Part shown: one piece after another, positions 1 to 64,000 of the stretch
Numbering within the stretch: position 1 is the stretch's first letter
Layout of the letters: each line of letters starts with the position of its first letter
NCBI RefSeq assembly: GCF_036634195.1
Contig: NZ_JAZIFY010000001.1
Coordinates: forward strand, 6,086,501 to 6,150,500
DNA from: Streptomyces sp. P9-A4
GTDB lineage: Bacteria > Actinomycetota > Actinomycetes > Streptomycetales > Streptomycetaceae
Length of the DNA: 64,000 bases
Direction of reading: 5' to 3'
Notes under the pieces: generated by a model
The model's database searches: none
What the model was told of the DNA's origin: nothing
Seen by the model: the letters and a program-made list of their open reading frames with translations, nothing else
Position numbers and translations under genes: made by a program

Positions 1-60
1 CGGTCCACCCCGATGTGGCGCGTGGTGCGCGAGGTGGAGTCGAGCCTCGGCGAGGACTGA
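1..60 (+). CDS. 3' end of an unidentified gene cut by the window edge
   Basis: The first 60 bases read as 19 sense codons followed by TGA in frame 1, ending in the residues EVESSLGED. Codon use fits a high-GC Streptomyces gene. Too little is present to name the product. The following gene begins about 180 bp later, behind its own palindrome, so the two need not be co-transcribed. Confidence 0.45.
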   Translation, partial: RSTPMWRVVREVESSLGED

Positions 61-175
61 GGGGGCCGAGAGGGCTGAGAGAGCCGAGACGTCCGCTGAG
101 CGGACGGGGGAGTCCGCTCGAATGCCTTCAGGGTTCTCGGTATCTCCGATTGAGGGAACTCGGGTCTTTATTTGT

Positions 176-190
176 TGGCACTCAGTGCCA
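176..190. promoter_or_regulatory. 15-bp palindrome upstream of the OB-fold gene, probable operator
   Basis: TGGCACTCAGTGCCA is a perfect palindrome except for its central base. It lies about 50 bp before the GTG start of the next gene, in an AT-richer patch. Its half-site GGCACTGAGT recurs as an inverted pair in front of the acyl-CoA dehydrogenase (3731-3766), so both genes may answer to one repressor. The regulator is not identified. Confidence 0.5.
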
Positions 191-240
191 TATCTTGGCT
201 CCATGCACGGTCGAGCCGCCGAGTGCGAGGAGAAGGCATC

Positions 241-624
241 GTGTTCCACACGGGACTGAGGAGCGGGACCGCCGTCCGCGTCGAGGAGTCGGAGACCGAC
301 CCCGAGCTCTACTTCCAGCGCTGCCGTTGGTGCGACACCACGACGTTCCAGCGCCTGCTCTGTCCGACCTGCGGGTCGACCGACCTCGCACCCGAACTCA
401 GTGGGGGCGAGGGCGTGATATCCGTACGGCGCGGGGTGGCCGCCGCCGACGCGGACCTCTGGCCGGTCCATATGGCAGAGGGCTTCGTGGTCCGCTGCCG
501 GGTCGACGGACCGGTGCACGCGGTGCGCCCGGGGGTCAGGGTGAAGGTCTCCGGCGTCGCGGGCTCCGGGCGCAGGCCGGTCGTCCGGCTCTGCGAGGAG
601 GTACCGCTCGACGGCTGGTACTGA
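241..624 (+). CDS. Zn-ribbon/OB-fold (DUF35-type) protein
   Basis: A 127-residue protein. Residues 25-50 hold a Zn-ribbon with CxxC pairs (CRWC and CPTC), and the rest forms a short beta-rich OB-fold, the layout of DUF35-type proteins. In this family such proteins usually partner thiolases or hydratases and handle acyl-CoA substrates; that role here is inferred. GTG at 241 is chosen because GAGGAG lies 7 bp upstream; a longer frame from 172 has no ribosome site and would run through the palindrome. The gene converges on the etf operon, separated by a hairpin. Confidence 0.75.
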   Translation: MFHTGLRSGTAVRVEESETDPELYFQRCRWCDTTTFQRLLCPTCGSTDLAPELSGGEGVISVRRGVAAADADLWPVHMAEGFVVRCRVDGPVHAVRPGVRVKVSGVAGSGRRPVVRLCEEVPLDGWY

Positions 625-636
625 GGCCGGACACGA

Positions 637-676
637 GGAAGGGGGCGGGTGGCACAGAGTGCCACCCGCCCCTTCC
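637..676. terminator. Bidirectional terminator between OB-fold gene and etfA
   Basis: A 16-bp stem (637-653 with 661-676, one bulged G) and a loop of about 7 bases fill the 69-bp gap between two convergent genes. The placement fits a shared intrinsic terminator. Confidence 0.7.
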
Positions 677-693
677 TTTCGGTGTCGCGGAGG

Positions 694-1650
694 TCAGCGC
701 GCGCCGATCTCGTCCGTCAGCTGCGGCAGCACCTCGAAGAGGTCGCCGACCACGCCGTAGTCGACCAGATCGAAGATCGGGGCCTCGGCGTCCTTGTTGA
801 CCGCGACGATCGTCTTCGAGGTCTGCATGCCGGCCCGGTGCTGGATCGCGCCGGAGATGCCCGCCGCCACGTACAGCTGCGGCGAGACCTGCTTGCCGGT
901 CTGGCCGACCTGGTTGGAGTGCGGGTACCAGCCGGCGTCCACGGCGGCGCGGGAGGCGCCGACGGCCGCGCCGAGCGAGTCGGCCAGCTTCTCGACGACC
1001 GCGAAACCCTCGGCCGCGCCGACACCGCGACCGCCGGAGACCACGATCGCGGACTCGGTCAGCTCGGGGCGGCCGGTGGAGACACGCGGGGTGCGCGAGA
1101 CGACCTTCGCGGCGTTGCCGGTGAAGGCGACCGTGACGTCCTCGACCGTACCGGCGGCCGGGGAGGCCTCCGGGGCGGCGGAGTTCGGCTTGACGGTGAT
1201 GACCGGGACGCCGTGCGAGACCGTCGACCGCACCTGGTACGAGGCGGCGAAGACGGACTGGGTGGCGACCGGGCCGTTCTCGCCGGCCTCCAGCTCCACG
1301 GCGTCGGTGATCAGACCGGAGCCGAGGCGGAGCGCGACGCGGGCCGCGATCTCCTTGCCCTCGCCGGAGGAGGTCACCAGGACGGCGGCGGCCCCCTTCT
1401 CCCGGGCGAGCTGGGTGAGCGCGTCGACCTTCGGGACGACCAGCTGCTCGGTGAACTCGGCGCCGTCCGCGACGTACACCGTCGCCGCGCCGTACTCGCC
1501 GGCGGTGGCGGCGATCGAGGCGCCGGCCTCGCCGGCGCCGAGGACGACCGCCGAGGGCTCGCCGATACGGCGGGCCAGGGTCAGCAGTTCGAGGGCCGGC
1601 TTGCGGACCGCACCGTCGGCGTGGTCCACGAGAACCAGGATCTCAGCCAT
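694..1650 (-). CDS. etfA: Electron transfer flavoprotein alpha subunit
   Basis: A 318-residue protein starting MAEILVLVDHADG. The C-terminal FAD domain is well preserved: SNQVGQTGKQVSPQLYVAAG, then the SGAIQHRAGM loop and NKDAEAPIFDLVDYGVVGD near the end. Together with EtfB it carries electrons from acyl-CoA dehydrogenases to the ETF-quinone oxidoreductase. ATG at 1650 follows an AGGAGC site. It is the last gene of a three-gene minus-strand set (acyl-CoA dehydrogenase, etfB, etfA), 40 bp behind etfB, and the dehydrogenase is the probable donor. Confidence 0.95.
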   Translation of the reverse strand: MAEILVLVDHADGAVRKPALELLTLARRIGEPSAVVLGAGEAGASIAATAGEYGAATVYVADGAEFTEQLVVPKVDALTQLAREKGAAAVLVTSSGEGKEIAARVALRLGSGLITDAVELEAGENGPVATQSVFAASYQVRSTVSHGVPVITVKPNSAAPEASPAAGTVEDVTVAFTGNAAKVVSRTPRVSTGRPELTESAIVVSGGRGVGAAEGFAVVEKLADSLGAAVGASRAAVDAGWYPHSNQVGQTGKQVSPQLYVAAGISGAIQHRAGMQTSKTIVAVNKDAEAPIFDLVDYGVVGDLFEVLPQLTDEIGAR

Positions 1651-1690
1651 GATTCGTTGCTCCTGTGTGGGTGTCTGGCTGACGGGCGGG

Positions 1691-2476
1691 TCAGATGAAC
1701 TTCTGGGTGGCGAGGAAGGCGGCGAGCTGCTTGCCGCCGTCGCCCTCGTCCGTGACGATCGTGCCCTGCGTACGCGCCGGGCGGGCGGCCGCCGCGTCGA
1801 CCAGGGTCCAGGCCCCGGCGAGGCCCACCTCGTCGGCGTCGATGTCCAGGTCGTCCAGGTCCAGTTCCTGTACCGGCTTCTTCTTGGCGGCCATGATCCC
1901 CTTGAAGGAGGGGTAACGGGCCTCGCCGGACTGGTCGGTGACCGAGACGACGGCCGGCAGCGGGGCCTCCAGGTGCTCGGTGGCGGCGTCGCCGTCACGG
2001 CGGCCCTTCACGAGACCGTCCTCGACGGACAGCTCCGACAGCAGCGTGACCTGCGGCAGGCCCAGGCGCTCGGCGAGCAGTGCGGGCAGCACGCCCATGG
2101 TGCCGTCGGTCGAGGCCATGCCGCAGACGACCAGGTCGAAGCCGGTCTTCTCCAGCGCCTTGGCCAGGATCGCGGAGGTGGCGATGACGTCGGAGCCGTG
2201 GATGTCCTCGTCGTTGACGTGGACGGCCTTGTCGGCGCCCATCGACAGCGCCTTGCGCAGCGCGTCCTTGGCGTCGTCCGGGCCGACCGTCACGACGGTG
2301 ACCTCGGCGTCGTCGGACTCCTCGGAGATGCGCAGCGCCTGCTCGACCGCGTACTCGTCCAGCTCCGAGAGCAGGCCGTCGACGGCCTCGCGGTCGGTCG
2401 TCAGGTCGTCGGCGAATCCGCGGTCGCCGGTCGCGTCGGGGACGTACTTCACACAGACAGCGATCTTCAGGGTCAC
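1691..2476 (-). CDS. etfB: Electron transfer flavoprotein beta subunit
   Basis: A 261-residue protein, normal for EtfB/FixA. It begins MTLKIAVCVKYVPDATGDR and carries the conserved GADKAVHV, CGMASTDGTMGVLPALLAE and MAAKKKP segments that form the AMP-binding side and the recognition loop touching acyl-CoA dehydrogenases. A GGAGACAG ribosome site precedes ATG. It lies between the dehydrogenase gene (61 bp upstream) and etfA (40 bp downstream) on the same strand, so one transcript is likely. Confidence 0.95.
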   Translation of the reverse strand: MTLKIAVCVKYVPDATGDRGFADDLTTDREAVDGLLSELDEYAVEQALRISEESDDAEVTVVTVGPDDAKDALRKALSMGADKAVHVNDEDIHGSDVIATSAILAKALEKTGFDLVVCGMASTDGTMGVLPALLAERLGLPQVTLLSELSVEDGLVKGRRDGDAATEHLEAPLPAVVSVTDQSGEARYPSFKGIMAAKKKPVQELDLDDLDIDADEVGLAGAWTLVDAAAARPARTQGTIVTDEGDGGKQLAAFLATQKFI

Positions 2477-2537
2477 GGCCTGTCTCCTTTCAACGGGCTG
2501 GTCGTTCGGGCTGGTCCTGCGGTCTTGCCGTACTCCG

Positions 2538-3704
2538 TTACGGGAGGTTGCGGGCCATGACGATGCGCTGGACCTGGTTGGTGCCTTCGTAGATCTGGGT
2601 GATCTTGGCGTCGCGCATCATGCGCTCGACGGGGTAGTCGCGGGTGTAGCCGTAGCCGCCGAGGAGCTGGACGGCGTCGATGGTGACCTCCATGGCGACG
2701 TCGGAGGCGAAGCACTTCGCGGCGGCGCCGAAGAAGGTGAGGTCTTCCTTGTCGCCTCCGGCGGACACGCGCTCGGACCTGGCGGCGGCGGCGTAGGTGA
2801 GCTGGCGGGCGGCTTCGAGCTTCATGGCCATGTCGGCGAGCATGAACTGGACGCCCTGGAAGTCGGCGATGGGCTTGCCGAACTGCTTGCGTTCTTTGAC
2901 GTAGCCCTTGGCGTAGTCCAGGGCGCCCTGGGCGATGCCGATGGCCTGGGCGGCGATGGTGACGCGGGTGTGGTCGAGGGTCTTCATGGCGGTGGCGAAG
3001 CCGGTGCCCTCGGCGCCGATCATGCGGTCGGCGGGGATGCGGACGTTGTCGAGGTAGACCTCGCGGGTCGGGGAGCCCTTGATGCCGAGCTTCTTCTCCG
3101 GGGCGCCGAAGGAGACGCCCTCGTCGGACTTCTCCACGACGAAGGCGCTGATGCCCTTGGACCGCTTGTCGGGGTCGGTGACGGCCATCACGGTGTAGTA
3201 CTGCGAGACGCCGGCGTTGGTGATCCACCGCTTGACGCCGTTGAGGACCCAGAAGTCCCCGTCGCGCACCGCGCGGGTCTTCATCCCGGCGGCGTCGGAG
3301 CCCGCGTCGGGCTCGGACAGGGCGTAGGAGAACATCGCGTCGCCCTTGGCCAGCGGGCCGAGGTACTTGCGCTTGAGCTCCTCCGAGCCGGACAGGATCA
3401 CCGGCAGCGAGCCCAGCTTGTTCACGGCCGGGATCAGCGAGGACGAGCCGCACGCGCGCGCGACCTCCTCGATCACGATCACCGTCGCCAGCGCGTCCGC
3501 GCCCGCGCCGCCGTAGGCCTCGGGGACGTGCACGGCGTGCAGGTCGTTGGCGACCAGCGCGTCCAGGGCCTCCTGCGGGAACCGGCCCTCCTCGTCCACC
3601 GCCGCCGCGAACGGCGCGATCTTCGCCTCCGCCAGCGCACGCACCGACTCCCGGAGCATGTCGTGCTCCTCGGAGGGCCGATACAGGTCGAAGTCCTTGC
3701 CCAT
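2538..3704 (-). CDS. Acyl-CoA dehydrogenase
   Basis: A 388-residue flavoenzyme of the usual family size. Seen in order: the N-terminal helical domain, ALSEPDAGSDAAGMKT (FAD contact), WITNAG, the QFGKPIADFQ helix, and the C-terminal QLLGGYGYTRDYPVERMMRD and IYEGTNQVQR signatures including the catalytic-region Glu. It would oxidise an acyl-CoA to the 2-enoyl-CoA and pass electrons to the ETF encoded downstream. ATG at 3704 is preferred over an upstream in-frame TTG/ATG region because GGGGAG lies 9 bp before it and the upstream part overlaps the palindromic promoter sites. Confidence 0.93.
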   Translation of the reverse strand: MGKDFDLYRPSEEHDMLRESVRALAEAKIAPFAAAVDEEGRFPQEALDALVANDLHAVHVPEAYGGAGADALATVIVIEEVARACGSSSLIPAVNKLGSLPVILSGSEELKRKYLGPLAKGDAMFSYALSEPDAGSDAAGMKTRAVRDGDFWVLNGVKRWITNAGVSQYYTVMAVTDPDKRSKGISAFVVEKSDEGVSFGAPEKKLGIKGSPTREVYLDNVRIPADRMIGAEGTGFATAMKTLDHTRVTIAAQAIGIAQGALDYAKGYVKERKQFGKPIADFQGVQFMLADMAMKLEAARQLTYAAAARSERVSAGGDKEDLTFFGAAAKCFASDVAMEVTIDAVQLLGGYGYTRDYPVERMMRDAKITQIYEGTNQVQRIVMARNLP

Positions 3705-3730
3705 GATGTGGAGCTCCCCTAGACGCTTGT

Positions 3731-3766
3731 GGCACTGAGTACCCTCAGCAAAACACACTCAGTGCC
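3731..3766. promoter_or_regulatory. Inverted GGCACTGAGT pair in front of acyl-CoA dehydrogenase
   Basis: GGCACTGAGT at 3731-3740 is repeated in inverse orientation at 3757-3766, with 16 bp between. The pair lies 27-62 bp upstream of the dehydrogenase ATG, where a promoter is expected. The half-site matches the palindrome at 176-190. A repressor operator is the simplest reading. Confidence 0.55.
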
Positions 3767-3775
3767 ATGACGCCA

Positions 3776-3809
3776 GAGCGCCCCGACGCTGTTCCGCGTC
3801 GGGGCGCTC
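3776..3809 (-). terminator. Terminator behind the GBL receptor gene
   Basis: A perfect 14-bp stem (3776-3789 with 3796-3809) closes a 6-base loop TGTTCC. It lies 54 bp beyond the receptor stop codon on the minus strand and just upstream of the dehydrogenase promoter sites, so it should separate the two transcription units. Confidence 0.75.
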
Positions 3810-3839
3810 CGGGCGTACGGTCCAGGAGAGATGAACTCC

Positions 3840-3864
3840 AGACAACCGGACGGTCGGTTTGTTT
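3840..3864. promoter_or_regulatory. ARE-like site at the receptor 3' end
   Basis: The stretch ends in CGGTCGGTTTGTTT and begins with GACAACCGG, close to the autoregulatory element bound by gamma-butyrolactone receptors, whose hallmark is CGGTTTGTTT. It overlaps the receptor stop codon (3863-3865) and lies about 140 bp upstream of the acyl-CoA dehydrogenase start, so if bound it would act on the receptor's own read-through or on the dehydrogenase operon. Confidence 0.5.
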
Positions 3865-4543
3865 AACCCGGGGTGTCGGCGAGGCTTCCCTCTTCCCGTC
3901 GCAGCCGGCTCGCGTCGTACTCGGCGCCGAGCTGCCGGGCGCGGCTCTCGGTCATGTCGAGCCGGGTCAGCAGGGCCGGGGTGCAGATGCTCGGCAGGAA
4001 GTGCTGGAGCAGGACCGAGACCCGATGGGCCAGATCGTTGCGGTCGCACAGGATCTGGGACATGGCCTGGATCCCGGAGAAGGCCCCCGAGAACAGTTCG
4101 GCCGTGTCCGTCACGTTCACATGGACCAGCAGCTCGCCCCGCGCCTTGGCGACCATGAGGATCTCCGAGACCTGGTCGATCCACGCCTGGAAGGGCGCGG
4201 CCCGGTCGACGCCGGTGGCACCGCTGTCCAGCGCCAGGGCGACACTCGCCCGCACCAGCGCGTCGCCCTGCAGCCGGTGGGTCAGCAGGAAGGCCTGGTC
4301 CGCCAGCTCCTGGAGCTTGACCTCCTGCGGGGCGAGTGGCACGTCGAGCATCTGGGCGTCGAGCACGCCGAGGGCAAGGTCTTCCTTGGAAGCGAAGTGG
4401 AAATACAGAGCTCCCTTGGTCACCCCGGCGCGCACCAGGATCTCGCCGATGGTCGTGCGCTCGTAGCCGCGCTCCGCGAAGACCGTCGCGGCCGACTCGA
4501 GGATCACCCGGCGGGTACGGATTGCACGCGCTTGCTGCGCCAA
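3863..4543 (-). CDS. Gamma-butyrolactone receptor, TetR family (ScbR/ArpA type)
   Basis: A 226-residue regulator. The N-terminal helix-turn-helix reads RAIRTRRVILESAATVFAER, followed by GVTKGALYFHFASKEDLALG, the near-invariant stretch of ArpA/ScbR/FarA receptors; the rest is an all-helical ligand domain. Such receptors repress antibiotic and autoregulator genes until a butyrolactone binds. TTG at 4543 is chosen: AGGAGG lies 4 bp upstream and the resulting N-terminus matches relatives, while an upstream in-frame TTG lacks a site. Divergent from the AfsA-type synthase gene, with an ARE-like site in the shared promoter. Confidence 0.88.
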   Translation of the reverse strand: MAQQARAIRTRRVILESAATVFAERGYERTTIGEILVRAGVTKGALYFHFASKEDLALGVLDAQMLDVPLAPQEVKLQELADQAFLLTHRLQGDALVRASVALALDSGATGVDRAAPFQAWIDQVSEILMVAKARGELLVHVNVTDTAELFSGAFSGIQAMSQILCDRNDLAHRVSVLLQHFLPSICTPALLTRLDMTESRARQLGAEYDASRLRREEGSLADTPG

Positions 4544-4594
4544 GGCGCCTCCTGCTGTCTCGCTGTCTGTGCTCAACGTGTGACGTGAAGCGTT

Positions 4595-4621
4595 GAAAAG
4601 AAAACCGCGCTGTACGTATTC
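4595..4621. promoter_or_regulatory. ARE-like site in the receptor/synthase divergent promoter
   Basis: Read on the minus strand the site runs AATACGTACAGCGCGGTTTT and continues CTTT, matching the AATACnnAC...CGGTTT pattern of butyrolactone receptor sites. It lies 52 bp upstream of the receptor start and 50 bp before the synthase start, the normal place for autoregulation of both genes. Confidence 0.7.
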
Positions 4622-4670
4622 TAATTCGGGCGGACTCACCGCCCGGGGTGCGGGGGCACGAGGGGGATCC

Positions 4671-5621
4671 ATGGATCAGAACGGTCGAGGAGTGACGTCG
4701 CACGTCCCCGGGGAGTTCGTACACCGGGCGGATCCCGCGGACATCATCCCCACGGGGTGGACGCAGCTGAAGGAGAACCGGTTCTCCGTCTCCGCGCGCT
4801 GGCCGGCCTCACATCCCTTCTTCTCTCCGGTGGCGGGCGACCGGCACGACCCCGTACTGGTGGCCGAGACGATACGCCAGACCACCATGCTGATCGCTCA
4901 TGCCGAGTTCGGGGTACCCGTGGACGACCAGTTCGTCATGTGGGGCCTCTCCTACGACACCGATCCGGAGGCGCTCGCCGTCGACGGGCTCTCCTCGGAC
5001 GTCACCGTCGACGTGATCTGCTCCGACCTCAGCAGCCGCGGCGGTCGCCTCCGCGACCTGCGCACCACCGTGGTCCTGACCCGTGACGGCCGCTTCCTCG
5101 GCACCGGCAGGGCCATGGCGCGCTGCACCTCCGCGCCGGCGTACCGGAGGATCAGGGGCGACCGGATGGCCGCGCTCGGCCGGCCCGTCCCGCTGATCAC
5201 GGCGACGGAGCCGGAGCTGGTCGGCCGCGAACACACCAAGGACGTCGTCCTCGGCCCCGGCACCCGCCCCGGCCAGTGGCAGCTGCGGATCAACACCGAG
5301 CACAGCACTCTCTTCCGGCGTCCCAACGACCACGTGCCCGGCATGGTCCTCCTCGAAGCCGCCCGGCAGGCGGCGGCGAGCACGCTCGGCGGCGCCGGAT
5401 ACCTGCCCACCGCGATGGACGTCTCCTTCTCCCGTTACGCGGAACTCGACACCCCCTGCTGGATCGAGACCGAGATCGTGCCCGGCGCCGACCCCGGGAA
5501 GAGCACCGTCCGGGTCGTCGGCCACCAGGACGGCCACCCGGTCTTCCAATGCACGCTCACCTCCCCGTCCCGGGAACTGGCGGTGGCCGGCGCCGGCCTC
5601 GGCAGCCGGCTGGCGGGCTGA
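4671..5621 (+). CDS. AfsA-family butyrolactone synthase (A-factor biosynthesis hotdog protein)
   Basis: A 316-residue protein of AfsA/ScbA size with two hotdog-like halves. The first holds HADPADIIPTGW, ENRFSVSARWPASHPFF and ETIRQTTMLIAHAEFGVP; the second holds NDHVPGMVLLEAARQAA. These are the paired conserved segments of the family. AfsA condenses a beta-ketoacyl chain from ACP with dihydroxyacetone phosphate in the first step of A-factor-type signal synthesis. ATG at 4671 has a GAGGGGG site 5-8 bp before it. Divergent from the receptor and 14 bp ahead of the next gene. Confidence 0.88.
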   Translation: MDQNGRGVTSHVPGEFVHRADPADIIPTGWTQLKENRFSVSARWPASHPFFSPVAGDRHDPVLVAETIRQTTMLIAHAEFGVPVDDQFVMWGLSYDTDPEALAVDGLSSDVTVDVICSDLSSRGGRLRDLRTTVVLTRDGRFLGTGRAMARCTSAPAYRRIRGDRMAALGRPVPLITATEPELVGREHTKDVVLGPGTRPGQWQLRINTEHSTLFRRPNDHVPGMVLLEAARQAAASTLGGAGYLPTAMDVSFSRYAELDTPCWIETEIVPGADPGKSTVRVVGHQDGHPVFQCTLTSPSRELAVAGAGLGSRLAG

Positions 5622-5635
5622 ACCGGATCGGCACG

Positions 5636-6649
5636 ATGGGCCCTCGCATTCTGATCACCGGCGCGACCGGATTCATCGGCGGCCGGGTGGCGGCCACGGC
5701 CGCGGCGCACACGGAGCCCGCGACCGTACGCCTGCTCGCCCGCCGCCCGCTCACCGGCCGGGACCGGCCGACGGGACCGGCCGACCCGGCTCGACCGACG
5801 CGAACGGTCGAACCGGTCGGCACGACGGGAACGCCCCGCCCTCGTACCGAGACCGTCCCGGGCGACCTCCGCGACCCCGAATCGCTCCGTCGTGCCTGCG
5901 AGGGGATCGACGTACTGATCCACTGCGCCTCGGCGATCGGCGCCGACGAGGAGCTGGCCCGTACGGTCAACGACGAGGGCACCCGGGCCCTCGTCGACGC
6001 CGCCGTACGCGCGGGGGTGACCAGGATCGTCGCCCTGAGCACCGCGTCGGTGCACGGCCGCGGCCCCTTCCGGGCCGCCGCCCCCGGCACGCTGCCGCTG
6101 GCCCCCGGCTCCGTGACCAGCCGCACCCGGGCGGCGGGGGAGCGGCACGTCATGGACGCCGGCGGCACCGTCCTGCGACCGCACCTCGTGTACGGCACCG
6201 GCGACCGGCAGCTGATGCCGGGCCTGGTCCGGCTGCTCGCGGCGCTGCCCGGACCGCTCGACGGGGGAGCATCGCTGCACTCGCTGACCGATGTGGACAC
6301 GCTGGCCGGCGTCCTGCTGGGCGCGGCGCTCTCGTCCGCGACCGAGCCGGGTCCCTACTACGTCGACCACCCCGAGCCGGTGCCGGTCGGGGAACTCCTC
6401 GCGGCGGCCGAAGGCCTGCTCACCCACCGGACCGGTACGCCCAGGGGCCCGGCGGTCGACATCGCGGAGGCCCGCGCGCTGCTCGCCGACCTGCCCTTCG
6501 CGCAGCACCACCTGGCCATGCTGGCCACCGACCACTGGTTCGCCGACGGCCGCCCCTGGCGGGAGCTCGGCTGCGACCCGGGGCCGGGCTTCACCGAGGG
6601 GTTCGCCCGCTACCTGCCCTGGTACCACGGACTGCTGACGGACGCCTGA
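5636..6649 (+). CDS. NAD-dependent epimerase/reductase, probable GBL tailoring enzyme
   Basis: A 337-residue extended short-chain dehydrogenase. The Rossmann signature TGATGFIGG is at residues 8-16; a typical nucleotide-sugar-epimerase substrate half follows. The YxxxK catalytic pair is not obvious: after ALSTASVHG the region reads SRTRAAGERHVMDAGG, so it may be atypical. The start is 14 bp after the AfsA-type gene, so the two are translationally linked. Such genes accompany afsA homologues in other GBL loci (for example jadW2-like genes), supporting a role in reducing or modifying the signal; the exact step is inferred. Confidence 0.8.
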   Translation: MGPRILITGATGFIGGRVAATAAAHTEPATVRLLARRPLTGRDRPTGPADPARPTRTVEPVGTTGTPRPRTETVPGDLRDPESLRRACEGIDVLIHCASAIGADEELARTVNDEGTRALVDAAVRAGVTRIVALSTASVHGRGPFRAAAPGTLPLAPGSVTSRTRAAGERHVMDAGGTVLRPHLVYGTGDRQLMPGLVRLLAALPGPLDGGASLHSLTDVDTLAGVLLGAALSSATEPGPYYVDHPEPVPVGELLAAAEGLLTHRTGTPRGPAVDIAEARALLADLPFAQHHLAMLATDHWFADGRPWRELGCDPGPGFTEGFARYLPWYHGLLTDA

Positions 6650-6689
6650 ACGGAGCCGGGCCCGCGCTGCGGTCGCCGCATGCCGGGGC

Positions 6690-7406
6690 TCAGCCGACGG
6701 GTTGGCGGGCGGGGTCACGGGTGCGGTCGTGGGCGGGGGTGCCGCCCATGGTCTCCGTACCGCCCGTGCTGCCCGTACCGCCCACGCCGCCCGTGCTGCC
6801 CGACGGTTCCAGGCCGGTGAGCGCCTCGGGGCTCGCGAGCATCGGCAGGAGGGTCCGCCACAGGCCGGTGACGGTCTCGGCCGAGAGCCATTCGACGTTG
6901 TCCCCGCAGAGGGCCTCAAGGCCGATGGTGGCGGCCACGATCGTACGGGTGAGGTCCTGCTGACGCCCGGCGCCGGTGGCGAGGAGTCCCTCGTCGGCCG
7001 CCTCCGCGAGCCGCTGCAGGACGCAGCCCTGCCATTCCTGGCGCAGGTTCAGGTCGGTGTGGCAGCTGCGGGAGCAGCTGAGGCGGAACCCGGCGCGGAC
7101 GACGACGTCCTCGCGGAGCAGCCGGGCCAGGGCGTGGGAGGTGTCGGCGAGGTTCTGCAGGGCGTTGGACCGCTGCCGGTACACGATCCTGGCGGTCCTG
7201 CGGAGTCTGCTGGAGGCCTCGTGCTCGACGGCGGCGGCGACCGCCGCCTTGTTCTCGAAGTGGAAGTGGAGCGCGCCGGGGCTCACACCCGCTGCCGCGC
7301 TGATCGTGGACAGTCTGGCCGAGGCGTAACCGTGCCGGTCGAACTCGCCGGCCGCCGACCTGATCAGCGCGTCGCGGGTGCGGGTGGCCCGCTCTTGTTT
7401 GGTCAC
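6690..7406 (-). CDS. Pseudo gamma-butyrolactone receptor, TetR family (ScbR2/JadR2 type)
   Basis: A 238-residue TetR protein. The HTH region TRTRDALIRSAAGEFDRHGY and VSPGALHFHFENKAAVAAAV is that of the receptor family, but the ligand domain has CSRSCHTDLNLRQEW, resembling the pseudo-receptors that bind other metabolites. The last 40 residues are a Gly/Thr-rich tail unlike its relatives. GTG at 7406 is chosen (GGAG 6 bp upstream); TTG one codon earlier is possible. It converges on the epimerase gene and has an ARE-like site in its own promoter, so autoregulation or cross-talk with the first receptor is likely. Confidence 0.82.
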   Translation of the reverse strand: MTKQERATRTRDALIRSAAGEFDRHGYASARLSTISAAAGVSPGALHFHFENKAAVAAAVEHEASSRLRRTARIVYRQRSNALQNLADTSHALARLLREDVVVRAGFRLSCSRSCHTDLNLRQEWQGCVLQRLAEAADEGLLATGAGRQQDLTRTIVAATIGLEALCGDNVEWLSAETVTGLWRTLLPMLASPEALTGLEPSGSTGGVGGTGSTGGTETMGGTPAHDRTRDPARQPVG

Positions 7407-7442
7407 CAACGGCTCCAGAAGTACCAGGCGTCGTCCGACGAG

Positions 7443-7467
7443 ATCAAAACCGACTGCTTGGTATTGT
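7443..7467. promoter_or_regulatory. ARE-like site upstream of the pseudo-receptor
   Basis: On the minus strand this reads AATACCAAGCAGTCGGTTTT, sharing AATAC and CGGTTTT with the site at 4595-4621. It begins 37 bp upstream of the GTG start. The gap to the DoxX-type gene is also its upstream region on the other side, but that gene is transcribed the same way and ends here. Confidence 0.62.
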
Positions 7468-7532
7468 AAGGGCTTTTCGTCGGGCCCCGGGGGGACTTCG
7501 GGAGTGACCGGGCGTCAGTGGCAGGGGTGTGC

Positions 7533-8060
7533 TCAGTGGCGCGGACGGGTCGTCACGACCACCGCGCCCGCGAGCAGCACCACGTTCTTGACGACGAACT
7601 CGCCCACCAGCGTCAGCAGCAGGGGGTTGGAGTCCGTGAACGCCGCCGACGGGGTGAGGACCAGGACGGCGAAGGTGCCGCAGAGGTGGCCGACGAGCGC
7701 GGGCAGGGCCAGGGCGCGGGCGCGGCCCGAGACCAGCCAGAGGCCGAGGACGACCTCGGCCCAGCCGAGCGCCGGGACGAGCCAGTCGCCCGCCGGGAAC
7801 GGCAGCACGGCGACGACGAGCGCGGCCGCCGGGCTGAGTCCGATGATCTTGAGCACCCCGAACCAGACGAAGACACCGCCGATCCCGGCCCTGAGCATGC
7901 CCAGGCCGTACTGGTGGAGCCGTGGCGCGAAACGGTCGAAAAGGCCGAGCGGCGTCGGTGCGGCGGAGGGCTGCGGTGCGGCGGGGGGCTGCTGTTCGGT
8001 GGCGGGCTGCGTGGCGGTGGTGGTCGTGGCGGTGGGTATCACCTGGGAGGAAACGGTCAT
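7533..8060 (-). CDS. DoxX-like membrane protein
   Basis: A 175-residue protein with a Thr/Pro/Ala-rich cytoplasmic N-terminus of about 40 residues, then four hydrophobic segments. The first contains RAGIGGVFVWFGVLKIIG and the second PALGWAEVVLGLWLV, the arrangement of DoxX/YkgB-type proteins. Members are linked to quinone or thiosulfate redox chemistry, but the role here is not visible. ATG at 8060 has GGAG about 10 bp upstream. It ends 66 bp ahead of the ARE in the pseudo-receptor promoter and could read through into that gene. Confidence 0.75.
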   Translation of the reverse strand: MTVSSQVIPTATTTTATQPATEQQPPAAPQPSAAPTPLGLFDRFAPRLHQYGLGMLRAGIGGVFVWFGVLKIIGLSPAAALVVAVLPFPAGDWLVPALGWAEVVLGLWLVSGRARALALPALVGHLCGTFAVLVLTPSAAFTDSNPLLLTLVGEFVVKNVVLLAGAVVVTTRPRH

Positions 8061-8390
8061 GCGCGGGCATCTCCATCACGAGTCGACGCGGGGGCCGGAC
8101 GGGGCCGGGCGGGGCGGATCGAGGCCGGTGGGGCGTAGCCGGGCGGCGGACCGCTCGGATCACGCCGAAATCGCGGCAGGAGGGTCGGACGCCGTGGGGC
8201 CACGCTAGCCACCTCCCGAGGACCCCCGCGACGCCCATCGCTTCCTTGCATGCCTGCGATGGAAGAAGTCGATCGGGCGTTGCCGGACGCGATCATTTCT
8301 CGCCAGCCTGAGGTCTGTTCGAGTTTGTGTTTGATCCACGGACCCGGACCGCGTCCATCCGCTCCCGGCACCATGTGAAGGAATCCACGG
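8061..8390. other. Intergenic region between DoxX-like and haloperoxidase genes
   Basis: A 330-bp divergent gap. The part from about 8255 to 8340 is less GC-rich and probably carries the haloperoxidase promoter. No ARE-like site, repeat or small ORF with a ribosome site was recognised. Confidence 0.4.
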
Positions 8391-9941
8391 ATGTCCCACC
8401 GACCCGCCGCCCCTGCTCCGTCCACGACCGCCGCGGCCCGCACACCGCTCACCCGGCGCCGGGTGCTCACCACGACCGCCGCCGCGGCCGGGGTGCTCGC
8501 CCTGCCCGGCTCCGTCGCCTGGGGCGTCCCCACCAGCTTCGAGGCGGAGACCCGCACCGGGCGCCGTGCCCCCGGTGCCGTCGCCGACCCCAGCGTCGTG
8601 ATCCGCTGGAACCAGGCTGCGATGGACGCGATCCTCGGCCGCTACCAGGCCGCGGGGAACCGCTTCGGCCCCGCCACCGTGAACGCCCGCGCCCTCGCGA
8701 TCATCCACAACGCCATCTACGACGCCTGGGCGTGTTACGACCACTGTGCCGTCGGCACCCGCTTCGGCGGCGCCCTGCGCCGGCCCCGCTCCGAGCGCAC
8801 CCTCGACAACAAGAACGAGGCCATCAGCTACGCGGCCCACCTCGCGATGCTCGACCTGTACCCCGAGTACAAGGTCGCCATCGACGGCATGCTGCGCGGC
8901 CTCGGCTACGACCCCGAGCTGACCGCCCCGCGACGCAACAGCCCCGCCTGGATCGGCCGCCGCACCGCGCAGGCCGTCCTCGACTACCGGCACGCCGACG
9001 GCGCCAACCAGCTCGGCACCCCCGCGTACTCCGACACCACCGGCTACCAGGCGCGCAACACCCCGCAGGTCGCCGGGGCCTTCGACCCGTCGACGGTCGC
9101 GGAGCCGGCCCACTGGACGCCGCTGATAGTGAACGGCAAGACGCAGCGCTACCTCACCCCGCAGTTCGCGGTGATGCAGCCCTTCGCGCTGAGCAGCCCC
9201 GACCAGTTCACGATCGCCGCCCCGCCCGCGTATCCCTCGGTCCGGATGACCGCCGCCATCGAGGAACTCCTCGACATCAGCGCCAATCTGACGGACGAGC
9301 AGAAGGCCATCGCCGAGTTCTGGCTCAACGACGACGTGACCCCGCCCGGCGCCCAGCAGATGTGGGGCCGTTACGTCTCCGCCCGCGACGGCTACGGTGT
9401 CGACGAGGACGCCCAGATCTTCTTCGGCCTCAACATGGCCGAGTGCGACGCCGCCATCGGCTCCTGGGCCGTCAAGGCCCAGTACGACTTCGCGCGCCCC
9501 TCCACCCTGATCCCGTACGACCAGCGCGGCCGTCAGATCCGGTCCTGGGGCGGCCCCGGCCAGGGCACCGTCACCATGGACGGCGTCGACTGGCAGGCGT
9601 ACGTGGCCGTTCCGCCGTTCCCGGCCACGGTCTCCGGGCACAGCACCTTCTCCGGCGCCGCCGCCGAGTTCCTGCGCCGCTTCACCGGCTCGGACTCCTT
9701 CGGAGACTCGTACCGCTTCAAGGCGGGCGCCTCCACCGTCGAGCCCGGCCTCACCCCGCGCACCGACGTGGTCCTGCACTGGTCCACCTTCAGCGAGGCC
9801 GCCCAGGAGGCCGGCATCTCCCGGGTCTACGGCGGCATGCACTGGAGCTTCGACAACGAGCCCGGCATCGAGATGGGCCACCGGATCGGCACGGTCGTGT
9901 ACCGGCGGGCCATGAGCTACTTCGGCGGCGCCCACCGCTGA
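8391..9941 (+). CDS. Vanadium-dependent haloperoxidase, Tat-exported
   Basis: A 516-residue protein. A twin-arginine signal TPLTRRRVLTTTAAAAG precedes a hydrophobic run ending near residue 45. All vanadate-binding motifs are present: K362 and R369 in KAQYDFARP, S415-G416-H417 in ATVSGHSTF, and R478 with H484 in SRVYGGMHWSFD. These enzymes oxidise halide with hydrogen peroxide, or act as related acid phosphatases; the complete motif set favours a peroxidase fold of the VCPO superfamily. ATG at 8391 follows AAGGA. Its position beside a GBL locus suggests a secondary-metabolism or competition role, which is inference. Confidence 0.88.
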   Translation: MSHRPAAPAPSTTAAARTPLTRRRVLTTTAAAAGVLALPGSVAWGVPTSFEAETRTGRRAPGAVADPSVVIRWNQAAMDAILGRYQAAGNRFGPATVNARALAIIHNAIYDAWACYDHCAVGTRFGGALRRPRSERTLDNKNEAISYAAHLAMLDLYPEYKVAIDGMLRGLGYDPELTAPRRNSPAWIGRRTAQAVLDYRHADGANQLGTPAYSDTTGYQARNTPQVAGAFDPSTVAEPAHWTPLIVNGKTQRYLTPQFAVMQPFALSSPDQFTIAAPPAYPSVRMTAAIEELLDISANLTDEQKAIAEFWLNDDVTPPGAQQMWGRYVSARDGYGVDEDAQIFFGLNMAECDAAIGSWAVKAQYDFARPSTLIPYDQRGRQIRSWGGPGQGTVTMDGVDWQAYVAVPPFPATVSGHSTFSGAAAEFLRRFTGSDSFGDSYRFKAGASTVEPGLTPRTDVVLHWSTFSEAAQEAGISRVYGGMHWSFDNEPGIEMGHRIGTVVYRRAMSYFGGAHR

Positions 9942-10098
9942 CGCGCCCGTCGGCCCGGCGACCCGGCCGGAGCCCGCGGGGTCAGCTCCCGCGGGCTCCG
10001 GCCGGGCACGGCCGCCCTCCGCACGGCCCCTCCCGTACGGCCCCCGCACCGCCCTCGCCGCCCCGCCCCTTCCGCCCGCCCCCCAAGGAGAGAACACC

Positions 10099-10638
10099 GT
10101 GAGCAATCAGACCCAGACCTCAGCGGGAGCGGCGGCCCCACCGGCCCGCAGCCGCTGGGCGGGCGGCGCCCCGCCCTTCCCCGGCGCCCGGCCCGCCGTA
10201 CTCGGCACCCTCGCGACCGTCGTGTCGTTGGTCATCCTGGTGGCGCTCGGCGAGGCCACCGGCCATCTGCTGATGATCGCCCCGCTGGCCGCCACCGCCA
10301 TGATCATCTGCAGCACCCCCGCACTGCCCCCGGCCCAGCCCCGGGGCGTGCTGCTCGGCCAGATCGGCTCCGGCGTCCTCGGTCTCGTGGCCGTCGCCCT
10401 GTTCGGCCACTCCCTCTGGGTGGCCGCCGTCGCCGCCGGCCTCAGCGTCGGCCTGATGCTGCTGCTCCGGGCCGTCCACGCGCCCGCCGCCGCCACGGCG
10501 GTGCTCGCCGTCCTCCAGGACCCCGCGCCCCTGCGCTTCCTTCTCCTGCTCGCCGTCGGCAGCGCCCTGCTGGTCCTCGTGGGCCTGGTCGCCTCCCGCC
10601 TCGGCGTGATCGGCAAGTACCCGACGTACTGGTGGTGA
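10099..10638 (+). CDS. HPP-family membrane protein
   Basis: A 179-residue protein with a 35-residue polar N-terminus and five hydrophobic segments. The family signature HPPAGATA appears here as HAPAAATA (about residues 128-135), and the start of the core, ATGHLLMIAPLAATA, also fits. Some HPP proteins transport nitrite; substrate here is unknown. GTG at 10099 follows AAGGAGAG. It opens a same-strand run of genes (rhodanese, cupin, then the mutase set), about 110 bp before the rhodanese. Confidence 0.75.
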   Translation: MSNQTQTSAGAAAPPARSRWAGGAPPFPGARPAVLGTLATVVSLVILVALGEATGHLLMIAPLAATAMIICSTPALPPAQPRGVLLGQIGSGVLGLVAVALFGHSLWVAAVAAGLSVGLMLLLRAVHAPAAATAVLAVLQDPAPLRFLLLLAVGSALLVLVGLVASRLGVIGKYPTYWW

Positions 10639-10747
10639 CCCCGGCCCGCCGGTGGTGAACCCGCCCGCCCCGGCGTCCCGCCGCATCCCCCGTCCGTCCG
10701 CCCGTACCTCCGCGTACCTCCGCGTACCGACCCTCAACGGAGCTCCC

Positions 10748-11659
10748 GTGAACCGAGACAGACTGCTCGTCAGCTGCGAGCAGATCATGGAACAGCTGCG
10801 GAACCCCGCGGCCGGGGACGAGAACACGGTCCTCGTCGAGATCACCGAAGGCGGCAGCCTGCTGGGCCGGATTCCCGGCTCCGTCCGCCTGGACTGGACC
10901 GGGGACCTCCAGGACCCGGTGCGCCGGGACGTCATCGGCCCCGAGGCCTTCGCCGAACTCCTCGGCAGGCACGGCATATCCGCCGACCACACCGTCGTCT
11001 TCCTCAGCGGCAACAACAACTGGTGGGCCGCCGCCGCGTTCTGGCAGTTCCGTCTGTACGGCCACCGGGAACTGCGGCTGCTCGACGGCGGCCGGCTCCG
11101 CTGGGAGGCGCTCGGCGCCGCCCTCACCCAGGACGTCCCGGAACGCGAGCCCGTCGCGTACCCCGTACCGGCCGTCGACGAGACGGTCCGCGCTCGCCGC
11201 GAGGACATGCTCGACCACATCGGGCGCCACCAACTCCTCGACGTACGCTCCCTGGAGGAGTACCTCGGGCAGAGCAACACCCCGCCCGGCGTTCCCGAGG
11301 ACCTCGGTGTGCGCTGCGGCCACGCCCTCTCCGCCGAGCACATCCCCTGGCACAGCGCCGTCCGCGCCGACGGCACCTTCCGTGACGACGAGGAACTGGC
11401 CGCCGTCTACGCCGACGTGCGCACCGACGCCCCCACGGTCGTCTACTGCCGGGTCGGCTGGCGCTCCGCCCACAGCTGGTTCGTGCTGAGCGAACTCCTC
11501 GGCCTCGCCGACATCCGCAACTACGACGGTGCCTGGCGCGAGTTCGGCTCCCTGATCGGCGCCCCCATCGTCAACGGGCCCAGGCCCTGGGGTCCCGACG
11601 GCATCCCGTCCATCGTCGCCCAGCGCGACGCCGCATCGGAGGTCTCCGCCCGTGCCTGA
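10748..11659 (+). CDS. Two-domain sulfurtransferase (rhodanese)
   Basis: A 303-residue protein with tandem rhodanese domains. The first has VVFLSGNNNWWAAAAFW in place of an active loop and so looks catalytically inert; the second has LLDVRSLEEY and the loop YCRVGWRSAHSW with the catalytic Cys. This is the usual arrangement of thiosulfate or mercaptopyruvate sulfurtransferases. GTG at 10748 has GGAG 5 bp before it; an upstream in-frame extension to 10652 is proline/arginine-rich and unlikely. It overlaps the cupin gene by 8 bp, so the two are coupled and could supply or handle activated sulfur together. Confidence 0.83.
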   Translation: MNRDRLLVSCEQIMEQLRNPAAGDENTVLVEITEGGSLLGRIPGSVRLDWTGDLQDPVRRDVIGPEAFAELLGRHGISADHTVVFLSGNNNWWAAAAFWQFRLYGHRELRLLDGGRLRWEALGAALTQDVPEREPVAYPVPAVDETVRARREDMLDHIGRHQLLDVRSLEEYLGQSNTPPGVPEDLGVRCGHALSAEHIPWHSAVRADGTFRDDEELAAVYADVRTDAPTVVYCRVGWRSAHSWFVLSELLGLADIRNYDGAWREFGSLIGAPIVNGPRPWGPDGIPSIVAQRDAASEVSARA

Positions 11660-12077
11660 CGTCACCGTCTTCCGCAACGTGCTCCGCGACGGCTTCGACC
11701 AGACCGACCTGCCGTGGGTGCCGTGGACCGAACCCGGCCGCGTCGGCGTCGAGTACGTCGTGCTCTGGGGCCCCGACCCGGCCGAGGACGAGGACTCCGC
11801 GTCCCTGCTCCTCCGCTTCCCGCCCGGCGCCCACGGTGACTTCCACGAGCACCTGGGGCACGAGCTGATGCTCGTCCTCGACGGCACCCTCGACCACAGC
11901 GACGGGCGCCGCTTCCACCGCGGTGACCTCGTCGTCGAGGAGCCCGGCACCCGGCACCAGATGTCCAGCGCCGAGGGCTGCACCGTCCTCGCCGTCCGCG
12001 CCCGGCCGGCCGCCTCCCGCACCCCCGAGGCCGGTGAGATCACCACCGGCGTCGGTGCCGGGACCGGCGGCGCCTGA
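11652..12077 (+). CDS. Cupin-domain protein
   Basis: A 141-residue single-domain cupin. Motif 1 is seen in PPGAHGDFHEHLGHELMLVLDG and motif 2 in GDLVVEEPGTRHQ, supplying three His and one Glu as likely metal ligands (H in FHEH, E in HELM, H in TRHQ). Resembles ChrR-like or dioxygenase-type cupins; substrate unknown. GTG at 11652 lies within the 3' end of the rhodanese gene (8-bp overlap), showing translational coupling. Followed by a long spacer before the B12 genes. Confidence 0.78.
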   Translation: MPDVTVFRNVLRDGFDQTDLPWVPWTEPGRVGVEYVVLWGPDPAEDEDSASLLLRFPPGAHGDFHEHLGHELMLVLDGTLDHSDGRRFHRGDLVVEEPGTRHQMSSAEGCTVLAVRARPAASRTPEAGEITTGVGAGTGGA

Positions 12078-12555
12078 CCTCTCAGGAGGACCCGAGGCCA
12101 CCGGACCCCTACGCGGGTCCGGCGGCCTCGGCGCACGCCCACCGCCGCGCTGTCCGGTGGGCCGGGCGGAGCCCCGTACGACACCCGCAGGCACCCCGTA
12201 CGACATCCGGCCCGCGCTGCGTACGACATCCGCCCCGCACCCGTACGACCCTGCCCCGCCTCCGTACACCGACCGCCCTGCCCCACGCACGGCGACCGCC
12301 CGCACCACGTACGGCGACCGTCCGCACCACGCACGTCGCACCACGCACCACGCACGACCCGGCCCCGCACCCCATACGCCGACAGCTCGACCGACCGCCC
12401 GCCCTCGCCCCGTTCGGCGACGGTCCGGCGACGGTCCGGCGTACCCGCTCGGCGGCACCCCCGCACGACCCCTCCCCCCACCCCGACCCGTCCCGTACGG
12501 GCGCTCCCGCACACCCGTCCGTACCCGCCCCGCACCCCTTTCGGAGAGAGACGCC
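12078..12555. promoter_or_regulatory. 478-bp spacer with phased CGTACGAC repeats ahead of the mutase operon
   Basis: No convincing gene is seen. CGTACGAC occurs at 12175, 12197, 12220 and 12242, so spaced 22, 23 and 22 bp, about two turns of DNA. CGTACG recurs at 12308 and a CCCGTACGGG palindrome lies at 12492-12501. A C-rich, CACGCAC-rich stretch separates them. The regular spacing suggests a cooperative regulator array; this is inference. Confidence 0.45.
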
Positions 12556-13029
12556 ATGACCCCGTCCGCACGGCCTCAGCCCCTGCGCAGTCCCGAGCCC
12601 TCCCGTCGGGTCCTGCTCACCACCGGTTCCTCCGACGCCCACACCTGGAACCTCGTCCACCTCCAGCTCTTCCTGGAGGAGCACGGGCACTCCGTGCTCA
12701 ACCTGGGCCCCTGCGTCCCCGAGCAGCTGCTCGTCGACACCGCCCGGATGACCAGCCCCGACCTCGTCGTCCTCTCCTCCGTCAACGGCCACGGGCACCA
12801 GGACGGGCTGCGCGCCGCCCGCGCCCTGCGCGCCGACCGCAAGACCCGCTCCGTGCCCATGGTCATCGGCGGACTCCTCGGCATCTCCCCGGAGGGCGCC
12901 GCCACCCGTACCGCCGAACTCCTCGAAGCCGGATACGACGAGGTGTACGCCGACGGGACCCCGCCCACGGCACTGCTGGGCCGGCTCGCCGGACTCGGCG
13001 GCGCGTGTACCGGGCGGGCCGCGGCTTGA
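12556..13029 (+). CDS. B12-binding subunit of a glutamate-mutase-like enzyme
   Basis: A 157-residue cobalamin-binding protein like methylaspartate (glutamate) mutase small subunit. After a 16-residue basic tail it has VLLTTGSSDAHTWNLVHL, where D-x-H is the lower-ligand motif, then GHSVLNLG and VIGGLLG, which together form the B12 pocket. It would carry adenosylcobalamin to the catalytic subunit encoded next. ATG at 12556 has GGAGAGAG upstream. It overlaps the next gene by 4 bp (TTGA) if that gene starts at 13026. Confidence 0.85.
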   Translation: MTPSARPQPLRSPEPSRRVLLTTGSSDAHTWNLVHLQLFLEEHGHSVLNLGPCVPEQLLVDTARMTSPDLVVLSSVNGHGHQDGLRAARALRADRKTRSVPMVIGGLLGISPEGAATRTAELLEAGYDEVYADGTPPTALLGRLAGLGGACTGRAAA

Positions 13030-16000
13030 CGACCTCCGCCTCGCCCTCGCTCGCCCCCGGCGACCTCGGCGCCTTCGTCCGGGCGTCGGCAGAGGCCGGC
13101 GAACTCGTCGTCCAGCCCAGGATGGGCATGGTCGGGCCCGAGGACATGGCCGCCGGAGTCGCCGCCGTCGCCGCACTGCCGGAACGGACCGTCGCCACCC
13201 TCACCATCGACAGCTACACCCGCGTCGGCGACCACGCCGCCGCCACCTCGGCCCTGCGCACCGGGCAGCCCCTCAACGGGTTCCCGCTGGTCAGCCACGG
13301 CCCGAAGACCACCGCGCGGGTCGCCGCCGCGGCCGGACGCGCCACGCCCGTCCAGGTCCGGCACGGTTCCGCCGACCCCATGGCCATCTTCCGCACCATG
13401 GCCGCCGCCGGGCTCTCCGCCTCCGAGGGCGGCCCCGTCTCGTACTGCCTGCCCTACGGGCGCACCCCGCTCGCCGAATCCGTCGCCGCCTGGCGGGACT
13501 CCGTCCAGTTCCTCGCGGAGGAGAGCCGCGCGCACGGCCGCCGGGCCCATCTCGAATCCTTCGGCGGCTGCCTCCTCGGCCAGCTCTGCCCGCCGTCGCT
13601 GCTCGTCGCCGTCTCGGTCCTGGAGTGCCTGTTCTTCGCGGCCAACGGGGCCACCAGCGTCTCCCTGAGTTACGCCCAGCAGACCCATCCCGCCCAGGAC
13701 ACCGGCGCGCTCACCGCGCTGCGGCTGCTCGCCGACGAGTTCCTGCCGCCGTCCGTGGACCGGCACATCGTGCTCTACACGTACATGGGCGTCTACCCGA
13801 GGACCGTGCCGGGGGCCCGGCTGCTGCTGCGCCGCAGCGCCGAACTGGCCGTACGCGGCGGGGCGCAGCGTCTCATCGTGAAGACCGAGACCGAGGCGCA
13901 CCGCATCCCGACCGTCGCCGAGAACCTGACCGCCCTGCGGATCGCCGCCGACGCCGCCCGCTCCGTGCCCCGGCGCGGCCCGAACCCGGGCAGGACCGCC
14001 GAGGCCGACACGGAGGAGACGCTCGCCGAGGCGCGGGCCATGATCACCGCCGTCCTCGCGCTCTCCGACGATCTGGGCGTCGCCCTCCTCAAGGCCTTCG
14101 ACCGGGGTCTGCTCGACGTGCCGTTCTGCCTGCACCCCGACAACCGGGGCGCCGTCAGGTCCACCGTCGCACCGGACGGGCGCCTGCACTGGACGGACCT
14201 CGGCGCGCTGCCACTGCTCACCACCAGCAGGAGGACCATTCCGATGACCTCACGTCAGCTCTCCGGCATGCTCGGCAGGGTCGCCAGGGAACACGACCTG
14301 GCGGCCGGGACGAACCCGCCGCCCGAGCCGGCGCCCCGCGCGGCCCCGGCGCCGTCGGCGGACCCGCTGCGGATCGCGTTCGTCGGCATGGGCCCGCGCG
14401 GCCTCTCCGTACTGGAACGGCTCGCGGCCCGCTGCGCCGACGGGCCCCCCGGCCGGCCGGTGGAGGTCTTCGCGGTGGATCCGTACGAGGCGGGGGCCGG
14501 ACGGATCTGGCGTACGGACCAGTCGCCCTGGTTCCTGATGAACACCCCGGCCCAGGAGGTCACCATGTTCTCCGGGCCCGCCGACGACGGGCCCCACCGG
14601 CCCGGCGCCGGACCCACGCTCGGTGCCTGGTGGGCGCAGGACGACCCGGCGGGCGCCGACCCCGAGGGGTACGCGCCCCGGGCCGTGTACGGCCGCTACC
14701 TGACGTACGTCATGGGGCGGATCGAGGAGACCCTGCCGCCCTCGCTCACCGTCCACCGCGTCCCCGCCCGGGTGATCTGCGCGGAGCGCGCGGGAGGTTC
14801 GGCGGGTACGGGGACTCCGGGAGGCCCGGACGGCTCCCCGCACCGCCTGAGACTCGACCGCGGTGACGTGCTCACGGTCGACCGGGTGGTCCTCGCCACC
14901 GGCCACCCGATCGTCGAGCCCGACGCCGACCAGCGCGCGTGGACGCGGTTCGCCCGGACGCACAGCACCCCCGCCCGGCCGGTCCGGCACATCGTCGGCG
15001 GCTCCGCGACCGAGATGCCGCTCGCCGCGATCCCGGCGGGCGCGAGCGTGGGCATCCTCGGGATGGGGCTCACCTTCTACGACGTCCTCACCGAGCTGAC
15101 CCTCGGCCGCGGCGGCACCTTCACCGAGGGCTGCGACGGCCTGCTCTACCTGCCCAGCGGCAAGGAGCCCCGCATCCTGGCGGGATCGCGCGGGGGAGTG
15201 CCCCTGCTCACCCGGGGCGCCAACCAGAAGGGACCCGAACACCGTTACCAGGCACGGCTGTTCACCGCCGAAAGGATGGCGGAGCTGCGCGCGGAGGCGG
15301 CGCCGCTCGACTTCGAGTCGGCCGTGCTGCCCTGGCTGCTCGCCGAGGTCAACCTCGTCCTCCTCGCGACCCGCGTCCGCCAGGTCCACGGACCCGGCGC
15401 CGCCGAGGAGTTCACCGAGCGGGCCGCCCAGGCGCTCCGCGACCGGCCCGACCCCCGGATCCTCGAACGGCTCGCCTCCGGGTACCGGATCGACGCCCGC
15501 CCGCTGAGCGGACTCGACGCGCTCGCCCGCCCGTTCGCCGGCCGCCGCTTCGGCTCCCCGGCCGAGTACCACAAGGTGCTCACCGAATGGCTGCGGGCCG
15601 ACCTCTTCGAGGCGCGCCAGGGCAACGCCGACGGCCCCCTGAAGGCCGCCGCCGACGTCCTGCGGGACGTGCGGCAGACGATCCGCACCGTCGTCGACTT
15701 CGGCGGGCTGAACCCCGACTCGCACCGCTGGTTCCTCGCCGAGTTCGGACCCGTCGCGGCGATGGTCTCGACCGGGCCGCCGCAGGAGCGCTCGGAGCAG
15801 TTCCTCGCGCTGCTCGCGGCCGGGGTCCTCGAACCGGTCGGCCCCGGCGCCCGGTTCACGACCGATCCCGTCGAGGGGCGGTTCGCCGTCGAGTCGACAC
15901 AGGTGGAGAACTCCTGGGTGCCGCTGGACGTCGTCGTGGACGCCCGGGTGCCGACTACCGACCTGGTGGCGGACCGGGACCCGCTGATCCGCTGTCTGAT

Positions 16001-16352
16001 GGTGGACGGGGAGATCCGTACGTTCACCAACGCGGCGGAAGGCGCGGGAGAGTTCGCCACCGGAGGGCTCGACTGCACCGACGCGCCGTTCCACCCGGTG
16101 CGGGCCGACGGCTCGGTGGACACCAGCACGCATGTGCTCGGCATTCCCAGCGAGCACACCCGGTGGTTCACCCAGGTGGGCAGCGGGCGGCCGGGCCCCT
16201 GGGGCTCCTTCACCCGCGACGCGGACGCCATCGCGGAGGCGCTGCTCGGTGGTGCGGGGGCGGGCGGTGCGGGATCCGGCGGTACGGCGTACGGTGCCGC
16301 GAGGACCGGGGGTGCGCGGGCCGATGCCGTGCCGGCCGGGGGTGCGCGGTGA
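13026..16352 (+). CDS. Fusion: glutamate-mutase-like catalytic subunit + FAD/NAD(P)-binding protein
   Basis: A single open frame of 1108 residues. Residues about 1-425 resemble methylaspartate/glutamate mutase epsilon chain: VVQPRMGM, LTIDSYTRVGD, GFPLVSHG, VRHGSADP and the substrate loop near SVSLSYAQQTHPAQD. A Pro/Ala linker follows at 428-447. From 450 comes an FAD-NAD(P)-binding protein: IAFVGMGPRGLSVLERLAAR (GxGxxG), GAGRIWRTDQSPWFLMNTPA, VLATGHP and GILGMGLTF. The first half should make a carbon-skeleton rearrangement with the B12 subunit; the second could oxidise or hydroxylate the product. TTG at 13026 overlaps the upstream stop; GTG at 13005 is an alternative. An internal ATG at 14244 has a strong AGGAGG. 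Confidence 0.8.
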   Translation: MTTSASPSLAPGDLGAFVRASAEAGELVVQPRMGMVGPEDMAAGVAAVAALPERTVATLTIDSYTRVGDHAAATSALRTGQPLNGFPLVSHGPKTTARVAAAAGRATPVQVRHGSADPMAIFRTMAAAGLSASEGGPVSYCLPYGRTPLAESVAAWRDSVQFLAEESRAHGRRAHLESFGGCLLGQLCPPSLLVAVSVLECLFFAANGATSVSLSYAQQTHPAQDTGALTALRLLADEFLPPSVDRHIVLYTYMGVYPRTVPGARLLLRRSAELAVRGGAQRLIVKTETEAHRIPTVAENLTALRIAADAARSVPRRGPNPGRTAEADTEETLAEARAMITAVLALSDDLGVALLKAFDRGLLDVPFCLHPDNRGAVRSTVAPDGRLHWTDLGALPLLTTSRRTIPMTSRQLSGMLGRVAREHDLAAGTNPPPEPAPRAAPAPSADPLRIAFVGMGPRGLSVLERLAARCADGPPGRPVEVFAVDPYEAGAGRIWRTDQSPWFLMNTPAQEVTMFSGPADDGPHRPGAGPTLGAWWAQDDPAGADPEGYAPRAVYGRYLTYVMGRIEETLPPSLTVHRVPARVICAERAGGSAGTGTPGGPDGSPHRLRLDRGDVLTVDRVVLATGHPIVEPDADQRAWTRFARTHSTPARPVRHIVGGSATEMPLAAIPAGASVGILGMGLTFYDVLTELTLGRGGTFTEGCDGLLYLPSGKEPRILAGSRGGVPLLTRGANQKGPEHRYQARLFTAERMAELRAEAAPLDFESAVLPWLLAEVNLVLLATRVRQVHGPGAAEEFTERAAQALRDRPDPRILERLASGYRIDARPLSGLDALARPFAGRRFGSPAEYHKVLTEWLRADLFEARQGNADGPLKAAADVLRDVRQTIRTVVDFGGLNPDSHRWFLAEFGPVAAMVSTGPPQERSEQFLALLAAGVLEPVGPGARFTTDPVEGRFAVESTQVENSWVPLDVVVDARVPTTDLVADRDPLIRCLMVDGEIRTFTNAAEGAGEFATGGLDCTDAPFHPVRADGSVDTSTHVLGIPSEHTRWFTQVGSGRPGPWGSFTRDADAIAEALLGGAGAGGAGSGGTAYGAARTGGARADAVPAGGAR

Positions 16353-18070
16353 GTGACGCTCGTACGCCGGGGCCGCGCGACGACGGCGCGCGCGGCACCC
16401 CACGCACCGCCGCACACGAGGAGTACCGGGCCGCCCGGGACCTCCTGCTGCGGCTGCGCGGCGACCGCGAGGCGGCCGACGCCGCCTTCCGGTGGCCGCG
16501 CGCCGAGCACTTCAACTGGGCCCTGGACTGGTTCGACGTCATCGCGGAGGGCAACGACCGGCCTGCGCTCGAACTCCTCGGGCACGCGGGGGAGGACGGT
16601 GCCGTCCCGGTCGTCGACCGGGTCTCCTTCGCCGAACTCGCAGCCCGCTCCGACGCGTTGGCGGTCGCCCTGCGCGATCACGGAGTCGTACGCGGCGACC
16701 GCGTCCTGATCCTCCTCGGCACCCGCACCGAGCTGTGGGAGACCCTGCTCGGCTGCATCAAGCTCGGGGCCGTCGTCGTCCCCGGCTACCAGGACCTCAC
16801 CCGGTCCGAAGCCGCCGACCGGATCACCAGGGGAGCCGTCCGCCATCTGATCGCCGCACCCGAACTCAGCGGCCTGCTTGACGAGTTGCCGGTGCCGGGC
16901 ATCCGGATGGCGGCGGCGCCCGGCACCGGCAGGGCCGGCTGGCTCCCGTACCCCGACACCCGCGCCACCGGCCGTCCCCGCTTCGTCCCGGACGGGCCCA
17001 CCCGCTCCGCCGACCCGTCGTTCTGCTACTTCACCTCCGGGACGACCTCGCTGCCCAAGCTCGTCGAGCACAGCCACGCCGGCTACGGCGTCGGCCACCT
17101 CTCCAGCCTGTACTGGAGCGGCCTGGGCCCCGGCGACCGGCATCTCAACCTCTCCGCGCCCGGCTGGGCCAAGCACTCCTGGTCCAGCTTCTTCGTGCCA
17201 TGGGCGGCGGAGGCCACCATCCTCGCGCCGCCGGACGGCGGGCTCCCGTCGTCCGCCCTGCCACGGGCCCTCGCCGAGCACGGCGTCACCAGCTTCTGCG
17301 CGCCCCCGAGCGCCTGGCGCTCCCTGCTCCCGTACGTGACCGGGGGCGCCGGAGCCCCCCGGCTGCGGGAGGCGACGGCCGCCGGGGAACCCCTGACGGC
17401 CGAGACGGTCGCACGGATCGAGACCGCGTGGGGCGTACGGGTCCGGGACGGCTACGGCCAGACGGAGGCGACCGCGCTCATCGGCCGCGCCCCCGGCCCC
17501 TCCGAGCCGATCGCCCCGCTCGGCCACCCGCTCCCCGGGTACCGGATCGTGCTGCGTGACCCGGAGACCGGGGAGACGGGCGACAGCGGCGAGGTCTGCG
17601 TGGACCTGAAGGAACGCCCGCCCGGCCTCATGCGCGGCTACGCCGGCCTCCCCGAACGCACGGCGGAGGCCTTCGCCGACGGCCTCTACCGCACGGGGGA
17701 CCGGGGCGAGCGGTGCGCGGACGGCTCGATCCGGCTGCTCGGCCGGATGGACGAGGTGTTCAAGTCCCACGGCCACCGGGTCTCCCCCACGGAGATCGAG
17801 GCCGTGCTGCGCACCCACCCGGAGGTGGCCGACGCGGCGGTGGTGCCGCGCCCCGACCCGGACGGCGGCCTCGCCCCGTACGCGGTCGTGGAGCTGCGGC
17901 AGGGGGAGCCGTCCACGGCCGGGCACGGACGCATCGCGGCCGAACTCCTGACGCTCGCCGCCGAACGGCTCGCGCCGGTCTTCGTCCCGCGCGGGGTCGA
18001 GGTGATCGCCCGCCTCCCGCGTACCCGCTCGGGAAAGGTGCGCCGGGGGGAACTCGCCCCGAAGCCCTGA
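16349..18070 (+). CDS. AMP-binding acyl-CoA synthetase
   Basis: A 573-residue adenylate-forming enzyme. Seen in order: HFNWALDWFDVIAEGND near the N-terminus, the P-loop FTSGTTSLPKLVEHSHAGY, the GYGQTEATALIG adenine motif, YRTGDRG, and the C-terminal lysine in LPRTRSGKVRRGE. It activates a carboxylic acid as acyl-AMP and then thioester. GTG at 16349 overlaps the fusion stop (GTGA), so it is coupled to the mutase genes and probably activates their product. It closely resembles the synthetase beginning at 63040, so a duplication from a housekeeping copy is likely. Confidence 0.9.
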   Translation: MSDARTPGPRDDGARGTPRTAAHEEYRAARDLLLRLRGDREAADAAFRWPRAEHFNWALDWFDVIAEGNDRPALELLGHAGEDGAVPVVDRVSFAELAARSDALAVALRDHGVVRGDRVLILLGTRTELWETLLGCIKLGAVVVPGYQDLTRSEAADRITRGAVRHLIAAPELSGLLDELPVPGIRMAAAPGTGRAGWLPYPDTRATGRPRFVPDGPTRSADPSFCYFTSGTTSLPKLVEHSHAGYGVGHLSSLYWSGLGPGDRHLNLSAPGWAKHSWSSFFVPWAAEATILAPPDGGLPSSALPRALAEHGVTSFCAPPSAWRSLLPYVTGGAGAPRLREATAAGEPLTAETVARIETAWGVRVRDGYGQTEATALIGRAPGPSEPIAPLGHPLPGYRIVLRDPETGETGDSGEVCVDLKERPPGLMRGYAGLPERTAEAFADGLYRTGDRGERCADGSIRLLGRMDEVFKSHGHRVSPTEIEAVLRTHPEVADAAVVPRPDPDGGLAPYAVVELRQGEPSTAGHGRIAAELLTLAAERLAPVFVPRGVEVIARLPRTRSGKVRRGELAPKP

Positions 18071-18167
18071 CAGCCTGATCCCCCCTCGGTATCAACTCCC
18101 TTTCTTCACGGCCTACTTAGGTCGGAAGGCTCCCGTCCGGGCGCTCGGGCGCTCTACCGTGCCTGCC

Positions 18168-19556
18168 ATGACCTCGCTCAGACACCGGCGGGCCGCCTCG
18201 CTCGCCCTCGCGGCCCTCCTCCTGCTCGTCCCCCGGGCCGCCGCCGCGCAGGACCCCTCGGGCCCCGCCCCGGTGCGGGCGGCGACGCCGGACCGGCCCT
18301 CGTACGAGGTGGCCCTGCGCGCCGACGGCGACGGCTCGCACTGGACCGGCCGTCAGACGGTGTCCTTCCGCAACGCCGCTCGTACGCCCCTGAGTTCGGT
18401 CGACCTACGGCTGTGGGGGAACGGCACCGACGGCTGCGGCACCCCCGGGAGCCCGTCCCCGGTCCGGGTCGGCGGGGTCGTCGGAGGCACCCCGCGACCG
18501 CTCACGGTCGGCTGCACCGCGCTGCGGATCGACCTGCCCGCGCCGCTGCCCTACGGGGCGCGCACCAGCGTCTCCTTCGACGTGTCGATCACCGTCCCCG
18601 ACCGCGTGCACCGGTTCGGCAGGGACGGGGCGCACCGCTACCTCGGCAACGCGCTGCCCCTGCTGTCCGTCCGTGACGCGCAGGGCGCGCACCTCGACCC
18701 GGACGTCGGCTTCGGCGAGAGCTTCTTCACCCTGGCCGGTGACTTCCGGGTCGTCCTCGACCACCCCGCCGCGCTCAAGGTCCCCGCGACGGGCACCACC
18801 ACCCGGCGGGCCGGTGCGCCCGGCCGTACGGTCACCACCAGCGTCGCGCGCGGGGTGCGGGACTTCGCGTGGGCGGCGGGCCCCTTCCGGACGCGGACGG
18901 TGACCACGCCCGGCGGCATCCGGCTGAACGCGTACTGGACGGCCGCCACGGCCCCGGAGGGCGTCGCGACCGACCTGCGGGCCGCCGTCGGCTCGGTCGA
19001 CGCGTTCGGCGAGCGGTTCGGGCGCTACCCGTACGGCGAGCTGGACCTCGTCATGAGCGACAATCTCGACGAGTTCGGCAGCATGGAGTTCCCGGGCCTC
19101 GTCCTGCTGTGGACCGAGCCGGAGGGTTCCGCCGTCGTGCACGAGATCGCCCACCAGTGGTTCTACGGCATCGTCGGCAACGACCAGTTCGCTTCGCCGT
19201 GGCTGGACGAGTCCTTCGCCCAGTACGCCAACCAGGTGTACTACCGCGAACCCACCGCCACCTGCTGGGAGGACCAGGGCGAGTGGCCCAGCGAAGCGGC
19301 GGCCCTCACCCGGCCCATGGGCTACTACGCCGACGGCCACCGCTCGGAGTACGTCCGGGTCGTCTACGGGCGGGGCGCCTGCGCCCTCCACGACCTGGAA
19401 CGCGTCCTGGGCGGCCCGGCGACGGCGGCGATGCTGCGCGGCTACGTACGGGACCACTGGCTGGGCGTCGCCACCACCGAGGACTTCAAGCGCGCGGCGC
19501 AGGCGGCGACAGGCAAGGACCTCGGGCCGTTCTGGACCGAGCACAGGATCCACTGA
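18168..19556 (+). CDS. Secreted M1-family metallopeptidase
   Basis: A 462-residue gluzincin. The N-terminus RHRRAASLALAALLLLVPRAAAA is a signal peptide. Zinc site HEIAHQW gives H325, E326 and H329, and E348 in WLDESFAQY is the third ligand (HExxH-x18-E). The exopeptidase motif is GSMEFPG in place of GxMEN, as in a subset of M1-like enzymes, so aminopeptidase specificity is uncertain. ATG at 18168 is preferred to GTG at 18159; neither has a clear ribosome site, so a short leader is possible. Stands alone after the synthetase. Confidence 0.85.
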   Translation: MTSLRHRRAASLALAALLLLVPRAAAAQDPSGPAPVRAATPDRPSYEVALRADGDGSHWTGRQTVSFRNAARTPLSSVDLRLWGNGTDGCGTPGSPSPVRVGGVVGGTPRPLTVGCTALRIDLPAPLPYGARTSVSFDVSITVPDRVHRFGRDGAHRYLGNALPLLSVRDAQGAHLDPDVGFGESFFTLAGDFRVVLDHPAALKVPATGTTTRRAGAPGRTVTTSVARGVRDFAWAAGPFRTRTVTTPGGIRLNAYWTAATAPEGVATDLRAAVGSVDAFGERFGRYPYGELDLVMSDNLDEFGSMEFPGLVLLWTEPEGSAVVHEIAHQWFYGIVGNDQFASPWLDESFAQYANQVYYREPTATCWEDQGEWPSEAAALTRPMGYYADGHRSEYVRVVYGRGACALHDLERVLGGPATAAMLRGYVRDHWLGVATTEDFKRAAQAATGKDLGPFWTEHRIH

Positions 19557-19690
19557 GACCGGAGCGCCGCGACCACTGAAGCCGGAGCCCCGCGACCCCA
19601 CGACCACACGACCACCGAGACCGGAGCCCCACGGCCACCGAGACCGGAGCCCCACGGCCACCGAGACCGGAGCCCCGCGACCGCTCGGGC
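19557..19690. repeat. 23-bp tandem repeats behind the M1 peptidase gene
   Basis: Three perfect 23-bp units beginning CACCGAGACCGG start at 19613, 19636 and 19659. Diverged copies extend back to the peptidase stop codon, whose region begins GAGACCGGAGCGCC. No gene is seen here. The repeat fills the gap between two convergent genes. Confidence 0.75.
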
Positions 19691-19721
19691 CGCGCCCCCA
19701 CGTCCCGTGGAGGCGCGCCCC

Positions 19722-20300
19722 TCACCTCCCGGCCCGCTCCCGCTCCGCCGTGCGCAGCAGGACCTCCGCCACGCCCCGGGCACGTACCGCAGCCTCCGCC
19801 GTGCCCTCGCGCACCGCCGTCACGATGGCCCCGTCCCCCAGCAGTGCGAGCTGGCGGGCCAGGACCTCGTGGTCGCGGTAGCCGCCCTCGGTGAGGAGAC
19901 GGTCGAGGACGGCGATGACCTTCTCCTTGTGCTCGGCGGCCACGTGGTGCGCCGGGCTGTCCGGATCGGCCGTCTCCACCATCGTGTTGATGAACGCGCA
20001 GCCCCGGAACGACGCCGCCGAGAAGCGCTCCGCGAGGCCGTCGAAGAGCGCGAGCGGAAGTTCCTCGGGTGAGCGCTCGCTGACCGCGATCCGGCCGTCG
20101 AGCCAGGCGCGCCACATGTCGTCGCGCCGCCGCAGCACCTCGACGACCACGTCGTCCTTGCTGGGGAAGTGGCGGTAGAAGGAGGCGCGGCCGACTCCGG
20201 ATTCGGACAGGATCCGCTCGATGCCCACGGCCCGGATCCCCTCTTCGTAGAACAGACGCTCCGCCGCGCTGAGGAGCCGTTCTTTCGCGTTCGTGGCCAT
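19722..20300 (-). CDS. TetR-family regulator of the AhpD-like gene
   Basis: A 192-residue TetR protein: HTH helices in AKERLLSAAERLFYEEGIRA and SGVGRASFYRHFPSKDDVVV, with the C-terminal domain carrying FRGCAFINTMVETADPD, the TetR C-terminal pattern of redox or xenobiotic sensors. ATG at 20300 starts MATNAKERLL. It is divergent from the carboxymuconolactone-decarboxylase-like gene, and three copies of the motif ACCrnTCrGTnCC lie between them, so it most likely represses itself and that gene. The inducer is unknown. Confidence 0.85.
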   Translation of the reverse strand: MATNAKERLLSAAERLFYEEGIRAVGIERILSESGVGRASFYRHFPSKDDVVVEVLRRRDDMWRAWLDGRIAVSERSPEELPLALFDGLAERFSAASFRGCAFINTMVETADPDSPAHHVAAEHKEKVIAVLDRLLTEGGYRDHEVLARQLALLGDGAIVTAVREGTAEAAVRARGVAEVLLRTAERERAGR

Positions 20301-20417
20301 GCCAGACGGTACCACTCGGTGCCGTATAGGGGATTCCGATGCGAAAGGCGGAGTGGCCGCCTCCCGTTGCGCCAGACGGAACCGGTCAGTACCGTCTGGA
20401 TGGTACCGATCAGTTCC
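20301..20417. promoter_or_regulatory. Three TetR operator-like sites in the divergent promoter
   Basis: ACCACTCGGTGCC (20311-20323), ACCGGTCAGTACC (20381-20393) and ACCGATCAGTTCC (20405-20417) share ACCrnTCrGTnCC. The middle one lies inside a larger inverted repeat whose arms CCAGACGG and CCGTCTGG bound 20372-20399; CCAGACGGT also precedes the first. They flank both starts and fit cooperative TetR binding. Confidence 0.65.
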
Positions 20418-20444
20418 ATCTTGGTCCGGCTCAAGGAGAGCTCC

Positions 20445-20993
20445 ATGCCCCGCCTGCCCCAACTGACCGTCGAGACCGCCAACGAGGAGCAGCGCGAGCT
20501 GCTCGAAGGCACCCTCAAGCAGCTCGGCAAGCTGCCCAACCTCTACGCCGCCCTCGCCAACGGCCCCTCCGCGCTCCGCGGCTACCTCGCCATGCGCGAG
20601 GCCCTGGTCGGCGGCAGCTTCAGCGCCCGGCAGCGTGAGCAGCTCGCGCTCTACATCGCGCAGCGCAACGACTGCACGTACTGCGTCTCCGCGCACACCC
20701 TGCGCGGCGGCAAGGTCGGCCTGAGCGAGCAGGAACTGCTCGACACCCGCCGCGGCACCGACGCGGGCGACCCGCACATGGACCAGGTGCTCCGCTTCGC
20801 CGGCGCCGTCATGGCCACCGGAGGCCGTGTCACCGACGAGTCCCTCACCGACGCCCGCGCCGCCGGCGTGACCGACGCCGAGATCGCGGAGATCGTCGGC
20901 CACGTCGCGCTGAACGTGCTGTCGAACTTCTTCAATCACGTTGCGCAGCCGGACTTGGACTTTCCGTTGGTCCCGGCCCACCTCGCCGAGTAG
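20445..20993 (+). CDS. Carboxymuconolactone decarboxylase / AhpD-like peroxidase
   Basis: A 182-residue AhpD-fold protein. The redox centre CTYCVSAHT gives C77, C80 and H84 (CxxC-xxx-H), the peroxidase-type active site, preceded by REQLALYIAQRND. The C-terminal helix VLSNFFNHVAQPDLDFP is the family's usual end. It probably reduces organic peroxides or related electrophiles. AAGGAG precedes ATG by 9 bp. Divergent from its TetR regulator and followed by a terminator hairpin. Confidence 0.88.
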   Translation: MPRLPQLTVETANEEQRELLEGTLKQLGKLPNLYAALANGPSALRGYLAMREALVGGSFSARQREQLALYIAQRNDCTYCVSAHTLRGGKVGLSEQELLDTRRGTDAGDPHMDQVLRFAGAVMATGGRVTDESLTDARAAGVTDAEIAEIVGHVALNVLSNFFNHVAQPDLDFPLVPAHLAE

Positions 20994-21008
20994 AGTTTTC
21001 GCGGCCGA

Positions 21009-21046
21009 GCAGGGGTGCCGGGCGCGAACGCGTCCGGCACCCCTGC
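21009..21046 (+). terminator. Terminator behind the AhpD-like gene
   Basis: A perfect 13-bp stem (21009-21021 with 21034-21046) with a 12-base loop lies 16 bp after the stop codon. Stem GCAGGGGTGCCGG is GC-only and stable; there is no long T run, as is usual in Streptomyces. Confidence 0.7.
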
Positions 21047-21144
21047 GGCGGTTGTGAGACAGACCGACTGGGGCGATCGAAGCGGGTGGCCGACCAACCG
21101 CCTGGTGCGAGGAACTGCCGCCTGCGCGGCAGGGGGGAATTCAC

Positions 21145-22158
21145 GTGGACATCGACGCAAGAACCCTTCGGACCTTCCGTGAGGTGACCCTGACCGGGTC
21201 GTTCACCCAGGCGGCGCGACGCCTCGGGTACTCGCAGTCCAGCGTCACGGCACAGATGCGTGCCCTGGAGAGGCAGGTGGGCGAACCCGTCTTCGAGCGG
21301 CTTCCCAACGGTGTCCGGCTCACCCACTCCGGAACCGTCCTGCGTGACTACGCACGCCAGATCCTCACCCTCGTCAGCGAGATGGAGACCGCCCTGCGCC
21401 GGCCCGCGGCCAACCCGCCCAGGCTGACCGTCGGGATCGTCCCCGCCCTGGCGTACGGGCAGCAGCTCGCCCGGGTCACCCAACTCGGGCGGCGGCTGCT
21501 CTCCGGCGTCCAGCTCGCCCTGCGCGTGATGGGGACCGCCGAGGTCCACGACGCCTTCCGGTCCGGAGCGATCGACGGGGCTCTTGTCCTCACCGTGGTC
21601 GACGCCGACGACCCGGCCGCCCTCTTAGCCGACCAGCTGCACACCGAACGCCCCGACGAACTCACCGAAGTACGCCTCCAGGAAGTCGAGTTCGTACCCG
21701 TCACGAGCGTCGGACAACGACGCGGCAACCTCGGCCGCCAGGTCGTCATCGCCGACCCCGACTGTCCCTCGCAGCGCTGGCTGCCCGAGTTCCTCCGCCT
21801 GCGCTGCGACAGCCCTCCCGAGATCCACGAGCTCGGCTCCATGGCCGGCGTGCGCGCCGCCACCCAGTCCGGCCTGGGCTGCGCCATGCTCCCCATGGCC
21901 CTCGCCGCCTCCCACCAGGAGGCGGGGGGACTGCGCCCGCTGCCGGGCGTGCCCCGGATGCGCTGGAACGCCTCCCTCGTCCACGGCCGCCCCGACACCC
22001 GGCCCGCGCTCGACTGGCAGAACCTGACGGAGACCCTCCGCCAGGCCACCGCCCTCTCCTGCGTGGTCCGCCCCGACGAGCCCGGCCCCGCGAGCGCCGC
22101 CGACGTCCTCGGAGGAGAGGCCGCCGCCCTCGGCCCGGACCCGAGCATCGCCTCGTAA
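21145..22158 (+). CDS. LysR-family regulator with a TTA codon
   Basis: A 337-residue LysR protein. The winged HTH LRTFREVTLTGSFTQAARRLGYSQSSVTAQMRALE spans the first 50 residues; the effector domain starts near PRLTVGIVP and the C-terminal 35 residues are an unrelated low-complexity tail. GTG at 21145 follows GGGGGGAA. Codon 161 is TTA (21625-21627), the rare leucine codon read only by the bldA tRNA, so full-length protein should depend on development. The likely target is not obvious; the next gene is convergent. Confidence 0.88.
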   Translation: MDIDARTLRTFREVTLTGSFTQAARRLGYSQSSVTAQMRALERQVGEPVFERLPNGVRLTHSGTVLRDYARQILTLVSEMETALRRPAANPPRLTVGIVPALAYGQQLARVTQLGRRLLSGVQLALRVMGTAEVHDAFRSGAIDGALVLTVVDADDPAALLADQLHTERPDELTEVRLQEVEFVPVTSVGQRRGNLGRQVVIADPDCPSQRWLPEFLRLRCDSPPEIHELGSMAGVRAATQSGLGCAMLPMALAASHQEAGGLRPLPGVPRMRWNASLVHGRPDTRPALDWQNLTETLRQATALSCVVRPDEPGPASAADVLGGEAAALGPDPSIAS

Positions 22159-22175
22159 CCCGCACCCCCAAGACC

Positions 22176-22312
22176 GGTGCCACGGCGCACCGCCGTCTCC
22201 CCCCGGCCCCACCCCCGACCGGGTGCTTACGGGAGCGACGGCGCGCCGTGGCACCTCCTTGTGCCGAGCCGAGCCGAGCCGAGCCGGGCCGGGCCGGGCC
22301 GGGCCGGGCAGT
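22176..22312. repeat. Long hairpin and GCCGG/GAGCC pentamer repeats between convergent genes
   Basis: A 13-bp inverted repeat (22176-22188 with 22243-22255, GGTGCCACGGCGC) is followed at 22265-22310 by tandem pentamers, first GAGCC type then GGGCC type. It occupies the gap between the LysR and beta-helix genes and could form a termination structure. Confidence 0.6.
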
Positions 22313-22321
22313 GGTGCCGGT

Positions 22322-23830
22322 CTACAACCCCGGCCCGTTGTACGCGCCCCGGTGCGGCTTGGACGTCGACGAGACCGGGTTCCCCCAGTAGTCACGGCCG
22401 CCGTTGCCGCTGATCACCGAGCCGTTGCCGAGGGCGGGCGAGGTGGCGCGCAGCCTGTAGCCGTCCACCGACCGGATCGTGTCGCCGCCGCTGCCGGGGT
22501 TCACGAACCCCGGGTCGCCGACGATGCCGTTGGCGGTCGGCCTCGGCACCCCCTGGAAGACGTTCCAGAGCCAGGAGATCCCCGCTCCGGTGGGCAGCCG
22601 GGAGTCGGTGGTGCCCACCCAGATGTTGTTCTCGACGACGCTCTCGTCGGGCAGTGTGATGCTGAACTTCCTGTCCGTGCAGTAGAAGACGTTGTTGTAC
22701 AGGTGCAGCGCAGACCGGCCCGCGCTGACGCTGCTCATCCGGCAGTCGTTCTCGGAGATGTTGTAGCGGATGACCTGCTGGGCGCCGCCGATGGTGCCGC
22801 ACCCGTCGCAGTCGAGGAAGAAGCCGCCGATGTTGTCGCGGCTGTAGTTGTACTGGATGGTGCAGGTGCCGGTGTTGCCCCAGTCGCAGTCGAACGCCTG
22901 GCTGTCGGCCACGGACATCCGGGTGATCCCGTACACCGCGTTCTTCTGGATGGTCGGGTCGCGGTCGCCCAGCACCCAGATGCCGGCGAAGTTGCCCCCG
23001 GAGAACGGGTAGACGCCGTTGCCGACTCCGGAGGCGTTGTTGTACTGGATCATCGGCGCGTCGGCGTAGCTGGCGATGATGCCGTCGCCGCCGACGTCCT
23101 TGATCACGTTGTTCTCGATGAGGACCCCGGAGCCCTTGACGGCCATCGCGCCGACGCGGATCTTGAGGCCGCCCCCGCCGGTGTTGCTCACCTGGTTGTC
23201 ATGGACGTGGACGTCGTGGAGCGTCGAGCCGGTGCCGCTCGCGCCCGTGACGACGCCCGCGGACTGGACGAAGTCCTCGGTGGTCGGGCTGTTCTTGCTG
23301 GTCTGCCCGGCGACCCGGTCGATGACGAGGGAGCCGATGTCGAAGCCCCGGTGCGCCGTCCCGTCGGTGGCGGAGATCCGCAGCCCGGCGCGCCGCGCGA
23401 GCGTCGCGGCGGGGTTGGTGAGCTTGAGGCCGGTGATCCGCCAGTGGTCCTGGTTGGTCAGCGAGACCACGTCCTGGGCGCCGCCGCCGTCGAGCACGGG
23501 CAGCGCCCCGGTGCCGTAGCCGGTGAGCGTGATGGGCGCGGTGGCGGTGCCGCTGCCCTTGGGGGCGAGGGAGCCGGTGCAGGTGGTGCCGGCCGCGAAG
23601 GCGAGCGTGTCACCGGCCGCGTACGTCCTGCCGTTGGCCTGGGCGACGCTGTTGAACGGCGCGGCCTGGCCGCCGTCGCCCGGGGCCGGGCGCGAGCAGT
23701 CCACGTACGTGGTGCTCCCGGCGGCCGAGGCGGGCGCGGCGGTGAGGGCGACGCCGCCGGAGAGGGCGAGCGCGACGGCGACGAGCCCGCCGACGGCCGC
23801 TCTGCGCCGCGGGGATGCCTCCATGGTCAT
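22322..23830 (-). CDS. Secreted right-handed beta-helix protein
   Basis: A 502-residue protein. The N-terminus has a basic stretch RRRAAVGG, a hydrophobic core and a probable cleavage after APASA, so it is exported. The body shows repeated Asn-rich turns typical of parallel beta-helices (VLIENNVIKDVGGDGI, IQYNNASGVGNG, VIRYNISENDC, LHLYNNVFYC, VVENNIWVG). The fold is that of polysaccharide lyases and related carbohydrate-active enzymes; the substrate cannot be read from sequence. ATG at 23830 has only a weak AGGTG. The upstream region is AT-rich for this genome. Confidence 0.82.
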   Translation of the reverse strand: MTMEASPRRRAAVGGLVAVALALSGGVALTAAPASAAGSTTYVDCSRPAPGDGGQAAPFNSVAQANGRTYAAGDTLAFAAGTTCTGSLAPKGSGTATAPITLTGYGTGALPVLDGGGAQDVVSLTNQDHWRITGLKLTNPAATLARRAGLRISATDGTAHRGFDIGSLVIDRVAGQTSKNSPTTEDFVQSAGVVTGASGTGSTLHDVHVHDNQVSNTGGGGLKIRVGAMAVKGSGVLIENNVIKDVGGDGIIASYADAPMIQYNNASGVGNGVYPFSGGNFAGIWVLGDRDPTIQKNAVYGITRMSVADSQAFDCDWGNTGTCTIQYNYSRDNIGGFFLDCDGCGTIGGAQQVIRYNISENDCRMSSVSAGRSALHLYNNVFYCTDRKFSITLPDESVVENNIWVGTTDSRLPTGAGISWLWNVFQGVPRPTANGIVGDPGFVNPGSGGDTIRSVDGYRLRATSPALGNGSVISGNGGRDYWGNPVSSTSKPHRGAYNGPGL

Positions 23831-24347
23831 GTAGCGACACCTTTCTCGTGGTCTGGTGCCGCCAGAAGCTAGGTGGGTCCGATGATCGAGTCAATGCACA
23901 AGTGTCGATTGATCGAATTTCGGTCAGGGAGCGGTTGATTGGTCGACTCATGAGGGATTTCGGGAGGGGTCTCGCGAGGCCCGATCATCCCGGCGTACCC
24001 CGTCGGCATCTCGGGGGCCTCATCGAAGGGGCGCAGCGCCTGGCGAGGAGCCGGCGCGGCGCATCGCGCGGATCGCGGCGAGGATCGCGTATCCGGGCGG
24101 CCGGGCGGTCTGAGGCCGCCGGGGGAGAAGTCGACGAGGCCTGGTGCCGGACACGGGGGATCTCCGGCACCAGGCCTCTGTTGAACATTGTACGAGACGG
24201 TGGGGAGTGTCCGGTACGTGACCCGGGGCGCCCCCACGACGGGCGAACCGCGGGCCGGCGGGGTACATCTCCTCTGAGACGCGGATGCGGCCGAGCATGG
24301 GCCCCCTTCCCCTCGGCCGCGTCGCCGGTGACGACGAGGAGGCCGCC
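23831..24347. other. Divergent intergenic region with an isolated strong hairpin
   Basis: No gene is supported in these 517 bp. 23870-23955 is unusually AT-rich and contains repeated TGATCGA/TTGATTGG elements, a probable promoter region. A perfect 15-bp stem (24136-24150 with 24164-24178, loop 13) lies well away from either gene end. Possibly the terminator of a small RNA. Confidence 0.4.
24136..24178. terminator. Isolated 15-bp stem-loop
   Basis: GAGGCCTGGTGCCGG pairs perfectly with its inverse copy at 24164-24178 around a 13-base loop. It is followed on the plus strand by TGTTGAAC. Both flanking genes are transcribed away from it, so it does not terminate either. Confidence 0.45.
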
Positions 24348-24554
24348 GTGGAGGGCAGAAGCATAGGGTTCGTGCATTCCTTCAACCGCGCCGGCGGCTA
24401 CGGATTCGTCGTCCCCGTGGGCTCCGAGGAGCAGGTCTATTTCAGGGCCGAGGACATCGAGGGCGGGGAGCGCGGTCTCTCCGAGGGGCAGCAGGTCTCC
24501 TTCGTGCTGGTCCTGGGTGACGGTCGCTTCGAGGCGAGGGAACTGCGCGTCTGA
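24348..24554 (+). CDS. Small cold-shock-domain protein
   Basis: A 68-residue single cold-shock domain. GFVHSFNRAGGYGFVVP corresponds to the RNP1 strand and VYFRAED to RNP2, with Tyr and Phe in the nucleic-acid-facing positions, though both motifs deviate from the classic KGFGFI/VFVHFS. GTG at 24348 is chosen because GAGGAGG lies 7 bp upstream; a longer in-frame start at 24285 has none. Likely binds single-stranded nucleic acid. It stands alone in front of the broken TetR/MFS pair. Confidence 0.75.
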   Translation: MEGRSIGFVHSFNRAGGYGFVVPVGSEEQVYFRAEDIEGGERGLSEGQQVSFVLVLGDGRFEARELRV

Positions 24555-24649
24555 CCCGGACGGCCTCCTCGGTCTCCTCGGGGGCCGCGTGGGCTGCGGG
24601 GGCCTCGGGGTGCCCCCTGAGAGGCCCCTCCTGAGAGGCCCCCGTCCCC

Positions 24650-24945
24650 TCACCCCCGCAGTCGCATCTCCAGCCCGTCCAGGACCACTTCCAGGCCGTA
24701 GGCGAACTTCTCGTCCCTGATGGCGACCGGGTCCACCGTCACCTGGGCGGCGGCCTCCGTGTAGGCCTCGGCGAGGTGGTCGTGGCCGGCCGCCGCCTGC
24801 TGTGCGGCGGGCATCAGCCGCGCGATGAAATCCGCCTCCGAGTCCCCGGAGCGGGCGACCGTGGTGAGCCAGGCGGCCTCCGTGGTGCTCATGCCGATGA
24901 CGTACGACAGGACGGTGTCGATCGCGCGGCTCGGCTCGGGGAAGC
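24650..24945 (-). pseudogene. TetR regulator, C-terminal fragment
   Basis: The minus-strand frame reads FPEPSRAIDTVLSYVIGM...AWLTTVARSGDSEADFIARL and ends KFAYGLEVVLDGLEMRLRG, the C-terminal domain of drug-responsive TetR repressors, where FxxGLxxxLDGL is typical. The helix-turn-helix half is gone: homology stops at about 24945, where an oppositely oriented MFS fragment begins. No start codon with a ribosome site precedes the homology. A remnant of a divergent regulator/efflux pair. Confidence 0.75.
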
Positions 24946-25437
24946 CTGGCCGCCGCGTTCGGGGTGCTGACCACGGTCGACGCGGAGTCCGGCTTCACCG
25001 TCCCGGCCATCGCCCTCGGCCTCCTCGGCCTCGGCGCCGGCCTCGCGATGCCGGCCGCCGTCGGCGCCCTGATGAGCGCCATCCCCGAGGAGAAGGCGGG
25101 CGTCGGCTCGGCCCTGAACGACACCATCCAGCAGGCCGGTACGGCGCTCGGCATCGCCATCCTCGGCTCGCTCCTCACGAGCACCTTCTCCGCCGAGATG
25201 CCGGCCGGCGCCCCCGAGCAGGCCAAGCAGTCGATCGGCGGCGCGCTGGCCGCCGCCCAGGGCGACCCCGGTCTGATCGCCGCCGCCCGGGAGGCCTTCA
25301 CCTCCTCGATGACGACCACCTTCACCATCAGCGCGATCGGCGTCCTCGCGGCGGCGGTCCTCGCCACCCTGGTGATGCGGGACGCCAAGCCGGCCGCCAC
25401 CGCCGAGGCGGAGCACGAGGCGGAACTCGCCGCCTGA
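24943..25437 (+). pseudogene. MFS drug transporter (DHA2/EmrB type), C-terminal fragment
   Basis: The frame reads SLAAAFGVLTTVDAESGF then IALGLLGLGAGLAMPAAVGALMSAIPEEKAGVGSALNDT, the motif-C-like stretch of 14-helix EmrB/QacA exporters, and ends with the last transmembrane helix and an acidic tail. Only about the last 160 of roughly 480 residues remain. Its 5' edge abuts the truncated TetR within a few bases, so one deletion removed both N-termini and the shared promoter. GTG at 24964 could start a fragment but has no ribosome site. Confidence 0.78.
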
Positions 25438-25447
25438 CCCCGTACAC

Positions 25448-25487
25448 GAAGGAGAGCCGGTGCCCCGCGGGGCACCGGCTCTCCTTC
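25448..25487. terminator. Bidirectional terminator
   Basis: A near-complete palindrome of 19-bp arms (25448-25466 and 25469-25487) lies in the gap between convergent genes. The arm GAAGGAGAGCCGGTGCCCC ends in T-poor flanks. It serves the MFS fragment and the radical SAM gene. Confidence 0.8.
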
Positions 25488-25490
25488 GTC

Positions 25491-26816
25491 TCACTCGCCC
25501 GGAGCGGGCGGCAGCGCGTCCATGAACGAGCTGACCGAGAACACCGCCCGGCCGGGACCCGCGGGCCCGTACCCGGGCGGGGCGGTCAGCCCGTACTCCT
25601 CCAGCGTCGCCGTGTACGCCTCAAGGAGACCCAGGTGGTATTCGAGCGGGGCGCCGTCCGGGTTCTCCCGGCCCAGCGGCGTCGTCGGCTCCGGACACCA
25701 GGTGGTGAACCGGGGCGTGATCCCGCGCGACATGAAGAACCGCAGGCCCTCCCGGGTGGAGGCGATGGCCTCGTCCACCGTCAGGAAGCCGGACGGGCGC
25801 GCCATCTCGACACCCGCGACGAAGTTCGGGATGACGTTGCGCGGCCCGAAGACCTCCGCCGAGTCCAGGATCCGGCGGTGCCACTCGTCCCGGCCGATGT
25901 AACGCTCCTTGCCGGGGCAGTACAGCTCGAACAGCCGCCGGTCCCACACCTCGTAGTTGGGGTGGTAGATCCGGATGCCGTAGTCGTGGAAGCGCTGCAC
26001 GTCCTCCTTCGGCAGGGCCTGGGCGACGACCTTGCCGATCCAGCGGCCGGGGAAACGCTCCTCGATCGCGCGCGCGTACTGCCCGTAGAAGTCGGCCTCG
26101 TCCTTCCCGCCGACCTTGGAGGTGACCGCCCCACCGGTCAGGGTGTACGCGGTTGAGGTACGGGCGGTGTCGTGGCGGTCGATGATCTCCAGCGCCTCCA
26201 GGACCTCGTCCACCGGCTTCACCCCGGTGTACGGGCGGCCCGCCGCCTTGTGCTGGCGCCAGTTGTGGTTGATGTCGCAGTACTGGCACTCCTCCTTGGC
26301 ACCGAAGTACTGGCAGACCCGGAAGACCGTGAGGTAGATGAGGTACCCCCACTGGATGGTCGGCGCGACCTCCATCACGGACTTGCCGTTCGCCAGCGGG
26401 TGCCGGTAGTACTCCGGCATCGGCGGCAGACCGACGTCCGCGATCCTCACCCCGTCGAGGAAGAGCGCGAGCGCGCCGTCGCCGTCCGGCGCCACCCGAT
26501 ACGGGGACGAGGGGTTGACCCGCACCGACACCACCGTGCGCCGCAGCCCGTACGGACCGCCGGTCAGCACGATCTCCTCCGGCGGACGGTTCAGCGCCGC
26601 CTCCCCGAGCTCCGGCAGCGTGCGGTGGTCGAAGGAGAAGATGAAGTACGACTTCGGCTTCACCTCGCCCCCCTCGTTGCCGCTCAGCGCGGACGGGTCG
26701 AAGGCGAGCCCGCCGCGCAGCAGGTCCTCCTTGAACACGGCCTCCGGAGGGATTCCGGGGAAGCGTTGCATGAGGGACTCGACGACGGCGGTACGGGTCG
26801 GGGCGGCGCTGGACAC
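25491..26816 (-). CDS. Radical SAM protein with a CX8CX2C cluster motif
   Basis: A 441-residue protein. Residues 168-180 read CQYFGAKEECQYC, so the three candidate iron-sulfur cysteines are C168, C177 and C180, spaced CX8CX2C instead of CX3CX2C, followed by DINHNW where the next residues of a SAM site are expected. TLTGGAVTSK (GGE-like) and the later IPNFVAGVEMARP segment fit a radical SAM barrel. The first 150 residues form an extra N-terminal domain. GTG at 26816 has GGAG 8 bp upstream. It is monocistronic here and its substrate is unknown. Confidence 0.78.
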   Translation of the reverse strand: MSSAAPTRTAVVESLMQRFPGIPPEAVFKEDLLRGGLAFDPSALSGNEGGEVKPKSYFIFSFDHRTLPELGEAALNRPPEEIVLTGGPYGLRRTVVSVRVNPSSPYRVAPDGDGALALFLDGVRIADVGLPPMPEYYRHPLANGKSVMEVAPTIQWGYLIYLTVFRVCQYFGAKEECQYCDINHNWRQHKAAGRPYTGVKPVDEVLEALEIIDRHDTARTSTAYTLTGGAVTSKVGGKDEADFYGQYARAIEERFPGRWIGKVVAQALPKEDVQRFHDYGIRIYHPNYEVWDRRLFELYCPGKERYIGRDEWHRRILDSAEVFGPRNVIPNFVAGVEMARPSGFLTVDEAIASTREGLRFFMSRGITPRFTTWCPEPTTPLGRENPDGAPLEYHLGLLEAYTATLEEYGLTAPPGYGPAGPGRAVFSVSSFMDALPPAPGE

Positions 26817-27161
26817 AGGCGGATCTCCAGTGATGAGAGACGACGGAGCCTACGACCTCACGCTACGCGCGGGTCCGCCCGGAGCGACGTCCGGGCCCCG
26901 CGCGCCCCAGCACGACGTACGCCCGCCCGAACCGGGACAGCTGGGCGAGGGTGCGGGTCGCCGCGATCTCCAGGGCCCCGCCGTCCCGGTGGGGGCGGGC
27001 CGGACGACTGGTTCGGAACCCGGAAGATCGCCGCCCGGCGGGCGGACGCGCTGGAGGATCGACCAGGGCGGGCGGGATGCGGGGAGGAGAGGCGGAAGGT
27101 TCCCGGGAGCGGGGTCGGCCGTCCGGCGACCGGTCTGGCGCCGACGGCCGGCCGTCCGCCG
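26817..27161. other. Intergenic region without a supported gene
   Basis: 345 bp between two minus-strand genes. Open frames exist on both strands but none has a ribosome site, recognisable product or codon bias different from its antisense. GC-rich palindromic patches such as CGCCCGGCGGGCG occur near 27030. Probably the promoter region of the radical SAM gene. Confidence 0.4.
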
Positions 27162-27602
27162 TCAGGCGCCCACGGGCACCTGGGTCTCGCCGCTCAGCCG
27201 CAGTCCGAGGTGCAGATAGGCGGCGAGGTCGGCACGGGGGGCCTTGCGGACGACATGGCGGATCGCCTGCATCGCCTCCCACGCGGAGGTCTGCGCCAGC
27301 GACCCGCCCCACGTCCCGCCGAGACCGTCCCAGAGGTACGCGCTGAACCCCAGCTGAGGTGCTCCGGCACGTCGACGTTCCTCCTCGTGCGCGGCGAGCG
27401 CCCGCATGAAGAACCGTTCCGCCTCGGCGGCCGGCAGCACGGAACGGATGATCCGCAGATACGGCATGACCAGCGACGCGACCTCGGGGCACTCCCCACC
27501 GGGAACGACCGTGTCACGAGCGTCACGAGCGTCACGTGCGTCCCGGAGGTCACGTGGGTCACGGGGAACGGAGGTGGGCACGGGCTCGCATGTAGGAGTC
27601 AT
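27162..27602 (-). CDS. Hypothetical protein with an Arg-Asp-Ala repeat
   Basis: A 146-residue protein I do not recognise. After MTPTCEPVPTSVPRDPRD comes an RDARDARDA repeat encoded by a 9-bp tandem repeat (27514-27550). The rest, PEVASLVMPYLRIIRSVLPAAEAERFFMRALAAHEEERR and then WDGLGGTWGGSLAQTSAWEAMQAIRHVV, looks like a compact helical protein and has normal Streptomyces codon use. ATG at 27602 is plausible but its ribosome site is weak; a start further upstream is possible. Lies between helR and the radical SAM gene on the same strand. Confidence 0.55.
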   Translation of the reverse strand: MTPTCEPVPTSVPRDPRDLRDARDARDARDTVVPGGECPEVASLVMPYLRIIRSVLPAAEAERFFMRALAAHEEERRRAGAPQLGFSAYLWDGLGGTWGGSLAQTSAWEAMQAIRHVVRKAPRADLAAYLHLGLRLSGETQVPVGA

Positions 27603-27695
27603 GGAACCTATCGATACGTCATCTGATCGCAGGAACCGCCGTGGCGCGCCCACGCACGGGCCCGGTTCGCCCCACGGCGCCAGACCCCGGAGCCC

Positions 27696-29864
27696 TCACG
27701 CGCTCCTGAGGACGACGAGCTGCCGGGTCGCCCTGGTCATCGCGACATAGCGGTCGACCGCGCCCTCGATGCCCTCACCGAACCGCTCCGGGTCGACGAG
27801 CACGACCAGGTCGAACTCCAGGCCCTTCGACAACGAAGGCGTCAGCGAGCGGACCCGCGCCGACCCCCGGAAGCCGGGGTCACCGATGACACAGGCGATC
27901 CCGTCCGCGTGCGCGGCCAGCCAGTCGTCGAGGATGCCGTCGCGCTCCGCGACCGAACCGTGGACGACCGGGACGCCGCCGCTGCGCACGGACGTCGGCA
28001 CGTTCGCGTCCGGGAGCGCCGCCCGGATGGCCGGCTCGGCCTCCGCCATGACCTCCTCCGGCGTCCGGTAGTTGATGCTCAGGGACGCCACGGTGATCCG
28101 GTCGAGCCCGACCCTTTCGAGCCGCTCCTGCCACGACTCGGTGAAACCGTGCCGCGTCTGGGCGCGGTCACCGACGATGGTGAAGCTGCGGGACGGGCAG
28201 CGCAGGAGCAGCATCTGCCACTCCGCGTCCGTCAGCTCCTGCGCCTCGTCGACGACCACGTGCGCGAACGGGCCCGCGAGCAGGTCCGGTTCGGCCCCGG
28301 CGACCGCCGACTCGTCGACCAGACTGTCCTTCAGGTCCTGCCCGCGCAGCATCGTCACCGCGCCCTCGCCGTCCTCGTCGGCCGCGAGGACGTTGTCGAT
28401 GACATCGGCCATGCGGGCCCGCTCCGCCGCGAGGGCGGCCTGCTGCCGCCTCCGGCGTACGGCCGCCTCGGGATCGCCGAGCCGCTGCCGCGCCGCGTCG
28501 AGGAGGGGCAGGTCCGACACCGTCCACGCCCGCGCGTCCGTGCGCCGGAGCAGCGCCACCTCCTCGCGGTCGAGCCAGGGGGCGCACCTGCGGAGATACG
28601 CGGGCACCGACCACAGGTCCCCGACCAGGTCGGCGGCCTCCAGCAGCGGCCACGCCCCGTGCACCTCCCTGACCAGTTCCTCGTCCTGCCGCAGGGACCG
28701 CAGGAACAGGTGGAAGGGGATCTCGCCGTCGACCTTGGCCAGCAGGATCGTGGCCAGTTCCTCCCAGATCTGCTCGCGCGCCTCGTTGTGCGGCGTACCG
28801 GACTCCGGCGCGTCGAAGGCCTCGGCCCAGTCGTCCGCGCTCAGCCGGATGTCGGCCCAGTCGGTCGACACCGTCATCCCCCGGGCGGGCGGCTCCTCGT
28901 AGAAACGGACGGCCGTCTCGATCGCCCGGACCATGTCCGCGGACGACTTCAGCCGGGCCACCTCGGGGTCGGTCTCGGCCGCCGCGCGGGCCCCCTCGGC
29001 GACGAGGTCCCGCACGGTGCAGGTCTGCACGCCCTCCTCGCCGAGGCTGGGCAGCACGTCGGCGACGTACGCCAGATAGGGCTGGTGGGGTCCGACGAAC
29101 AGCACGCCGCCCTTGCGGTGCCCGAGCCGGGGGTCCGAGTAGAGGAGGTGGGCCGAGCGGTGCAGGGCGACCACCGTCTTGCCCGTACCGGGACCGCCGT
29201 CGACGACGAGAGTGCCGCGCGAGCCGGCCCGGATGATGGCGTCCTGGTCGGCCTGGATGGTGCCGAGCACGTCCCGCATGCGGGGCGAACGGCTGGCGCC
29301 CAGGCCGGCGATGAACGCGGACTGGTCGTCGAGCGCCGCGTGCCCTTCGAGGCCGTCGGCGGTGAACACCTCGTCCCAGTAGTCGTTGACGCGGCCGTCG
29401 GCCCAGCGGTACCTGCGGCGGCTGGCGAGCCCCATCGGGCCGGCGTGGGTCGCGGCGAAGAAGGGCTCGGCGGCGGGCGAGCGCCAGTCGAGCAGCAGCC
29501 GGCGGCCGGTGCTGTCCGTGAGCCCGAGGCGTCCGATGTACACGGGCTCGGGGTCGTCCGCGGCGACGATGTGCCCGAGGCACAGATCGAGACCGAAGCG
29601 GCGCAGGGTGCGCAGGCGGCCGGTGAGGCGGTGGATCTCCGCGTCCCGGTCCATTGCCTCCCGGCCGGCGCCGCCGGGCGCCCTGCGCGTGGCGTCGAGC
29701 CGGTCGGACAGTTCGTCGATCGCCTGACGGAGGCTCTCCTCGACGGCCGCGAAGTGCTTCTCGTCGCGGGCGATCAGGGCCGGATCGGCCTTGGAGGACA
29801 ACCGGTCGGGAAGGTCGAACGCACTGGTGCCGTACGACGTGTCCACCGACGAAATCAGATGCAC
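27696..29864 (-). CDS. helR: HelR-type helicase-like protein that protects RNA polymerase from rifamycins
   Basis: A 722-residue UvrD-like ATPase. Walker A is GGPGTGKTVVALHRS with K229; Walker B is HVVVDEAQEL; later motifs VGDRAQTRHG, NYRTPEEV and YVAMTRATRQL follow. The N-terminal coiled segment (about residues 30-90) fits HelD/HelR proteins that insert into RNA polymerase. HelR displaces rifamycin from the enzyme in Streptomyces venezuelae. GTG at 29864 follows a GGGAG site. The RAE palindrome about 100 bp upstream is the strongest support for HelR rather than another HelD paralogue. Confidence 0.87.
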   Translation of the reverse strand: MHLISSVDTSYGTSAFDLPDRLSSKADPALIARDEKHFAAVEESLRQAIDELSDRLDATRRAPGGAGREAMDRDAEIHRLTGRLRTLRRFGLDLCLGHIVAADDPEPVYIGRLGLTDSTGRRLLLDWRSPAAEPFFAATHAGPMGLASRRRYRWADGRVNDYWDEVFTADGLEGHAALDDQSAFIAGLGASRSPRMRDVLGTIQADQDAIIRAGSRGTLVVDGGPGTGKTVVALHRSAHLLYSDPRLGHRKGGVLFVGPHQPYLAYVADVLPSLGEEGVQTCTVRDLVAEGARAAAETDPEVARLKSSADMVRAIETAVRFYEEPPARGMTVSTDWADIRLSADDWAEAFDAPESGTPHNEAREQIWEELATILLAKVDGEIPFHLFLRSLRQDEELVREVHGAWPLLEAADLVGDLWSVPAYLRRCAPWLDREEVALLRRTDARAWTVSDLPLLDAARQRLGDPEAAVRRRRQQAALAAERARMADVIDNVLAADEDGEGAVTMLRGQDLKDSLVDESAVAGAEPDLLAGPFAHVVVDEAQELTDAEWQMLLLRCPSRSFTIVGDRAQTRHGFTESWQERLERVGLDRITVASLSINYRTPEEVMAEAEPAIRAALPDANVPTSVRSGGVPVVHGSVAERDGILDDWLAAHADGIACVIGDPGFRGSARVRSLTPSLSKGLEFDLVVLVDPERFGEGIEGAVDRYVAMTRATRQLVVLRSA

Positions 29865-29954
29865 TTCGTGAATCTCCCGTATCTGCAGGCAAGGCCGGCG
29901 GCCGGGCCGGGAGGGGCCCGGCCGGGCTGAGACCAGCGATTCTGCGGTACGAAG

Positions 29955-29975
29955 GGGGCCTTGCCGCAAGGCCCC
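29955..29975. promoter_or_regulatory. Rifamycin-associated element (RAE)
   Basis: A 21-bp palindrome with arms GGGGCCTTGC and GCAAGGCCCC around one central base. It closely resembles the RAE described upstream of rifamycin-resistance genes in actinomycetes (GGGGCTTGC..GCAAG type). It lies 91-111 bp upstream of the helR start, in the promoter region, with TATAGCG on its distal side. Confidence 0.82.
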
Positions 29976-30063
29976 CCATGCGCTATACGTTAGAAGTGGC
30001 GAGAGAAGGGTTTCCCCCTTGCCCCGATCCTCGTCGCGAGGTCGTGAGCCCGGCTCCGACCGC

Positions 30064-31353
30064 CTAGCGCGGGGTGATCCCGCCGGCATAGACGTTCTTC
30101 GGGGTGACGACCGAGGTGATCGCGCGGGCGAGCAGCGTCGACGGCTCCTGGCCCTCGCTGAGGCTGTCCGTGTTGATCATGACGACCAGGGTGGCCTTCT
30201 GCGAGGGCAGATAGACCGTCACGGTCTCGTACCCCGGGATCGAGCCGTTGTGCCCGATCCACCCGTTCGTCTCAAGGATCCCGAGGCCGTAGCTGGTGCC
30301 CGGGAAACCGGTCGGCAGCGTCTTGAGCCGCTGCGCCTGGACCGCGGGACTCAGCAGCTCCCCGGTGGCGAGGACCTTGGCCCAGCGGCGCAGGTCGCGC
30401 AGGTCCGAGATCATCCCGCCGGCCGCCCAGGCCCAACTGGGGTTCCAGTCCGTGGCGTCAGCGACCTCGCCGCTCAGCGTCTGGTCGGTGTACCCGTGCG
30501 CGTGCGGCTCGGGGAACTCGGCGCCCTTCGGGAGGAACGTGTGCCGCAGCCCGGCCGGGCGGACCACCCGCTCGTGGAGGAATGCGCCGAGCGGCCGGCC
30601 GCCGACCTTCTCGACGACCAGTCCGAGCAGCACCAGATTGCTGTTGGAGTACTGGAACTTCGCGCCCGGAGCGAAGGTGTTCGCGTGCCGGTACCCGTAG
30701 GAGACCGCCTCCCACGGGTTGAACGGGCGCTCCGGCCGGCTCAGCAGATCGTGGACGAAGTCGGGGTCGGCGGTGTAGGGGAACAACCCGCTGCGCATCT
30801 CCGCGAGATGGCGCAGTGTGATGTTGTCCCCGTTGGGGACGCCCCGGATGTAGTCCGAGATCGGGTCGTCCAGCCGGATCCTCCCTTCGTCCACGAGCTC
30901 GAGCAGCGCGGTCACCGTGAACGTCTTGGTCTCGCTGCCGATCCGGATACGGGTGTCGACGCGCATCGGCTGCCCGGTACGGGTGTCGGCGACGCCGGTG
31001 GCGCGCACGTACCTTCCCTTGCCGGGCATCCACAGCCCGACGACGACACCGGGGATGCCCGCCTTCCTGCGGACGTCCTCGATCGTCCGGTCCAGACGGG
31101 CGGTCAGCTCCGGGCCGAACCCGCCGGAGGAGAGGTCGTCCTCGCCGTAGCCCTCGCCGGTCACGGCATGGACGGGGTGGGCGGGCACGGCCTGCGCGGG
31201 TACGGCGGGGCCCGCCGTCATCGGGGCCAGCACCGACGCCACGAGCAGCGTCGCGGCGAACAATCTGCGAGAGGGGGTACGTCGGGTACGTCGGGTACGT
31301 CGCACGGCGGAGCGCCTCTTCCGGGTCACTGTCACGGTCACGGACCGCAACAT
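30064..31353 (-). CDS. Secreted serine hydrolase, class C beta-lactamase/D-Ala-D-Ala carboxypeptidase fold
   Basis: A 429-residue protein. A basic N-region with an RRT repeat leads into RRLFAATLLVASVLAP, a signal peptide possibly using Tat. The three active-site motifs are present: SETK (S140-K143) in RIGSETKTFT, YSN in FQYSNSNLVLLG, and HNG in WIGHNGSIPGYE. The family includes D-Ala-D-Ala carboxypeptidases, esterases and class C beta-lactamases; LAEMRSGLFPY favours the carboxypeptidase/esterase branch. ATG at 31353 is the most likely start but lacks a good ribosome site, and an upstream in-frame GTG pair is possible. Monocistronic. Confidence 0.83.
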   Translation of the reverse strand: MLRSVTVTVTRKRRSAVRRTRRTRRTPSRRLFAATLLVASVLAPMTAGPAVPAQAVPAHPVHAVTGEGYGEDDLSSGGFGPELTARLDRTIEDVRRKAGIPGVVVGLWMPGKGRYVRATGVADTRTGQPMRVDTRIRIGSETKTFTVTALLELVDEGRIRLDDPISDYIRGVPNGDNITLRHLAEMRSGLFPYTADPDFVHDLLSRPERPFNPWEAVSYGYRHANTFAPGAKFQYSNSNLVLLGLVVEKVGGRPLGAFLHERVVRPAGLRHTFLPKGAEFPEPHAHGYTDQTLSGEVADATDWNPSWAWAAGGMISDLRDLRRWAKVLATGELLSPAVQAQRLKTLPTGFPGTSYGLGILETNGWIGHNGSIPGYETVTVYLPSQKATLVVMINTDSLSEGQEPSTLLARAITSVVTPKNVYAGGITPR

Positions 31354-31496
31354 CACCACCGGCACCCCGCGACGAAGACCCCCTGCCCGGGCCGCTCCCC
31401 GGCGAGTCCACTCATTCGGCGCCACCCTCCGCACCGGCGCCCGAGCGCCCCGGCCCTTCGCGCGGTCTCCGTACGACGCCGGGGTCGTTCACGCGG

Positions 31497-33482
31497 TCAC
31501 AGCGGAACGATCGTCGCCTCGGTCGCCTTCACGCTGGTCCACACGGACACCCCGTCGGCGAGACCGAGTTCGGCCGCCGCCTGCGGGGTGATCTCGGCGA
31601 CGAGATCGGGCGCCAGGTCCGAGGCGACCAGCACCCGCAGCCTGCTGCCGCTCGTCGTGATCTCCCGTACGGTGCCGGGCCAGACGTTACGGGGGCTGCC
31701 GCCGGGCCGCTCCCGGTGCAGCGACACCGCCTCGGGCGCGACGATCGCCAGGGCCGGGGTGCCCGCCGCCGGCGGTTCGGCGGCGACGAGCGTCCCGCCC
31801 CCGTCGAGGGAGAGGCCCTCCGGGGTCGCCGTTCCCGGCCAGGCGTTGCGCCCGAGCATCCGGGCGACCCAGGGCGACCGGGGGTGCCGGGTCACCTCGG
31901 TGGGCGAGTCGTCCTGGAGGGCGCGCCCCTCGTCGAGCACCAGGACGCGCTGCGCCAGGGACACGGCCTCGACCGGGTCGTGGGTGACGATGAGGCAGAC
32001 CCCGCCGAAACCGGCGAGATGGGTGCGCAGGGTGTGCCGTACATGCGCCCGGGTCGTCTGGTCGAGCGCGGCGAGCGGCTCGTCGAGGACGAGCAGCCGG
32101 GGCCGCGCGGCCAGCGCCCGCGCGAGGGCGACGCGTTGGGCCTGGCCGCCGGAGAGCTGCGCGGGCCGGCGGTGCGCCAGATGGCCCACGCCGAGCCGGT
32201 CGAGCCAGGTGCCCGCCTCCCGTCGGGCCTCCGCACGCGGGACGCCCTGGGCGCGCAGCCCGTACGCGGTGTTCGCGAGGGCGCTCATGTGCGGGAAGAG
32301 CGCGCCGTCCTGGGGCACCCAGGCGACGTGCCGCCGGTGCGGGGGCAGGTCGGTGACGTCGGTGTCGCCGAGCCGGAGCCTGGCGTGGGCGCGGGGGGTG
32401 AGCCCGAGGAGGGCGCGCAGGAGGGTGGTCTTGCCCGCGCCGTTGGGGCCGACGACGGCGATGGTGGTGCCGGGTCCCGCGTCGAGGGTGAGCCGGGTGA
32501 AGCCGGTGACGTCGGCGTGGAGGGCCCAGCGCTGTTCCTCGTACGGCTGCTTCTCCTGCGGTTTGTCCGCTTCAGGAGAGAAGCCGGGCGAGGGCCGCGT
32601 CACCGGTACGGGCAGGGCGGCCGGGCCGAGTTCGTCACCCGTGTCCGGTGCGGGGCGGCGGGCACGGCGGTCGGCCGGGGTCCCCGTCCAGCGCCCGCGC
32701 AGGGCGATCAGGACGGCCATCGCGATGGCGAGCAGCAGCAGGGAGACGGAGGTCGCGGCCTCCGGCTCGTCCTGGAGCAGCAGATAGACCTGGAGGGGCA
32801 GGGTCTGCGTGGTCCCCGGCAGGTTGCCCGCGAAGGTGATGGTGGCCCCGAACTCGCCGAGCGCCCGCGCCCAGGTGAGGGCCGCGCCCGCGATCAGACC
32901 GGGCGCGACCATCGGCAGGGTGACGGTGAAGAAGACCCGTACCGGCGGGGCGCCGAGAGACGCGGCGGTCTCCTCGTACCGGGGCCGCAGCCCGCCGAGG
33001 GCGCCCTCCAGGCTGATGACGAGGAAGGGCATCGCGACGAAGGTGGCCGCGAGGACGGCCCCCGAGGTGTGGAACGGCAGGGTGATGCCGAAGGTGCCCT
33101 CAAGCCACGGCCCCAGCAGTCCGCGCCGGCCGAAGGCGAGCAGCAGGGCCACACCGCCGACCGTGGGCGGCAGCACCATCGGCAGCAGGACGAGGGAACG
33201 CACGACCGCCTTGCCGGGGAAGTGCACGCGGGCGAGCAGCCAGGCGAGCGGGACGCCGAGCAGCAGCGAGAGTCCCAGGGCCCAGAACGACACGATCAGC
33301 GAGAGACGGAGCGCCTCGACGGTCCCGGGCGAGGTGAGGTGGTCGGCGAGTTCGTCCCATTCGGTCCGTACGAGGACGCCGATCAGGGGGAGCGTCAGGA
33401 ACGCCACGGCGAGGAGCGCGGGCACGACGAGGGTGACGGGCGTGCGGGCTCGGGGCGTACGGCGGACGCCTGATCGTTTCAT
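31497..33482 (-). CDS. modBC: ModB-ModC fusion: molybdate ABC transporter permease-ATPase
   Basis: A 661-residue fusion. Residues about 15-275 form a ModB permease (five or six membrane helices; EETAASLGAPPVRVFF is the EAA loop). A linker rich in Pro/Glu follows. Residues 320-520 are a ModC ATPase: GPNGAGKTT (K351), LSGGQAQRVALARALA and LLVLDEPLAALD. The C-terminus has a TOBE/Mop molybdate-binding domain (ITTSGSRLRVLVASD..LADGVSVWTSVKATE). ATG at 33482 follows AGGA. Downstream of modA across a hairpin. Fusing permease and ATPase guarantees equal dosage. Confidence 0.92.
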   Translation of the reverse strand: MKRSGVRRTPRARTPVTLVVPALLAVAFLTLPLIGVLVRTEWDELADHLTSPGTVEALRLSLIVSFWALGLSLLLGVPLAWLLARVHFPGKAVVRSLVLLPMVLPPTVGGVALLLAFGRRGLLGPWLEGTFGITLPFHTSGAVLAATFVAMPFLVISLEGALGGLRPRYEETAASLGAPPVRVFFTVTLPMVAPGLIAGAALTWARALGEFGATITFAGNLPGTTQTLPLQVYLLLQDEPEAATSVSLLLLAIAMAVLIALRGRWTGTPADRRARRPAPDTGDELGPAALPVPVTRPSPGFSPEADKPQEKQPYEEQRWALHADVTGFTRLTLDAGPGTTIAVVGPNGAGKTTLLRALLGLTPRAHARLRLGDTDVTDLPPHRRHVAWVPQDGALFPHMSALANTAYGLRAQGVPRAEARREAGTWLDRLGVGHLAHRRPAQLSGGQAQRVALARALAARPRLLVLDEPLAALDQTTRAHVRHTLRTHLAGFGGVCLIVTHDPVEAVSLAQRVLVLDEGRALQDDSPTEVTRHPRSPWVARMLGRNAWPGTATPEGLSLDGGGTLVAAEPPAAGTPALAIVAPEAVSLHRERPGGSPRNVWPGTVREITTSGSRLRVLVASDLAPDLVAEITPQAAAELGLADGVSVWTSVKATEATIVPL

Positions 33483-33558
33483 CGCGTGTCCTGGAAGACG
33501 TAGGGGAACGGTGTCCTGTACGAGGTAGGAAACCAGGCCGTCCGGCGAGAACGGCGCC

Positions 33559-33600
33559 AGGGGGCTGCCCGTCCCCCCCACCCGGAACGGGCAGCCCCCT
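33559..33600 (-). terminator. Stem-loop between modA and modBC
   Basis: Perfect 14-bp arms (33559-33572 and 33587-33600) with a 14-base loop sit between modA and modBC on one strand. A partial terminator or RNA stabiliser that lets modA exceed modBC is the usual role of such structures in binding-protein operons. Confidence 0.65.
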
Positions 33601-33664
33601 GGCCACGGGAGGTGGCGGCGTCTCAAGCGGCCTGCCGGTCGCCGGGTCGGCCGGTCATCCGTCG

Positions 33665-34492
33665 TTACGGCTTCTGGAAGCCCGCGTCCTGGAGGATCTT
33701 CTGCGCCTCGGGCGAGGACAGCCAGGCGACGAAGGCGGCGGCGGCCTCGGCGTGCTCGGAGCCCTTGACGGTGGCGGCGGGGTACTCGGCGATGGCGTTC
33801 TGCGCGTCGGGGATCTCGACGGCGTCGACCTTGTCCTTGGCGCTCTCGGCGTCCGTCTTGTAGACGAGGCCCGCGTCGGCCTCACCCAGCTCGACCTTGC
33901 TGAGGACGGCACGGACGTTGGGCTCCTGGGAGACCGCCTTCACCGTGATCTTCTGGGCGTCGAGGATCTTCTTGCTGTACTTGCCGGCCGGGACCTCGGG
34001 CGCGGCGAGGACGACCTTCAGCTTGGTGTCGGCCAGGTCCTTCAGCTCGTCGACCTTGAACGGGTTGCCCTCGCCGGTGGCGATGACGAGCCGGTTCTTC
34101 GCGATGACCGTCGGGGTGCCGGTGTCGCCCTTCACCTTGTCCATGCTCTTGGTGTCGGCGGTGACCAGGGCGTCGGCGGGCGACCCCTGGGCGACCTGGG
34201 CGACGAGCTCCTGGGAACCGGCGAAGGAGAAGGTGATCTTCGTGCCGGGGTGGGACTTCTCGTACGCGGCACCGGCGGTCTTGAAGACATCGGTGAGGGA
34301 GGCCGCGGCGAGGACCGTCAGGTCGGCGGCGGGTGCGGCGCTCGCGGAGCCGGAGGGCGGGGAGCCGGGGGCGGTGGAGCCCGCGGTGTCCTTCTCGGAG
34401 TCGTTGCCGCAGGCGGCGAGCGGGACGAGGAGGGCCGTGGTGAGGACGGCGGCGGCGGTGCGGCGTCTGGTGAAGGTGAGCGCGAGGGACAT
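33665..34492 (-). CDS. modA: Molybdate-binding lipoprotein
   Basis: A 275-residue substrate-binding protein. The signal ends in the lipobox LAAC (VPLAACGND), so the mature protein is membrane-anchored. The body has the ModA pattern: AASLTDVF, FSFAGSQELVAQVAQGSPADALVTAD (oxyanion loop), RLVIATGEGNPF, EPNVRAVLSKVELGEADAGLVYKTDA, and a C-terminal AAAFVAWLSSPEAQKIL. It delivers molybdate or tungstate to the ModBC fusion downstream. ATG at 34492 follows AAGGAG at about 11 bp. First gene of the mod operon. Confidence 0.93.
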   Translation of the reverse strand: MSLALTFTRRRTAAAVLTTALLVPLAACGNDSEKDTAGSTAPGSPPSGSASAAPAADLTVLAAASLTDVFKTAGAAYEKSHPGTKITFSFAGSQELVAQVAQGSPADALVTADTKSMDKVKGDTGTPTVIAKNRLVIATGEGNPFKVDELKDLADTKLKVVLAAPEVPAGKYSKKILDAQKITVKAVSQEPNVRAVLSKVELGEADAGLVYKTDAESAKDKVDAVEIPDAQNAIAEYPAATVKGSEHAEAAAAFVAWLSSPEAQKILQDAGFQKP

Positions 34493-34879
34493 GAGGTGGG
34501 TGACTCCTTGGGGGACGTGAGGGAGATGTTGTCCGGTCACTGCTCGGGTACCGCCCCGGACGGCATATGCGACACGGTAGGGGGGTCTGGCTCTCATCTG
34601 CAACAAACCCGTGCGACTCTCCATGGCGAATGAGAGAGGGGTTGGAGGAAGTGACGAACGGCGGCGCGGGCGTCGCGGGTCGCCCGCGCACACCAAGGTG
34701 ACACCCCGGTTGCACGGGCATCCACCATGTCCGGACTCGTACTCGCCTCGTGAATATGAGATGCGGGCCGCGCGGCCCGTGAGCGCACCAGGAGTTCCGA
34801 CGGAGGCGGCGACGGAGTCGTGCGCGGAAGGTCGCACGGAAGCGCCGACGGAACGGACGGACGACGCCCGCCGCCCTCA

Positions 34880-35192
34880 CCGAGGCCCTGAGCCAGACGA
34901 GCCGGTGCGGCCCCGACTGGACCTCGACCTGCGCGGCCACGGCGTCGACCCGTACCGCCGTCACGATCCCCACGAACGAGTTGCGCACGGAGGTGGTCAC
35001 CTCGCCCTCGGGCACCGCGTGCGGACCGGCGCCTCGCTCCCCGGCGAAGCGCGCGTGGCTCGACCCGTCGATCACGCGGTTCCCCGTACCGTCCCGGTCC
35101 ACGCGCAGCCGACCGCCGGCCGCCCAGCGACGAACGGTCTCCGAACTCACTCCGAGCAGCCGAGCGGCCTGCCCGATGCTGTACGACGGCAC
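34880..35192 (-). pseudogene. HTH-TOBE molybdate regulator with a lost C-terminus
   Basis: GTG at 35192 (GGAG 8 bp upstream) begins SIGQAARLLGVSSETVRRW, a MerR-like HTH followed by a TOBE domain: TTSVRNSFVGIVTAVRVDAVAAQVEVQ and then GPHRLV. In this family the domain continues for about 30 more residues ending in the second molybdate contact. Here the sequence after GPHRLV turns into Arg-rich text with no stop until 33882, inside modA in another frame. A frameshift or deletion has probably destroyed the end, so molybdate control may be impaired. An intact but divergent protein cannot be excluded. Confidence 0.6.
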
Positions 35193-35203
35193 GACCGCAC
35201 TCC

Positions 35204-35220
35204 AGGGCCTGTCGTCACAC
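35204..35220. repeat. Solo end of the AGGGCCTGTCGTCACAC element
   Basis: These 17 bases match the left end of the palindromic element at 56663-56839 exactly. Only the tip is present, between the TOBE-regulator start and the MerR gene end. Probably a remnant or a solo copy of a dispersed element. Confidence 0.6.
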
Positions 35221-35231
35221 CGGGCGGGCGC

Positions 35232-36017
35232 TCAGCCGCGTTCGCGGAGGTACGCCTCCAGTGCCGCCGCCCCGGTCAGCATCGACCGGGCCCGGGCGGA
35301 CAGCCGGTCGTGCCAGTCGCGCAGGGTGGCCTCCAGCGGCTCCAGCCCGCCCGCCGTTCGCACCTGGGTGATCAGCGGGGCGATCTGCTCCAGCAGGTGG
35401 CCGCCCCGTCTCAGCTGGTGGGTCAGCCGGGCGTCCCGTACAGCGGCCTCGTCGTAGACCCGGTACCCGGTCCGGGGGTCACGGCGCGGGCGCACGAGCC
35501 CGGCCCGCTCCCAGACGCGCAGCGTCGCGGGCCGGATCCCGAGCTTCGCCGCGAGCGGCCCGATGAACACACCGCCGGGCCCGGCCAGGGACGAGACGGC
35601 CGGGGCGGACACGGCCGCCGTGGGGTCCAGGTCGCGGAGTGCGCGTTCCACTGCCTGGAGGGTGCGTCGGTCGTCGAGAAGCTGGGCGTGGCTCTCGTCG
35701 ATGAGACGGAAGGCCTCGTCGGCCGCGCCCTCGTTCACGGCCCGCAGGATCGCCGACGCCGTTCCGTGGCCGTGCCCGGGCACCAGGGCGAGGAAGGCGC
35801 GCAGGGCGCCCGCGTGCAGCGGCGTGTAGGTGCGGTAGCCGTGGGGGGTGCGGGCGGCGGCCGGGAGGATGCCGGCCTCCTCGTAGTTCCTGACCGCCTG
35901 TGTGGACAGGCCGTGCGCGCGAGCCAGATCCACCGGCCTGAGCCGCGTACCGCTGCGTGGGCTTCGAAGGCTTTGAGGGTTTTGAAGGCTTTGAGGGTTT
36001 TGAAGGCTCTGCCCCAT
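35232..36017 (-). CDS. Double MerR-type regulator (TioE-like)
   Basis: A 261-residue protein with two MerR HTH domains. The first, RPVDLARAHGLSTQAVRNYEEAG with HGYRTYTPLHAGAL, covers residues 25-75; the second, PLAAKLGIRPATLRVWERAGLVRPRRDPRTGYRVYDE, covers 155-195. Tandem MerR domains are a feature of TioE-like regulators. The N-terminal 22 residues are a QNPQSL repeat coded by an 18-bp tandem repeat (35955-36005). ATG at 36017 has a weak site. Divergent from the erythromycin esterase homologue across a 20-bp palindrome, so it likely activates or represses that gene. Confidence 0.82.
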   Translation of the reverse strand: MGQSLQNPQSLQNPQSLRSPRSGTRLRPVDLARAHGLSTQAVRNYEEAGILPAAARTPHGYRTYTPLHAGALRAFLALVPGHGHGTASAILRAVNEGAADEAFRLIDESHAQLLDDRRTLQAVERALRDLDPTAAVSAPAVSSLAGPGGVFIGPLAAKLGIRPATLRVWERAGLVRPRRDPRTGYRVYDEAAVRDARLTHQLRRGGHLLEQIAPLITQVRTAGGLEPLEATLRDWHDRLSARARSMLTGAAALEAYLRERG

Positions 36018-36054
36018 GACACCGCCCGTTTCGCGGGAAAAGTTTCCATCGAGG

Positions 36055-36074
36055 CTTCAACGATACGGTTGAAG
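36055..36074. promoter_or_regulatory. 20-bp palindromic MerR-type operator
   Basis: CTTCAAC (36055-36061) and GTTGAAG (36068-36074) are perfect inverse copies with a 6-bp spacer. The right arm ends 2 bp before the esterase ATG, and the left is 38 bp from the regulator start. MerR proteins bind such dyads between promoter elements; the esterase transcript would then be nearly leaderless. Confidence 0.7.
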
Positions 36075-36076
36075 TC

Positions 36077-37273
36077 ATGGCTTCCGACACCCCTCTCTCC
36101 GTTCCCTTCGACGGCCCCGCCGTCATGAGGCTGCTCCCCGCCCGGCCCCGGCTGCTCGCCCTCGGCGAGCCCACCCACGGCGAGGACGCCCTCCTCGACG
36201 TGCGCAACGAGCTGTTCCGCTACCTCGTCGAGCACGAGGGCCACCGGACGATCGCCCTGGAGACCGACTGCCTGCGGGGCCTGGTCGTGGACGACCACGT
36301 CACCTCGGGTGCCGGCACCCTCGACGAGGTCATGGAGAACGGGTTCAGCCACGGCTGGGGCGATTTCGCCGCCAACCGCGAACTCGTGCGCTGGATGCGC
36401 GCCCACAACGAAGGCCGGCCCGCCTCCGAGAGGCTTCGCTTCGCCGGCTTCGACGGCCCACTGGAGATCACCGCCGCCGCCGCTCCGCGGCAGGCCCTCA
36501 CCGCACTCCACGGTTATCTCGCGGCCCGGGTGGACGCGTACCTGCTCCCCTGCACGGCGGAGACCCTCGACCGTCTGCTCGGGCCCGACGACCGGTGGAC
36601 CGAACCCGCAGCGATGATGGACCCGGCCCGGTCCGTGGGACGGTCGGCCGAGGCCGGGGAGCTGCGGCTGCTCGCCGACGATCTGGTGGCGCTGCTCGAC
36701 GAGCGGACACCGCACCTGATCGCGGAGAGCTCGCCGGGGGAGTGGGACCGGGCGTGCCTGTACGGGCGCACCGCCACCGGCCTGCTGCGCTACCACTCCT
36801 GGATGGCCGACGACTCCCCGGCCCGGCTGACCCGCCTGGTGGGCCTGCGCGACCGGATGATGGCCGACAACCTCCTCGCCCTCGCCGCCCGCGGCCCGGT
36901 GTTCGTCCACGGCCACAACACCCATCTCCAGCGGGAGAAGAGCGGCATGCGGTTCGGCGGGACGCCGCTGGAGTGGTGGGGCGCGGGCGCGCTGGTGAAC
37001 GCCCGGCTCGGTGAGGAGTACGCCTTCGTGGCCACGGCCCTCGGCACGATCCGGCACCAGGGCGTCGGCGCACCGCCGCCGGACACCGTCGAAGGACTCC
37101 TGTACGCCCTCCCGGAGGACCGCGCGGCCGTCGACACGTCCCGGCTCGCCGCCACCCTGACCGACGCACGGCCCGAGCCCCGCGAATCACCCTGGTTCGG
37201 CTACGCCCCACTGGACCCGGCCCACCTGCCGACCATGGACGCCCTGGTGTTCGTCAGGGACGTCGTGCGATGA
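36077..37273 (+). CDS. Erythromycin esterase homologue
   Basis: A 398-residue protein of the EreA/EreB superfamily. LLALGEPTHGEDALLDVRNELF holds the catalytic-region E and H, IALETD the next conserved acid, and VFVHGHNTHLQREKSG the second His block, all in the family order. Enzymes hydrolyse macrolide lactones, though some members act on other esters, so resistance is plausible but not shown. ATG at 36077 immediately follows the MerR palindrome and lacks a ribosome site, so leaderless translation is likely. Divergent from the TioE-like regulator that probably controls it. Confidence 0.85.
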   Translation: MASDTPLSVPFDGPAVMRLLPARPRLLALGEPTHGEDALLDVRNELFRYLVEHEGHRTIALETDCLRGLVVDDHVTSGAGTLDEVMENGFSHGWGDFAANRELVRWMRAHNEGRPASERLRFAGFDGPLEITAAAAPRQALTALHGYLAARVDAYLLPCTAETLDRLLGPDDRWTEPAAMMDPARSVGRSAEAGELRLLADDLVALLDERTPHLIAESSPGEWDRACLYGRTATGLLRYHSWMADDSPARLTRLVGLRDRMMADNLLALAARGPVFVHGHNTHLQREKSGMRFGGTPLEWWGAGALVNARLGEEYAFVATALGTIRHQGVGAPPPDTVEGLLYALPEDRAAVDTSRLAATLTDARPEPRESPWFGYAPLDPAHLPTMDALVFVRDVVR

Positions 37274-37400
37274 GGTGCTCGGCCATGAAGACGCGGCGGG
37301 CGCCCGGCGGATCGCAGGCGACCTCCGACCACCTGGGCCTGCCGCCGGCCGCACTCTGACTCCTGGGCGGCCGTCGGCAGCGTGGAGGCATCATGGGACC

Positions 37401-37721
37401 GTGGACATCGAACTGCTCTACTTCGCGGGCTGCCCGAACCGGCACACCATCAGGGAACGGCTCGACCGGGCACTCGTTCTCGCGGGGCACGCGGGCCAGG
37501 AGGTGACCCTGCTCCCCGTGGAGACCGAGGAGCAGGCGCGCGCCCAGCGGTTCCCCGGCTCGCCGACCATCCGTGTCGACGGCCGCGATCCCTTCCCCGT
37601 CGCGTCCGAGAGCTACGGCCTCACCTGCCGGGTCTACGCCACCCCGGAGGGCCTGGCGGGCTCGCCCACCGTGGACGCGCTCGTCCAGGCACTCGCGGAC
37701 GCGTCGAAGCCGGGCCGCTGA
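37401..37721 (+). CDS. Thioredoxin-like small protein
   Basis: A 106-residue protein with a thioredoxin-like beginning ELLYFAGCPNRHTIRERLDRAL. The usual CxxC is reduced to a single Cys in GCPN, so it is more like the glutaredoxin-like family found in metal-related operons. GSPTIRVDGRDPF is the cis-Pro strand. Followed by SYGLTCRVYATPEGLAGSPT, typical of this small family. GTG at 37401 has GGAGG about 12 bp upstream. Independent of the esterase operon, spaced 127 bp. Confidence 0.72.
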   Translation: MDIELLYFAGCPNRHTIRERLDRALVLAGHAGQEVTLLPVETEEQARAQRFPGSPTIRVDGRDPFPVASESYGLTCRVYATPEGLAGSPTVDALVQALADASKPGR

Positions 37722-37761
37722 CGGACGCGTCGAAGCCGGGCAAGCTGACCGCGTCGCGGCT

Positions 37762-38001
37762 TCACGAAGGCTTCGGTGACGGCGTCGGGAACCACGGATC
37801 GTAGGTGTACGAGGAGGGGCTCCACGTCGGCTCGGGCGTGGGCTCGAAGGGGCCGGCGCGGTTCTCCATCAGGACGATCATGAGGATCGCGAAGACCGAA
37901 CTGGCGATGATCAGGCCGAGGCCGACGGGGTTGCGGGGGTTGTAGTAGTAGCGGTTCGCACCCCACTTGCTCTTCTTGAAGACGGGTTCGTCGTCGTTCA
38001 C
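37762..38001 (-). CDS. Small single-pass membrane protein
   Basis: A 79-residue protein. A polar start VNDDEPVFKKSKWGANRYYYN leads into one hydrophobic helix NPVGLGLIIASSVFAILMIVLM, then a Pro/Ser/Thr-rich exposed tail with repeated PTPEP/PSP motifs. It resembles small conserved Streptomyces membrane proteins of unknown function. GTG at 38001 follows GAGGAG by 7 bp. Divergent from the flavoprotein gene, with a palindrome between. Confidence 0.7.
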   Translation of the reverse strand: MNDDEPVFKKSKWGANRYYYNPRNPVGLGLIIASSVFAILMIVLMENRAGPFEPTPEPTWSPSSYTYDPWFPTPSPKPS

Positions 38002-38110
38002 CGCGTACTCCTCGGGCCAGGGCGCCGACCTGGCTTCCCGGCGCACCGCCAGCGAACCTACGGGTCTCGTACGGGTCGTTGACAGGTTCTTGACGCGCAC
38101 CCGGGCGCCC

Positions 38111-38139
38111 CCGTTCTTGCCGACGACCGGCAAGAACGG
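38111..38139. promoter_or_regulatory. 12-bp inverted repeat in a divergent promoter
   Basis: CCGTTCTTGCCG (38111-38122) is followed after 5 bp by CGGCAAGAACGG (38128-38139). It lies between the small membrane protein and the flavoprotein genes, 110-140 bp from each start, so it may be an operator for both rather than a terminator. Confidence 0.5.
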
Positions 38140-38260
38140 CCGGCCGGCCGGCCGCGCTGTACCCGACCCCGCTCTTGACAATCGGTCATGCTCCTGACAG
38201 CTCTGGGGCACCACGCCGTTCTTACGGACGGCGCCACCGAGCCGAGGGGGAGATCAGCGC

Positions 38261-39544
38261 ATGACCAAGCCTGGGACCGCGGGGGACGAGTACGACGTCG
38301 TCATCAGCGGAGCGGGCCTCGCCGGCAGCGCCGCGGCGATCCTGCTCGCCCGCCGAGGCGTCCGCGTCGCCCTGCTGGAACGCCGCTCGGACCCCGCCGC
38401 GTACAAGGTGCTGTGCACCCACTCCCTCACGGCCAACGCCCACCCGGTCCTGGACGAACTCGGCCTCCTGCCCGCCCTGGAGAAGGCCGGAGCCGTCCGC
38501 AACGAGGCCCGCTGGTACACCCGTTGGGGATGGATCGAACCGAGGGCCGCGCCGACCGGACCCGAGCTGCCCCACGCGTACAACATCCGGCGCAGCGTCC
38601 TCGATCCGCTCATCAGGTCCCGCGCGGCGGAGACCCCCGGCGTCGATCTGCTCCTCGGCCACCAGGTGACCGGGCTGCTCCGGGAGGACGGGCACCGGGG
38701 GCGTACGGCCGGGGTGCGCGCGTCGACGTCCGGGGGCGAGCGGGAGATCCGGGCCCGCCTCGTGGTCGGCGCCGACGGCAAGGACTCGCCCGTGGCGAAG
38801 TTCGCCGGACTGCCCACCCGGACGTACGAGAACGGACGGTTCGGCTATCTCGCCCACTTCCGCGACCTCCCGCTGCGCGGCGGGATCGGCCAGACGTGGT
38901 TCCTCGAACCCGACATGGCGTACGCCTTCCCGAACGACGACGGGGTGACCGTCCTCGCCGTCCTCCCGGACAAGGCGCGCCTGCCGGCCTTCCGGGAGGA
39001 CCTGGAGGGCAGCTTCCTCGACTTCGTCCGCGCCCTGCCCGAAGCGCCGCCCGTCGACGCCGCCGAGCGCGTATCGAAGATCATCGGCACGATCGACTAC
39101 CCGCTCCTCAGCCGCGAACCGACCGCGCCGGGCCTCGCGCTCGTCGGTGACGCCGCCCTGACCGGCGACCCCCTGTGGGGCGTGGGATGCGGATGGGCCC
39201 TGCAGTCCGCGCGCTGGCTGGCGGAGGAGGTCGCCCCGGCGGCGGCCGGTCGCGGCGACCTCGACCGGTCGCTCCTGCGGTACGCGCGCGTGCACCGGCG
39301 CCGGCTGCGCCCGCACCAGTACCTGGCCGCCGACTTCGCGAAGGGGCGCCCGTTCAACCCCGTGGAGCGGCTGGTGTTCTCGGCGGCGGCACGCGACGAG
39401 GCGGTGGCACGCCACATGTACCTGTTCGCCTCACGGCTGATCGGCCCCCTGCGCTTCCTGAGCCCGGCGGCGCTGGCCAGGGCGGCGGTCGTCGACATCA
39501 GGCACCGCGGGGCGGCGGCGCCGACCGTACCGACGACGCGCTGA
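38261..39544 (+). CDS. FAD-dependent oxidoreductase (aromatic hydroxylase-like)
   Basis: A 427-residue flavoprotein of the group A monooxygenase/geranylgeranyl-reductase superfamily. The N-terminal GxGxxG motif is VVISGAGLAGSAAAILLARRG; the second FAD motif is ALVGDAALTGDPLWGVGCGWAL, where GD is conserved. ARLVVGADGKDSPVAKFAG is the DG motif. The family includes halogenases and hydroxylases, but the halogenase KxxxW signature is not apparent, so hydroxylation or reduction is more likely. ATG at 38261 follows GGGGGAG. Stands alone in front of gdhA. Confidence 0.8.
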   Translation: MTKPGTAGDEYDVVISGAGLAGSAAAILLARRGVRVALLERRSDPAAYKVLCTHSLTANAHPVLDELGLLPALEKAGAVRNEARWYTRWGWIEPRAAPTGPELPHAYNIRRSVLDPLIRSRAAETPGVDLLLGHQVTGLLREDGHRGRTAGVRASTSGGEREIRARLVVGADGKDSPVAKFAGLPTRTYENGRFGYLAHFRDLPLRGGIGQTWFLEPDMAYAFPNDDGVTVLAVLPDKARLPAFREDLEGSFLDFVRALPEAPPVDAAERVSKIIGTIDYPLLSREPTAPGLALVGDAALTGDPLWGVGCGWALQSARWLAEEVAPAAAGRGDLDRSLLRYARVHRRRLRPHQYLAADFAKGRPFNPVERLVFSAAARDEAVARHMYLFASRLIGPLRFLSPAALARAAVVDIRHRGAAAPTVPTTR

Positions 39545-41092
<1,548 letters not shown>

Positions 41093-41093
41093 G

Positions 41094-41134
41094 CGAGGGG
41101 CGAGGGGCGAGGGGCGAGGGGCGAGGGACGAGGG
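41094..41134. repeat. 8-bp tandem repeat behind gdhA
   Basis: About five copies of GAGGGGCG run directly after the gdhA stop codon, the last slightly changed to GAGGGACG. Slipped-strand origin is likely. No gene is seen up to 41338. Confidence 0.7.
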
Positions 41135-41338
41135 CTCCGGCGCGGCGCGCGCCCGGCCTGTCCGTCCTTCCCTCCCTCCGCCGTTCCGGCCATCCGTGTC
41201 ATACCCACGGCCCCACCGGGATGCCGCCTCGCCCCGGAGTGTGCAGGCTGGTGTCCCGGGCGGGGTTCGCATTCGGGTGATGCCCGCGCTCGGGCGGGGC
41301 TCGTGTCCGGGCGCCGCCGGTGAGAGGGAGAGGACGCC

Positions 41339-42685
41339 ATGGGCAGGGGCGGTACGCGCGTGGCGGATTCCGACGGCGGTGGGGTCGCGCGACTGCTCGC
41401 GCGTCTTGCCCTGCTCTCGGTGGTCGGTTCGCTGCTCGTGCTCGTACTGGCGGTGGGGGAGGGCGGGCTGCTGGTCGTAGGGGCCGGACTCCTCGGACTC
41501 GTCGCCTGCGCCGCGGGTGTGTGGTGGTTCGTGGCCCACCGAGGGGCCGTGCGGCTGTTCGGGGCACTCGTCGCGGCGGCGGCCCCCATCGCCGTCGTGG
41601 TGCTCTTCACCTACAAGGGTCTGTGGCTGACAGCGGTGTTCCTGTGCCTGTGCTGGGCCGTGGCGCTGCTCTGCGCACGGGCGGCGCTGCGCAGATCGAG
41701 GCCGGAGAGGTCGTCGCGGGCGACCCCCGCGTCCCCGCCGGGACGACCGGTCCTGATCATGAATCCGAAGTCCGGGGGCGGGAAGGTCGGCCGCTTCCAC
41801 CTGGTGGAACGGGCGGAGGGGCTCGGCGCGCGGGTGATCCTGCTCGACCCGGACGCCCCCGCCGATGTGGCCGAGCTGGCCAGGGAGGCGGTGGCCGGGG
41901 GCGCGGACCTGCTGGGGGTCGCGGGCGGCGACGGTACGCAGGCGCTGGTCGCGGCGGTCGCCGCCGAGCACGACCTGCCGTTCCTGGTGGTCTCCGCCGG
42001 TACCCGTAACCACTTCGCCATGGACCTGGGCCTCGACCGCTCGGACCCGTCCCGCTGCCTGGACGCGCTGACCGACGGCGAGGAGCTGCGGATCGACCTC
42101 GGTGACGTGTCCGGCCGGGCGTTCGTGAACACGGTGTCCTTCGGGGTGTACGCCGATGTCGTCCAGCACCCGGAGTACCGCGACGACAAGACGGGCACGG
42201 CGCTGGCCATGATGCCGGACCTGCTGCTCGGCGACGGGGTGGGACGGCTCGACGCGCGGGTCGACGACACCGCGCTCTCCTCCCAGCAGGCGCTGCTGAT
42301 CAGCAACAACCCGTATGTCTCACCCGACGAACTCAGCGGCTCGGGCCGCCGGTCCAGCCTCGACGACGGCGAGCTGGGCGTGGTCGGCATCCGGGTGGAG
42401 GACGCGGCTCAGGCCGCCGACCTGGCCGTACGGGGCTCGCAGTCCACGGGGCTGACCGTCATGAGCGCACAGCGGGTCGAGGTGACCGCCGAGACGGACG
42501 AGATCCCGGTGGCGGTCGACGGCGAGGCCCTGCGGATGCCCACTCCGGTGGTGTGCACACTGCGCCCGGGGGCGCTGCGGGTCCTGGTACCCCGCGACCG
42601 TCCGGGCGTCCCGGTACCCGTACCGCCGGTGAGATGGCGCCGGATCTTCGCCCTGGCCTTCGGCGGTGACGAGGAGACGGGGTGA
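41339..42685 (+). CDS. Membrane-anchored diacylglycerol-kinase-like protein
   Basis: A 448-residue protein. Three or four hydrophobic helices fill residues 15-115. The catalytic domain then begins with RPVLIMNPKSGGGKVGRFHLVERA and has the signature AGGDGTQALVAAVAAEHDLPFLVVSAGTRNHFAMDLGLD of diacylglycerol/sphingosine kinases (YegS-like). It probably phosphorylates a lipid at the membrane. ATG at 41339 follows GGGAGAGGA. The N-terminal membrane part is an extension over stand-alone YegS proteins. Convergent with the next small gene. Confidence 0.85.
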   Translation: MGRGGTRVADSDGGGVARLLARLALLSVVGSLLVLVLAVGEGGLLVVGAGLLGLVACAAGVWWFVAHRGAVRLFGALVAAAAPIAVVVLFTYKGLWLTAVFLCLCWAVALLCARAALRRSRPERSSRATPASPPGRPVLIMNPKSGGGKVGRFHLVERAEGLGARVILLDPDAPADVAELAREAVAGGADLLGVAGGDGTQALVAAVAAEHDLPFLVVSAGTRNHFAMDLGLDRSDPSRCLDALTDGEELRIDLGDVSGRAFVNTVSFGVYADVVQHPEYRDDKTGTALAMMPDLLLGDGVGRLDARVDDTALSSQQALLISNNPYVSPDELSGSGRRSSLDDGELGVVGIRVEDAAQAADLAVRGSQSTGLTVMSAQRVEVTAETDEIPVAVDGEALRMPTPVVCTLRPGALRVLVPRDRPGVPVPVPPVRWRRIFALAFGGDEETG

Positions 42686-42709
42686 GATGCCGCCCCGTGG
42701 CAGGGTCCG

Positions 42710-42925
42710 TCAGCCGGCTGCGGTGTCCTCGTCCGCCTGCTCGGCGCCCTCGGCCGCGTGCACCTTCTCGCGCATCTTGCGCACCAGCTCGGCCTTCTGG
42801 TCGGCGGCACCCTGGCGGTCGCGGTTGCGGTGCGGACCGTTGTTCTGCCGTTCGGCGCGGGAGAGCTTCTTGCGCGGGCCGCCGCCCTGGCCCACGGGGT
42901 TGTTGATGTTCTTGCTGTCGGTCAC
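42710..42925 (-). CDS. Small conserved Streptomyces protein (DUF6243-like)
   Basis: A 71-residue hydrophilic protein rich in Lys, Arg, Asn and Gln: NPVGQGGGPRKKLSRAERQNNGPHRN then a helix KAELVRKMREKVHAA. Resembles DUF6243-type small proteins widespread in Streptomyces; function unknown. GTG at 42925 follows GGGAG. Convergent with the kinase gene, 24 bp apart. Confidence 0.65.
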   Translation of the reverse strand: MTDSKNINNPVGQGGGPRKKLSRAERQNNGPHRNRDRQGAADQKAELVRKMREKVHAAEGAEQADEDTAAG

Positions 42926-43113
42926 GGGTTCTCCCGGTGGTGATGTGAAGTGATTTACGGATTCACCGGTGGGACGTTACCCGCTTCCGCCGGCCCCGGG
43001 CGCCAAGCCCTTCACCACCCCGGCGCCGACCGGCCCGCGGCGAGTACTTCCGATACGGGCCGACGGCCTCCGCACGGGGTGTGCCGAGGCCGCCGAGACA
43101 TGACGGGTGAGTC

Positions 43114-43300
43114 TCAGTTGAGCGGGCCGAACATGACCGCACCGGCAGCCTTGGGGTCGTTGCTGCTCCAGACGTCACGCGCCGCGTTGACGAACTCGTC
43201 GACGCTGACGAAGCCGTCGCCGTTGAGGTCGATGCGCGCGAAGGTCTCCGCGCTGAGGTGCCCGTCGACGCCGAGGGCCCGGTAGGTCCGCTCGGCACTT
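43114..43300 (-). pseudogene. EF-hand protein, C-terminal fragment
   Basis: The minus frame reads ERTYRALGVDGHLSAETFARI, then the EF-hand loop DLNGDGFVSVDEFV and a final NAARDVWSSNDPKAAGAVMFG before TGA. The loop keeps the DxNxDG calcium ligands. Upstream the frame turns at about 43300 into a P450 remnant, so the first EF-hands and the start are missing. It resembles calerythrin-type calcium-binding proteins of Streptomyces. Confidence 0.7.
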
Positions 43301-43548
43301 CTCGTAGAAGCTGCCCTTGCGGTAGCTCTCCACATCCCGCGGCGAACACCTGCCGTACGAGCTCGGGGGAGTTGAGCACGTACACCTGCACCGGCCCGAC
43401 GCGGATGCGCGCGATGCCGCCGAGCGGGCTGGATCGACTGCAGCAGCCCGACCGGGTCCCGCAGCAGTGGCAGGGCGTGGCCGAGCAGCGGCAGTCCGCC
43501 CGGCGCCGTGAGCACCACGACTCGGGGGGTGATCAGCGAGGTGGTCAT
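43300..43548 (-). pseudogene. Cytochrome P450, N-terminal fragment with frameshifts
   Basis: From ATG at 43548: MTTSLITPRVVVLTAPGG and PLLGHALPLLRDPVGLLQSI, the N-terminal proline-rich strand of terpene-type P450s. The reading then shifts to GGIARIRVGPVQVYVLNSPE and LVRQVFAAG, and shifts again to DVESYRKGSFYEK, before homology stops at the EF-hand remnant. Two frameshifts within 120 bp and no heme domain show it is dead. Confidence 0.7.
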
Positions 43549-43611
43549 CGGGCCCCCTCGGCGTCGGCGTCGGCCGACGGGTGCGTGATTCCGGTGGCAC
43601 CTTGGTGGTGC

Positions 43612-43812
43612 GGGCGCAGCGTCGAACCGCTCGGGGTCGGGGAACAGGTCCGGCCGGTGATGCAGGATGTACGGGCTGACGAGGATGTCGGAGCCGGCCG
43701 GGATCCGGTGTCCGCCCAACCCGGTGGCGGTCACGGTGGTGCGGCTGAAGATCCAGGCGGCGGGTGTGATCCGGAAGGACTCGGCGACGACGTCGGACAG
43801 CGTCCTCCCCTG
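43612..43812 (-). pseudogene. Cytochrome P450, internal fragment (K helix to meander)
   Basis: Reads VVAESFRITPAAWIFSRTTV, whose ESFR is the ExxR motif, then LGGHRIPAGSDILVSPYILH and HRPDLFPDPERFDA, the K-helix and PERF motif of a class like pentalenene oxygenase. The Cys heme loop is missing; about 70 bp later the N-terminus of another P450 begins. Either two tandem P450 genes were joined by deletion, or one gene was rearranged. Confidence 0.72.
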
Positions 43813-43843
43813 GGACTCCGGAAAGGTCAGCGGCAACCTGCCC

Positions 43844-44074
43844 AGGCCCCGCCGATACCACCGCGGCCTCCAACGCGCCCTCTACCTCTCCGCCAAGGTC
43901 AGCGGGTTCTTCTGCCCCGTCTCGAAGGCGTACTACGACCGGGAGAGGAAGGAGGGCAAGAGACACAAGCAGGCTGTGATCGCCCTCGCCCGCCGACGCG
44001 TCAACGTCCTGTGGGCCATGATCCGCGACGGAGCGTTCTTCCAGGCCGTAGCGCCTGCCGAGGTGGCCACCTGA
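43844..44074 (+). mobile_element. IS110-family transposase, C-terminal fragment
   Basis: The plus frame reads PRRYHRGLQRALYLSAKVSG then SKAYYDRERKEGKRHKQAVI and ALARRRVNVLWAMIRDGAFF, the conserved C-terminal region of IS110-family transposases. The catalytic N-terminal DEDD domain and the rest of the element are absent. It lies directly against the P450 remnant, which probably marks the insertion/deletion point. Confidence 0.78.
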
Positions 44075-44136
44075 CGTTCCGGCCGTGAGGGTGGTGTGAG
44101 GCGAGTTCCGGACCCGCCGCCCGTTGGGCGGGCCTG

Positions 44137-45243
44137 CTAGTTGGCGAGGCTGAAGTCGCCGCCGATCGGCGCGGCGATCTTGTCGACGCCGGTCAGTGCG
44201 GTGAGGGTGGTCACGGGGGTGAGACTGTCGGTGGTGGTGCCGTTGCCGAGCTGGCCGGAGCCGTTGGCGCCCCAGGAGCGGACCGTGTTGTCGCCGAGCA
44301 AGGCGATGGTGTGCTCGCGGCCTCCGGCGACCAGCTGGACGCCGGCCAGGCCCGGCACCGGGACCGGGGTGATCCGGTAGTCGGTGGTGCCGTCGCCGAG
44401 CTGGCCCGAGGTGTTCTGGCCCCAGGCGTGGAGGGTGTTGGTGGTGCCGGTGACGGCCAGGCTGTGGTTGCAGCCGGCGGCGATCCGCACGACCTCGCCG
44501 GACCAGGTGTCCTGGGTCTTGACCGGGGCATAGCGGTTGACGGTGCTGTTGTCACCGAGTTGGCCGGTGGCGTTGTAGCCCCAGGCCATCACCACGCCAC
44601 CGCCGTTGGCCGGGCCGACCAGGGCGAGGTTGTGGTTGGCCCCGGCGGCGATCCCGGCGACTCCGGTCAGGTCGTTCACGGGGGCGGGGACGTTCCTGTT
44701 GGAGGAGGTGCCGTCGCCGAGCTGGCCGCTGATGTTGTAGCCCCAGGCCCAGACGGTGCCGTCCTCGCGCAGGGCCACGCTGTGGTTGAGCCCGGCGGCG
44801 ATCGCGATCACCTTGTTCAGGCCCTCGACCCGGACCGGGACGCTGCTGTCCATGTTGGTGCCGTTACCCAGCTGGCCGTAGTTGTTCTGGCCCCAGGCGA
44901 CGACGGTCTGGTCGGCGAGCAGGGCCAGGCTGTGCTTCCCGCCTCCGGCGATGTCGGTGGCGTTGGACAGGTTGACGACCTGGCCGGGCGCGTTGTGGCT
45001 GAACACGGAGCCGTCGCCGAGCTGCCCCGAACCGTTCGCGCCCCAGGACTGCACCGTGCGGTCGGTCAGCAGCGCCAGCCCGTGGCCGGTGGCCGAACCG
45101 CTGCCGCCTGCGGCGATCTTCACCACCTCGGCACTGGTCAGTCCGAGCACGGTGGTGGCGGTGGTACGGAAGTCGGTCCAGGTACCGTCGCCGAGCTGCC
45201 CGGCCCGGTTGTTGCCCCAGGACTTCAGCCGCTTCTCAGCCAT
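44137..45243 (-). CDS. RCC1-repeat protein, seven blades
   Basis: A 368-residue protein made of seven RCC1-type repeats, each with the core WGxNxxGQLGDG (for example SWGNNRAGQLGDG, AWGQNNYGQLGNG, AWGYNISGQLGDG) followed by a GxxHSLAL strand. Seven repeats should close a beta-propeller. No signal peptide or second domain is visible. Eukaryotic RCC1 is a Ran exchange factor; bacterial members are usually binding scaffolds. ATG at 45243 follows AGGAAGG. It is intact, between remnants of an IS110 element and a CBM3 gene. Confidence 0.85.
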   Translation of the reverse strand: MAEKRLKSWGNNRAGQLGDGTWTDFRTTATTVLGLTSAEVVKIAAGGSGSATGHGLALLTDRTVQSWGANGSGQLGDGSVFSHNAPGQVVNLSNATDIAGGGKHSLALLADQTVVAWGQNNYGQLGNGTNMDSSVPVRVEGLNKVIAIAAGLNHSVALREDGTVWAWGYNISGQLGDGTSSNRNVPAPVNDLTGVAGIAAGANHNLALVGPANGGGVVMAWGYNATGQLGDNSTVNRYAPVKTQDTWSGEVVRIAAGCNHSLAVTGTTNTLHAWGQNTSGQLGDGTTDYRITPVPVPGLAGVQLVAGGREHTIALLGDNTVRSWGANGSGQLGNGTTTDSLTPVTTLTALTGVDKIAAPIGGDFSLAN

Positions 45244-45433
45244 GTGATGCCTTCCTGATCAGTAACACGTAGGGAGGGAGCACGGTCTTGAGACTGCCGC
45301 GACCGTGATCGGTCCTGGGCCCAGCCCGACACCCCCGCTCGGTCACTGTATGTCGCGGGCTCACTGCGCTATGTGATTGGCGTGATCTTGCTCGATCTTC
45401 TCCGCCTGAGGTGCTGACTGTGACCGCAAACGA

Positions 45434-46042
45434 TCACCGAACACTCTGCGGCCAGCCGATCATCCGAATTGCCGCTGGCGAGCGGAGCCCGAAGCGCACA
45501 ACCTCCGCGATCCTCCTTGACACCAGGATTGGGAAGTTGCCGGCGGGGGCGGTGCCCCAGACCTGAACGCCGCCGATGGTGGCGGTGACCTTGGTCCAGT
45601 TCCCGTACGTGGTCTGCGCGGGCCCGAAGGAGTAGTCGTCGGACCGGTCGAGAGGCTGCCAGTCGGAGCGGTGGAAGCGTAGCCGTACGTCCCCGGTGTC
45701 GGCGCCCGGTGCCAGGGAGCCGGCCCCCGCCGTGAACCCGGCCTCCAGGTACCGGTCCGCCGTGGCGGTGGAGTTGGCCGGCGTGCCGAACGTACCCGTC
45801 TGATGCGTGCAGCCCTTGACGGCCCGGTCGCAGGCGTAGCTGTACGAGGCACCGGGGTCGGCCTTGAAGTAGTAGCACAGCTTGACCTGGCTCAACGGGA
45901 TGTTTGTCGTCCCGGTGTTGACCACGGTGAACCAGGGTGCGGCCTGGTCGGTGCCCGCGCCGCCGTGCCGGCACCGGACGGCGATGCTCTCGTCCGCGAC
46001 GGCGGCCGGGAGGGCGGTCAGCGCGGTGGCGCCGAGACCGAT
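45434..46042 (-). pseudogene. CBM3 carbohydrate-binding module protein, broken
   Basis: The minus frame starts inside a signal peptide (GLGATALTALPAAVA) then reads CRHGGAGTDQAAPWFTVVNTG, PLSQVKLCYYFKADPGASY and DRYLEAGFTAGAGSLAPG through SFGPAQTTYGNWTKVTATIG, a family 3 cellulose-binding module. No start codon precedes the signal remnant because an FGE-like gene in the opposite direction begins there. The C-terminal VSRRIAEVVRFGLRSPAAIR looks frameshifted. Normally such modules sit in lytic enzymes; no catalytic domain remains. Confidence 0.72.
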
Positions 46043-46612
46043 TCGTGAACCTTCCCGGCGGAGAGTTCCTGATGGGCGACAGATTCGGTGAGGGCTACCC
46101 GTCGGACGGAGAGCAGCCGTCGCACCGGGTGGAACTCACCCCCTTCGCCATCGCCGCCACCACGGTCACCAACGCCCAGTTCGCCGCCTTCGCCGCCGCG
46201 ACCGGCCACCGCACGGACGCCGAGCGCTACGGCTCGTCCGCCGTCTTCCACCTCGCACTGCGCGCCCGCGCCCGGGACGTCAGAGGGCAAGCTCCCCGTA
46301 CCCCCTGGTGGCTCGACGTCGTCGGCGCCGACTGGGCACACCCCGCCGGCTCCCTCTCCCATGGGGAGGAGGTTCCGGACCACCCTGTCGTGCACGTGTC
46401 CTGGGACGACGCCGTCGCCTACTGCCACTGGGCCGGCGCCCGCCTGCCCACCGAGGCCGAATGGGAGCACGCGGCCAGGGGCGGGCACCCCGGTCGCCGC
46501 TACCCCTGGGGCGACACCCTCACCCCCGATGGCGAGGACCGGTGCAACGTCAGGCACGGCACCTTCCTCACCCACCACACCCTGAGCGACGGCCGCCTCA
46601 CCACCGTGGCTG
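46043..46612 (+). pseudogene. Formylglycine-generating-enzyme-like (sulfatase-modifying) domain, truncated
   Basis: VNLPGGEFLMGDRFGEGYPS opens the FGE fold, then FAIAATTVTNAQFAAFAAAT, VPDHPVVHVSWDDAVAYCHW and LPTEAEWEHAARGGHPGRRY, all characteristic of this family. After NVRHGTFLTHHTL the homology ends at about 46612, so the C-terminal part carrying the catalytic cysteines is gone. The 5' end touches the CBM3 signal remnant and has no ribosome site. It is therefore a non-functional fragment. Confidence 0.75.
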
Positions 46613-46881
46613 ACGGTGAGCGTGGCGATGTCCCCCCCCACAGTGGACGGTTGGCTCGTGACACGTACCAGCTGAGCGTGGCTGCGGTGGGGTTGTGCCC
46701 GGCGCCCGCGAGGGCCGGACGCCCCGACCCGGCCTTGTGCCGATCTCACTGTCCGTGACGGGCGTCGGCTCTGTCTGTCTCTCGTGGACGGCCAGTCGCT
46801 TCTCCCCGCATCCTCCCCAACGCTCGTGCAGCAGATGCAGAAGCAAGGTGCGTGCGCGCTGTGGGCGGGGTTGTTCGTTCC
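46613..46881. other. No gene recognised
   Basis: About 270 bp between the FGE-like and CorA fragments. A short frame after the FGE break reads LTVSVAMSPPTVDGWLVTRT before a stop and might be another gene tail, but I cannot identify it. Base composition drops towards the CorA remnant. Confidence 0.35.
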
Positions 46882-47085
46882 CTAGAGCCAGTCCCGCCGC
46901 TTGAAAATCACGTACAAACTGGTACAGACAATCCCCATCAAGCCGATCGCGAACGGATATCCACCCGTCCAGTGCAGCTCCGGCATGGAGTCGAAGTTCA
47001 TTCCGCAGATCGTCCCCACGAGTGTGGGCGCGAAGAGAATGGCGGCCCAGGCCGAGATCTTCTTGAAGTCGTCACCCTCAGGGCG
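46882..47085 (-). pseudogene. CorA magnesium channel, C-terminal fragment
   Basis: The minus frame reads FKKISAWAAILFAPTLVGTI and CGMNFDSMPELHWTGGYPFA then the second helix and KRRDWL before TAG. GMN is the CorA selectivity motif. It is a diverged copy of the same region of the full corA at 59604-60725 (about nine in ten residues match over 60). The cytoplasmic domain is absent; homology ends at about 47085. Confidence 0.82.
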
Positions 47086-47153
47086 CTGACCTGTGAGGAT
47101 TGCCCTATGAGGTGCGTTGACCTGCGGCTTTGCTTGTTTCCGATGCTTTCACG

Positions 47154-47603
47154 GTGACGCCGTTTTACGCAGTCGATTCCCCCCCGCCGCTCCCCCAAGC
47201 GGCTTACCAGCCCGACGTGTACGCCCGCACCCTTCGCCTCGCCCTGCCGCCCCTGTCTCGTCCGCGCATCGAACACCTGGACCTGCACCGGAGCAGTCGG
47301 CACATCGACGTCCGGTACTCCTGGAACACCGGCCCCGGCCGCACCGCGGCCATCTCCCGCGCCCTGCACGGTCTCTGCGGAGAGAACGGCAGCAGCCTGG
47401 AGGAGATCCACGCCTTCCTCGCCCTGCGCATCCTCGGCGTCATCCCGCCCTCCCGGCTGTCCGGACACGACCTCCTGCTCGTCCTGATCAAACTCGCCGA
47501 GAGCCAGGCCCCGCGCACGACGCTCGACACCTTCTTCACCACCACGTCGGCCCCTCACCCCCACCTTGGTGAACGGAGCAGCAATGTCCCTGCATCTGCT
47601 TGA
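47154..47603 (+). CDS. Hypothetical protein coupled to the SDR gene
   Basis: A 149-residue protein I do not recognise: [20 protein letters not shown] then [20 protein letters not shown] and [20 protein letters not shown]. No signal peptide or membrane helix. It overlaps the next gene by 20 bp, and that gene's ATG lies within it, so the pair is coupled. The start is uncertain: GTG at 47154 or TTG at 47130, neither with a good ribosome site. It follows directly on a CorA remnant and may itself be slightly truncated. Confidence 0.55.
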
Positions 47604-48375
47604 GACCCCTCTCCAGACCCGCCCGCTCCAGGGCCGCAACGCCCTCGTCACCGGCGGCGCCACCGGCATCGGGGCCGAGATCGGGCGGGCACTCGCCGCC
47701 GCCGGAGCGACCGTGGCGATCAACCACCTGGGCCAGGACCCCGACGCCCACGCCCTCCTCGCCGCCTTCGAACGCGCGGGCAGCCCCGGGATCGCGGTCA
47801 ACGCCGACCTGACCGACCCTGGCTCCGTCCGGACCATGGCCGACCTCGTCCGTACCGAGATCGGGCCCGTCGACATCCTGGTCAACAACGCCGGCTCCTA
47901 CCCCCGCGTCGCCTGGCAGGACACCGACGAAGCCGCCTGGAACTACTCCCTCGACGTGAACCTCACCGCCCACTACCGCACCTGCCACGCGTTCACGCCC
48001 GGCATGGTCGAGCGCCGCTGGGGGCGGATCGTGAACATCGGCAGCGTCAACGCCCGTGCCGGCCGGACGAACCTCGTCGCGTACAGCACCGCGAAAGCCG
48101 GGCTGCTGGGCCTGACCCGCTCTCTCGCCCGGGAACTGGGCCCGTACGGGATCTGCGTCAACACGGTCCTGCCCGGAGCCATCCAGGTCGAGGCAGAGAA
48201 CGCCCTCCCCGCCCGGCACCGTGCGCGGCCAGAGGACGAGATCAAGCGCCAGTGCGTCCCGCGCCGTGGCCGGCCCGAGGACGTCGCAGCCCTGGTGGCG
48301 TTCCTCGTGGGCCCCTCTGCCTCGTTCATCACGGGGCAGTCCGTTCACGTCGACGGCGGCTGGCTGCTCCACTGA
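47584..48375 (+). CDS. Short-chain dehydrogenase/reductase
   Basis: A 263-residue classical [23 protein letters not shown] is the nucleotide-binding GxxxGxG, LVNNAG the NNAG motif, Ser in [12 protein letters not shown] and YSTAK the catalytic Ser-Tyr-Lys, and PGAIQVE the substrate loop. Resembles FabG-like or glucose-dehydrogenase-like SDRs; substrate unknown. ATG at 47584 has GGAG 5 bp upstream. Part of a small operon with the overlapping upstream gene and a NUDIX gene 30 bp downstream, perhaps a nucleotide-sugar or cofactor salvage set. Confidence 0.88.
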
Positions 48376-48405
48376 GACCGTCAACAAGCAAGGAGACGAA
48401 CCGAA

Positions 48406-48843
48406 ATGATCGAACGAGTCCGCGCCGTCCTCGTCACCGCCGACGACACGATGCTGGTCATCCGCCGAACCAAGCCTGGCATCCCCGAGTACTGGGTTCT
48501 GCCCGGCGGCGGCGTCGAGCCCAGTGACGCGTCCCGGGAGGCCGCCCTCCACCGGGAGATCCATGAGGAGATCGCGGGAAAGGCCGACATCATCCGCCTC
48601 CTCCACACGATGGAGACCGACGACGAGCGCCAGCTCTTCTACCTCGCCCGCATCGTGACCTGGTCCTTCGACGACCGCACCGGTCCCGAGTTCAGTGCCG
48701 AAGGCCGAGGCGAGTACGCGCTGGAGGAGGTCCCACTGACCCTGGAGGGGCTCGACGGCATCGACCTCAAGCCCGAGGAGATCGCCCACGTGCTGAGGGG
48801 AGCCGTCGGCGGCGGAAGCCTCGGAGCCGAGGCGTCGCTCTGA
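48406..48843 (+). CDS. NUDIX hydrolase
   Basis: A 145-residue NUDIX domain protein. The Nudix box reads GGGVEPSDASREAALHREIH followed by EEIAG, matching GX5EX7REUXEE with one inserted-like variation (REIHEE). It should hydrolyse a nucleoside diphosphate derivative; substrate is not evident. AAGGAGACG precedes ATG. Third gene of the small operon and followed by a strong terminator. Confidence 0.85.
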   Translation: MIERVRAVLVTADDTMLVIRRTKPGIPEYWVLPGGGVEPSDASREAALHREIHEEIAGKADIIRLLHTMETDDERQLFYLARIVTWSFDDRTGPEFSAEGRGEYALEEVPLTLEGLDGIDLKPEEIAHVLRGAVGGGSLGAEASL

Positions 48844-48866
48844 GCCAGCGTGTACGTCGTCCTGCC

Positions 48867-48900
48867 GCAGGGACCGGCTCTGAGATGAGCCGGTCCCTGC
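48867..48900. terminator. Bidirectional terminator after the NUDIX gene
   Basis: Perfect 14-bp arms GCAGGGACCGGCTC (48867-48880) and its inverse (48887-48900) around the loop TGAGAT, in the 69-bp gap between convergent genes. Confidence 0.82.
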
Positions 48901-48912
48901 AGCCTTCCGAGG

Positions 48913-49440
48913 TCAGCGCGGGGAGCCCGGAGGCGGCTCCTCGTCCTGCCCCGGCAGCAGCCGCAGGGCGAGGACCGATCCGTCGGCATGGACGGAGACG
49001 GGGCCGCCCCAATCCTTGTCGAAGGTGAGGCGGGGGCGGACGTGGCGGCTCGCGTGGACGAGGGCGCGATACTCCTCGACGTCGCCCCGGGCGAGCAGAC
49101 GGAAGACCTCCGCGTCCACGCCGGAGAACGCCTCGACGCGAGGGCCGCTCAGACGGAAGACGTGATCGGTGCCGACGTACTCGTTACCGAAGAGAGTGTG
49201 GGCGGCGTCCTGGATGCTCATGCTGGCCGCGCGCTCGAGGCCGGTGAACCGTTTGCGGCCCTGCCGATCGGTCAGGTGCCGGGCGGTGGCGTGGCCGGAT
49301 CCCGTGAAGGCCATGAACCCGGCCGCCGTGGTGTGGGCCAGTGACTCCTGGAACCAGGCGTAGTCCTTCGCCTGCACGTGGCAGCACCGTACGGGTTCCG
49401 GTGCCACCAGGCCCTCGGTCGGCGGGTGGATGTCAGGCAT
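48913..49440 (-). CDS. Hypothetical protein
   Basis: A 175-residue protein of unknown function. Reads GLVAPEPVRCCHVQAKDYAW then SGHATARHLTDRQGRKRFTG and DAAHTLFGNEYVGTDHVFRL, with an acidic tail GQDEEPPPGSPR. No membrane segments. ATG at 49440 gives a plausible N-terminus, but its ribosome site is weak and the frame extends back into the broken integrase, so the gene's own upstream region may have been replaced. Convergent with NUDIX. Confidence 0.55.
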   Translation of the reverse strand: MPDIHPPTEGLVAPEPVRCCHVQAKDYAWFQESLAHTTAAGFMAFTGSGHATARHLTDRQGRKRFTGLERAASMSIQDAAHTLFGNEYVGTDHVFRLSGPRVEAFSGVDAEVFRLLARGDVEEYRALVHASRHVRPRLTFDKDWGGPVSVHADGSVLALRLLPGQDEEPPPGSPR

Positions 49441-49469
49441 CACGTTCGCCTGGAACGGTGGGGCGTTCA

Positions 49470-50407
49470 GGTTCGGCTCACGGCCTTTCCCCACCTCGGC
49501 GAGGTGGCGCTCAGGGACGTGTCCGCAACCGTCCTGCGCGGCTACATCGCCACCCTCGAAGGCGAATGCGCACCCCGGTATGCCCGGCAGATCCTCACCT
49601 CTCTCTCGAACATCCTCGAGACGGCGATCGACGACAAGCGGCTCGTCCGCAACCCCATGCGCGCCAAGTCGGTGCGTTGGCCCAAGGCGCCCGAGGATCA
49701 GCGGGAAGCATGGTCCCTGGAGACCGCGCAGTGCGTACGGGACGTCATCAACCCGCGCTACCGGATCGCGGTGGTTCTCGCCCTCGGGTGCGGCCTACGT
49801 CAAGGCGAGGTCTTCGGCCTCTCGCCGCAGGACGTCGACTTCGAGCGTGGTGTCATCCGCGTGCGACGGCAGGTTCAACTGCGCAACGGTCGCTTGTACT
49901 TCACACTGCCCAAGGGCGGGAAGACGCGTGTCGTCGACATGCCCCGCTCGGTCGCCGCAGAGCTGGCCGCCTACTTCCCGCAGTGTCCGGCCGTGGAGGT
50001 CGAGTTGCCTTGGGGCTGACCGGAGCCCGAGCGGGAGACGAGCCCTCCCGCTTGTCCTGACCACGACGTACGGGAACGCCATCCGGGCGAACATTTTCAA
50101 CGTCGAGGTGTGGAAGCCCGCGCTCGCGACAGCCGGGGTCATCCCCATGCGGGAGAAGGGCGGGAGCTGGAAGGCGTCTCGCAAGGACGGCTTCCACGTC
50201 CTTCGGCACACGTACGCCTCGATCATCCTTGAAGCCGGAGAGTCAGTGGTCACCCTCGCCCGATGGCTCGGCCACTCCAGCCCGACCATCACCCTCGACC
50301 ACTACGCCCACTTCATGCCCGAGGCCGGCGGCAAGGGCAGGGCAGCCGTCGACGCGCTGCTCGGCGTGGTCCCCGAGTACGTCCCGGAAAACCTCACCTT
50401 GCCGTGA
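49470..50407 (+). pseudogene. Tyrosine recombinase (phage/ICE-type integrase), broken
   Basis: The first frame reads AFPHLGEVALRDVSATVLRG then ALGCGLRQGEVFGLSPQDVD (first catalytic Arg) and stops at VEVELPWG (about 50019). Translation resumes in another frame with TTTYGNAIRANIFNVEVWKP and HVLRHTYASIILEAGESVVT then LARWLGHSSPTITLDHYAHF, carrying HxxR, the second His and the nucleophile Tyr. So one or two frameshifts split it, and the N-terminal arm-binding part is missing. All catalytic residues are recognisable. No tRNA or att duplication was found. Confidence 0.8.
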
Positions 50408-50412
50408 GCGAG

Positions 50413-50440
50413 CGGGGGCACAGCACACGCTGTGCCCCCG
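50413..50440. terminator. Terminator behind the integrase remnant
   Basis: CGGGGGCACAGC (50413-50424) pairs perfectly with its inverse copy at 50429-50440 around ACAC. It lies 6 bp after the integrase stop and before a convergent gene. Confidence 0.78.
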
Positions 50441-50464
50441 TTGTCGTTGGGCTGCCTGCTGGAT

Positions 50465-51016
50465 TCAGCCGGCGAGGCTTTTGCGGCGGACCCGCATTCC
50501 GTACTTCGTTCCCTCGGGTCCACCGCTGCTGCCCCAGCCGACGCTGGTGGCGACGTCCCATCCCCTCTGTGCCTTCATCTGGGCCGCGAAGGTTCGGATG
50601 TCGTGGATCGCGCAGCCGCAGTCCAGCGAGACGTCGATGCTCAGGCATGGGCTACGGGGATTGTCGTTTCCGTACGAGGTCTCCTCCCACCGCACCTCGT
50701 GGACGTGCTCCTTGAGGCCGGTCCGCTCCTCGTCGTGCTTGATGCCGTGGGCCTTGGCGTACTCGTCCAGGTCGTCGATCACGAACAGGTGGCTGGACCA
50801 CTCGCCGGGCCAGACCGCGAAGAGCCGCGAGCTGCCGGCCGGAGCTCGTTCGTAGGCAGCACGGTCAGCCCCGTGTGTCACTCTGCCGTCTTCGTGGACC
50901 TCGATGTAGCACGTCGTATGTGCGGTGTACGGGAAGTCCCTTCCCGCAGCCGCTGCACTCCTCGGTTCCAACCGGCCCTCCCTATGTGCGATGCCCCGCG
51001 TGGAAGTCAACAGCAT
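50465..51016 (-). CDS. Hypothetical accessory protein
   Basis: A 183-residue protein without a recognised family: SRLFAVWPGEWSSHLFVIDD then LKEHVHEVRWEETSYGNDNP and LDCGCAIHDIRTFAAQMKAQ. Acidic and soluble. ATG at 51016 is plausible but lacks a clear ribosome site; a start further downstream is possible. Its 5' third and upstream region are duplicated at 59178-59545, where the copy has nonsense codons. Probably cargo of an integrative element. Confidence 0.55.
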   Translation of the reverse strand: MLLTSTRGIAHREGRLEPRSAAAAGRDFPYTAHTTCYIEVHEDGRVTHGADRAAYERAPAGSSRLFAVWPGEWSSHLFVIDDLDEYAKAHGIKHDEERTGLKEHVHEVRWEETSYGNDNPRSPCLSIDVSLDCGCAIHDIRTFAAQMKAQRGWDVATSVGWGSSGGPEGTKYGMRVRRKSLAG

Positions 51017-51175
51017 CCAGGGATCGGTCGGCAGGGCTTCGCCCGGCACTCTCGGTGACCACCGACTCTCACTTGCCTGTGGGACCGTTCCCGTGGTGGC
51101 CGCAGAACTGCAAGCAGGGGGCAGCAGGCGTCCACTCCCCAGCGCCGCGCATTCTCCCCAGATTCTCCCCAGCGG
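50810..51175. repeat. Diverged direct duplication, copy 1
   Basis: This segment, covering the first part of the hypothetical gene and 160 bp upstream, matches 59178-59545 in the same orientation. Shared islands include CGGGAAGTCCCTTCCC, ACCGTTCCCGTGGTGGCC-like text and GCATTCTCCCCAGATTCTCC. Identity looks like roughly 80 percent by eye. Confidence 0.75.
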
Positions 51176-51309
51176 GAGTTGGATTGGGGGGCGGATCGTT
51201 GCTGGTCAGGAGCAGGCCACGAATGCTGCCCGTGTCGCGCGGCGTAGCCACCTCGCATGTCGGGAATCGATGGTGTCATCTAGAGGAGGTCGGCAGCTGC
51301 ATCGGTCGT

Positions 51310-51510
51310 GGTGTGGTGCCCCGGGCCGGCGCCGGGGCAAGCCCAGCGTCAGGCCTGACACGGTCATCGCAGGCAAGGCGTACTCGCCCCGGGCTATCCG
51401 CCAGGTCCTGCGCAGGCGGGGCATCCGGGCTGTGAGCCCGGAGCAAGCGGGCCAGAAGGCCGACCGCCTGCGGCGCGGACAGGCCGGAGGCAGACCACCG
51501 GGCCGACGTC
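51310..51510 (+). mobile_element. IS5-family transposase fragment
   Basis: The plus frame reads GKPSVRPDTVIAGKAYSPRA then IRQVLRRRGIRAVSPEQAGQ and KADRLRRGQAGGRPPGRRRR. This matches the corresponding stretch of the IS5 transposase at 58218-59059 (VLADKAYSSRAIRTSLRQRG) but is clearly diverged. Only the middle of the catalytic domain remains; no terminal repeats are seen. Confidence 0.75.
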
Positions 51511-51780
51511 GGCGCGTACGTCGAGCGTGTTCTCGGCCCCGTCCTCGCCTACGACACCGAGCGCGGCACCGAACTGGTGCGCCCCCTGCACGCCTACTAC
51601 GACCAGGGGGCCAACCTCCCGCGCGAAGGACGCCCTCCACGTCCACGTGAACACCGTCGTTCAGCGCCTCGACCGCGTCGGGCAGCTCCTGGGCCCCGAC
51701 TGGAACACCCCGGCCGGCGCCCTGGACATCCACCTGGCGCTCCGCCTCCACCACTCTCGTCCGGCACGGGCGGCCACTGA
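51505..51780 (+). pseudogene. PucR-type regulator, C-terminal fragment with frameshift
   Basis: DVGAYVERVLGPVLAYDTER then GTELVRPLHAYYDQGANLPR and, after a one-base shift, KDALHVHVNTVVQRLDRVGQ with LLGPDWNTPAGALDIHLALR. This is the C-terminal HTH of PucR/CdaR-type regulators, where HVHVNTVxQRL is the recognition helix. The N-terminal part is replaced by the IS5 fragment. Confidence 0.75.
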
Positions 51781-51799
51781 ACCCGGCGGGTCAGGGGGC

Positions 51800-52244
51800 A
51801 GGCTGCGGCGATAACGCCGAGACCGTCCTGCACACCGCCTACCAGGAGCTCTACACCCTCGCCGGGCGCGGCCCGCTGACGTTCACCGGGCCCGCGTTCG
51901 TCCGCTTCCACGGCCTGTGCGACGACGAGAACGCGACCCTCGTCGAGGCGTGCCTGCCGTTCTGGACGGACGGCGCGCAGCCGGCGGAGGAGCTGCCGGA
52001 GGGCACGTACGTGAAGGACCTCCCGGAGAACTCCGCCGCCTGCGTGGAGGTCGCCGGCGAGGCCGCCGCCTTCCCCGCCATCCTCACCGCGTACGACTCC
52101 GCCGCCTCCTGGATCACCGACCACGGCCTCGCCTTCGCGGGCCCGGTCCGGATGGTCCACCGGCGGTGGGCGGGAGCCGTCGGACACCCGGACAACCGGG
52201 TGGAGATCGTGTGGCCCTTCGAGGAGAGGAGCGTAGAGGCCTGA
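51800..52244 (+). pseudogene. GyrI-like effector-binding domain, 5'-truncated
   Basis: The open frame reads ETVLHTAYQELYTLAGRGPL, FVRFHGLCDDENATLVEACL, DLPENSAACVEVAGEAAAFP and SWITDHGLAFAGPVRMVHRR, the GyrI-like domain found behind MerR-type HTHs in drug-sensing activators. No start with a ribosome site is seen and the HTH is missing; the frame opens straight out of the PucR remnant. GTG at 52011 would give only the last half. Confidence 0.7.
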
Positions 52245-52366
52245 TCAAATCGCGCCATCACGATCAGGTGTCCTGACGGCTTCTCAACTTCCTTTGTCAT
52301 AATCCTACTTGTAGGTTCCGGGCGTGCGGCGGATCGTCGCGCGACCGACGGGGAGGCGGGGCTGCC

Positions 52367-52783
52367 ATGGCAGCGGGGGATCCCGATCTGAGAGTGCCCG
52401 AGGACGACGGGCTGGCCAAGCTGGCCGGCGACCTGGACTCCATGCAGCGGCATCTCGACAACCAGGTCCGGCGGATGGACGGGATCGTCGACCGGATCCA
52501 GGCCCGCTGGCGCGGCGCCACCGGGGACGTCTACCGGACCCTCCACACCGAGGCCGCGCAGGACGCCGTACGCATCCGGGAGCACCTGCGGCTCCTGGAG
52601 GAGGCGGTCCGGTTCAGCCGGAACGGGTTCAGCGAACAGGAGCTGGAGGTGCTGTCCCGGCTGCGGAAGCTCCAGGGCCAGATCGACGTGGCCCGGGAGG
52701 CGAACGCCCTCCAGGCGCCGCCGCCGGGCGCTCCGGCCGCCGAGTCCGCGCCCGTCCCCCGCAGCCGTATCGAAGACGTGTAG
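52367..52783 (+). CDS. WXG-like helical protein, toxin-locus accessory
   Basis: A 138-residue protein. An N-terminal helical hairpin LAKLAGDLDSMQRHLDNQVR with ARWRGATGDVYRT at the turn carries WRG in the WXG100 position, and the C-terminal third is Pro/Ala-rich. The layout is that of WXG100-superfamily partners of type VII-secreted toxins. ATG at 52367 follows GGGGAGGCGGGG. First of a run of six tightly packed plus-strand genes; the next gene begins 15 bp later. Confidence 0.75.
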   Translation: MAAGDPDLRVPEDDGLAKLAGDLDSMQRHLDNQVRRMDGIVDRIQARWRGATGDVYRTLHTEAAQDAVRIREHLRLLEEAVRFSRNGFSEQELEVLSRLRKLQGQIDVAREANALQAPPPGAPAAESAPVPRSRIEDV

Positions 52784-52797
52784 GGGGAGGAGCGGAC

Positions 52798-53100
52798 ATG
52801 GCGGGCGACGACCGGATAGCCGTGGACATCACCGCGTTACAGGCGATGTCCGGGGAGCTGGAGGAGATCCTCCGGAAGCTGAACGAGCAACTGGCCGAGC
52901 TGTACGAGCGCACCGAACGGGTGGTCCTCGGCTGGCAGGGCGAGGCCCGCGAGGAGTTCGTGATCACCCTCGACCGGTGGGCCAAGGACATGGAGGACCT
53001 GAAGGCCACGCAGGCCTGGTTGCACACCTCGGTGACCACCTCCCACGCCAACTACTCGGCCGCCCACCAGGCGGTCCTGCGCGGCTGGGGGGCCGCCTGA
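52798..53100 (+). CDS. WXG100 protein with a TTA codon
   Basis: A 100-residue WXG100 protein: ALQAMSGELEEILRKLNEQL, the WQG turn in VVLGWQGEAREEF, and a second helix to TSHANYSAAHQAVLRGWGAA. Such proteins pair with and are exported with ESX/T7SS toxins. Codon 14 is TTA (52837-52839), readable only with bldA tRNA. GGGGGAGGAG precedes ATG. Its stop overlaps the toxin start as TGATG, so toxin translation is coupled and also bldA-dependent. Confidence 0.85.
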   Translation: MAGDDRIAVDITALQAMSGELEEILRKLNEQLAELYERTERVVLGWQGEAREEFVITLDRWAKDMEDLKATQAWLHTSVTTSHANYSAAHQAVLRGWGAA

Positions 53101-54929
53101 TGGCCACTCCGCCGCCGCCCACGGGGGGTAGTGGGAACGGGAGCGGGAACGGGCAGCCGAACGTGCCGGCGGTTCCGTCGCCCGTCCCGGGGAAGCTCTA
53201 CGACCCCCAGGGCAAGGACATCTCCCAGGGCCAGACACCCAAGCCGCCCGACCCGGACAAAGAGGTCCAGGACCTCAAGCCGTCCGTGGACCCGGGGGGG
53301 TTCCCGAGCGGCTTCGACGTCGACCCGACGCACGTCTGGTACACCTCGTACCTCATCCGCAACCACCAGACGGCCTTCGACAAGGCTCCCCGGCACCTCC
53401 TGGACACCTTGGAGGGCCACAAGCACGTGTGCGGGGTCGGCTCGGGCCCGGAGGCGTTCGAGCGGGCGTACGACGACATCTCCGGCCGCTACCTGGACGT
53501 GTGGGCCGCCTCGGTGGTCGCCGTCGGCGGCGTCTCGACCGGCCTGACCATCACCGCGAACAACTACGTCGCGGCCGAGTACGCCTCCCACCCGTCCTGG
53601 GGCGCCCCCACCAGCCTGAAGCGGATACCGGACGTCATACGCACCGTGCCGGACTACGGGAAGGCGCCGTTCCTCGGCTGGCGGACCGGCGGCGGCGACA
53701 ACTTCGCCGAGGGGATCATCAACGAAGTCCTCGGGGCCATCGGCACCGCCATCCAGTGGGTGATCCGAGAGGCGATGGAAAAGGCCCTCCACCATGGCAA
53801 GGTCGGTCAGATCACCCCGGGCGGCGACGACATCGAACTGCCGCTGGTGGCGGCGGCCTGGCGGAAGGTCGCGCAGGACGCCGAGAAGTCCGGCGCCGAC
53901 CTGGACGCGGCGATCGACTACCTGAGGAACCCCGACGCCACCGCGGCGGAATGGCAGTCGGCGATGAAGCAGTTCACGTCCAGCCTGTGGGGGACCGCCT
54001 CTTGGGGCAAGGGCGCCGCGAGCCCCGTTGCCCAGGGCTACGACTGGAAGCACCCCCCGCTCCATATGACCCGGCAGCCGGTGCTCCGGATCCTGGTCGA
54101 CAAGGCGCGGGCGATCGCCGACATCCTCGACGCGTTCGCCACGGCGGTGCGGGACGCCCGCAAGGTGATCGAGCACGAGTACATCGAGGCGGCCAAGGAA
54201 CTGGCGAAGTCGGACAGTTTCAAGAACTTCCTGAAGGACGTCGGCTCCCTGCTCACGGGCCCGGCGGGACTCGCCAAGAACTTCCTGGACAACCTGAACG
54301 AGGGCGCGCTCAACGCGGGCGTGGACCGGTACAACAACAAGACGCACGACCTCGCCCGGCAACTGAACGACCTCAGGCCCGTCCTGGACGAGGCCCGGCG
54401 GAGCGTCCCCGGCTTCATGGCGGAGGAGGCCCGCGCGCAGACGGTGGGCGCCCGCTCCATCGAGGGGTACGGAAAGGACCACAACTGGACGGTGGCACCG
54501 GGTCAGGAGACCGTCCACCCGTACCCCATCGACCTCGCCAACCAGGAGGACATGAAGGTCGGCAACCAGTCGGCGCACACCATCGACCGCCACGTGGGAC
54601 TCACCCCGGAGCAGCTGCAGAGGCGCATGCGGGACGCGAACCCGCCCGCCGCCTCCTCGTTCGCCGACCTCACCACCGCACAGCAATTCGTCCAGGAAGC
54701 GATCGACAAGCACTCCGCCGAAATCGCTCAGAAGATCAAGGACAACCCGAACGCCGCCATCCCGATGGATCCCTTCACGATCGACTTCACCCCGCAGGTC
54801 ACCGGCATCTCCGTGACCAGCCCCAACGGCACACCCGTCCCCGTACACAATGTGAAGGTCCGTCTTCAGCTCGCCCCCGACCGCCAGCCCCCGTTCATCG
54901 TCGTCACCGCTTTCCCGGATTCGCCCTAG
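53100..54929 (+). CDS. Polymorphic toxin with C-terminal RNase A-like (CdiA-CT) domain
   Basis: A 609-residue protein. The N-terminus is Pro/Gly-rich; residues 60-470 are a long helical body with no signal peptide. Residues about 470-609 match the CdiA-CT RNase A-like domain: HTIDRHVGLTPEQLQRRMRD (H493, H498), SSFADLTTAQQFVQEAID, and the final FIVVTAFPDSP (T603). This domain cleaves RNA in rivals. Coupled to the WXG100 gene by TGATG, so type VII-like export is likely, although no secretion ATPase is in the window. An immunity-like gene follows 17 bp later. Confidence 0.85.
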   Translation: MATPPPPTGGSGNGSGNGQPNVPAVPSPVPGKLYDPQGKDISQGQTPKPPDPDKEVQDLKPSVDPGGFPSGFDVDPTHVWYTSYLIRNHQTAFDKAPRHLLDTLEGHKHVCGVGSGPEAFERAYDDISGRYLDVWAASVVAVGGVSTGLTITANNYVAAEYASHPSWGAPTSLKRIPDVIRTVPDYGKAPFLGWRTGGGDNFAEGIINEVLGAIGTAIQWVIREAMEKALHHGKVGQITPGGDDIELPLVAAAWRKVAQDAEKSGADLDAAIDYLRNPDATAAEWQSAMKQFTSSLWGTASWGKGAASPVAQGYDWKHPPLHMTRQPVLRILVDKARAIADILDAFATAVRDARKVIEHEYIEAAKELAKSDSFKNFLKDVGSLLTGPAGLAKNFLDNLNEGALNAGVDRYNNKTHDLARQLNDLRPVLDEARRSVPGFMAEEARAQTVGARSIEGYGKDHNWTVAPGQETVHPYPIDLANQEDMKVGNQSAHTIDRHVGLTPEQLQRRMRDANPPAASSFADLTTAQQFVQEAIDKHSAEIAQKIKDNPNAAIPMDPFTIDFTPQVTGISVTSPNGTPVPVHNVKVRLQLAPDRQPPFIVVTAFPDSP

Positions 54930-54946
54930 CCCGTCAGGAATCGCCC

Positions 54947-55696
54947 GTGCACGAGGTCCACTTCCGCTACGCGACCGCGCGTACCCTTCTCGCGCCCTTC
55001 TTCTCCCGCGCCACGCCCGGCATCCCCGCCGATCCGGCCGCGCGGGAGGCCGCGCTCCAGGCCCCGCTGCGGGTGCTCTGGGACCGGTCGGAGCGGGGCG
55101 GCGTGAACGTGTACGAGGCGGCGCAGGAGGTGCGGGGGCTGGCCGATGCCGTCGCGGCGGGAGCGGTCGGGGCCTCGCGGGTCCCCGACGACCTGTGGGA
55201 GCTGGCCGCCCGGTCCGGCCCCGGCGGTGAGCCGTCGGCACTCCAGGAGATCGCCGCGTACGTGGACACGTGGCAGGCCTCCATCGACCAGAAACTCGCC
55301 GCCGCCGAGCCGACCGTGTGGGAGCTGAGCCAGCGGTTCCCGAAACTGACCGGCATGCTCGACCTCTACTTCGGCCAGGACGGCATCGCCCTGGAGGACG
55401 AGGACCTGTCCGACGAGGACGGCATCGGCCTGTACGTCGCGACTTGGCACCCGCTCGGCGCGTGCTCGTGGCGGTTCTCCCCCGTCGTCGCCGAATGCGC
55501 CGAAGCCCTCGCCCTCTTCCAGGACGACACCACCCTCCGCCGCTTCTTCGCCGACGAGCTCGGTCTCGGCTCCGGCTCCCACACGTCCTGGTCCGCCTGG
55601 CTGACCCTGATCTCCGAGGTCCTGACCACCCACCTGCGCCAGGAGCACGGCCCGTGCTCCTGGACCTCCGGCCGAGAGGGGCACTCCCCGTGCTGA
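54947..55696 (+). CDS. Immunity-like protein (CdiI_2-type domain) for the RNase toxin
   Basis: A 249-residue protein, larger than a lone immunity protein. The second half has LSQRFPKLTGMLDLYFGQDG, DLSDEDGIGLYVATWHPLGA and FFADELGLGS, resembling CdiI_2-type immunity proteins where RFPxLxxxLxxYFxQD is typical. The first 150 residues are an unknown helical part. GTG at 54947 follows AGGA. It lies just after the toxin and overlaps the next gene by 7 bp, the place of a cognate immunity gene. Confidence 0.65.
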   Translation: MHEVHFRYATARTLLAPFFSRATPGIPADPAAREAALQAPLRVLWDRSERGGVNVYEAAQEVRGLADAVAAGAVGASRVPDDLWELAARSGPGGEPSALQEIAAYVDTWQASIDQKLAAAEPTVWELSQRFPKLTGMLDLYFGQDGIALEDEDLSDEDGIGLYVATWHPLGACSWRFSPVVAECAEALALFQDDTTLRRFFADELGLGSGSHTSWSAWLTLISEVLTTHLRQEHGPCSWTSGREGHSPC

Positions 55697-55989
55697 CACG
55701 TTCCGCCGCCTACCCGGACCGGGAGACCGCGCACTGGGCCACCCAGGCCGTGGTCACGCAGAACGAGCAGGTGGTGCACCGGTGGCTGACCCGGCCGGAC
55801 CGCGCGCGGCTCACCATCGAGGCGTACTGGCCGTCCCGCCCCGAGCCGGTCGGGCAGGTGCTGCTCCAGGGGGAGATGCTGGCCGGTCACGGGCCGGTGG
55901 ACGTGCGGGCCGCCCGCGTGATCCTGAAGCGCGACCCGGAGCATCCGCTCGGGTTCACCGTGCACGCCACCTTCCCGATCCACCCGTGA
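55690..55989 (+). CDS. Orphan RNase A-like toxin tip
   Basis: A 99-residue protein: SAAYPDRETAHWATQAVVTQ then VVHRWLTRPDRARLTIEAYW and RAARVILKRDPEHPLGFTVH with ATFPIHP. It aligns with the last 100 residues of the upstream toxin (SSFADLTTAQ.. to VVTAFP) but lacks the N-terminal HTIDRHVG segment with its histidines, so it is probably inactive alone. Orphan toxin modules with their own immunity genes are known in contact-dependent inhibition loci. GTG at 55690 overlaps the preceding gene; only 16 bp to the next. Confidence 0.7.
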   Translation: MLTRSAAYPDRETAHWATQAVVTQNEQVVHRWLTRPDRARLTIEAYWPSRPEPVGQVLLQGEMLAGHGPVDVRAARVILKRDPEHPLGFTVHATFPIHP

Positions 55990-56005
55990 CAGGAGACCGC
56001 CTCCC

Positions 56006-56665
56006 ATGCCGCTGACCCCGCTCCAGCACGACCCCCGGTACGGGGAGATGGACCAGGTCCTCCGCGCGTACGCCGGCCAGCGCGCCGACGACACCGAGGA
56101 GAAGCCGAGCGTGGCGCTGACCGCGTACCTGCGCCACACCTGGCACAGCAGGCCGTGGGCGGTCGGGATCGCCGAGAGCCAGCTGCGCGAGTACGCCCGC
56201 AACCCTCCGGGGCCGCTGCTGCTTCGGCTGGGCGAGGTGTACCCGCTGCCCGACCCGGGGCTCGACGGGGCCGAGATCCAGGCCTGGCTGCTCACCGTCG
56301 CCGGGCATCTGCGCCGCTGCCTCGCGGAGGGCGACATGCCGCCGCCCGGGGCGCCGCAGACCCGCTGGGAGTGGCAGGCCCGGTTCCCCGAGCTCGGGCA
56401 GCTGCTCGGCGGCTGGTTCTCCCAGGACCACGGCGTGGAGTTCCAGGACCACGAGGAGGCCCTGCGGGACTACCTGGAGGTCACGGACCCGTCGCTGGCG
56501 GCCCGGCTGTGCGGGGAGGCGTACGAGCTGCTGGCCCTGCGGCTGGACGAGTCGGACTACGCGTACGGGCTGTCCCTGCTTGGCCTGGAGGTGGACCCGC
56601 CCGTCCCGTACACCCACGGCGCCTGGCTGGGGATCATCGCCGAGGAGGTCCTGCGGGGCCGCTAG
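56006..56665 (+). CDS. Second immunity-like protein (CdiI_2-type)
   Basis: A 219-residue protein. N-terminal helical part (KPSVALTAYLRHTWHSRPWA) then RFPELGQLLGGWFSQDHGVE and FQDHEEALRDYLEVTDPS, the immunity-type signature shared with the gene at 54947. It follows the orphan toxin tip by 16 bp and is likely its immunity. The TAG stop codon is the first three bases of a palindromic element, so the natural end of the gene may have been altered by that insertion. ATG at 56006 follows GGAGA. Confidence 0.68.
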   Translation: MPLTPLQHDPRYGEMDQVLRAYAGQRADDTEEKPSVALTAYLRHTWHSRPWAVGIAESQLREYARNPPGPLLLRLGEVYPLPDPGLDGAEIQAWLLTVAGHLRRCLAEGDMPPPGAPQTRWEWQARFPELGQLLGGWFSQDHGVEFQDHEEALRDYLEVTDPSLAARLCGEAYELLALRLDESDYAYGLSLLGLEVDPPVPYTHGAWLGIIAEEVLRGR

Positions 56666-56839
56666 GGCCTGTCGTCACACTCCCGCCTGCCCCGCGGCGT
56701 CTGGCACGCGCTCTCGCCGCACCGGGCGAAAGCCCGAGTACGTCCAGTACGAGGGCTTCCGCCCGGCACGCCGAGAGCACGCACCAGACGCCGCGGGGCC
56801 GCCCTTCGGGCGACGACGGGAATTTGACGACAGGCCCTA
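56663..56839. mobile_element. MITE-like palindromic element with 15-bp terminal inverted repeats
   Basis: TAGGGCCTGTCGTCA (56663-56677) is exactly inverted at 56825-56839. Almost the whole 177 bp is imperfectly self-complementary, with an inner GCGGCGTCTGG and its inverse, and a short AAGCCC...GGGCTT centre. It has no ORF. The 17-bp left tip is also found at 35204-35220. It resembles non-autonomous elements or repeated palindromes of Streptomyces. Confidence 0.82.
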
Positions 56840-56852
56840 GCCCCCGGCTCTC

Positions 56853-57445
56853 CTAGCTCTCCGCCGGCCCGATGTTCTGGTTGTGACGGAACACGTTGTC
56901 CGGGTCGTACGTCCGCTTCACGTCGGCCAGCCGGTCGTAGTGTCCGCGGTAGGTGGCCCGGACGCGGGCGTCGGGTTCGTCGGCGCCGAGGAAGTTCACG
57001 TACGCGCCGCCCATCGAGTGCGGGTGCAGGGCGTTCCAGTAGCCGACGGCCCAGTCGCGGATGCGGTCCGCGTCGGAGGGCTGCGGGCTGGTGCCGCCGA
57101 TCACGCCGGACCAGACCGCGTCGCGGTAGGCCCAGGCCGTGTCCATGGGGCCGGGGCAATGGGCCGCGCCGTCGACCGGGTACAGGTGCATGGTGGAGAG
57201 CTCGGTGGGGAGGTTCTCCAGGAAGGCGCGGTGCACGTCGATCGCGCCGTCGGTGACGCGGTCGAAGAAGTCGCCGCGCCAGTACCACTGCAGGCCCTTC
57301 GGGATGAGGTCGTCGAACATCATCTGGAGGGCCGGGTACGGGATCGGTGTCGCGAAGTGGAAGGCGGGCGGCGCCGGTTCGGCGACCCCGGCGAAGGTCC
57401 GGTTCAGTTCCTCCTCGTCCGGCGAGCCCGTGGAGCACCACACCG
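56853..57445 (-). pseudogene. FAD-linked oxidase (BBE-type), C-terminal fragment
   Basis: The minus frame from VWCSTGSPDEEELNRTF runs to FHFATPIPYPALQMMFDDLI, LQWYWRGDFFDRVTDGAIDV and ends with YRGHYDRLADVKRTYDPDNV and FRHNQNI, the berberine-bridge C-terminus of FAD-linked oxidases. The N-terminal FAD domain (PCMH type) is missing; the frame is cut at about 57445 where an unrelated sequence begins. Non-functional on its own. Confidence 0.78.
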
Positions 57446-57902
57446 TGCGGCGGTGTCGGGGTCCTCGCCGAAGCGGCGTTGCGTGGTCCGGCGCGCGAGT
57501 CGTTCGTGGCGCAGGACGGCCGACGTGGTCAGCAGAACGGTCAGCTCCGCGCGTGCGGTGGGCACCTGGAGGAGCTGCTGGACGCAGTCGGCCACGGGAA
57601 GGTCGGGCTTCCTGCGGAGCGGCTCGTCCTCGTTTTCCTTGCGCTTCTTGTTGTCCGGGTCAGCCGGGCGATCCGAGAGAGTCGATCTATCCGTTACCCC
57701 CGAGAACTGCCACGGTCTTTTCGGGCTTTTTGCACCTCCAGCATCTTGAGGCCACTTCACGACAAAGCAGGACGGAAATTGGTCATAGTCCCGCGATGCG
57801 AAGCCGTCATGTGAACAAACTGCGTAGGTTCTGGGCTCGGCTCGGGAAGTCCTGTGGCGCCCGGCCGCAAAGTTCGTCCACAGCAACCGGAGGGGAAATC
57901 GC
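57446..57902. other. Region with one unidentified minus-strand frame
   Basis: 457 bp. A minus-strand frame carries RRKPDLPVADCVQQLLQVPT then ARAELTVLLTTSAVLRHERL and ARRTTQRRFGEDPDT, whose codon bias looks real, but neither start nor family is clear; it runs into the FAD-oxidase fragment. 57650-57830 is AT-richer and is probably the promoter region of the next gene. Confidence 0.4.
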
Positions 57903-58202
57903 ATGGCTGACATCGACCTCGGCGTGGCGTCTGACTGGGACGAGGGGGACACCCACGGCCGCGTCAAGCTGCGGCAGAACCAGGTCTACCCGACCTCGCC
58001 GAAGAAGGACGTGCTCATCAGCTCGCCGGTGAGCATCGAGCTGTCCGTGAACACGAACCACTCCTCTTCGCAGGAGGCGGACAAGATCTACTTCACGACC
58101 CACCACGGCTCGACGAAGAAGATCATCGCCGTGCTCGACTCCGAGGGGAACCTGCACATCGCCGGCCGCCTGATCGCCGAGCAGAAGGACCTCGGCTACT
58201 AG
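57903..58202 (+). CDS. Small conserved Streptomyces protein
   Basis: A 99-residue soluble protein: ADIDLGVASDWDEGDTHGRV, KLRQNQVYPTSPKKDVLISS and HHGSTKKIIAVLDSEGNLHI with AGRLIAEQKDLGY. Beta-rich, no membrane part. It resembles a small DUF-type family of Streptomyces (possibly DUF6342), function unknown. ATG at 57903 follows GGAGGGG. An IS5 element is inserted 3 bp after its stop. Confidence 0.7.
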   Translation: MADIDLGVASDWDEGDTHGRVKLRQNQVYPTSPKKDVLISSPVSIELSVNTNHSSSQEADKIYFTTHHGSTKKIIAVLDSEGNLHIAGRLIAEQKDLGY

Positions 58203-58204
58203 GC

Positions 58205-59095
58205 AGCTTCTCTCGGATCATCTCGCCGACCAGATGAAGATGGCGGCGAGGTGGAGTCCGGCGAGGTAGATGGTGGCGGTCTTGTCGTAGCGGGTGGCAA
58301 GGCCGCGCCACTGCTTGAGCCTGTTGATGCACCGCTCAACGGTGTTGCGCTGCTTGTATGCCTCGCGGTCGAAGGCCGGCGGACGGCCGCCGAGCAGGCC
58401 GCGCCGTTTGCGGTTCGCGGTCTGCTCGGAAGGCTGCGGAATCACCGCCCGAATCCCGCGCTGGCGCAGACTGGTTCGGATTGCGCGCGACGAGTACGCC
58501 TTGTCGGCCAGGACCGCATCCGGGGTGGTCCTGGGCCGGCCGATCGGCCGCGGCACCCGTAAGCGGGCCATGACGTCAGGAAACGCGGGCGCGTCACCGG
58601 CCTGTCCTGGGGTGAGGACGAACGCCAGTGGCCGGCAGCGGCTGTCCGCGGCGAGGTGGACCTTGGTGGTCAGCCCGCCGCGAGACCGTCCGAGGGCATG
58701 GCCATCCGGCTCGCCGGCCAGGGCCCCTTTTTACGGGACCCGGCAGCGTGCTGATGAGCCCGGACGATCGTGGAGTCGACCGAGGCGATCCAGTCGAGGT
58801 CGCCTTCGGCGTCCGCCTGGGCGAGCAGAGCAGTGAAGACCTTCTCCCAGGTGCCGTCGGTGGCCCACTTCCGCAGCCGGTTGTGGGCCCTTCCATGAGC
58901 CGAAGTGCTCGGCAGGTCCGTCCAGGGGATCCCGGTGCGGTACTTGAACGCGATCGCGTCGATCTCCTGCCGGTGATCACGCCAGCGCCCACCCCGCTTC
59001 GGCGTCCGATCCGGCAGCAATGGCTCGATCCTTGTCCACTGGGCCTCGGTCAACGACACACATCAACCAACGATCAGATGATCCGAAGGAAACGG
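58205..59095 (-). mobile_element. IS5-family insertion sequence
   Basis: An element of about 890 bp. Its ends share TCGGATCATCT (58213-58223) and the inverse at 59076-59086 within longer imperfect terminal repeats. It carries a two-frame transposase on the minus strand. No clear target duplication could be read by eye. It is inserted directly behind the small gene at 57903. Confidence 0.75.
58218..59059 (-). CDS. IS5-family transposase in two frames
   Basis: From GTG at 59059: SLTEAQWTRIEPLLPDRTPK, then AQADAEGDLDWIASVDSTIV with the first catalytic Asp, to AGSRKKG. Reading then changes by -1 at an AAAAAGGGG run (near 58730) into ALAGEPDGHALGRSRGGLTT and DAVLADKAYSSRAIRTSLRQ (second Asp) and YKQRNTVERCINRLKQWRGL with the Glu. 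The -1 shift fits programmed frameshifting of IS427-type elements. However STSAHGRA near 58900 replaces the usual EHFGSWKG through two nearby indels, so activity is doubtful. Confidence 0.78.
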
Positions 59096-59177
59096 CCTAG
59101 GCCGAAGCGGGCGCACCGGATGATCGCGTCGGCCTCCGCAGTAGTGCCGTCGGACAACTCGACGCCCGCCGGCCGGG

Positions 59178-59390
59178 CTAGATCGCGAAGAGTCGCCTGC
59201 TGTCGGCCGGAGCCCGTTCGTAGCCGGCTCCATCACCCCCTTGTGTCACCCTGCCGTCTTCATGGACCTCGACCTAGCACTTCGTACGTGCTGTGCACGG
59301 GAAGTCCCTTCCCACAGCCGCCGCACTCCTCGGGTTCCAGCCGGCCCTCCCTGTGCGCAGAGCCTTGAGTCGACGTCGACAGCATTCACG
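59178..59390 (-). pseudogene. Broken copy of the hypothetical gene at 50465-51016
   Basis: The minus frame reads RAGWNPRSAAAVGRDFPCTA then RTKC and TAG (59274-59276) where the parent has a Tyr codon, continues VEVHEDGRVTQGGDGAGYER with APADSRRLFAI, then a second TAG (59178-59180) where the parent has Trp. Homology ends there. Only the first 100 or so residues survive. Confidence 0.7.
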
Positions 59391-59545
59391 GGACGCAGGG
59401 CTTCGCTCGACACCCTCAGTGACCATCGACTCGCAACGTCGTCTGTGCGGCCGTTCCCGTGGTGGCCACAGAACTGCAGGCGGCGGCAGCAAGCGTCCAC
59501 TCCCCAGCGCTGCGCATTCTCCCCAGATTCTCCCCAGGGACACCG
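59178..59545. repeat. Diverged direct duplication, copy 2
   Basis: Same-orientation match to 50810-51175, including the promoter-side block with GCATTCTCCCCAGATTCTCC. Flanked by an IS5 element on one side and corA on the other. Confidence 0.75.
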
Positions 59546-59603
59546 AATGCCCCCTCTCAAGTGTTCGTGTTTGCGAAGTGGATCAGGTGATCGCGGAGGT
59601 CGG

Positions 59604-60725
59604 CTATAGCCAGCGCCGCCGCTTGAAAACGAAGTACAGCCCCGTGCACACCCCTGCCATCAGCAGGATTGCGAACGGATACCCGCCCGCCCAGTGCAGC
59701 TCCGGCATGTGGTCGAAGTTCATCCCGTAGATCGTTCCCACCAACGTGGGTGCAAACAGAATGGCCGCCCAGGCCGAGATCTTCTTGATCTCCTCGTTCT
59801 GTTCGAAGCCCGCCTCCGCCAGCGCCCGCATCTCCGCGTTCTGCTGCTGGGTGACCAGGGTCGCGTTGACCGTGAGGATGTCCGCGAGGGCCTGGCGGAA
59901 GCCGTCGACGCGTTCGCTCGTGTGGGTCACGTGGTCGGCCACGTCTCGGAGGTAGCGCTGGAGTTCCTCGTCCGTGCCGTACTTGGCGAAGCCGGCCATC
60001 AGGCCGTGCAGCATGCCCACCAGCGGGCGGGTCGCCCGCTGGAACTCGACCATTTCCCGGGAGAGTTCGTAGATGCGGCGGGAGACCGCCGGGTCGCCGC
60101 CGAAGACCTCCGTCTCGATCTCGTCGATGTCGTTCTGGACGCCCGCCACCACCGGCGCGTAGCCGTCGACCACCGCGTCGAGGATCGCGTACAGCACCGC
60201 CTCCGGGCCCAGCGCGAGGAGGTCCGGATCCTGCTCCATGCGCTGCCGGGCCGTCGAGAGGTCCGGGGCCGCCCCGTGGCGGACCGTGATCAGGAAGTCC
60301 GGGCCCACGAAGACGTGCAGCTCGCCGAAGTCGACCTCCTCCTGGGCGTCCAGATAGCGGGCCGCCCGCAGGACCACGAACAGCGTCTCGCCGTACCGTT
60401 CCAGCTTCGGTCGCTGATGGGCCTCCATCGCGTCCTCCACCGCGAGTTCATGGAGGTCGAACTCGGCCGCCAGTGAGTGGAGTTCCTGCTCGGTCGGGCG
60501 CTGCAGGCCGATCCAGGCCATGCCGTCGGGGTGCTCCCGCAGCTGGCGGAAGGTCTCCGCGAGCGTGGTGGGGGAGGAGACCCGGTGCCCGTCGCGGTAC
60601 AGCGTCGACTGCACCACGCTCGGCTCCCCCTCCGCGCGCGGCTCCGGGGGTGGAGGTGCGGACAAGTCCGCGGGCGGCGGTTCGGGCCGGCGGCGCCATG
60701 CCGGGCGGGGGCGGCGGTCGGACAT
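59604..60725 (-). CDS. corA: CorA-type magnesium/cobalt channel
   Basis: A 373-residue protein. The N-terminal 40 residues are Pro/Arg-rich; a cytoplasmic funnel follows (GLQRPTEQELHSLAAEFDLH to EDAMEAHQRPKLERYGETLF), then a long helix, and two membrane helices with the GMN motif (YGMNFDHMPELHWAGGYPF) between them and a basic KRRRWL end. A pentameric ion channel. ATG at 60725 follows AGGAGG. Complete, unlike the C-terminal copy at 46882. Confidence 0.92.
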   Translation of the reverse strand: MSDRRPRPAWRRRPEPPPADLSAPPPPEPRAEGEPSVVQSTLYRDGHRVSSPTTLAETFRQLREHPDGMAWIGLQRPTEQELHSLAAEFDLHELAVEDAMEAHQRPKLERYGETLFVVLRAARYLDAQEEVDFGELHVFVGPDFLITVRHGAAPDLSTARQRMEQDPDLLALGPEAVLYAILDAVVDGYAPVVAGVQNDIDEIETEVFGGDPAVSRRIYELSREMVEFQRATRPLVGMLHGLMAGFAKYGTDEELQRYLRDVADHVTHTSERVDGFRQALADILTVNATLVTQQQNAEMRALAEAGFEQNEEIKKISAWAAILFAPTLVGTIYGMNFDHMPELHWAGGYPFAILLMAGVCTGLYFVFKRRRWL

Positions 60726-60921
60726 CGTCGTACACCTCCTGGATCTTTGGGCCGAGAGCAGGATATATGGGGTGAATCCCCCTCGTAGGTTTCGCGAGGT
60801 TCCGTCGGTCGGGTTCCGTGAGGTCCGTGCGGGTCGCCTCGGGCCTCGCCCCCGCTCAGCCCGCCCCCGGCCTTCTCGTTGCGGACGGAACCTGTCCTCA
60901 TCCCTCGATAGCGTGCTCGTC
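60726..60921. promoter_or_regulatory. Divergent promoter region between corA and the winged-helix gene
   Basis: 196 bp with a lower-GC part at 60755-60790 (AGGATATATGGGG) that may contain the corA promoter. No clear operator dyad or magnesium-sensing leader structure was recognised. Confidence 0.4.
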
Positions 60922-62034
60922 ATGGCCCTCAAGACGACCCACCCCGCGCTCGGCTCCCGCGCCCTGAACCGTGCCACCCTCGACCGGCAGCTGCTCCTGC
61001 GCCCCGCCCCGCTCGGTGTCGAGGAGGCCGTCGGTCACCTCGTCGGGCTCCAGGCGCAGAACACGAAGCCCCCGTACTACGCGCTGGCCGCCCGGCTCGA
61101 CGGGTTCCGGCCCGAGGACCTGTCCGCCGTGATGGAGTCCCGGCGGGTCGCCCGGATCGTCTCCCTGCGGTCCACCGTCCACACCCACACCCCCCGCGAC
61201 GCCGTCGGGCTGCGCCGGCTCGTCCAGGCTGGGGCCATCGACCGGGAGCTGAAGATGTTCCGCAAGGGGCTCGACGGGGTGGACCTCGACCGGCTCACCG
61301 CCCTGGCGACCGCGTACGTCGAGGAGCAGCCCCGGACCTTGAAGGCGCTGCGGGAGCACCTGCTCCAGGAATGGCCGGACGCCGACCCGCAGTCGCTCGG
61401 CATCGCCGCACGCTGTCTGCTGCTGATGGTGCAGGTCACCCCGCGCGGGCTCTGGCGGCGCAGCGGGCAGGTCGCGCTCACCACCGCCGACGTGTGGTTC
61501 GGTGAGCCCGAGGGGGACGCCGCCGGCCTCGACGAGACCGTGCTGCGCTACCTCGGCGCCTTCGGTCCCGCCTCCGTCAAGGACATGCAGACCTGGTGCG
61601 GTCTCACCCGGCTCCGCCCCGCCTTCGAGCGGCTGCGGCCCGGACTGCTCGTCTTCCAGGACGAGCACGGCACCGAACTCTTCGACCTGCCCGACGCGCC
61701 CCGCCCCGACGAGGACACCCCGGCCCCGCCCCGGTTCCTGCCCGAGTTCGACAACCTCCTCCTCTCGCACGCGGACCGCACCCGGGTCGTCTCGGCCGAG
61801 TACCGCTCCCGCAGCTGGACCGGCAACCAGGCGCACCGGGTCTTCTTGCTCGACGGCTTCCTCGCCGGACTCTGGCACCTCGACGAGGGCAAGGACCGCA
61901 CCACGCTCACCATCGAACCCTTCGCACGCGTGCCGCGCGCGGCACGCGCCGCCCTCGCCTCCGAGGCGGAGCGGACCCTCCGGCTCATGACCCCGGCGGG
62001 CACCCGGTACGACATCGTCCACGCGGACCGGTGA
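60922..62034 (+). CDS. Winged-helix DNA-binding protein (HTH_42, YcaQ/AlkX-like)
   Basis: A 370-residue protein. LNRATLDRQLLLRPAPLGVE then AVGHLVGLQAQNTKPPYYAL is the conserved beginning, and the QLLLRP, VGLQAQ and LRSTVHTH motifs define the HTH_42 superfamily, which includes glycosylases that repair DNA interstrand crosslinks. The distal half LPEFDNLLLSHADRTRVV with the family's typical middle Trp-rich strands also fits. Enzyme activity is plausible but the catalytic QxQ or QxD motif is seen only as QAQ. ATG at 60922; GTG at 60913 is an alternative. Confidence 0.8.
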   Translation: MALKTTHPALGSRALNRATLDRQLLLRPAPLGVEEAVGHLVGLQAQNTKPPYYALAARLDGFRPEDLSAVMESRRVARIVSLRSTVHTHTPRDAVGLRRLVQAGAIDRELKMFRKGLDGVDLDRLTALATAYVEEQPRTLKALREHLLQEWPDADPQSLGIAARCLLLMVQVTPRGLWRRSGQVALTTADVWFGEPEGDAAGLDETVLRYLGAFGPASVKDMQTWCGLTRLRPAFERLRPGLLVFQDEHGTELFDLPDAPRPDEDTPAPPRFLPEFDNLLLSHADRTRVVSAEYRSRSWTGNQAHRVFLLDGFLAGLWHLDEGKDRTTLTIEPFARVPRAARAALASEAERTLRLMTPAGTRYDIVHADR

Positions 62035-62132
62035 CGAGACGCCGGGCATGCCGGCGGCGCACGTCGGCGCGGCACTGCCCGGCCCCGGCCCGCGACGACC
62101 GGGATTCGCCCCGGCTCCCCCCGCCCCGACCC

Positions 62133-62948
62133 TTACGGCAGCGCCCCCGCCCGCCGCGCCGCCACCACCGCCTCCATCCGCGTATGCGCGCCCAGCTTCC
62201 TCATCGCCGAGCGGAGGTAGCCCTTCACCGTTTCCGGGCGGAGGCCCAGGCGGTCGGCCGCCGTCGCGTTCGTCGCGCCGGAGGCCACCGCTGCCAGGAC
62301 GTCCGTCTCGCGTGGGGTCAGGGAGACGCCGGGGGTCGTGGGAGCCGCGCCCGAGGCCGATTCGAGGCGGCCGCAGACGGCCAGGAGGCGGTCCCGTAGG
62401 CCGGGGTCGACCACCTGGGGGGCCAGTTCGCGCAGCTCCCCGTACGCCTGGCGGACCTCCTCCCAGGAAGGTCCGGGGGCCGGCGGCGCGGGCAGTTGCC
62501 GAGCCTGGTCCCGTACCGCGAGGGCCTGCTCGACATCGCGGGCCGCCGCCATCGCCGCGTCGAACACGCGCTCGCCGATCGGCAGGGACTCGCGCAGCGC
62601 CCCGTACAGCACGCCACGCACCTTGCGCCGTACGACGACGGGGACGGCGATCACCGAGCGCAGGCCCTCCGCCGAGACCGGGAGGTCGTACTCGTGGGTG
62701 ATGTGCCGCGCCGACCGGTAGTCCGTGACCGCGCACGGCCGCGACAGCGCCAGGCACTTCCCGCCCAGGCCAGAGCCGGCCGAGATCGCGAGGCCGCACA
62801 GCGCGGGCGTCACCGCCCCGCTCAGCTCGGCGATCCGCATCGTGCGGCCCTCCTGGAGCAGTCCGCCGAAGACGACGGGCAGCCCGCTGGCGCGCCGCAG
62901 CCGCAGCAGCGCCGTACGCAGCTCCACCGTTTCCATCCGCTCGGACAC
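62133..62948 (-). CDS. GAF-domain LuxR-family regulator
   Basis: A 271-residue protein. A GAF-like sensor (PVVFGGLLQEGRTMRIAELS to RSVIAVPVVVRRKVRGVLYG) occupies residues 20-150, and the C-terminal LTPRETDVLAAVASGATNAT, ADRLGLRPETVKGYLRSAMR is a LuxR HTH. GTG at 62948 follows AAGGAG. It is divergent from the acyl-CoA synthetase gene at 63040 with a 91-bp gap, and members of this arrangement commonly control the neighbouring acyl-CoA synthetase. Confidence 0.85.
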   Translation of the reverse strand: MSERMETVELRTALLRLRRASGLPVVFGGLLQEGRTMRIAELSGAVTPALCGLAISAGSGLGGKCLALSRPCAVTDYRSARHITHEYDLPVSAEGLRSVIAVPVVVRRKVRGVLYGALRESLPIGERVFDAAMAAARDVEQALAVRDQARQLPAPPAPGPSWEEVRQAYGELRELAPQVVDPGLRDRLLAVCGRLESASGAAPTTPGVSLTPRETDVLAAVASGATNATAADRLGLRPETVKGYLRSAMRKLGAHTRMEAVVAARRAGALP

Positions 62949-63039
62949 GGAACCACTCCTTCACCCCCGAACGGGGGTAGTGAGACCTGGGTCACTGATT
63001 ACACGATGTCCGGGACCGGTCCCGCAATGAGGAGGACGC

Positions 63040-64000
63040 ATGACGGCTACCAGCGCGACCAGCGCGACGGAGAGGTTCCGGGCCGCCCGGGACTTCCTGC
63101 TCCAGTACCGCGAGGACTACGAGACGGCCTACGAGGGCTTCGCCTGGCCCCGGTCCGACCGGTTCAACTGGGCGCTCGACTGGTTCGACGTCATCGCCGA
63201 GGGCAACGACCGGACCGCCCTGCACCTCGTCGAGGAGGACGGCTCCGAGACGAAGGTCGGCTTCGCCGAGATGTCCGCCCGCTCCAACCGGGTCGCGAAC
63301 TGGCTGCGGGCCCAGGGCGTCCGCGCGGGCGACCGGATCGTCGTCATGCTCGGCAACCAGGCCGAGCTGTGGGAGACCGCGCTCGCCGCGATGAAGCTGC
63401 GCGCCGTCCTCATCCCCGCCACCCCGCTCCTCGGCCCCGCCGACCTGCGGGACCGCGTCGAGCGGGGGCGGGCCCGGCATGTCATCGTGCGCGCCGAGGA
63501 CACCGCGAAGTTCGACGACGTCCCCGGGGACTACACACGGATCGCGGTCGGCGGCGACGGGGTGAGCTGGCTGGGCTACGAGCACGCCGCCGACGAGTCG
63601 GACGTGTTCGAGCCCGACGGCGTCACCCTCGCCGACGACACCCTGATGCTGTACTTCACCTCCGGCACGACCGCCCGGCCCAAACTGGTCGAGCACACCC
63701 ACACCTCGTACCCCGTCGGCCACCTCTCGACGATGTACTGGATCGGCCTCGAGCCCGGCGACGTGCACCTCAACATCTCCTCGCCCGGCTGGGCCAAGCA
63801 CGCCTGGTCCAACCTCTTCGCGCCGTGGAACGCGGAGGCGACCGTCTTCATCCACAACTACACGCGCTTCGACCCGGCCCGGCTGATGGACGAGATGGAC
63901 CGGAACGGCGTCACCAGCTTCTGCGCCCCGCCGACCGTGTGGCGGATGCTGATCCAGGCCGACCTGAGCCAGCTCAAGACCCCGCCGCGCGAGGTCGTCG
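63040..64000 (+). CDS. Acyl-CoA synthetase, cut by the window end
   Basis: The first 320 residues of an AMP-binding enzyme. ATG follows GAGGAGG. RFNWALDWFDVIAEGNDRTA near residue 40, YFTSGTTARPKLVEHTHTSY as the P-loop and GWAKHAWSNLFAPWNAEA match the synthetase at 16349-18070 almost position for position, though the present gene lacks that one's Gly-rich extension. Divergent from the GAF-LuxR gene. Probably a fatty-acid or aromatic-acid housekeeping enzyme; the paralogue in the metabolic block may have been copied from it. Confidence 0.9.
   Translation, partial: MTATSATSATERFRAARDFLLQYREDYETAYEGFAWPRSDRFNWALDWFDVIAEGNDRTALHLVEEDGSETKVGFAEMSARSNRVANWLRAQGVRAGDRIVVMLGNQAELWETALAAMKLRAVLIPATPLLGPADLRDRVERGRARHVIVRAEDTAKFDDVPGDYTRIAVGGDGVSWLGYEHAADESDVFEPDGVTLADDTLMLYFTSGTTARPKLVEHTHTSYPVGHLSTMYWIGLEPGDVHLNISSPGWAKHAWSNLFAPWNAEATVFIHNYTRFDPARLMDEMDRNGVTSFCAPPTVWRMLIQADLSQLKTPPREVV

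Follow-up and report, generated by a model that had tools for sequence, protein, structure and literature searches.

We found that a single open reading frame of 1108 amino acids in the soil bacterium Streptomyces sp. P9-A4 joins the catalytic half of a glutamate-mutase-like enzyme to a CreE/FzmM-like flavin N-oxygenase half, and that this fusion is real and recurs within a gene cassette. The frame lies in the window, a stretch of 64,000 nucleotides (contig NZ_JAZIFY010000001.1, positions 6,086,501 to 6,150,500, forward strand). Judging from sequence comparison, the protein is probably bifunctional: it would turn glutamate into 3-methylaspartate and oxidise the nitrogen of the latter, probably giving 2-methyl-3-nitrosuccinate, which would go on to 2-methyl-3-nitropropanoate for activation by a ligase. 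One chain would thus unite two pathway types that are usually apart, glutamate mutase and nitro or N-oxygenated building blocks.

The features discussed below are as follows.

8391..9941, + strand: vanadium-haloperoxidase-like protein, accessory (PF21167, PF22778, PF01569)
10099..10638, + strand: HPP-family membrane protein, accessory (PF04982, E 4e-26, on the longer frame P0126)
10652..11659, + strand: rhodanese, accessory (PF00581)
11652..12077, + strand: cupin of 141 aa, ChrR-like Cupin_7 with an HxHxxxE...H metal site (PF12973, E 1e-14)
12556..13029, + strand: B12-binding small mutase chain of 157 aa (PF02310 on the long frame 11923-13029)
13026..16352, + strand: mutase::flavoprotein fusion, single open frame of 1108 aa
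13026..14300, + strand: mutase catalytic (epsilon) half, residues 1-425 (PF06368)
14301..14366, + strand: Pro/Ala linker, residues 426-447, of differing length among homologues
14367..16352, + strand: flavin N-oxygenase half (CreE/FzmM-like), residues 448-1078, plus a low-complexity tail (8cp2, E 5.1e-93)
16349..18070, + strand: AMP-forming acyl-CoA-ligase-like enzyme (PF00501 and PF13193)
20400..20993, + strand: carboxymuconolactone-decarboxylase/AhpD-like protein, accessory (PF02627 on the longer frame P0127)
21145..22158, + strand: LysR regulator, accessory (PF00126 and PF03466)

Two conserved halves in one chain

A sequence-only reading had described an uninterrupted frame in which a Pro/Ala linker connects the two halves, flanked by overlapping genes for a B12 chain and an acyl-CoA synthetase, and both points were borne out. 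The fusion starts at a TTG (13026) that overlaps the stop of the B12-chain gene by 4 nt, with a GTG at 13005 as an alternative start, and its stop is overlapped by 4 nt by the ligase gene. The start of the B12 chain was placed by codon usage.

Residues 17-399 of the fusion matched PF06368 (E 7e-83). All eight glutamate mutase active-site positions tested, namely the arginine claw R66/R100/R149, E171, Y177, Y181, K326 and E330, were invariant in 22/22 fusions aligned; we take Y181, K326 and E330 to belong to this set. The available text of PMC10947579 names the other five as active-site residues of glutamate mutase. Like GlmS/GlmE of Clostridium cochlearium, the predicted enzyme is a two-part AdoCbl mutase with all active-site residues tested conserved, but its catalytic chain carries an N-oxygenase. 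Its scores were also below the equivalog cut-offs, 159.4 against 390 bits for the epsilon half (TIGR01503) and 44.5 against 135.8 bits for the small chain (TIGR01501), which counts against the proposed pathway. The B12 motif of the small chain reads DxHxxN and not the classical DxHxxG. The B12-chain family was present in all 52 cassette loci, and no Rfam RNA, including the cobalamin riboswitch, reached the gathering threshold in positions 1-30000.

In the flavoprotein half, residues 451-627 matched PF13454 (NAD_binding_9, E 2e-33), and residues 448-1078 matched PDB 8cp2 from end to end (E about 5e-93). The only significant solved relative is L-aspartate N-hydroxylase (nitrosuccinate synthase of the CreE/FzmM family), crystallised as 8cp2/8cp5 and 54% identical to FzmM. 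N-hydroxylation, which had been suggested from the sequence, is therefore well supported as the likely chemistry of this half. With CreE, FzmM and the Streptomyces sp. V2 enzyme 8CP2 the window protein shares full-length homology (about 38% identity), FAD and NADPH domains, a helical substrate domain and the catalytic residues, including an arginine cluster, Trp51 and Asn62. Among the fused rows, R13, R266, R409, R412 and R416 were conserved in 35/35, W51 and N62 in 34/35, and R577 in 32/33.

Catalytic residues are thus mostly conserved in both halves, but the substrate path differs from that of the aspartate enzymes. The window protein has Gln at 413 and Phe at 571 in place of Asn413, which belongs to the entry chamber, and the small Val571. 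Position 571 was Phe in 33/33 fused and 15/15 split rows and Val, Ala or Leu in 13/13 aspartate-type rows; position 413 was Q, G, A, D or S in 35/35 fused rows and Asn in 13/13 aspartate-type rows. Asn413 was nevertheless retained in 11 of 15 split rows, and the aspartate contact R276 in 23/35 fused but only 1/15 split rows. The clade thus lacks a uniform substrate gate, which counts against the proposed pathway. The window protein is a natural enzyme whose substrate path is unlike that of the aspartate enzymes at positions previously probed by mutagenesis.

Cassette genes and the predicted pathway

The recurrent gene order is cupin, B12 chain, mutase::oxygenase and acyl-CoA-ligase-like gene, and the cassette seems common to many actinobacteria. 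Counted over 52 loci, the cupin was found in 45 by gene call and in two more by tblastn, and the ligase in 48. The accessory genes were less constant: LysR in 34, HPP in 29, vanadium-haloperoxidase-like in 20, carboxymuconolactone-decarboxylase/AhpD-like in 19 and rhodanese in 18. A compact version of the cassette is present in Pseudomonas.

The ligase had its best PDB matches in 8biq (E 3e-75) and 3etc (E 6e-73), and b-aminoacyl-ACP synthetase chains appeared in the PDB match list at E 4e-24. Its nearest models act on short-chain acids, the best NCBIfam model being MbcS, well under cut-off. We rejected the idea that this ligase type belongs to the pathway only, because 134/150 Streptomyces genomes had a match at E 1e-95, mostly at ~48-51% identity. 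The cassette ligase therefore seems to be a copy, for this pathway, of a widespread acyl-CoA ligase. The 12 paralogues fetched grouped together in a quick tree, apart from the cassette copies. Macrolactam starter pathways use the VinH/VinI mutase and the VinN ligase. The window likewise places an actinobacterial glutamate mutase near an AMP-forming ligase, but with an N-oxygenase after the mutase and a ligase nearer to 8biq/3etc than to the b-aminoacyl-ACP synthetases.

We propose that the N-terminal half, together with the B12 chain encoded upstream, would rearrange L-glutamate to (2S,3S)-3-methylaspartate, and that the amino group of this product would then be oxidised by the C-terminal half, a class B flavin N-oxygenase, at the expense of NADPH and O2. 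The earlier idea that a radical product is handed on had to be corrected, since the product set free by the mutase is an amino acid with a closed shell. Because the glutamate mutase equilibrium favours glutamate, an irreversible oxidation would pull the mutase step forward. The most likely end point of N-oxidation would be 2-methyl-3-nitrosuccinate. Chemically, it is awkward for a B12 radical enzyme to be joined to an O2-using domain, and this counts against the proposal.

The next step depends on the nitrosuccinate lyase CreD of the aspartate-nitrosuccinate (ANS) pathway. Neither the 80 loci nor the predicted genes of the window in positions 1-32000 contained a match to CreD, and no protein in the Streptomyces sp. 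P9-A4 genome was over its cut-off. It was over cut-off elsewhere in 3/29 cassette genomes, with a lyase at 321-563 bits in eight more, which counts against the proposal. We rejected membership of the ANS/CreD pathway, as CreD was not found with the cassette. Without this lyase, 2-methyl-3-nitrosuccinate would lose CO2 to give 2-methyl-3-nitropropanoate (3-nitroisobutyrate); CreE without CreD yields nitropropanoate, according to the available text of PMC13411527. This short branched acid would be the substrate of the adjoining ligase, which would activate it, and the cupin may act between the oxygenase and ligase steps, or after them. The proposal gives an orphan cassette, found in several actinobacterial families, a precursor that can be tested. 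Whether the tethered enzymes and the dedicated ligase form a self-contained nitro building-block route for an exported metabolite is a more tentative matter, and we lean against it. The new building-block pathway suggested from the sequence fits the recurrent cassette, but its product is a prediction only.

The cassette may instead serve as a nitrite donor, which we consider unlikely. Here, 2-methyl-3-nitrosuccinate, or a decarboxylated thioester made by the ligase, would lose nitrite by the action of the cupin or spontaneously, giving mesaconate or methacrylyl-CoA, and the HPP protein would move the nitrite. Relatives of the flavoenzyme do supply nitrite pathways (PMC10404684), and the available text of PMC4137279, citing Maeda 2014, reports nitrite transport for the HPP family. 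The HPP protein is thus a possible nitrite transporter, and its gene in 29 loci may be a sign that nitrite is released and the nitro group is not kept. Yet the other 23 loci, including the compact Pseudomonas cassette, have no HPP gene in the fetched stretch (some end at contig ends), and the lack of a CreD match in the 80 loci and of a CreD-type lyase over cut-off in the Streptomyces sp. P9-A4 genome also speaks against this route. The beta-eliminating lyase DddK is among the fold matches of the cupin, but these were tied and generic (Mn hydroxynitrile lyase, acetylacetone dioxygenase, SbzM and others were among them), and we abandoned assigning a cupin role from fold.

The cupin also bears on a route to an N-N bond, which we judge somewhat less probable still. 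The flavin half would stop at N-hydroxy-3-methylaspartate, the ligase would form an ester between this and an amino acid, and the cupin would rearrange the ester to a hydrazine; PyrN carries out such steps by means of its MetRS-like and cupin domains. As in the PyrN/Spb40-type hydrazine synthetases, an N-hydroxylase is followed by an adenylating enzyme and a cupin with a metal site; PyrN is a fusion of an activating domain and a cupin, and ligase and cupin form one protein in five of our loci. Cupin residues H65, H67, E71, H102, R30 and R55 were invariant in 25 aligned members chosen from 48 matches, and the HxHxxxE...H layout is that given for PyrN in the available text of PMC8664883. However, this metal motif is common to many cupins and was the only feature seen to be shared by the window cupin and the PyrN-type zinc cupin. 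5UQP (RHS1) was absent from the 50 fold matches listed and was not found by the cupin profile in a PDB sequence search at E 0.01. Moreover, the activating enzyme is of the acyl-CoA-ligase type and not MetRS-like as in PyrN, and at one locus (L106) the fetched stretch contains an oxygenase paired with a cupin but no ligase.

Recurrence of the fusion

A database search with the fusion gave 223 matches, and both domains were present in 120/120 matches listed; the closest of these, in another Streptomyces record, covered 100% of the query at 98% identity. The fusion is therefore no singleton but is widespread in public data. Besides the window, the best 80 named loci comprised 36 with fused halves, 15 with the halves as neighbouring genes and 29 with the mutase only, and the same logic is realised by a fusion, a triple fusion or separate genes. 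Among the open-licence PMC papers listed by searches for the combination or for the predicted products, none was recognised from its title or the opening of its abstract as describing a glutamate mutase-N-oxygenase fusion, and the pathway, if true, would be a small-molecule route undescribed in that literature.

The mutase-coupled (E-coupled) flavoproteins formed a clade separate from the aspartate enzymes (support 100/100). A second mutase-B12-flavoprotein adjacency was seen at L108 and L109, where the flavoprotein groups in the tree with the aspartate enzymes. This implies either two origins of the mutase pairing or its loss in the aspartate type. Two loci, L105 and L107, have a flavoprotein of the E-coupled clade with no mutase gene within the fetched stretch, and these members may use another substrate. 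One could extend this to the fusion itself, with the flavoprotein half oxidising, for example, aspartate and the fusion merely equalising expression. Fusion alone does not prove channelling, and Asn413 is mostly retained in the split group. We nevertheless give this explanation a lower chance than the two routes above: the tunnel residues and, in fused rows, the entry-chamber residues differ from those of the aspartate enzymes, in published work the V571F substitution raised the KM of the aspartate enzyme to about 4 mM, and fusion, adjacency and the second pairing all tie the flavoprotein to the mutase.

Finally, a sequencing error masking a stop, an annotation artefact or chance is ruled out by the recurrence and by purifying selection on both halves, and an inert second half is rejected, as the active sites of both halves are conserved. 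In seven pairwise comparisons, dN/dS was 0.16-0.43 for both halves and 0.19-0.74 for the linker.

The fused protein and its two halves

Positions 13026-16352 of the window hold one uninterrupted frame of 1108 amino acids, in which two Pfam domains were found:

residues 17-399, Met_asp_mut_E (PF06368, E 7e-83)
residues 451-627, NAD_binding_9 (PF13454, E 2e-33)

The sequence-only reading, that a mutase is joined to a flavoprotein in a single frame, was right: the frame is open, and in a search that scored 8000 candidates both domains were present in 120 of the 120 homologues listed out of 223 matches. Those listed are mostly from Streptomyces, and also from Kitasatospora, Saccharothrix, Frankia, Actinoplanes, Microbispora, Amycolatopsis and others; in one of them (P0113) the B12 chain is also part of the protein, ahead of the mutase and then the oxygenase, which makes it a triple fusion. 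Over seven pairs from the window's clade, dN/dS was 0.16-0.35 for the mutase half, 0.19-0.43 for the oxygenase half and 0.19-0.74 for the short linker; purifying selection acts on both halves in this clade. We found neither the fusion nor metabolites matching its predicted products described in the open-licence literature searched.

We then examined the mutase half. Y181, K326 and E330 are active-site positions of glutamate mutase. The arginine claw of that enzyme consists of R66, R100 and R149, with E171 and Y177 (PMC10947579). R66, R100, R149, E171, Y177, Y181, K326 and E330 correspond to R32, R66, R112, E134, Y140, Y144, K286 and E290 of the fusion, and none of the eight varies among the 22 fusions aligned. 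The score of this half against the glutamate mutase equivalog model was 159 bits, below the cut-off of 390.

Judged by its sequence, the C-terminal half is undersold by the label NAD_binding_9. A PDB search matched residues 448-1078 end to end with 8cp2/8cp5 (E 5e-93), and the sole further match up to E 10 was a chance one (E 2.4). The 8cp2/8cp5 chain is an L-aspartate N-hydroxylase from Streptomyces sp. V2; it shares 54% identity with FzmM and converts aspartate stepwise to nitrosuccinate in an NADPH- and O2-dependent manner (PMC10404684). In 35 fused rows (the window, locus L110 and 33 of the 36 fused loci), R13, R266, R409, R412 and R416 (8cp2 numbering) were retained throughout, W51 and N62 in 34, and R577 in 32 of the 33 rows with data. 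Asn413 lies at the rear of the chamber through which aspartate enters, and Val571 in the tunnel. Position 413 was Asn in all 13 aspartate-type rows (12 genomic and 8cp2) and Q in 15, G in 14, A in three, D in two and S in one of the fused rows. Position 571 was V, A or L in 13/13 aspartate-type rows and Phe in 33/33 fused and 15/15 split rows, the latter having the halves as neighbouring genes. Because Asn413 is still present in 11 of the 15 split rows, position 571 alone sets apart the whole clade. R276, another aspartate contact, was found in 13/13 aspartate-type, 23/35 fused and 1/15 split rows. Most fused rows have lost the outer aspartate site R593/R597 (kept in 3/33 and 0/33). A V571F mutant of the aspartate enzyme is still active, with a KM of about 4 mM vs. 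0.27 mM (PMC10404684). We take these alignments to mean that the chemistry is conserved and the substrate gate has changed; the second half is identified as an N-oxygenase of the nitrosuccinate-synthase type whose gate appears altered.

Phylogeny of the flavoprotein

A maximum-likelihood tree built from 69 flavoproteins grouped 35 fused and 15 split rows with L105, L106 and L107 in an E-coupled clade, separate from the aspartate side at 100/100. L044, L107 and L051 are on long or basal branches, and their placement is unsure. Because the L105 and L106 oxygenases were placed within the fused part of the tree, fission or loss probably happened in this clade. L108 and L109 have B12-chain, mutase and oxygenase neighbours of their own; their mutases are 36-38% identical and keep 8/8 active-site residues, and their oxygenases sit on the aspartate side, with Val571 retained and Asp at 413. 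In these two loci the pairing may have arisen independently for a second time, or it may be an old one that the aspartate type has lost.

The L105 oxygenase lies amid HMGL-like, aconitase/LeuC-like, isochorismatase-like and aminotransferase genes (Pfam-tested). The L106 cluster has genes with starts like those of the L105 cluster; it also encodes an amino-acid kinase, a semialdehyde dehydrogenase and a mutase pair, and its oxygenase gene adjoins a cupin gene.

Predicted fate of the product

As logic, the predicted pathway, which would run from glutamate to 3-methylaspartate, an N-oxidised product and then ligation, is well supported. CreE without the nitrosuccinate lyase CreD gives nitropropanoate via spontaneous decarboxylation (PMC13411527); by analogy, 3-methylaspartate would give 2-methyl-3-nitropropanoate. 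A CreD-like gene was found near six of 12 aspartate-type oxygenases in the stretches fetched (L093-L104); the L094 protein scored 739.8 bits against a nitrosuccinate lyase cut-off of 650, and the remaining five share 59-69% identity with it. No CreD match was found in the 80 cassette or mutase loci searched, and the best score in the window's own genome was 49 bits, below the 650-bit cut-off. Among 29 cassette genomes searched, three had a CreD over the cut-off and eight more a lyase at 321-563 bits, none of them inside the cassette stretches searched.

The best PDB matches of the ligase were the 4-hydroxybutyrate-CoA ligase 8biq and the AMP-binding protein 3etc, and its best NCBIfam model was the acyl-CoA synthetase MbcS (229 bits, far below the cut-off of 850). 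These matches fit a short branched acid as substrate and prove nothing. In the cupin, the four residues of a metal site are retained, as are two arginines, and its predicted fold (pLDDT 88) is matched about equally by many cupins. Because nitrite transport has been reported for HPP proteins (PMC4137279), a nitrite by-product would be favoured in loci with HPP.

The cassette and its distribution

With its TTG start, the fusion gene overlaps the B12-chain gene (12556-13029) by 4 nt; its overlap with the ligase gene (16349-18070) is also 4 nt. Genes of 52 cassette loci including the window were called by codon usage. The upstream overlap was 4 nt in 35 loci and -25 in 12, where the script possibly chose a farther start, with gaps in five; the downstream overlap was 4 nt in 38 of 48. 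The B12 chain and mutase/oxygenase were present in 52/52 and the ligase in 48/52, the other four (L035, L041, L046, L049) stopping at contig edges. A cupin was called in 45/52 and found by tblastn in two more (L045, L046); in five loci the ligase carries it as a C-terminal part. Accessory genes were LysR (34 of 52), HPP (29), haloperoxidase-like (20), CMD (19) and rhodanese (18). Just upstream of the window's cassette lies a gamma-butyrolactone-type regulatory set:

4692-7406, AfsA-like gene (PF03756), NAD-dependent epimerase, TetR repressor

Of 537 loci in GTDB genomes, the best 80, a choice biased to close relatives, comprised 36 fused (including L045, although its frame breaks near the end), 15 split and 29 with a mutase and no oxygenase in the stretch examined. 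Three mutases with no oxygenase match in that stretch (L060, L064, L065) are 58-64% identical to the fused half. The block in Pseudomonas frederiksbergensis (L044) is compact, with B12 chain, fusion, ligase::cupin and a member of the family that is MFS in L033, and is flanked on both sides by genes without family members in other loci; among 298 Pseudomonas genomes searched with the L044 fusion as query, the full-length fusion was found only in that genome itself.

Oxygenase matches of at least 45% identity occurred in 15 of 150 Streptomyces genomes, and in 12 of these a same-strand ligase match adjoins, no more than about 0.5 kb away; G013, G018 and G446 have no adjoining ligase match. In G446 (L140:3145-10474), one row holds the oxygenase, two ATP-grasp genes, MFS, B12 chain and mutase, a pairing without the acyl-CoA ligase. 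G014 (L107:3212-10869) has the oxygenase and a cassette-type ligase, with no mutase in the fetched stretch; its neighbours are a PLP enzyme, an Asn synthase, an 84-aa gene and a marginal ATP-grasp match.

A second B12-chain/mutase pair lies on contig C2 of the window's own genome (L111:8488-10274), with no oxygenase gene called within the 19 kb fetched; its neighbours are a gene of 2411 aa that includes a ligase-like stretch, and two genes resembling those for a class II tRNA synthetase and a glutamate synthase. The ligase was matched at E 1e-95 in 134/150 Streptomyces genomes, and a 49%-identical paralogue of it begins in the window itself (63004 to the end).
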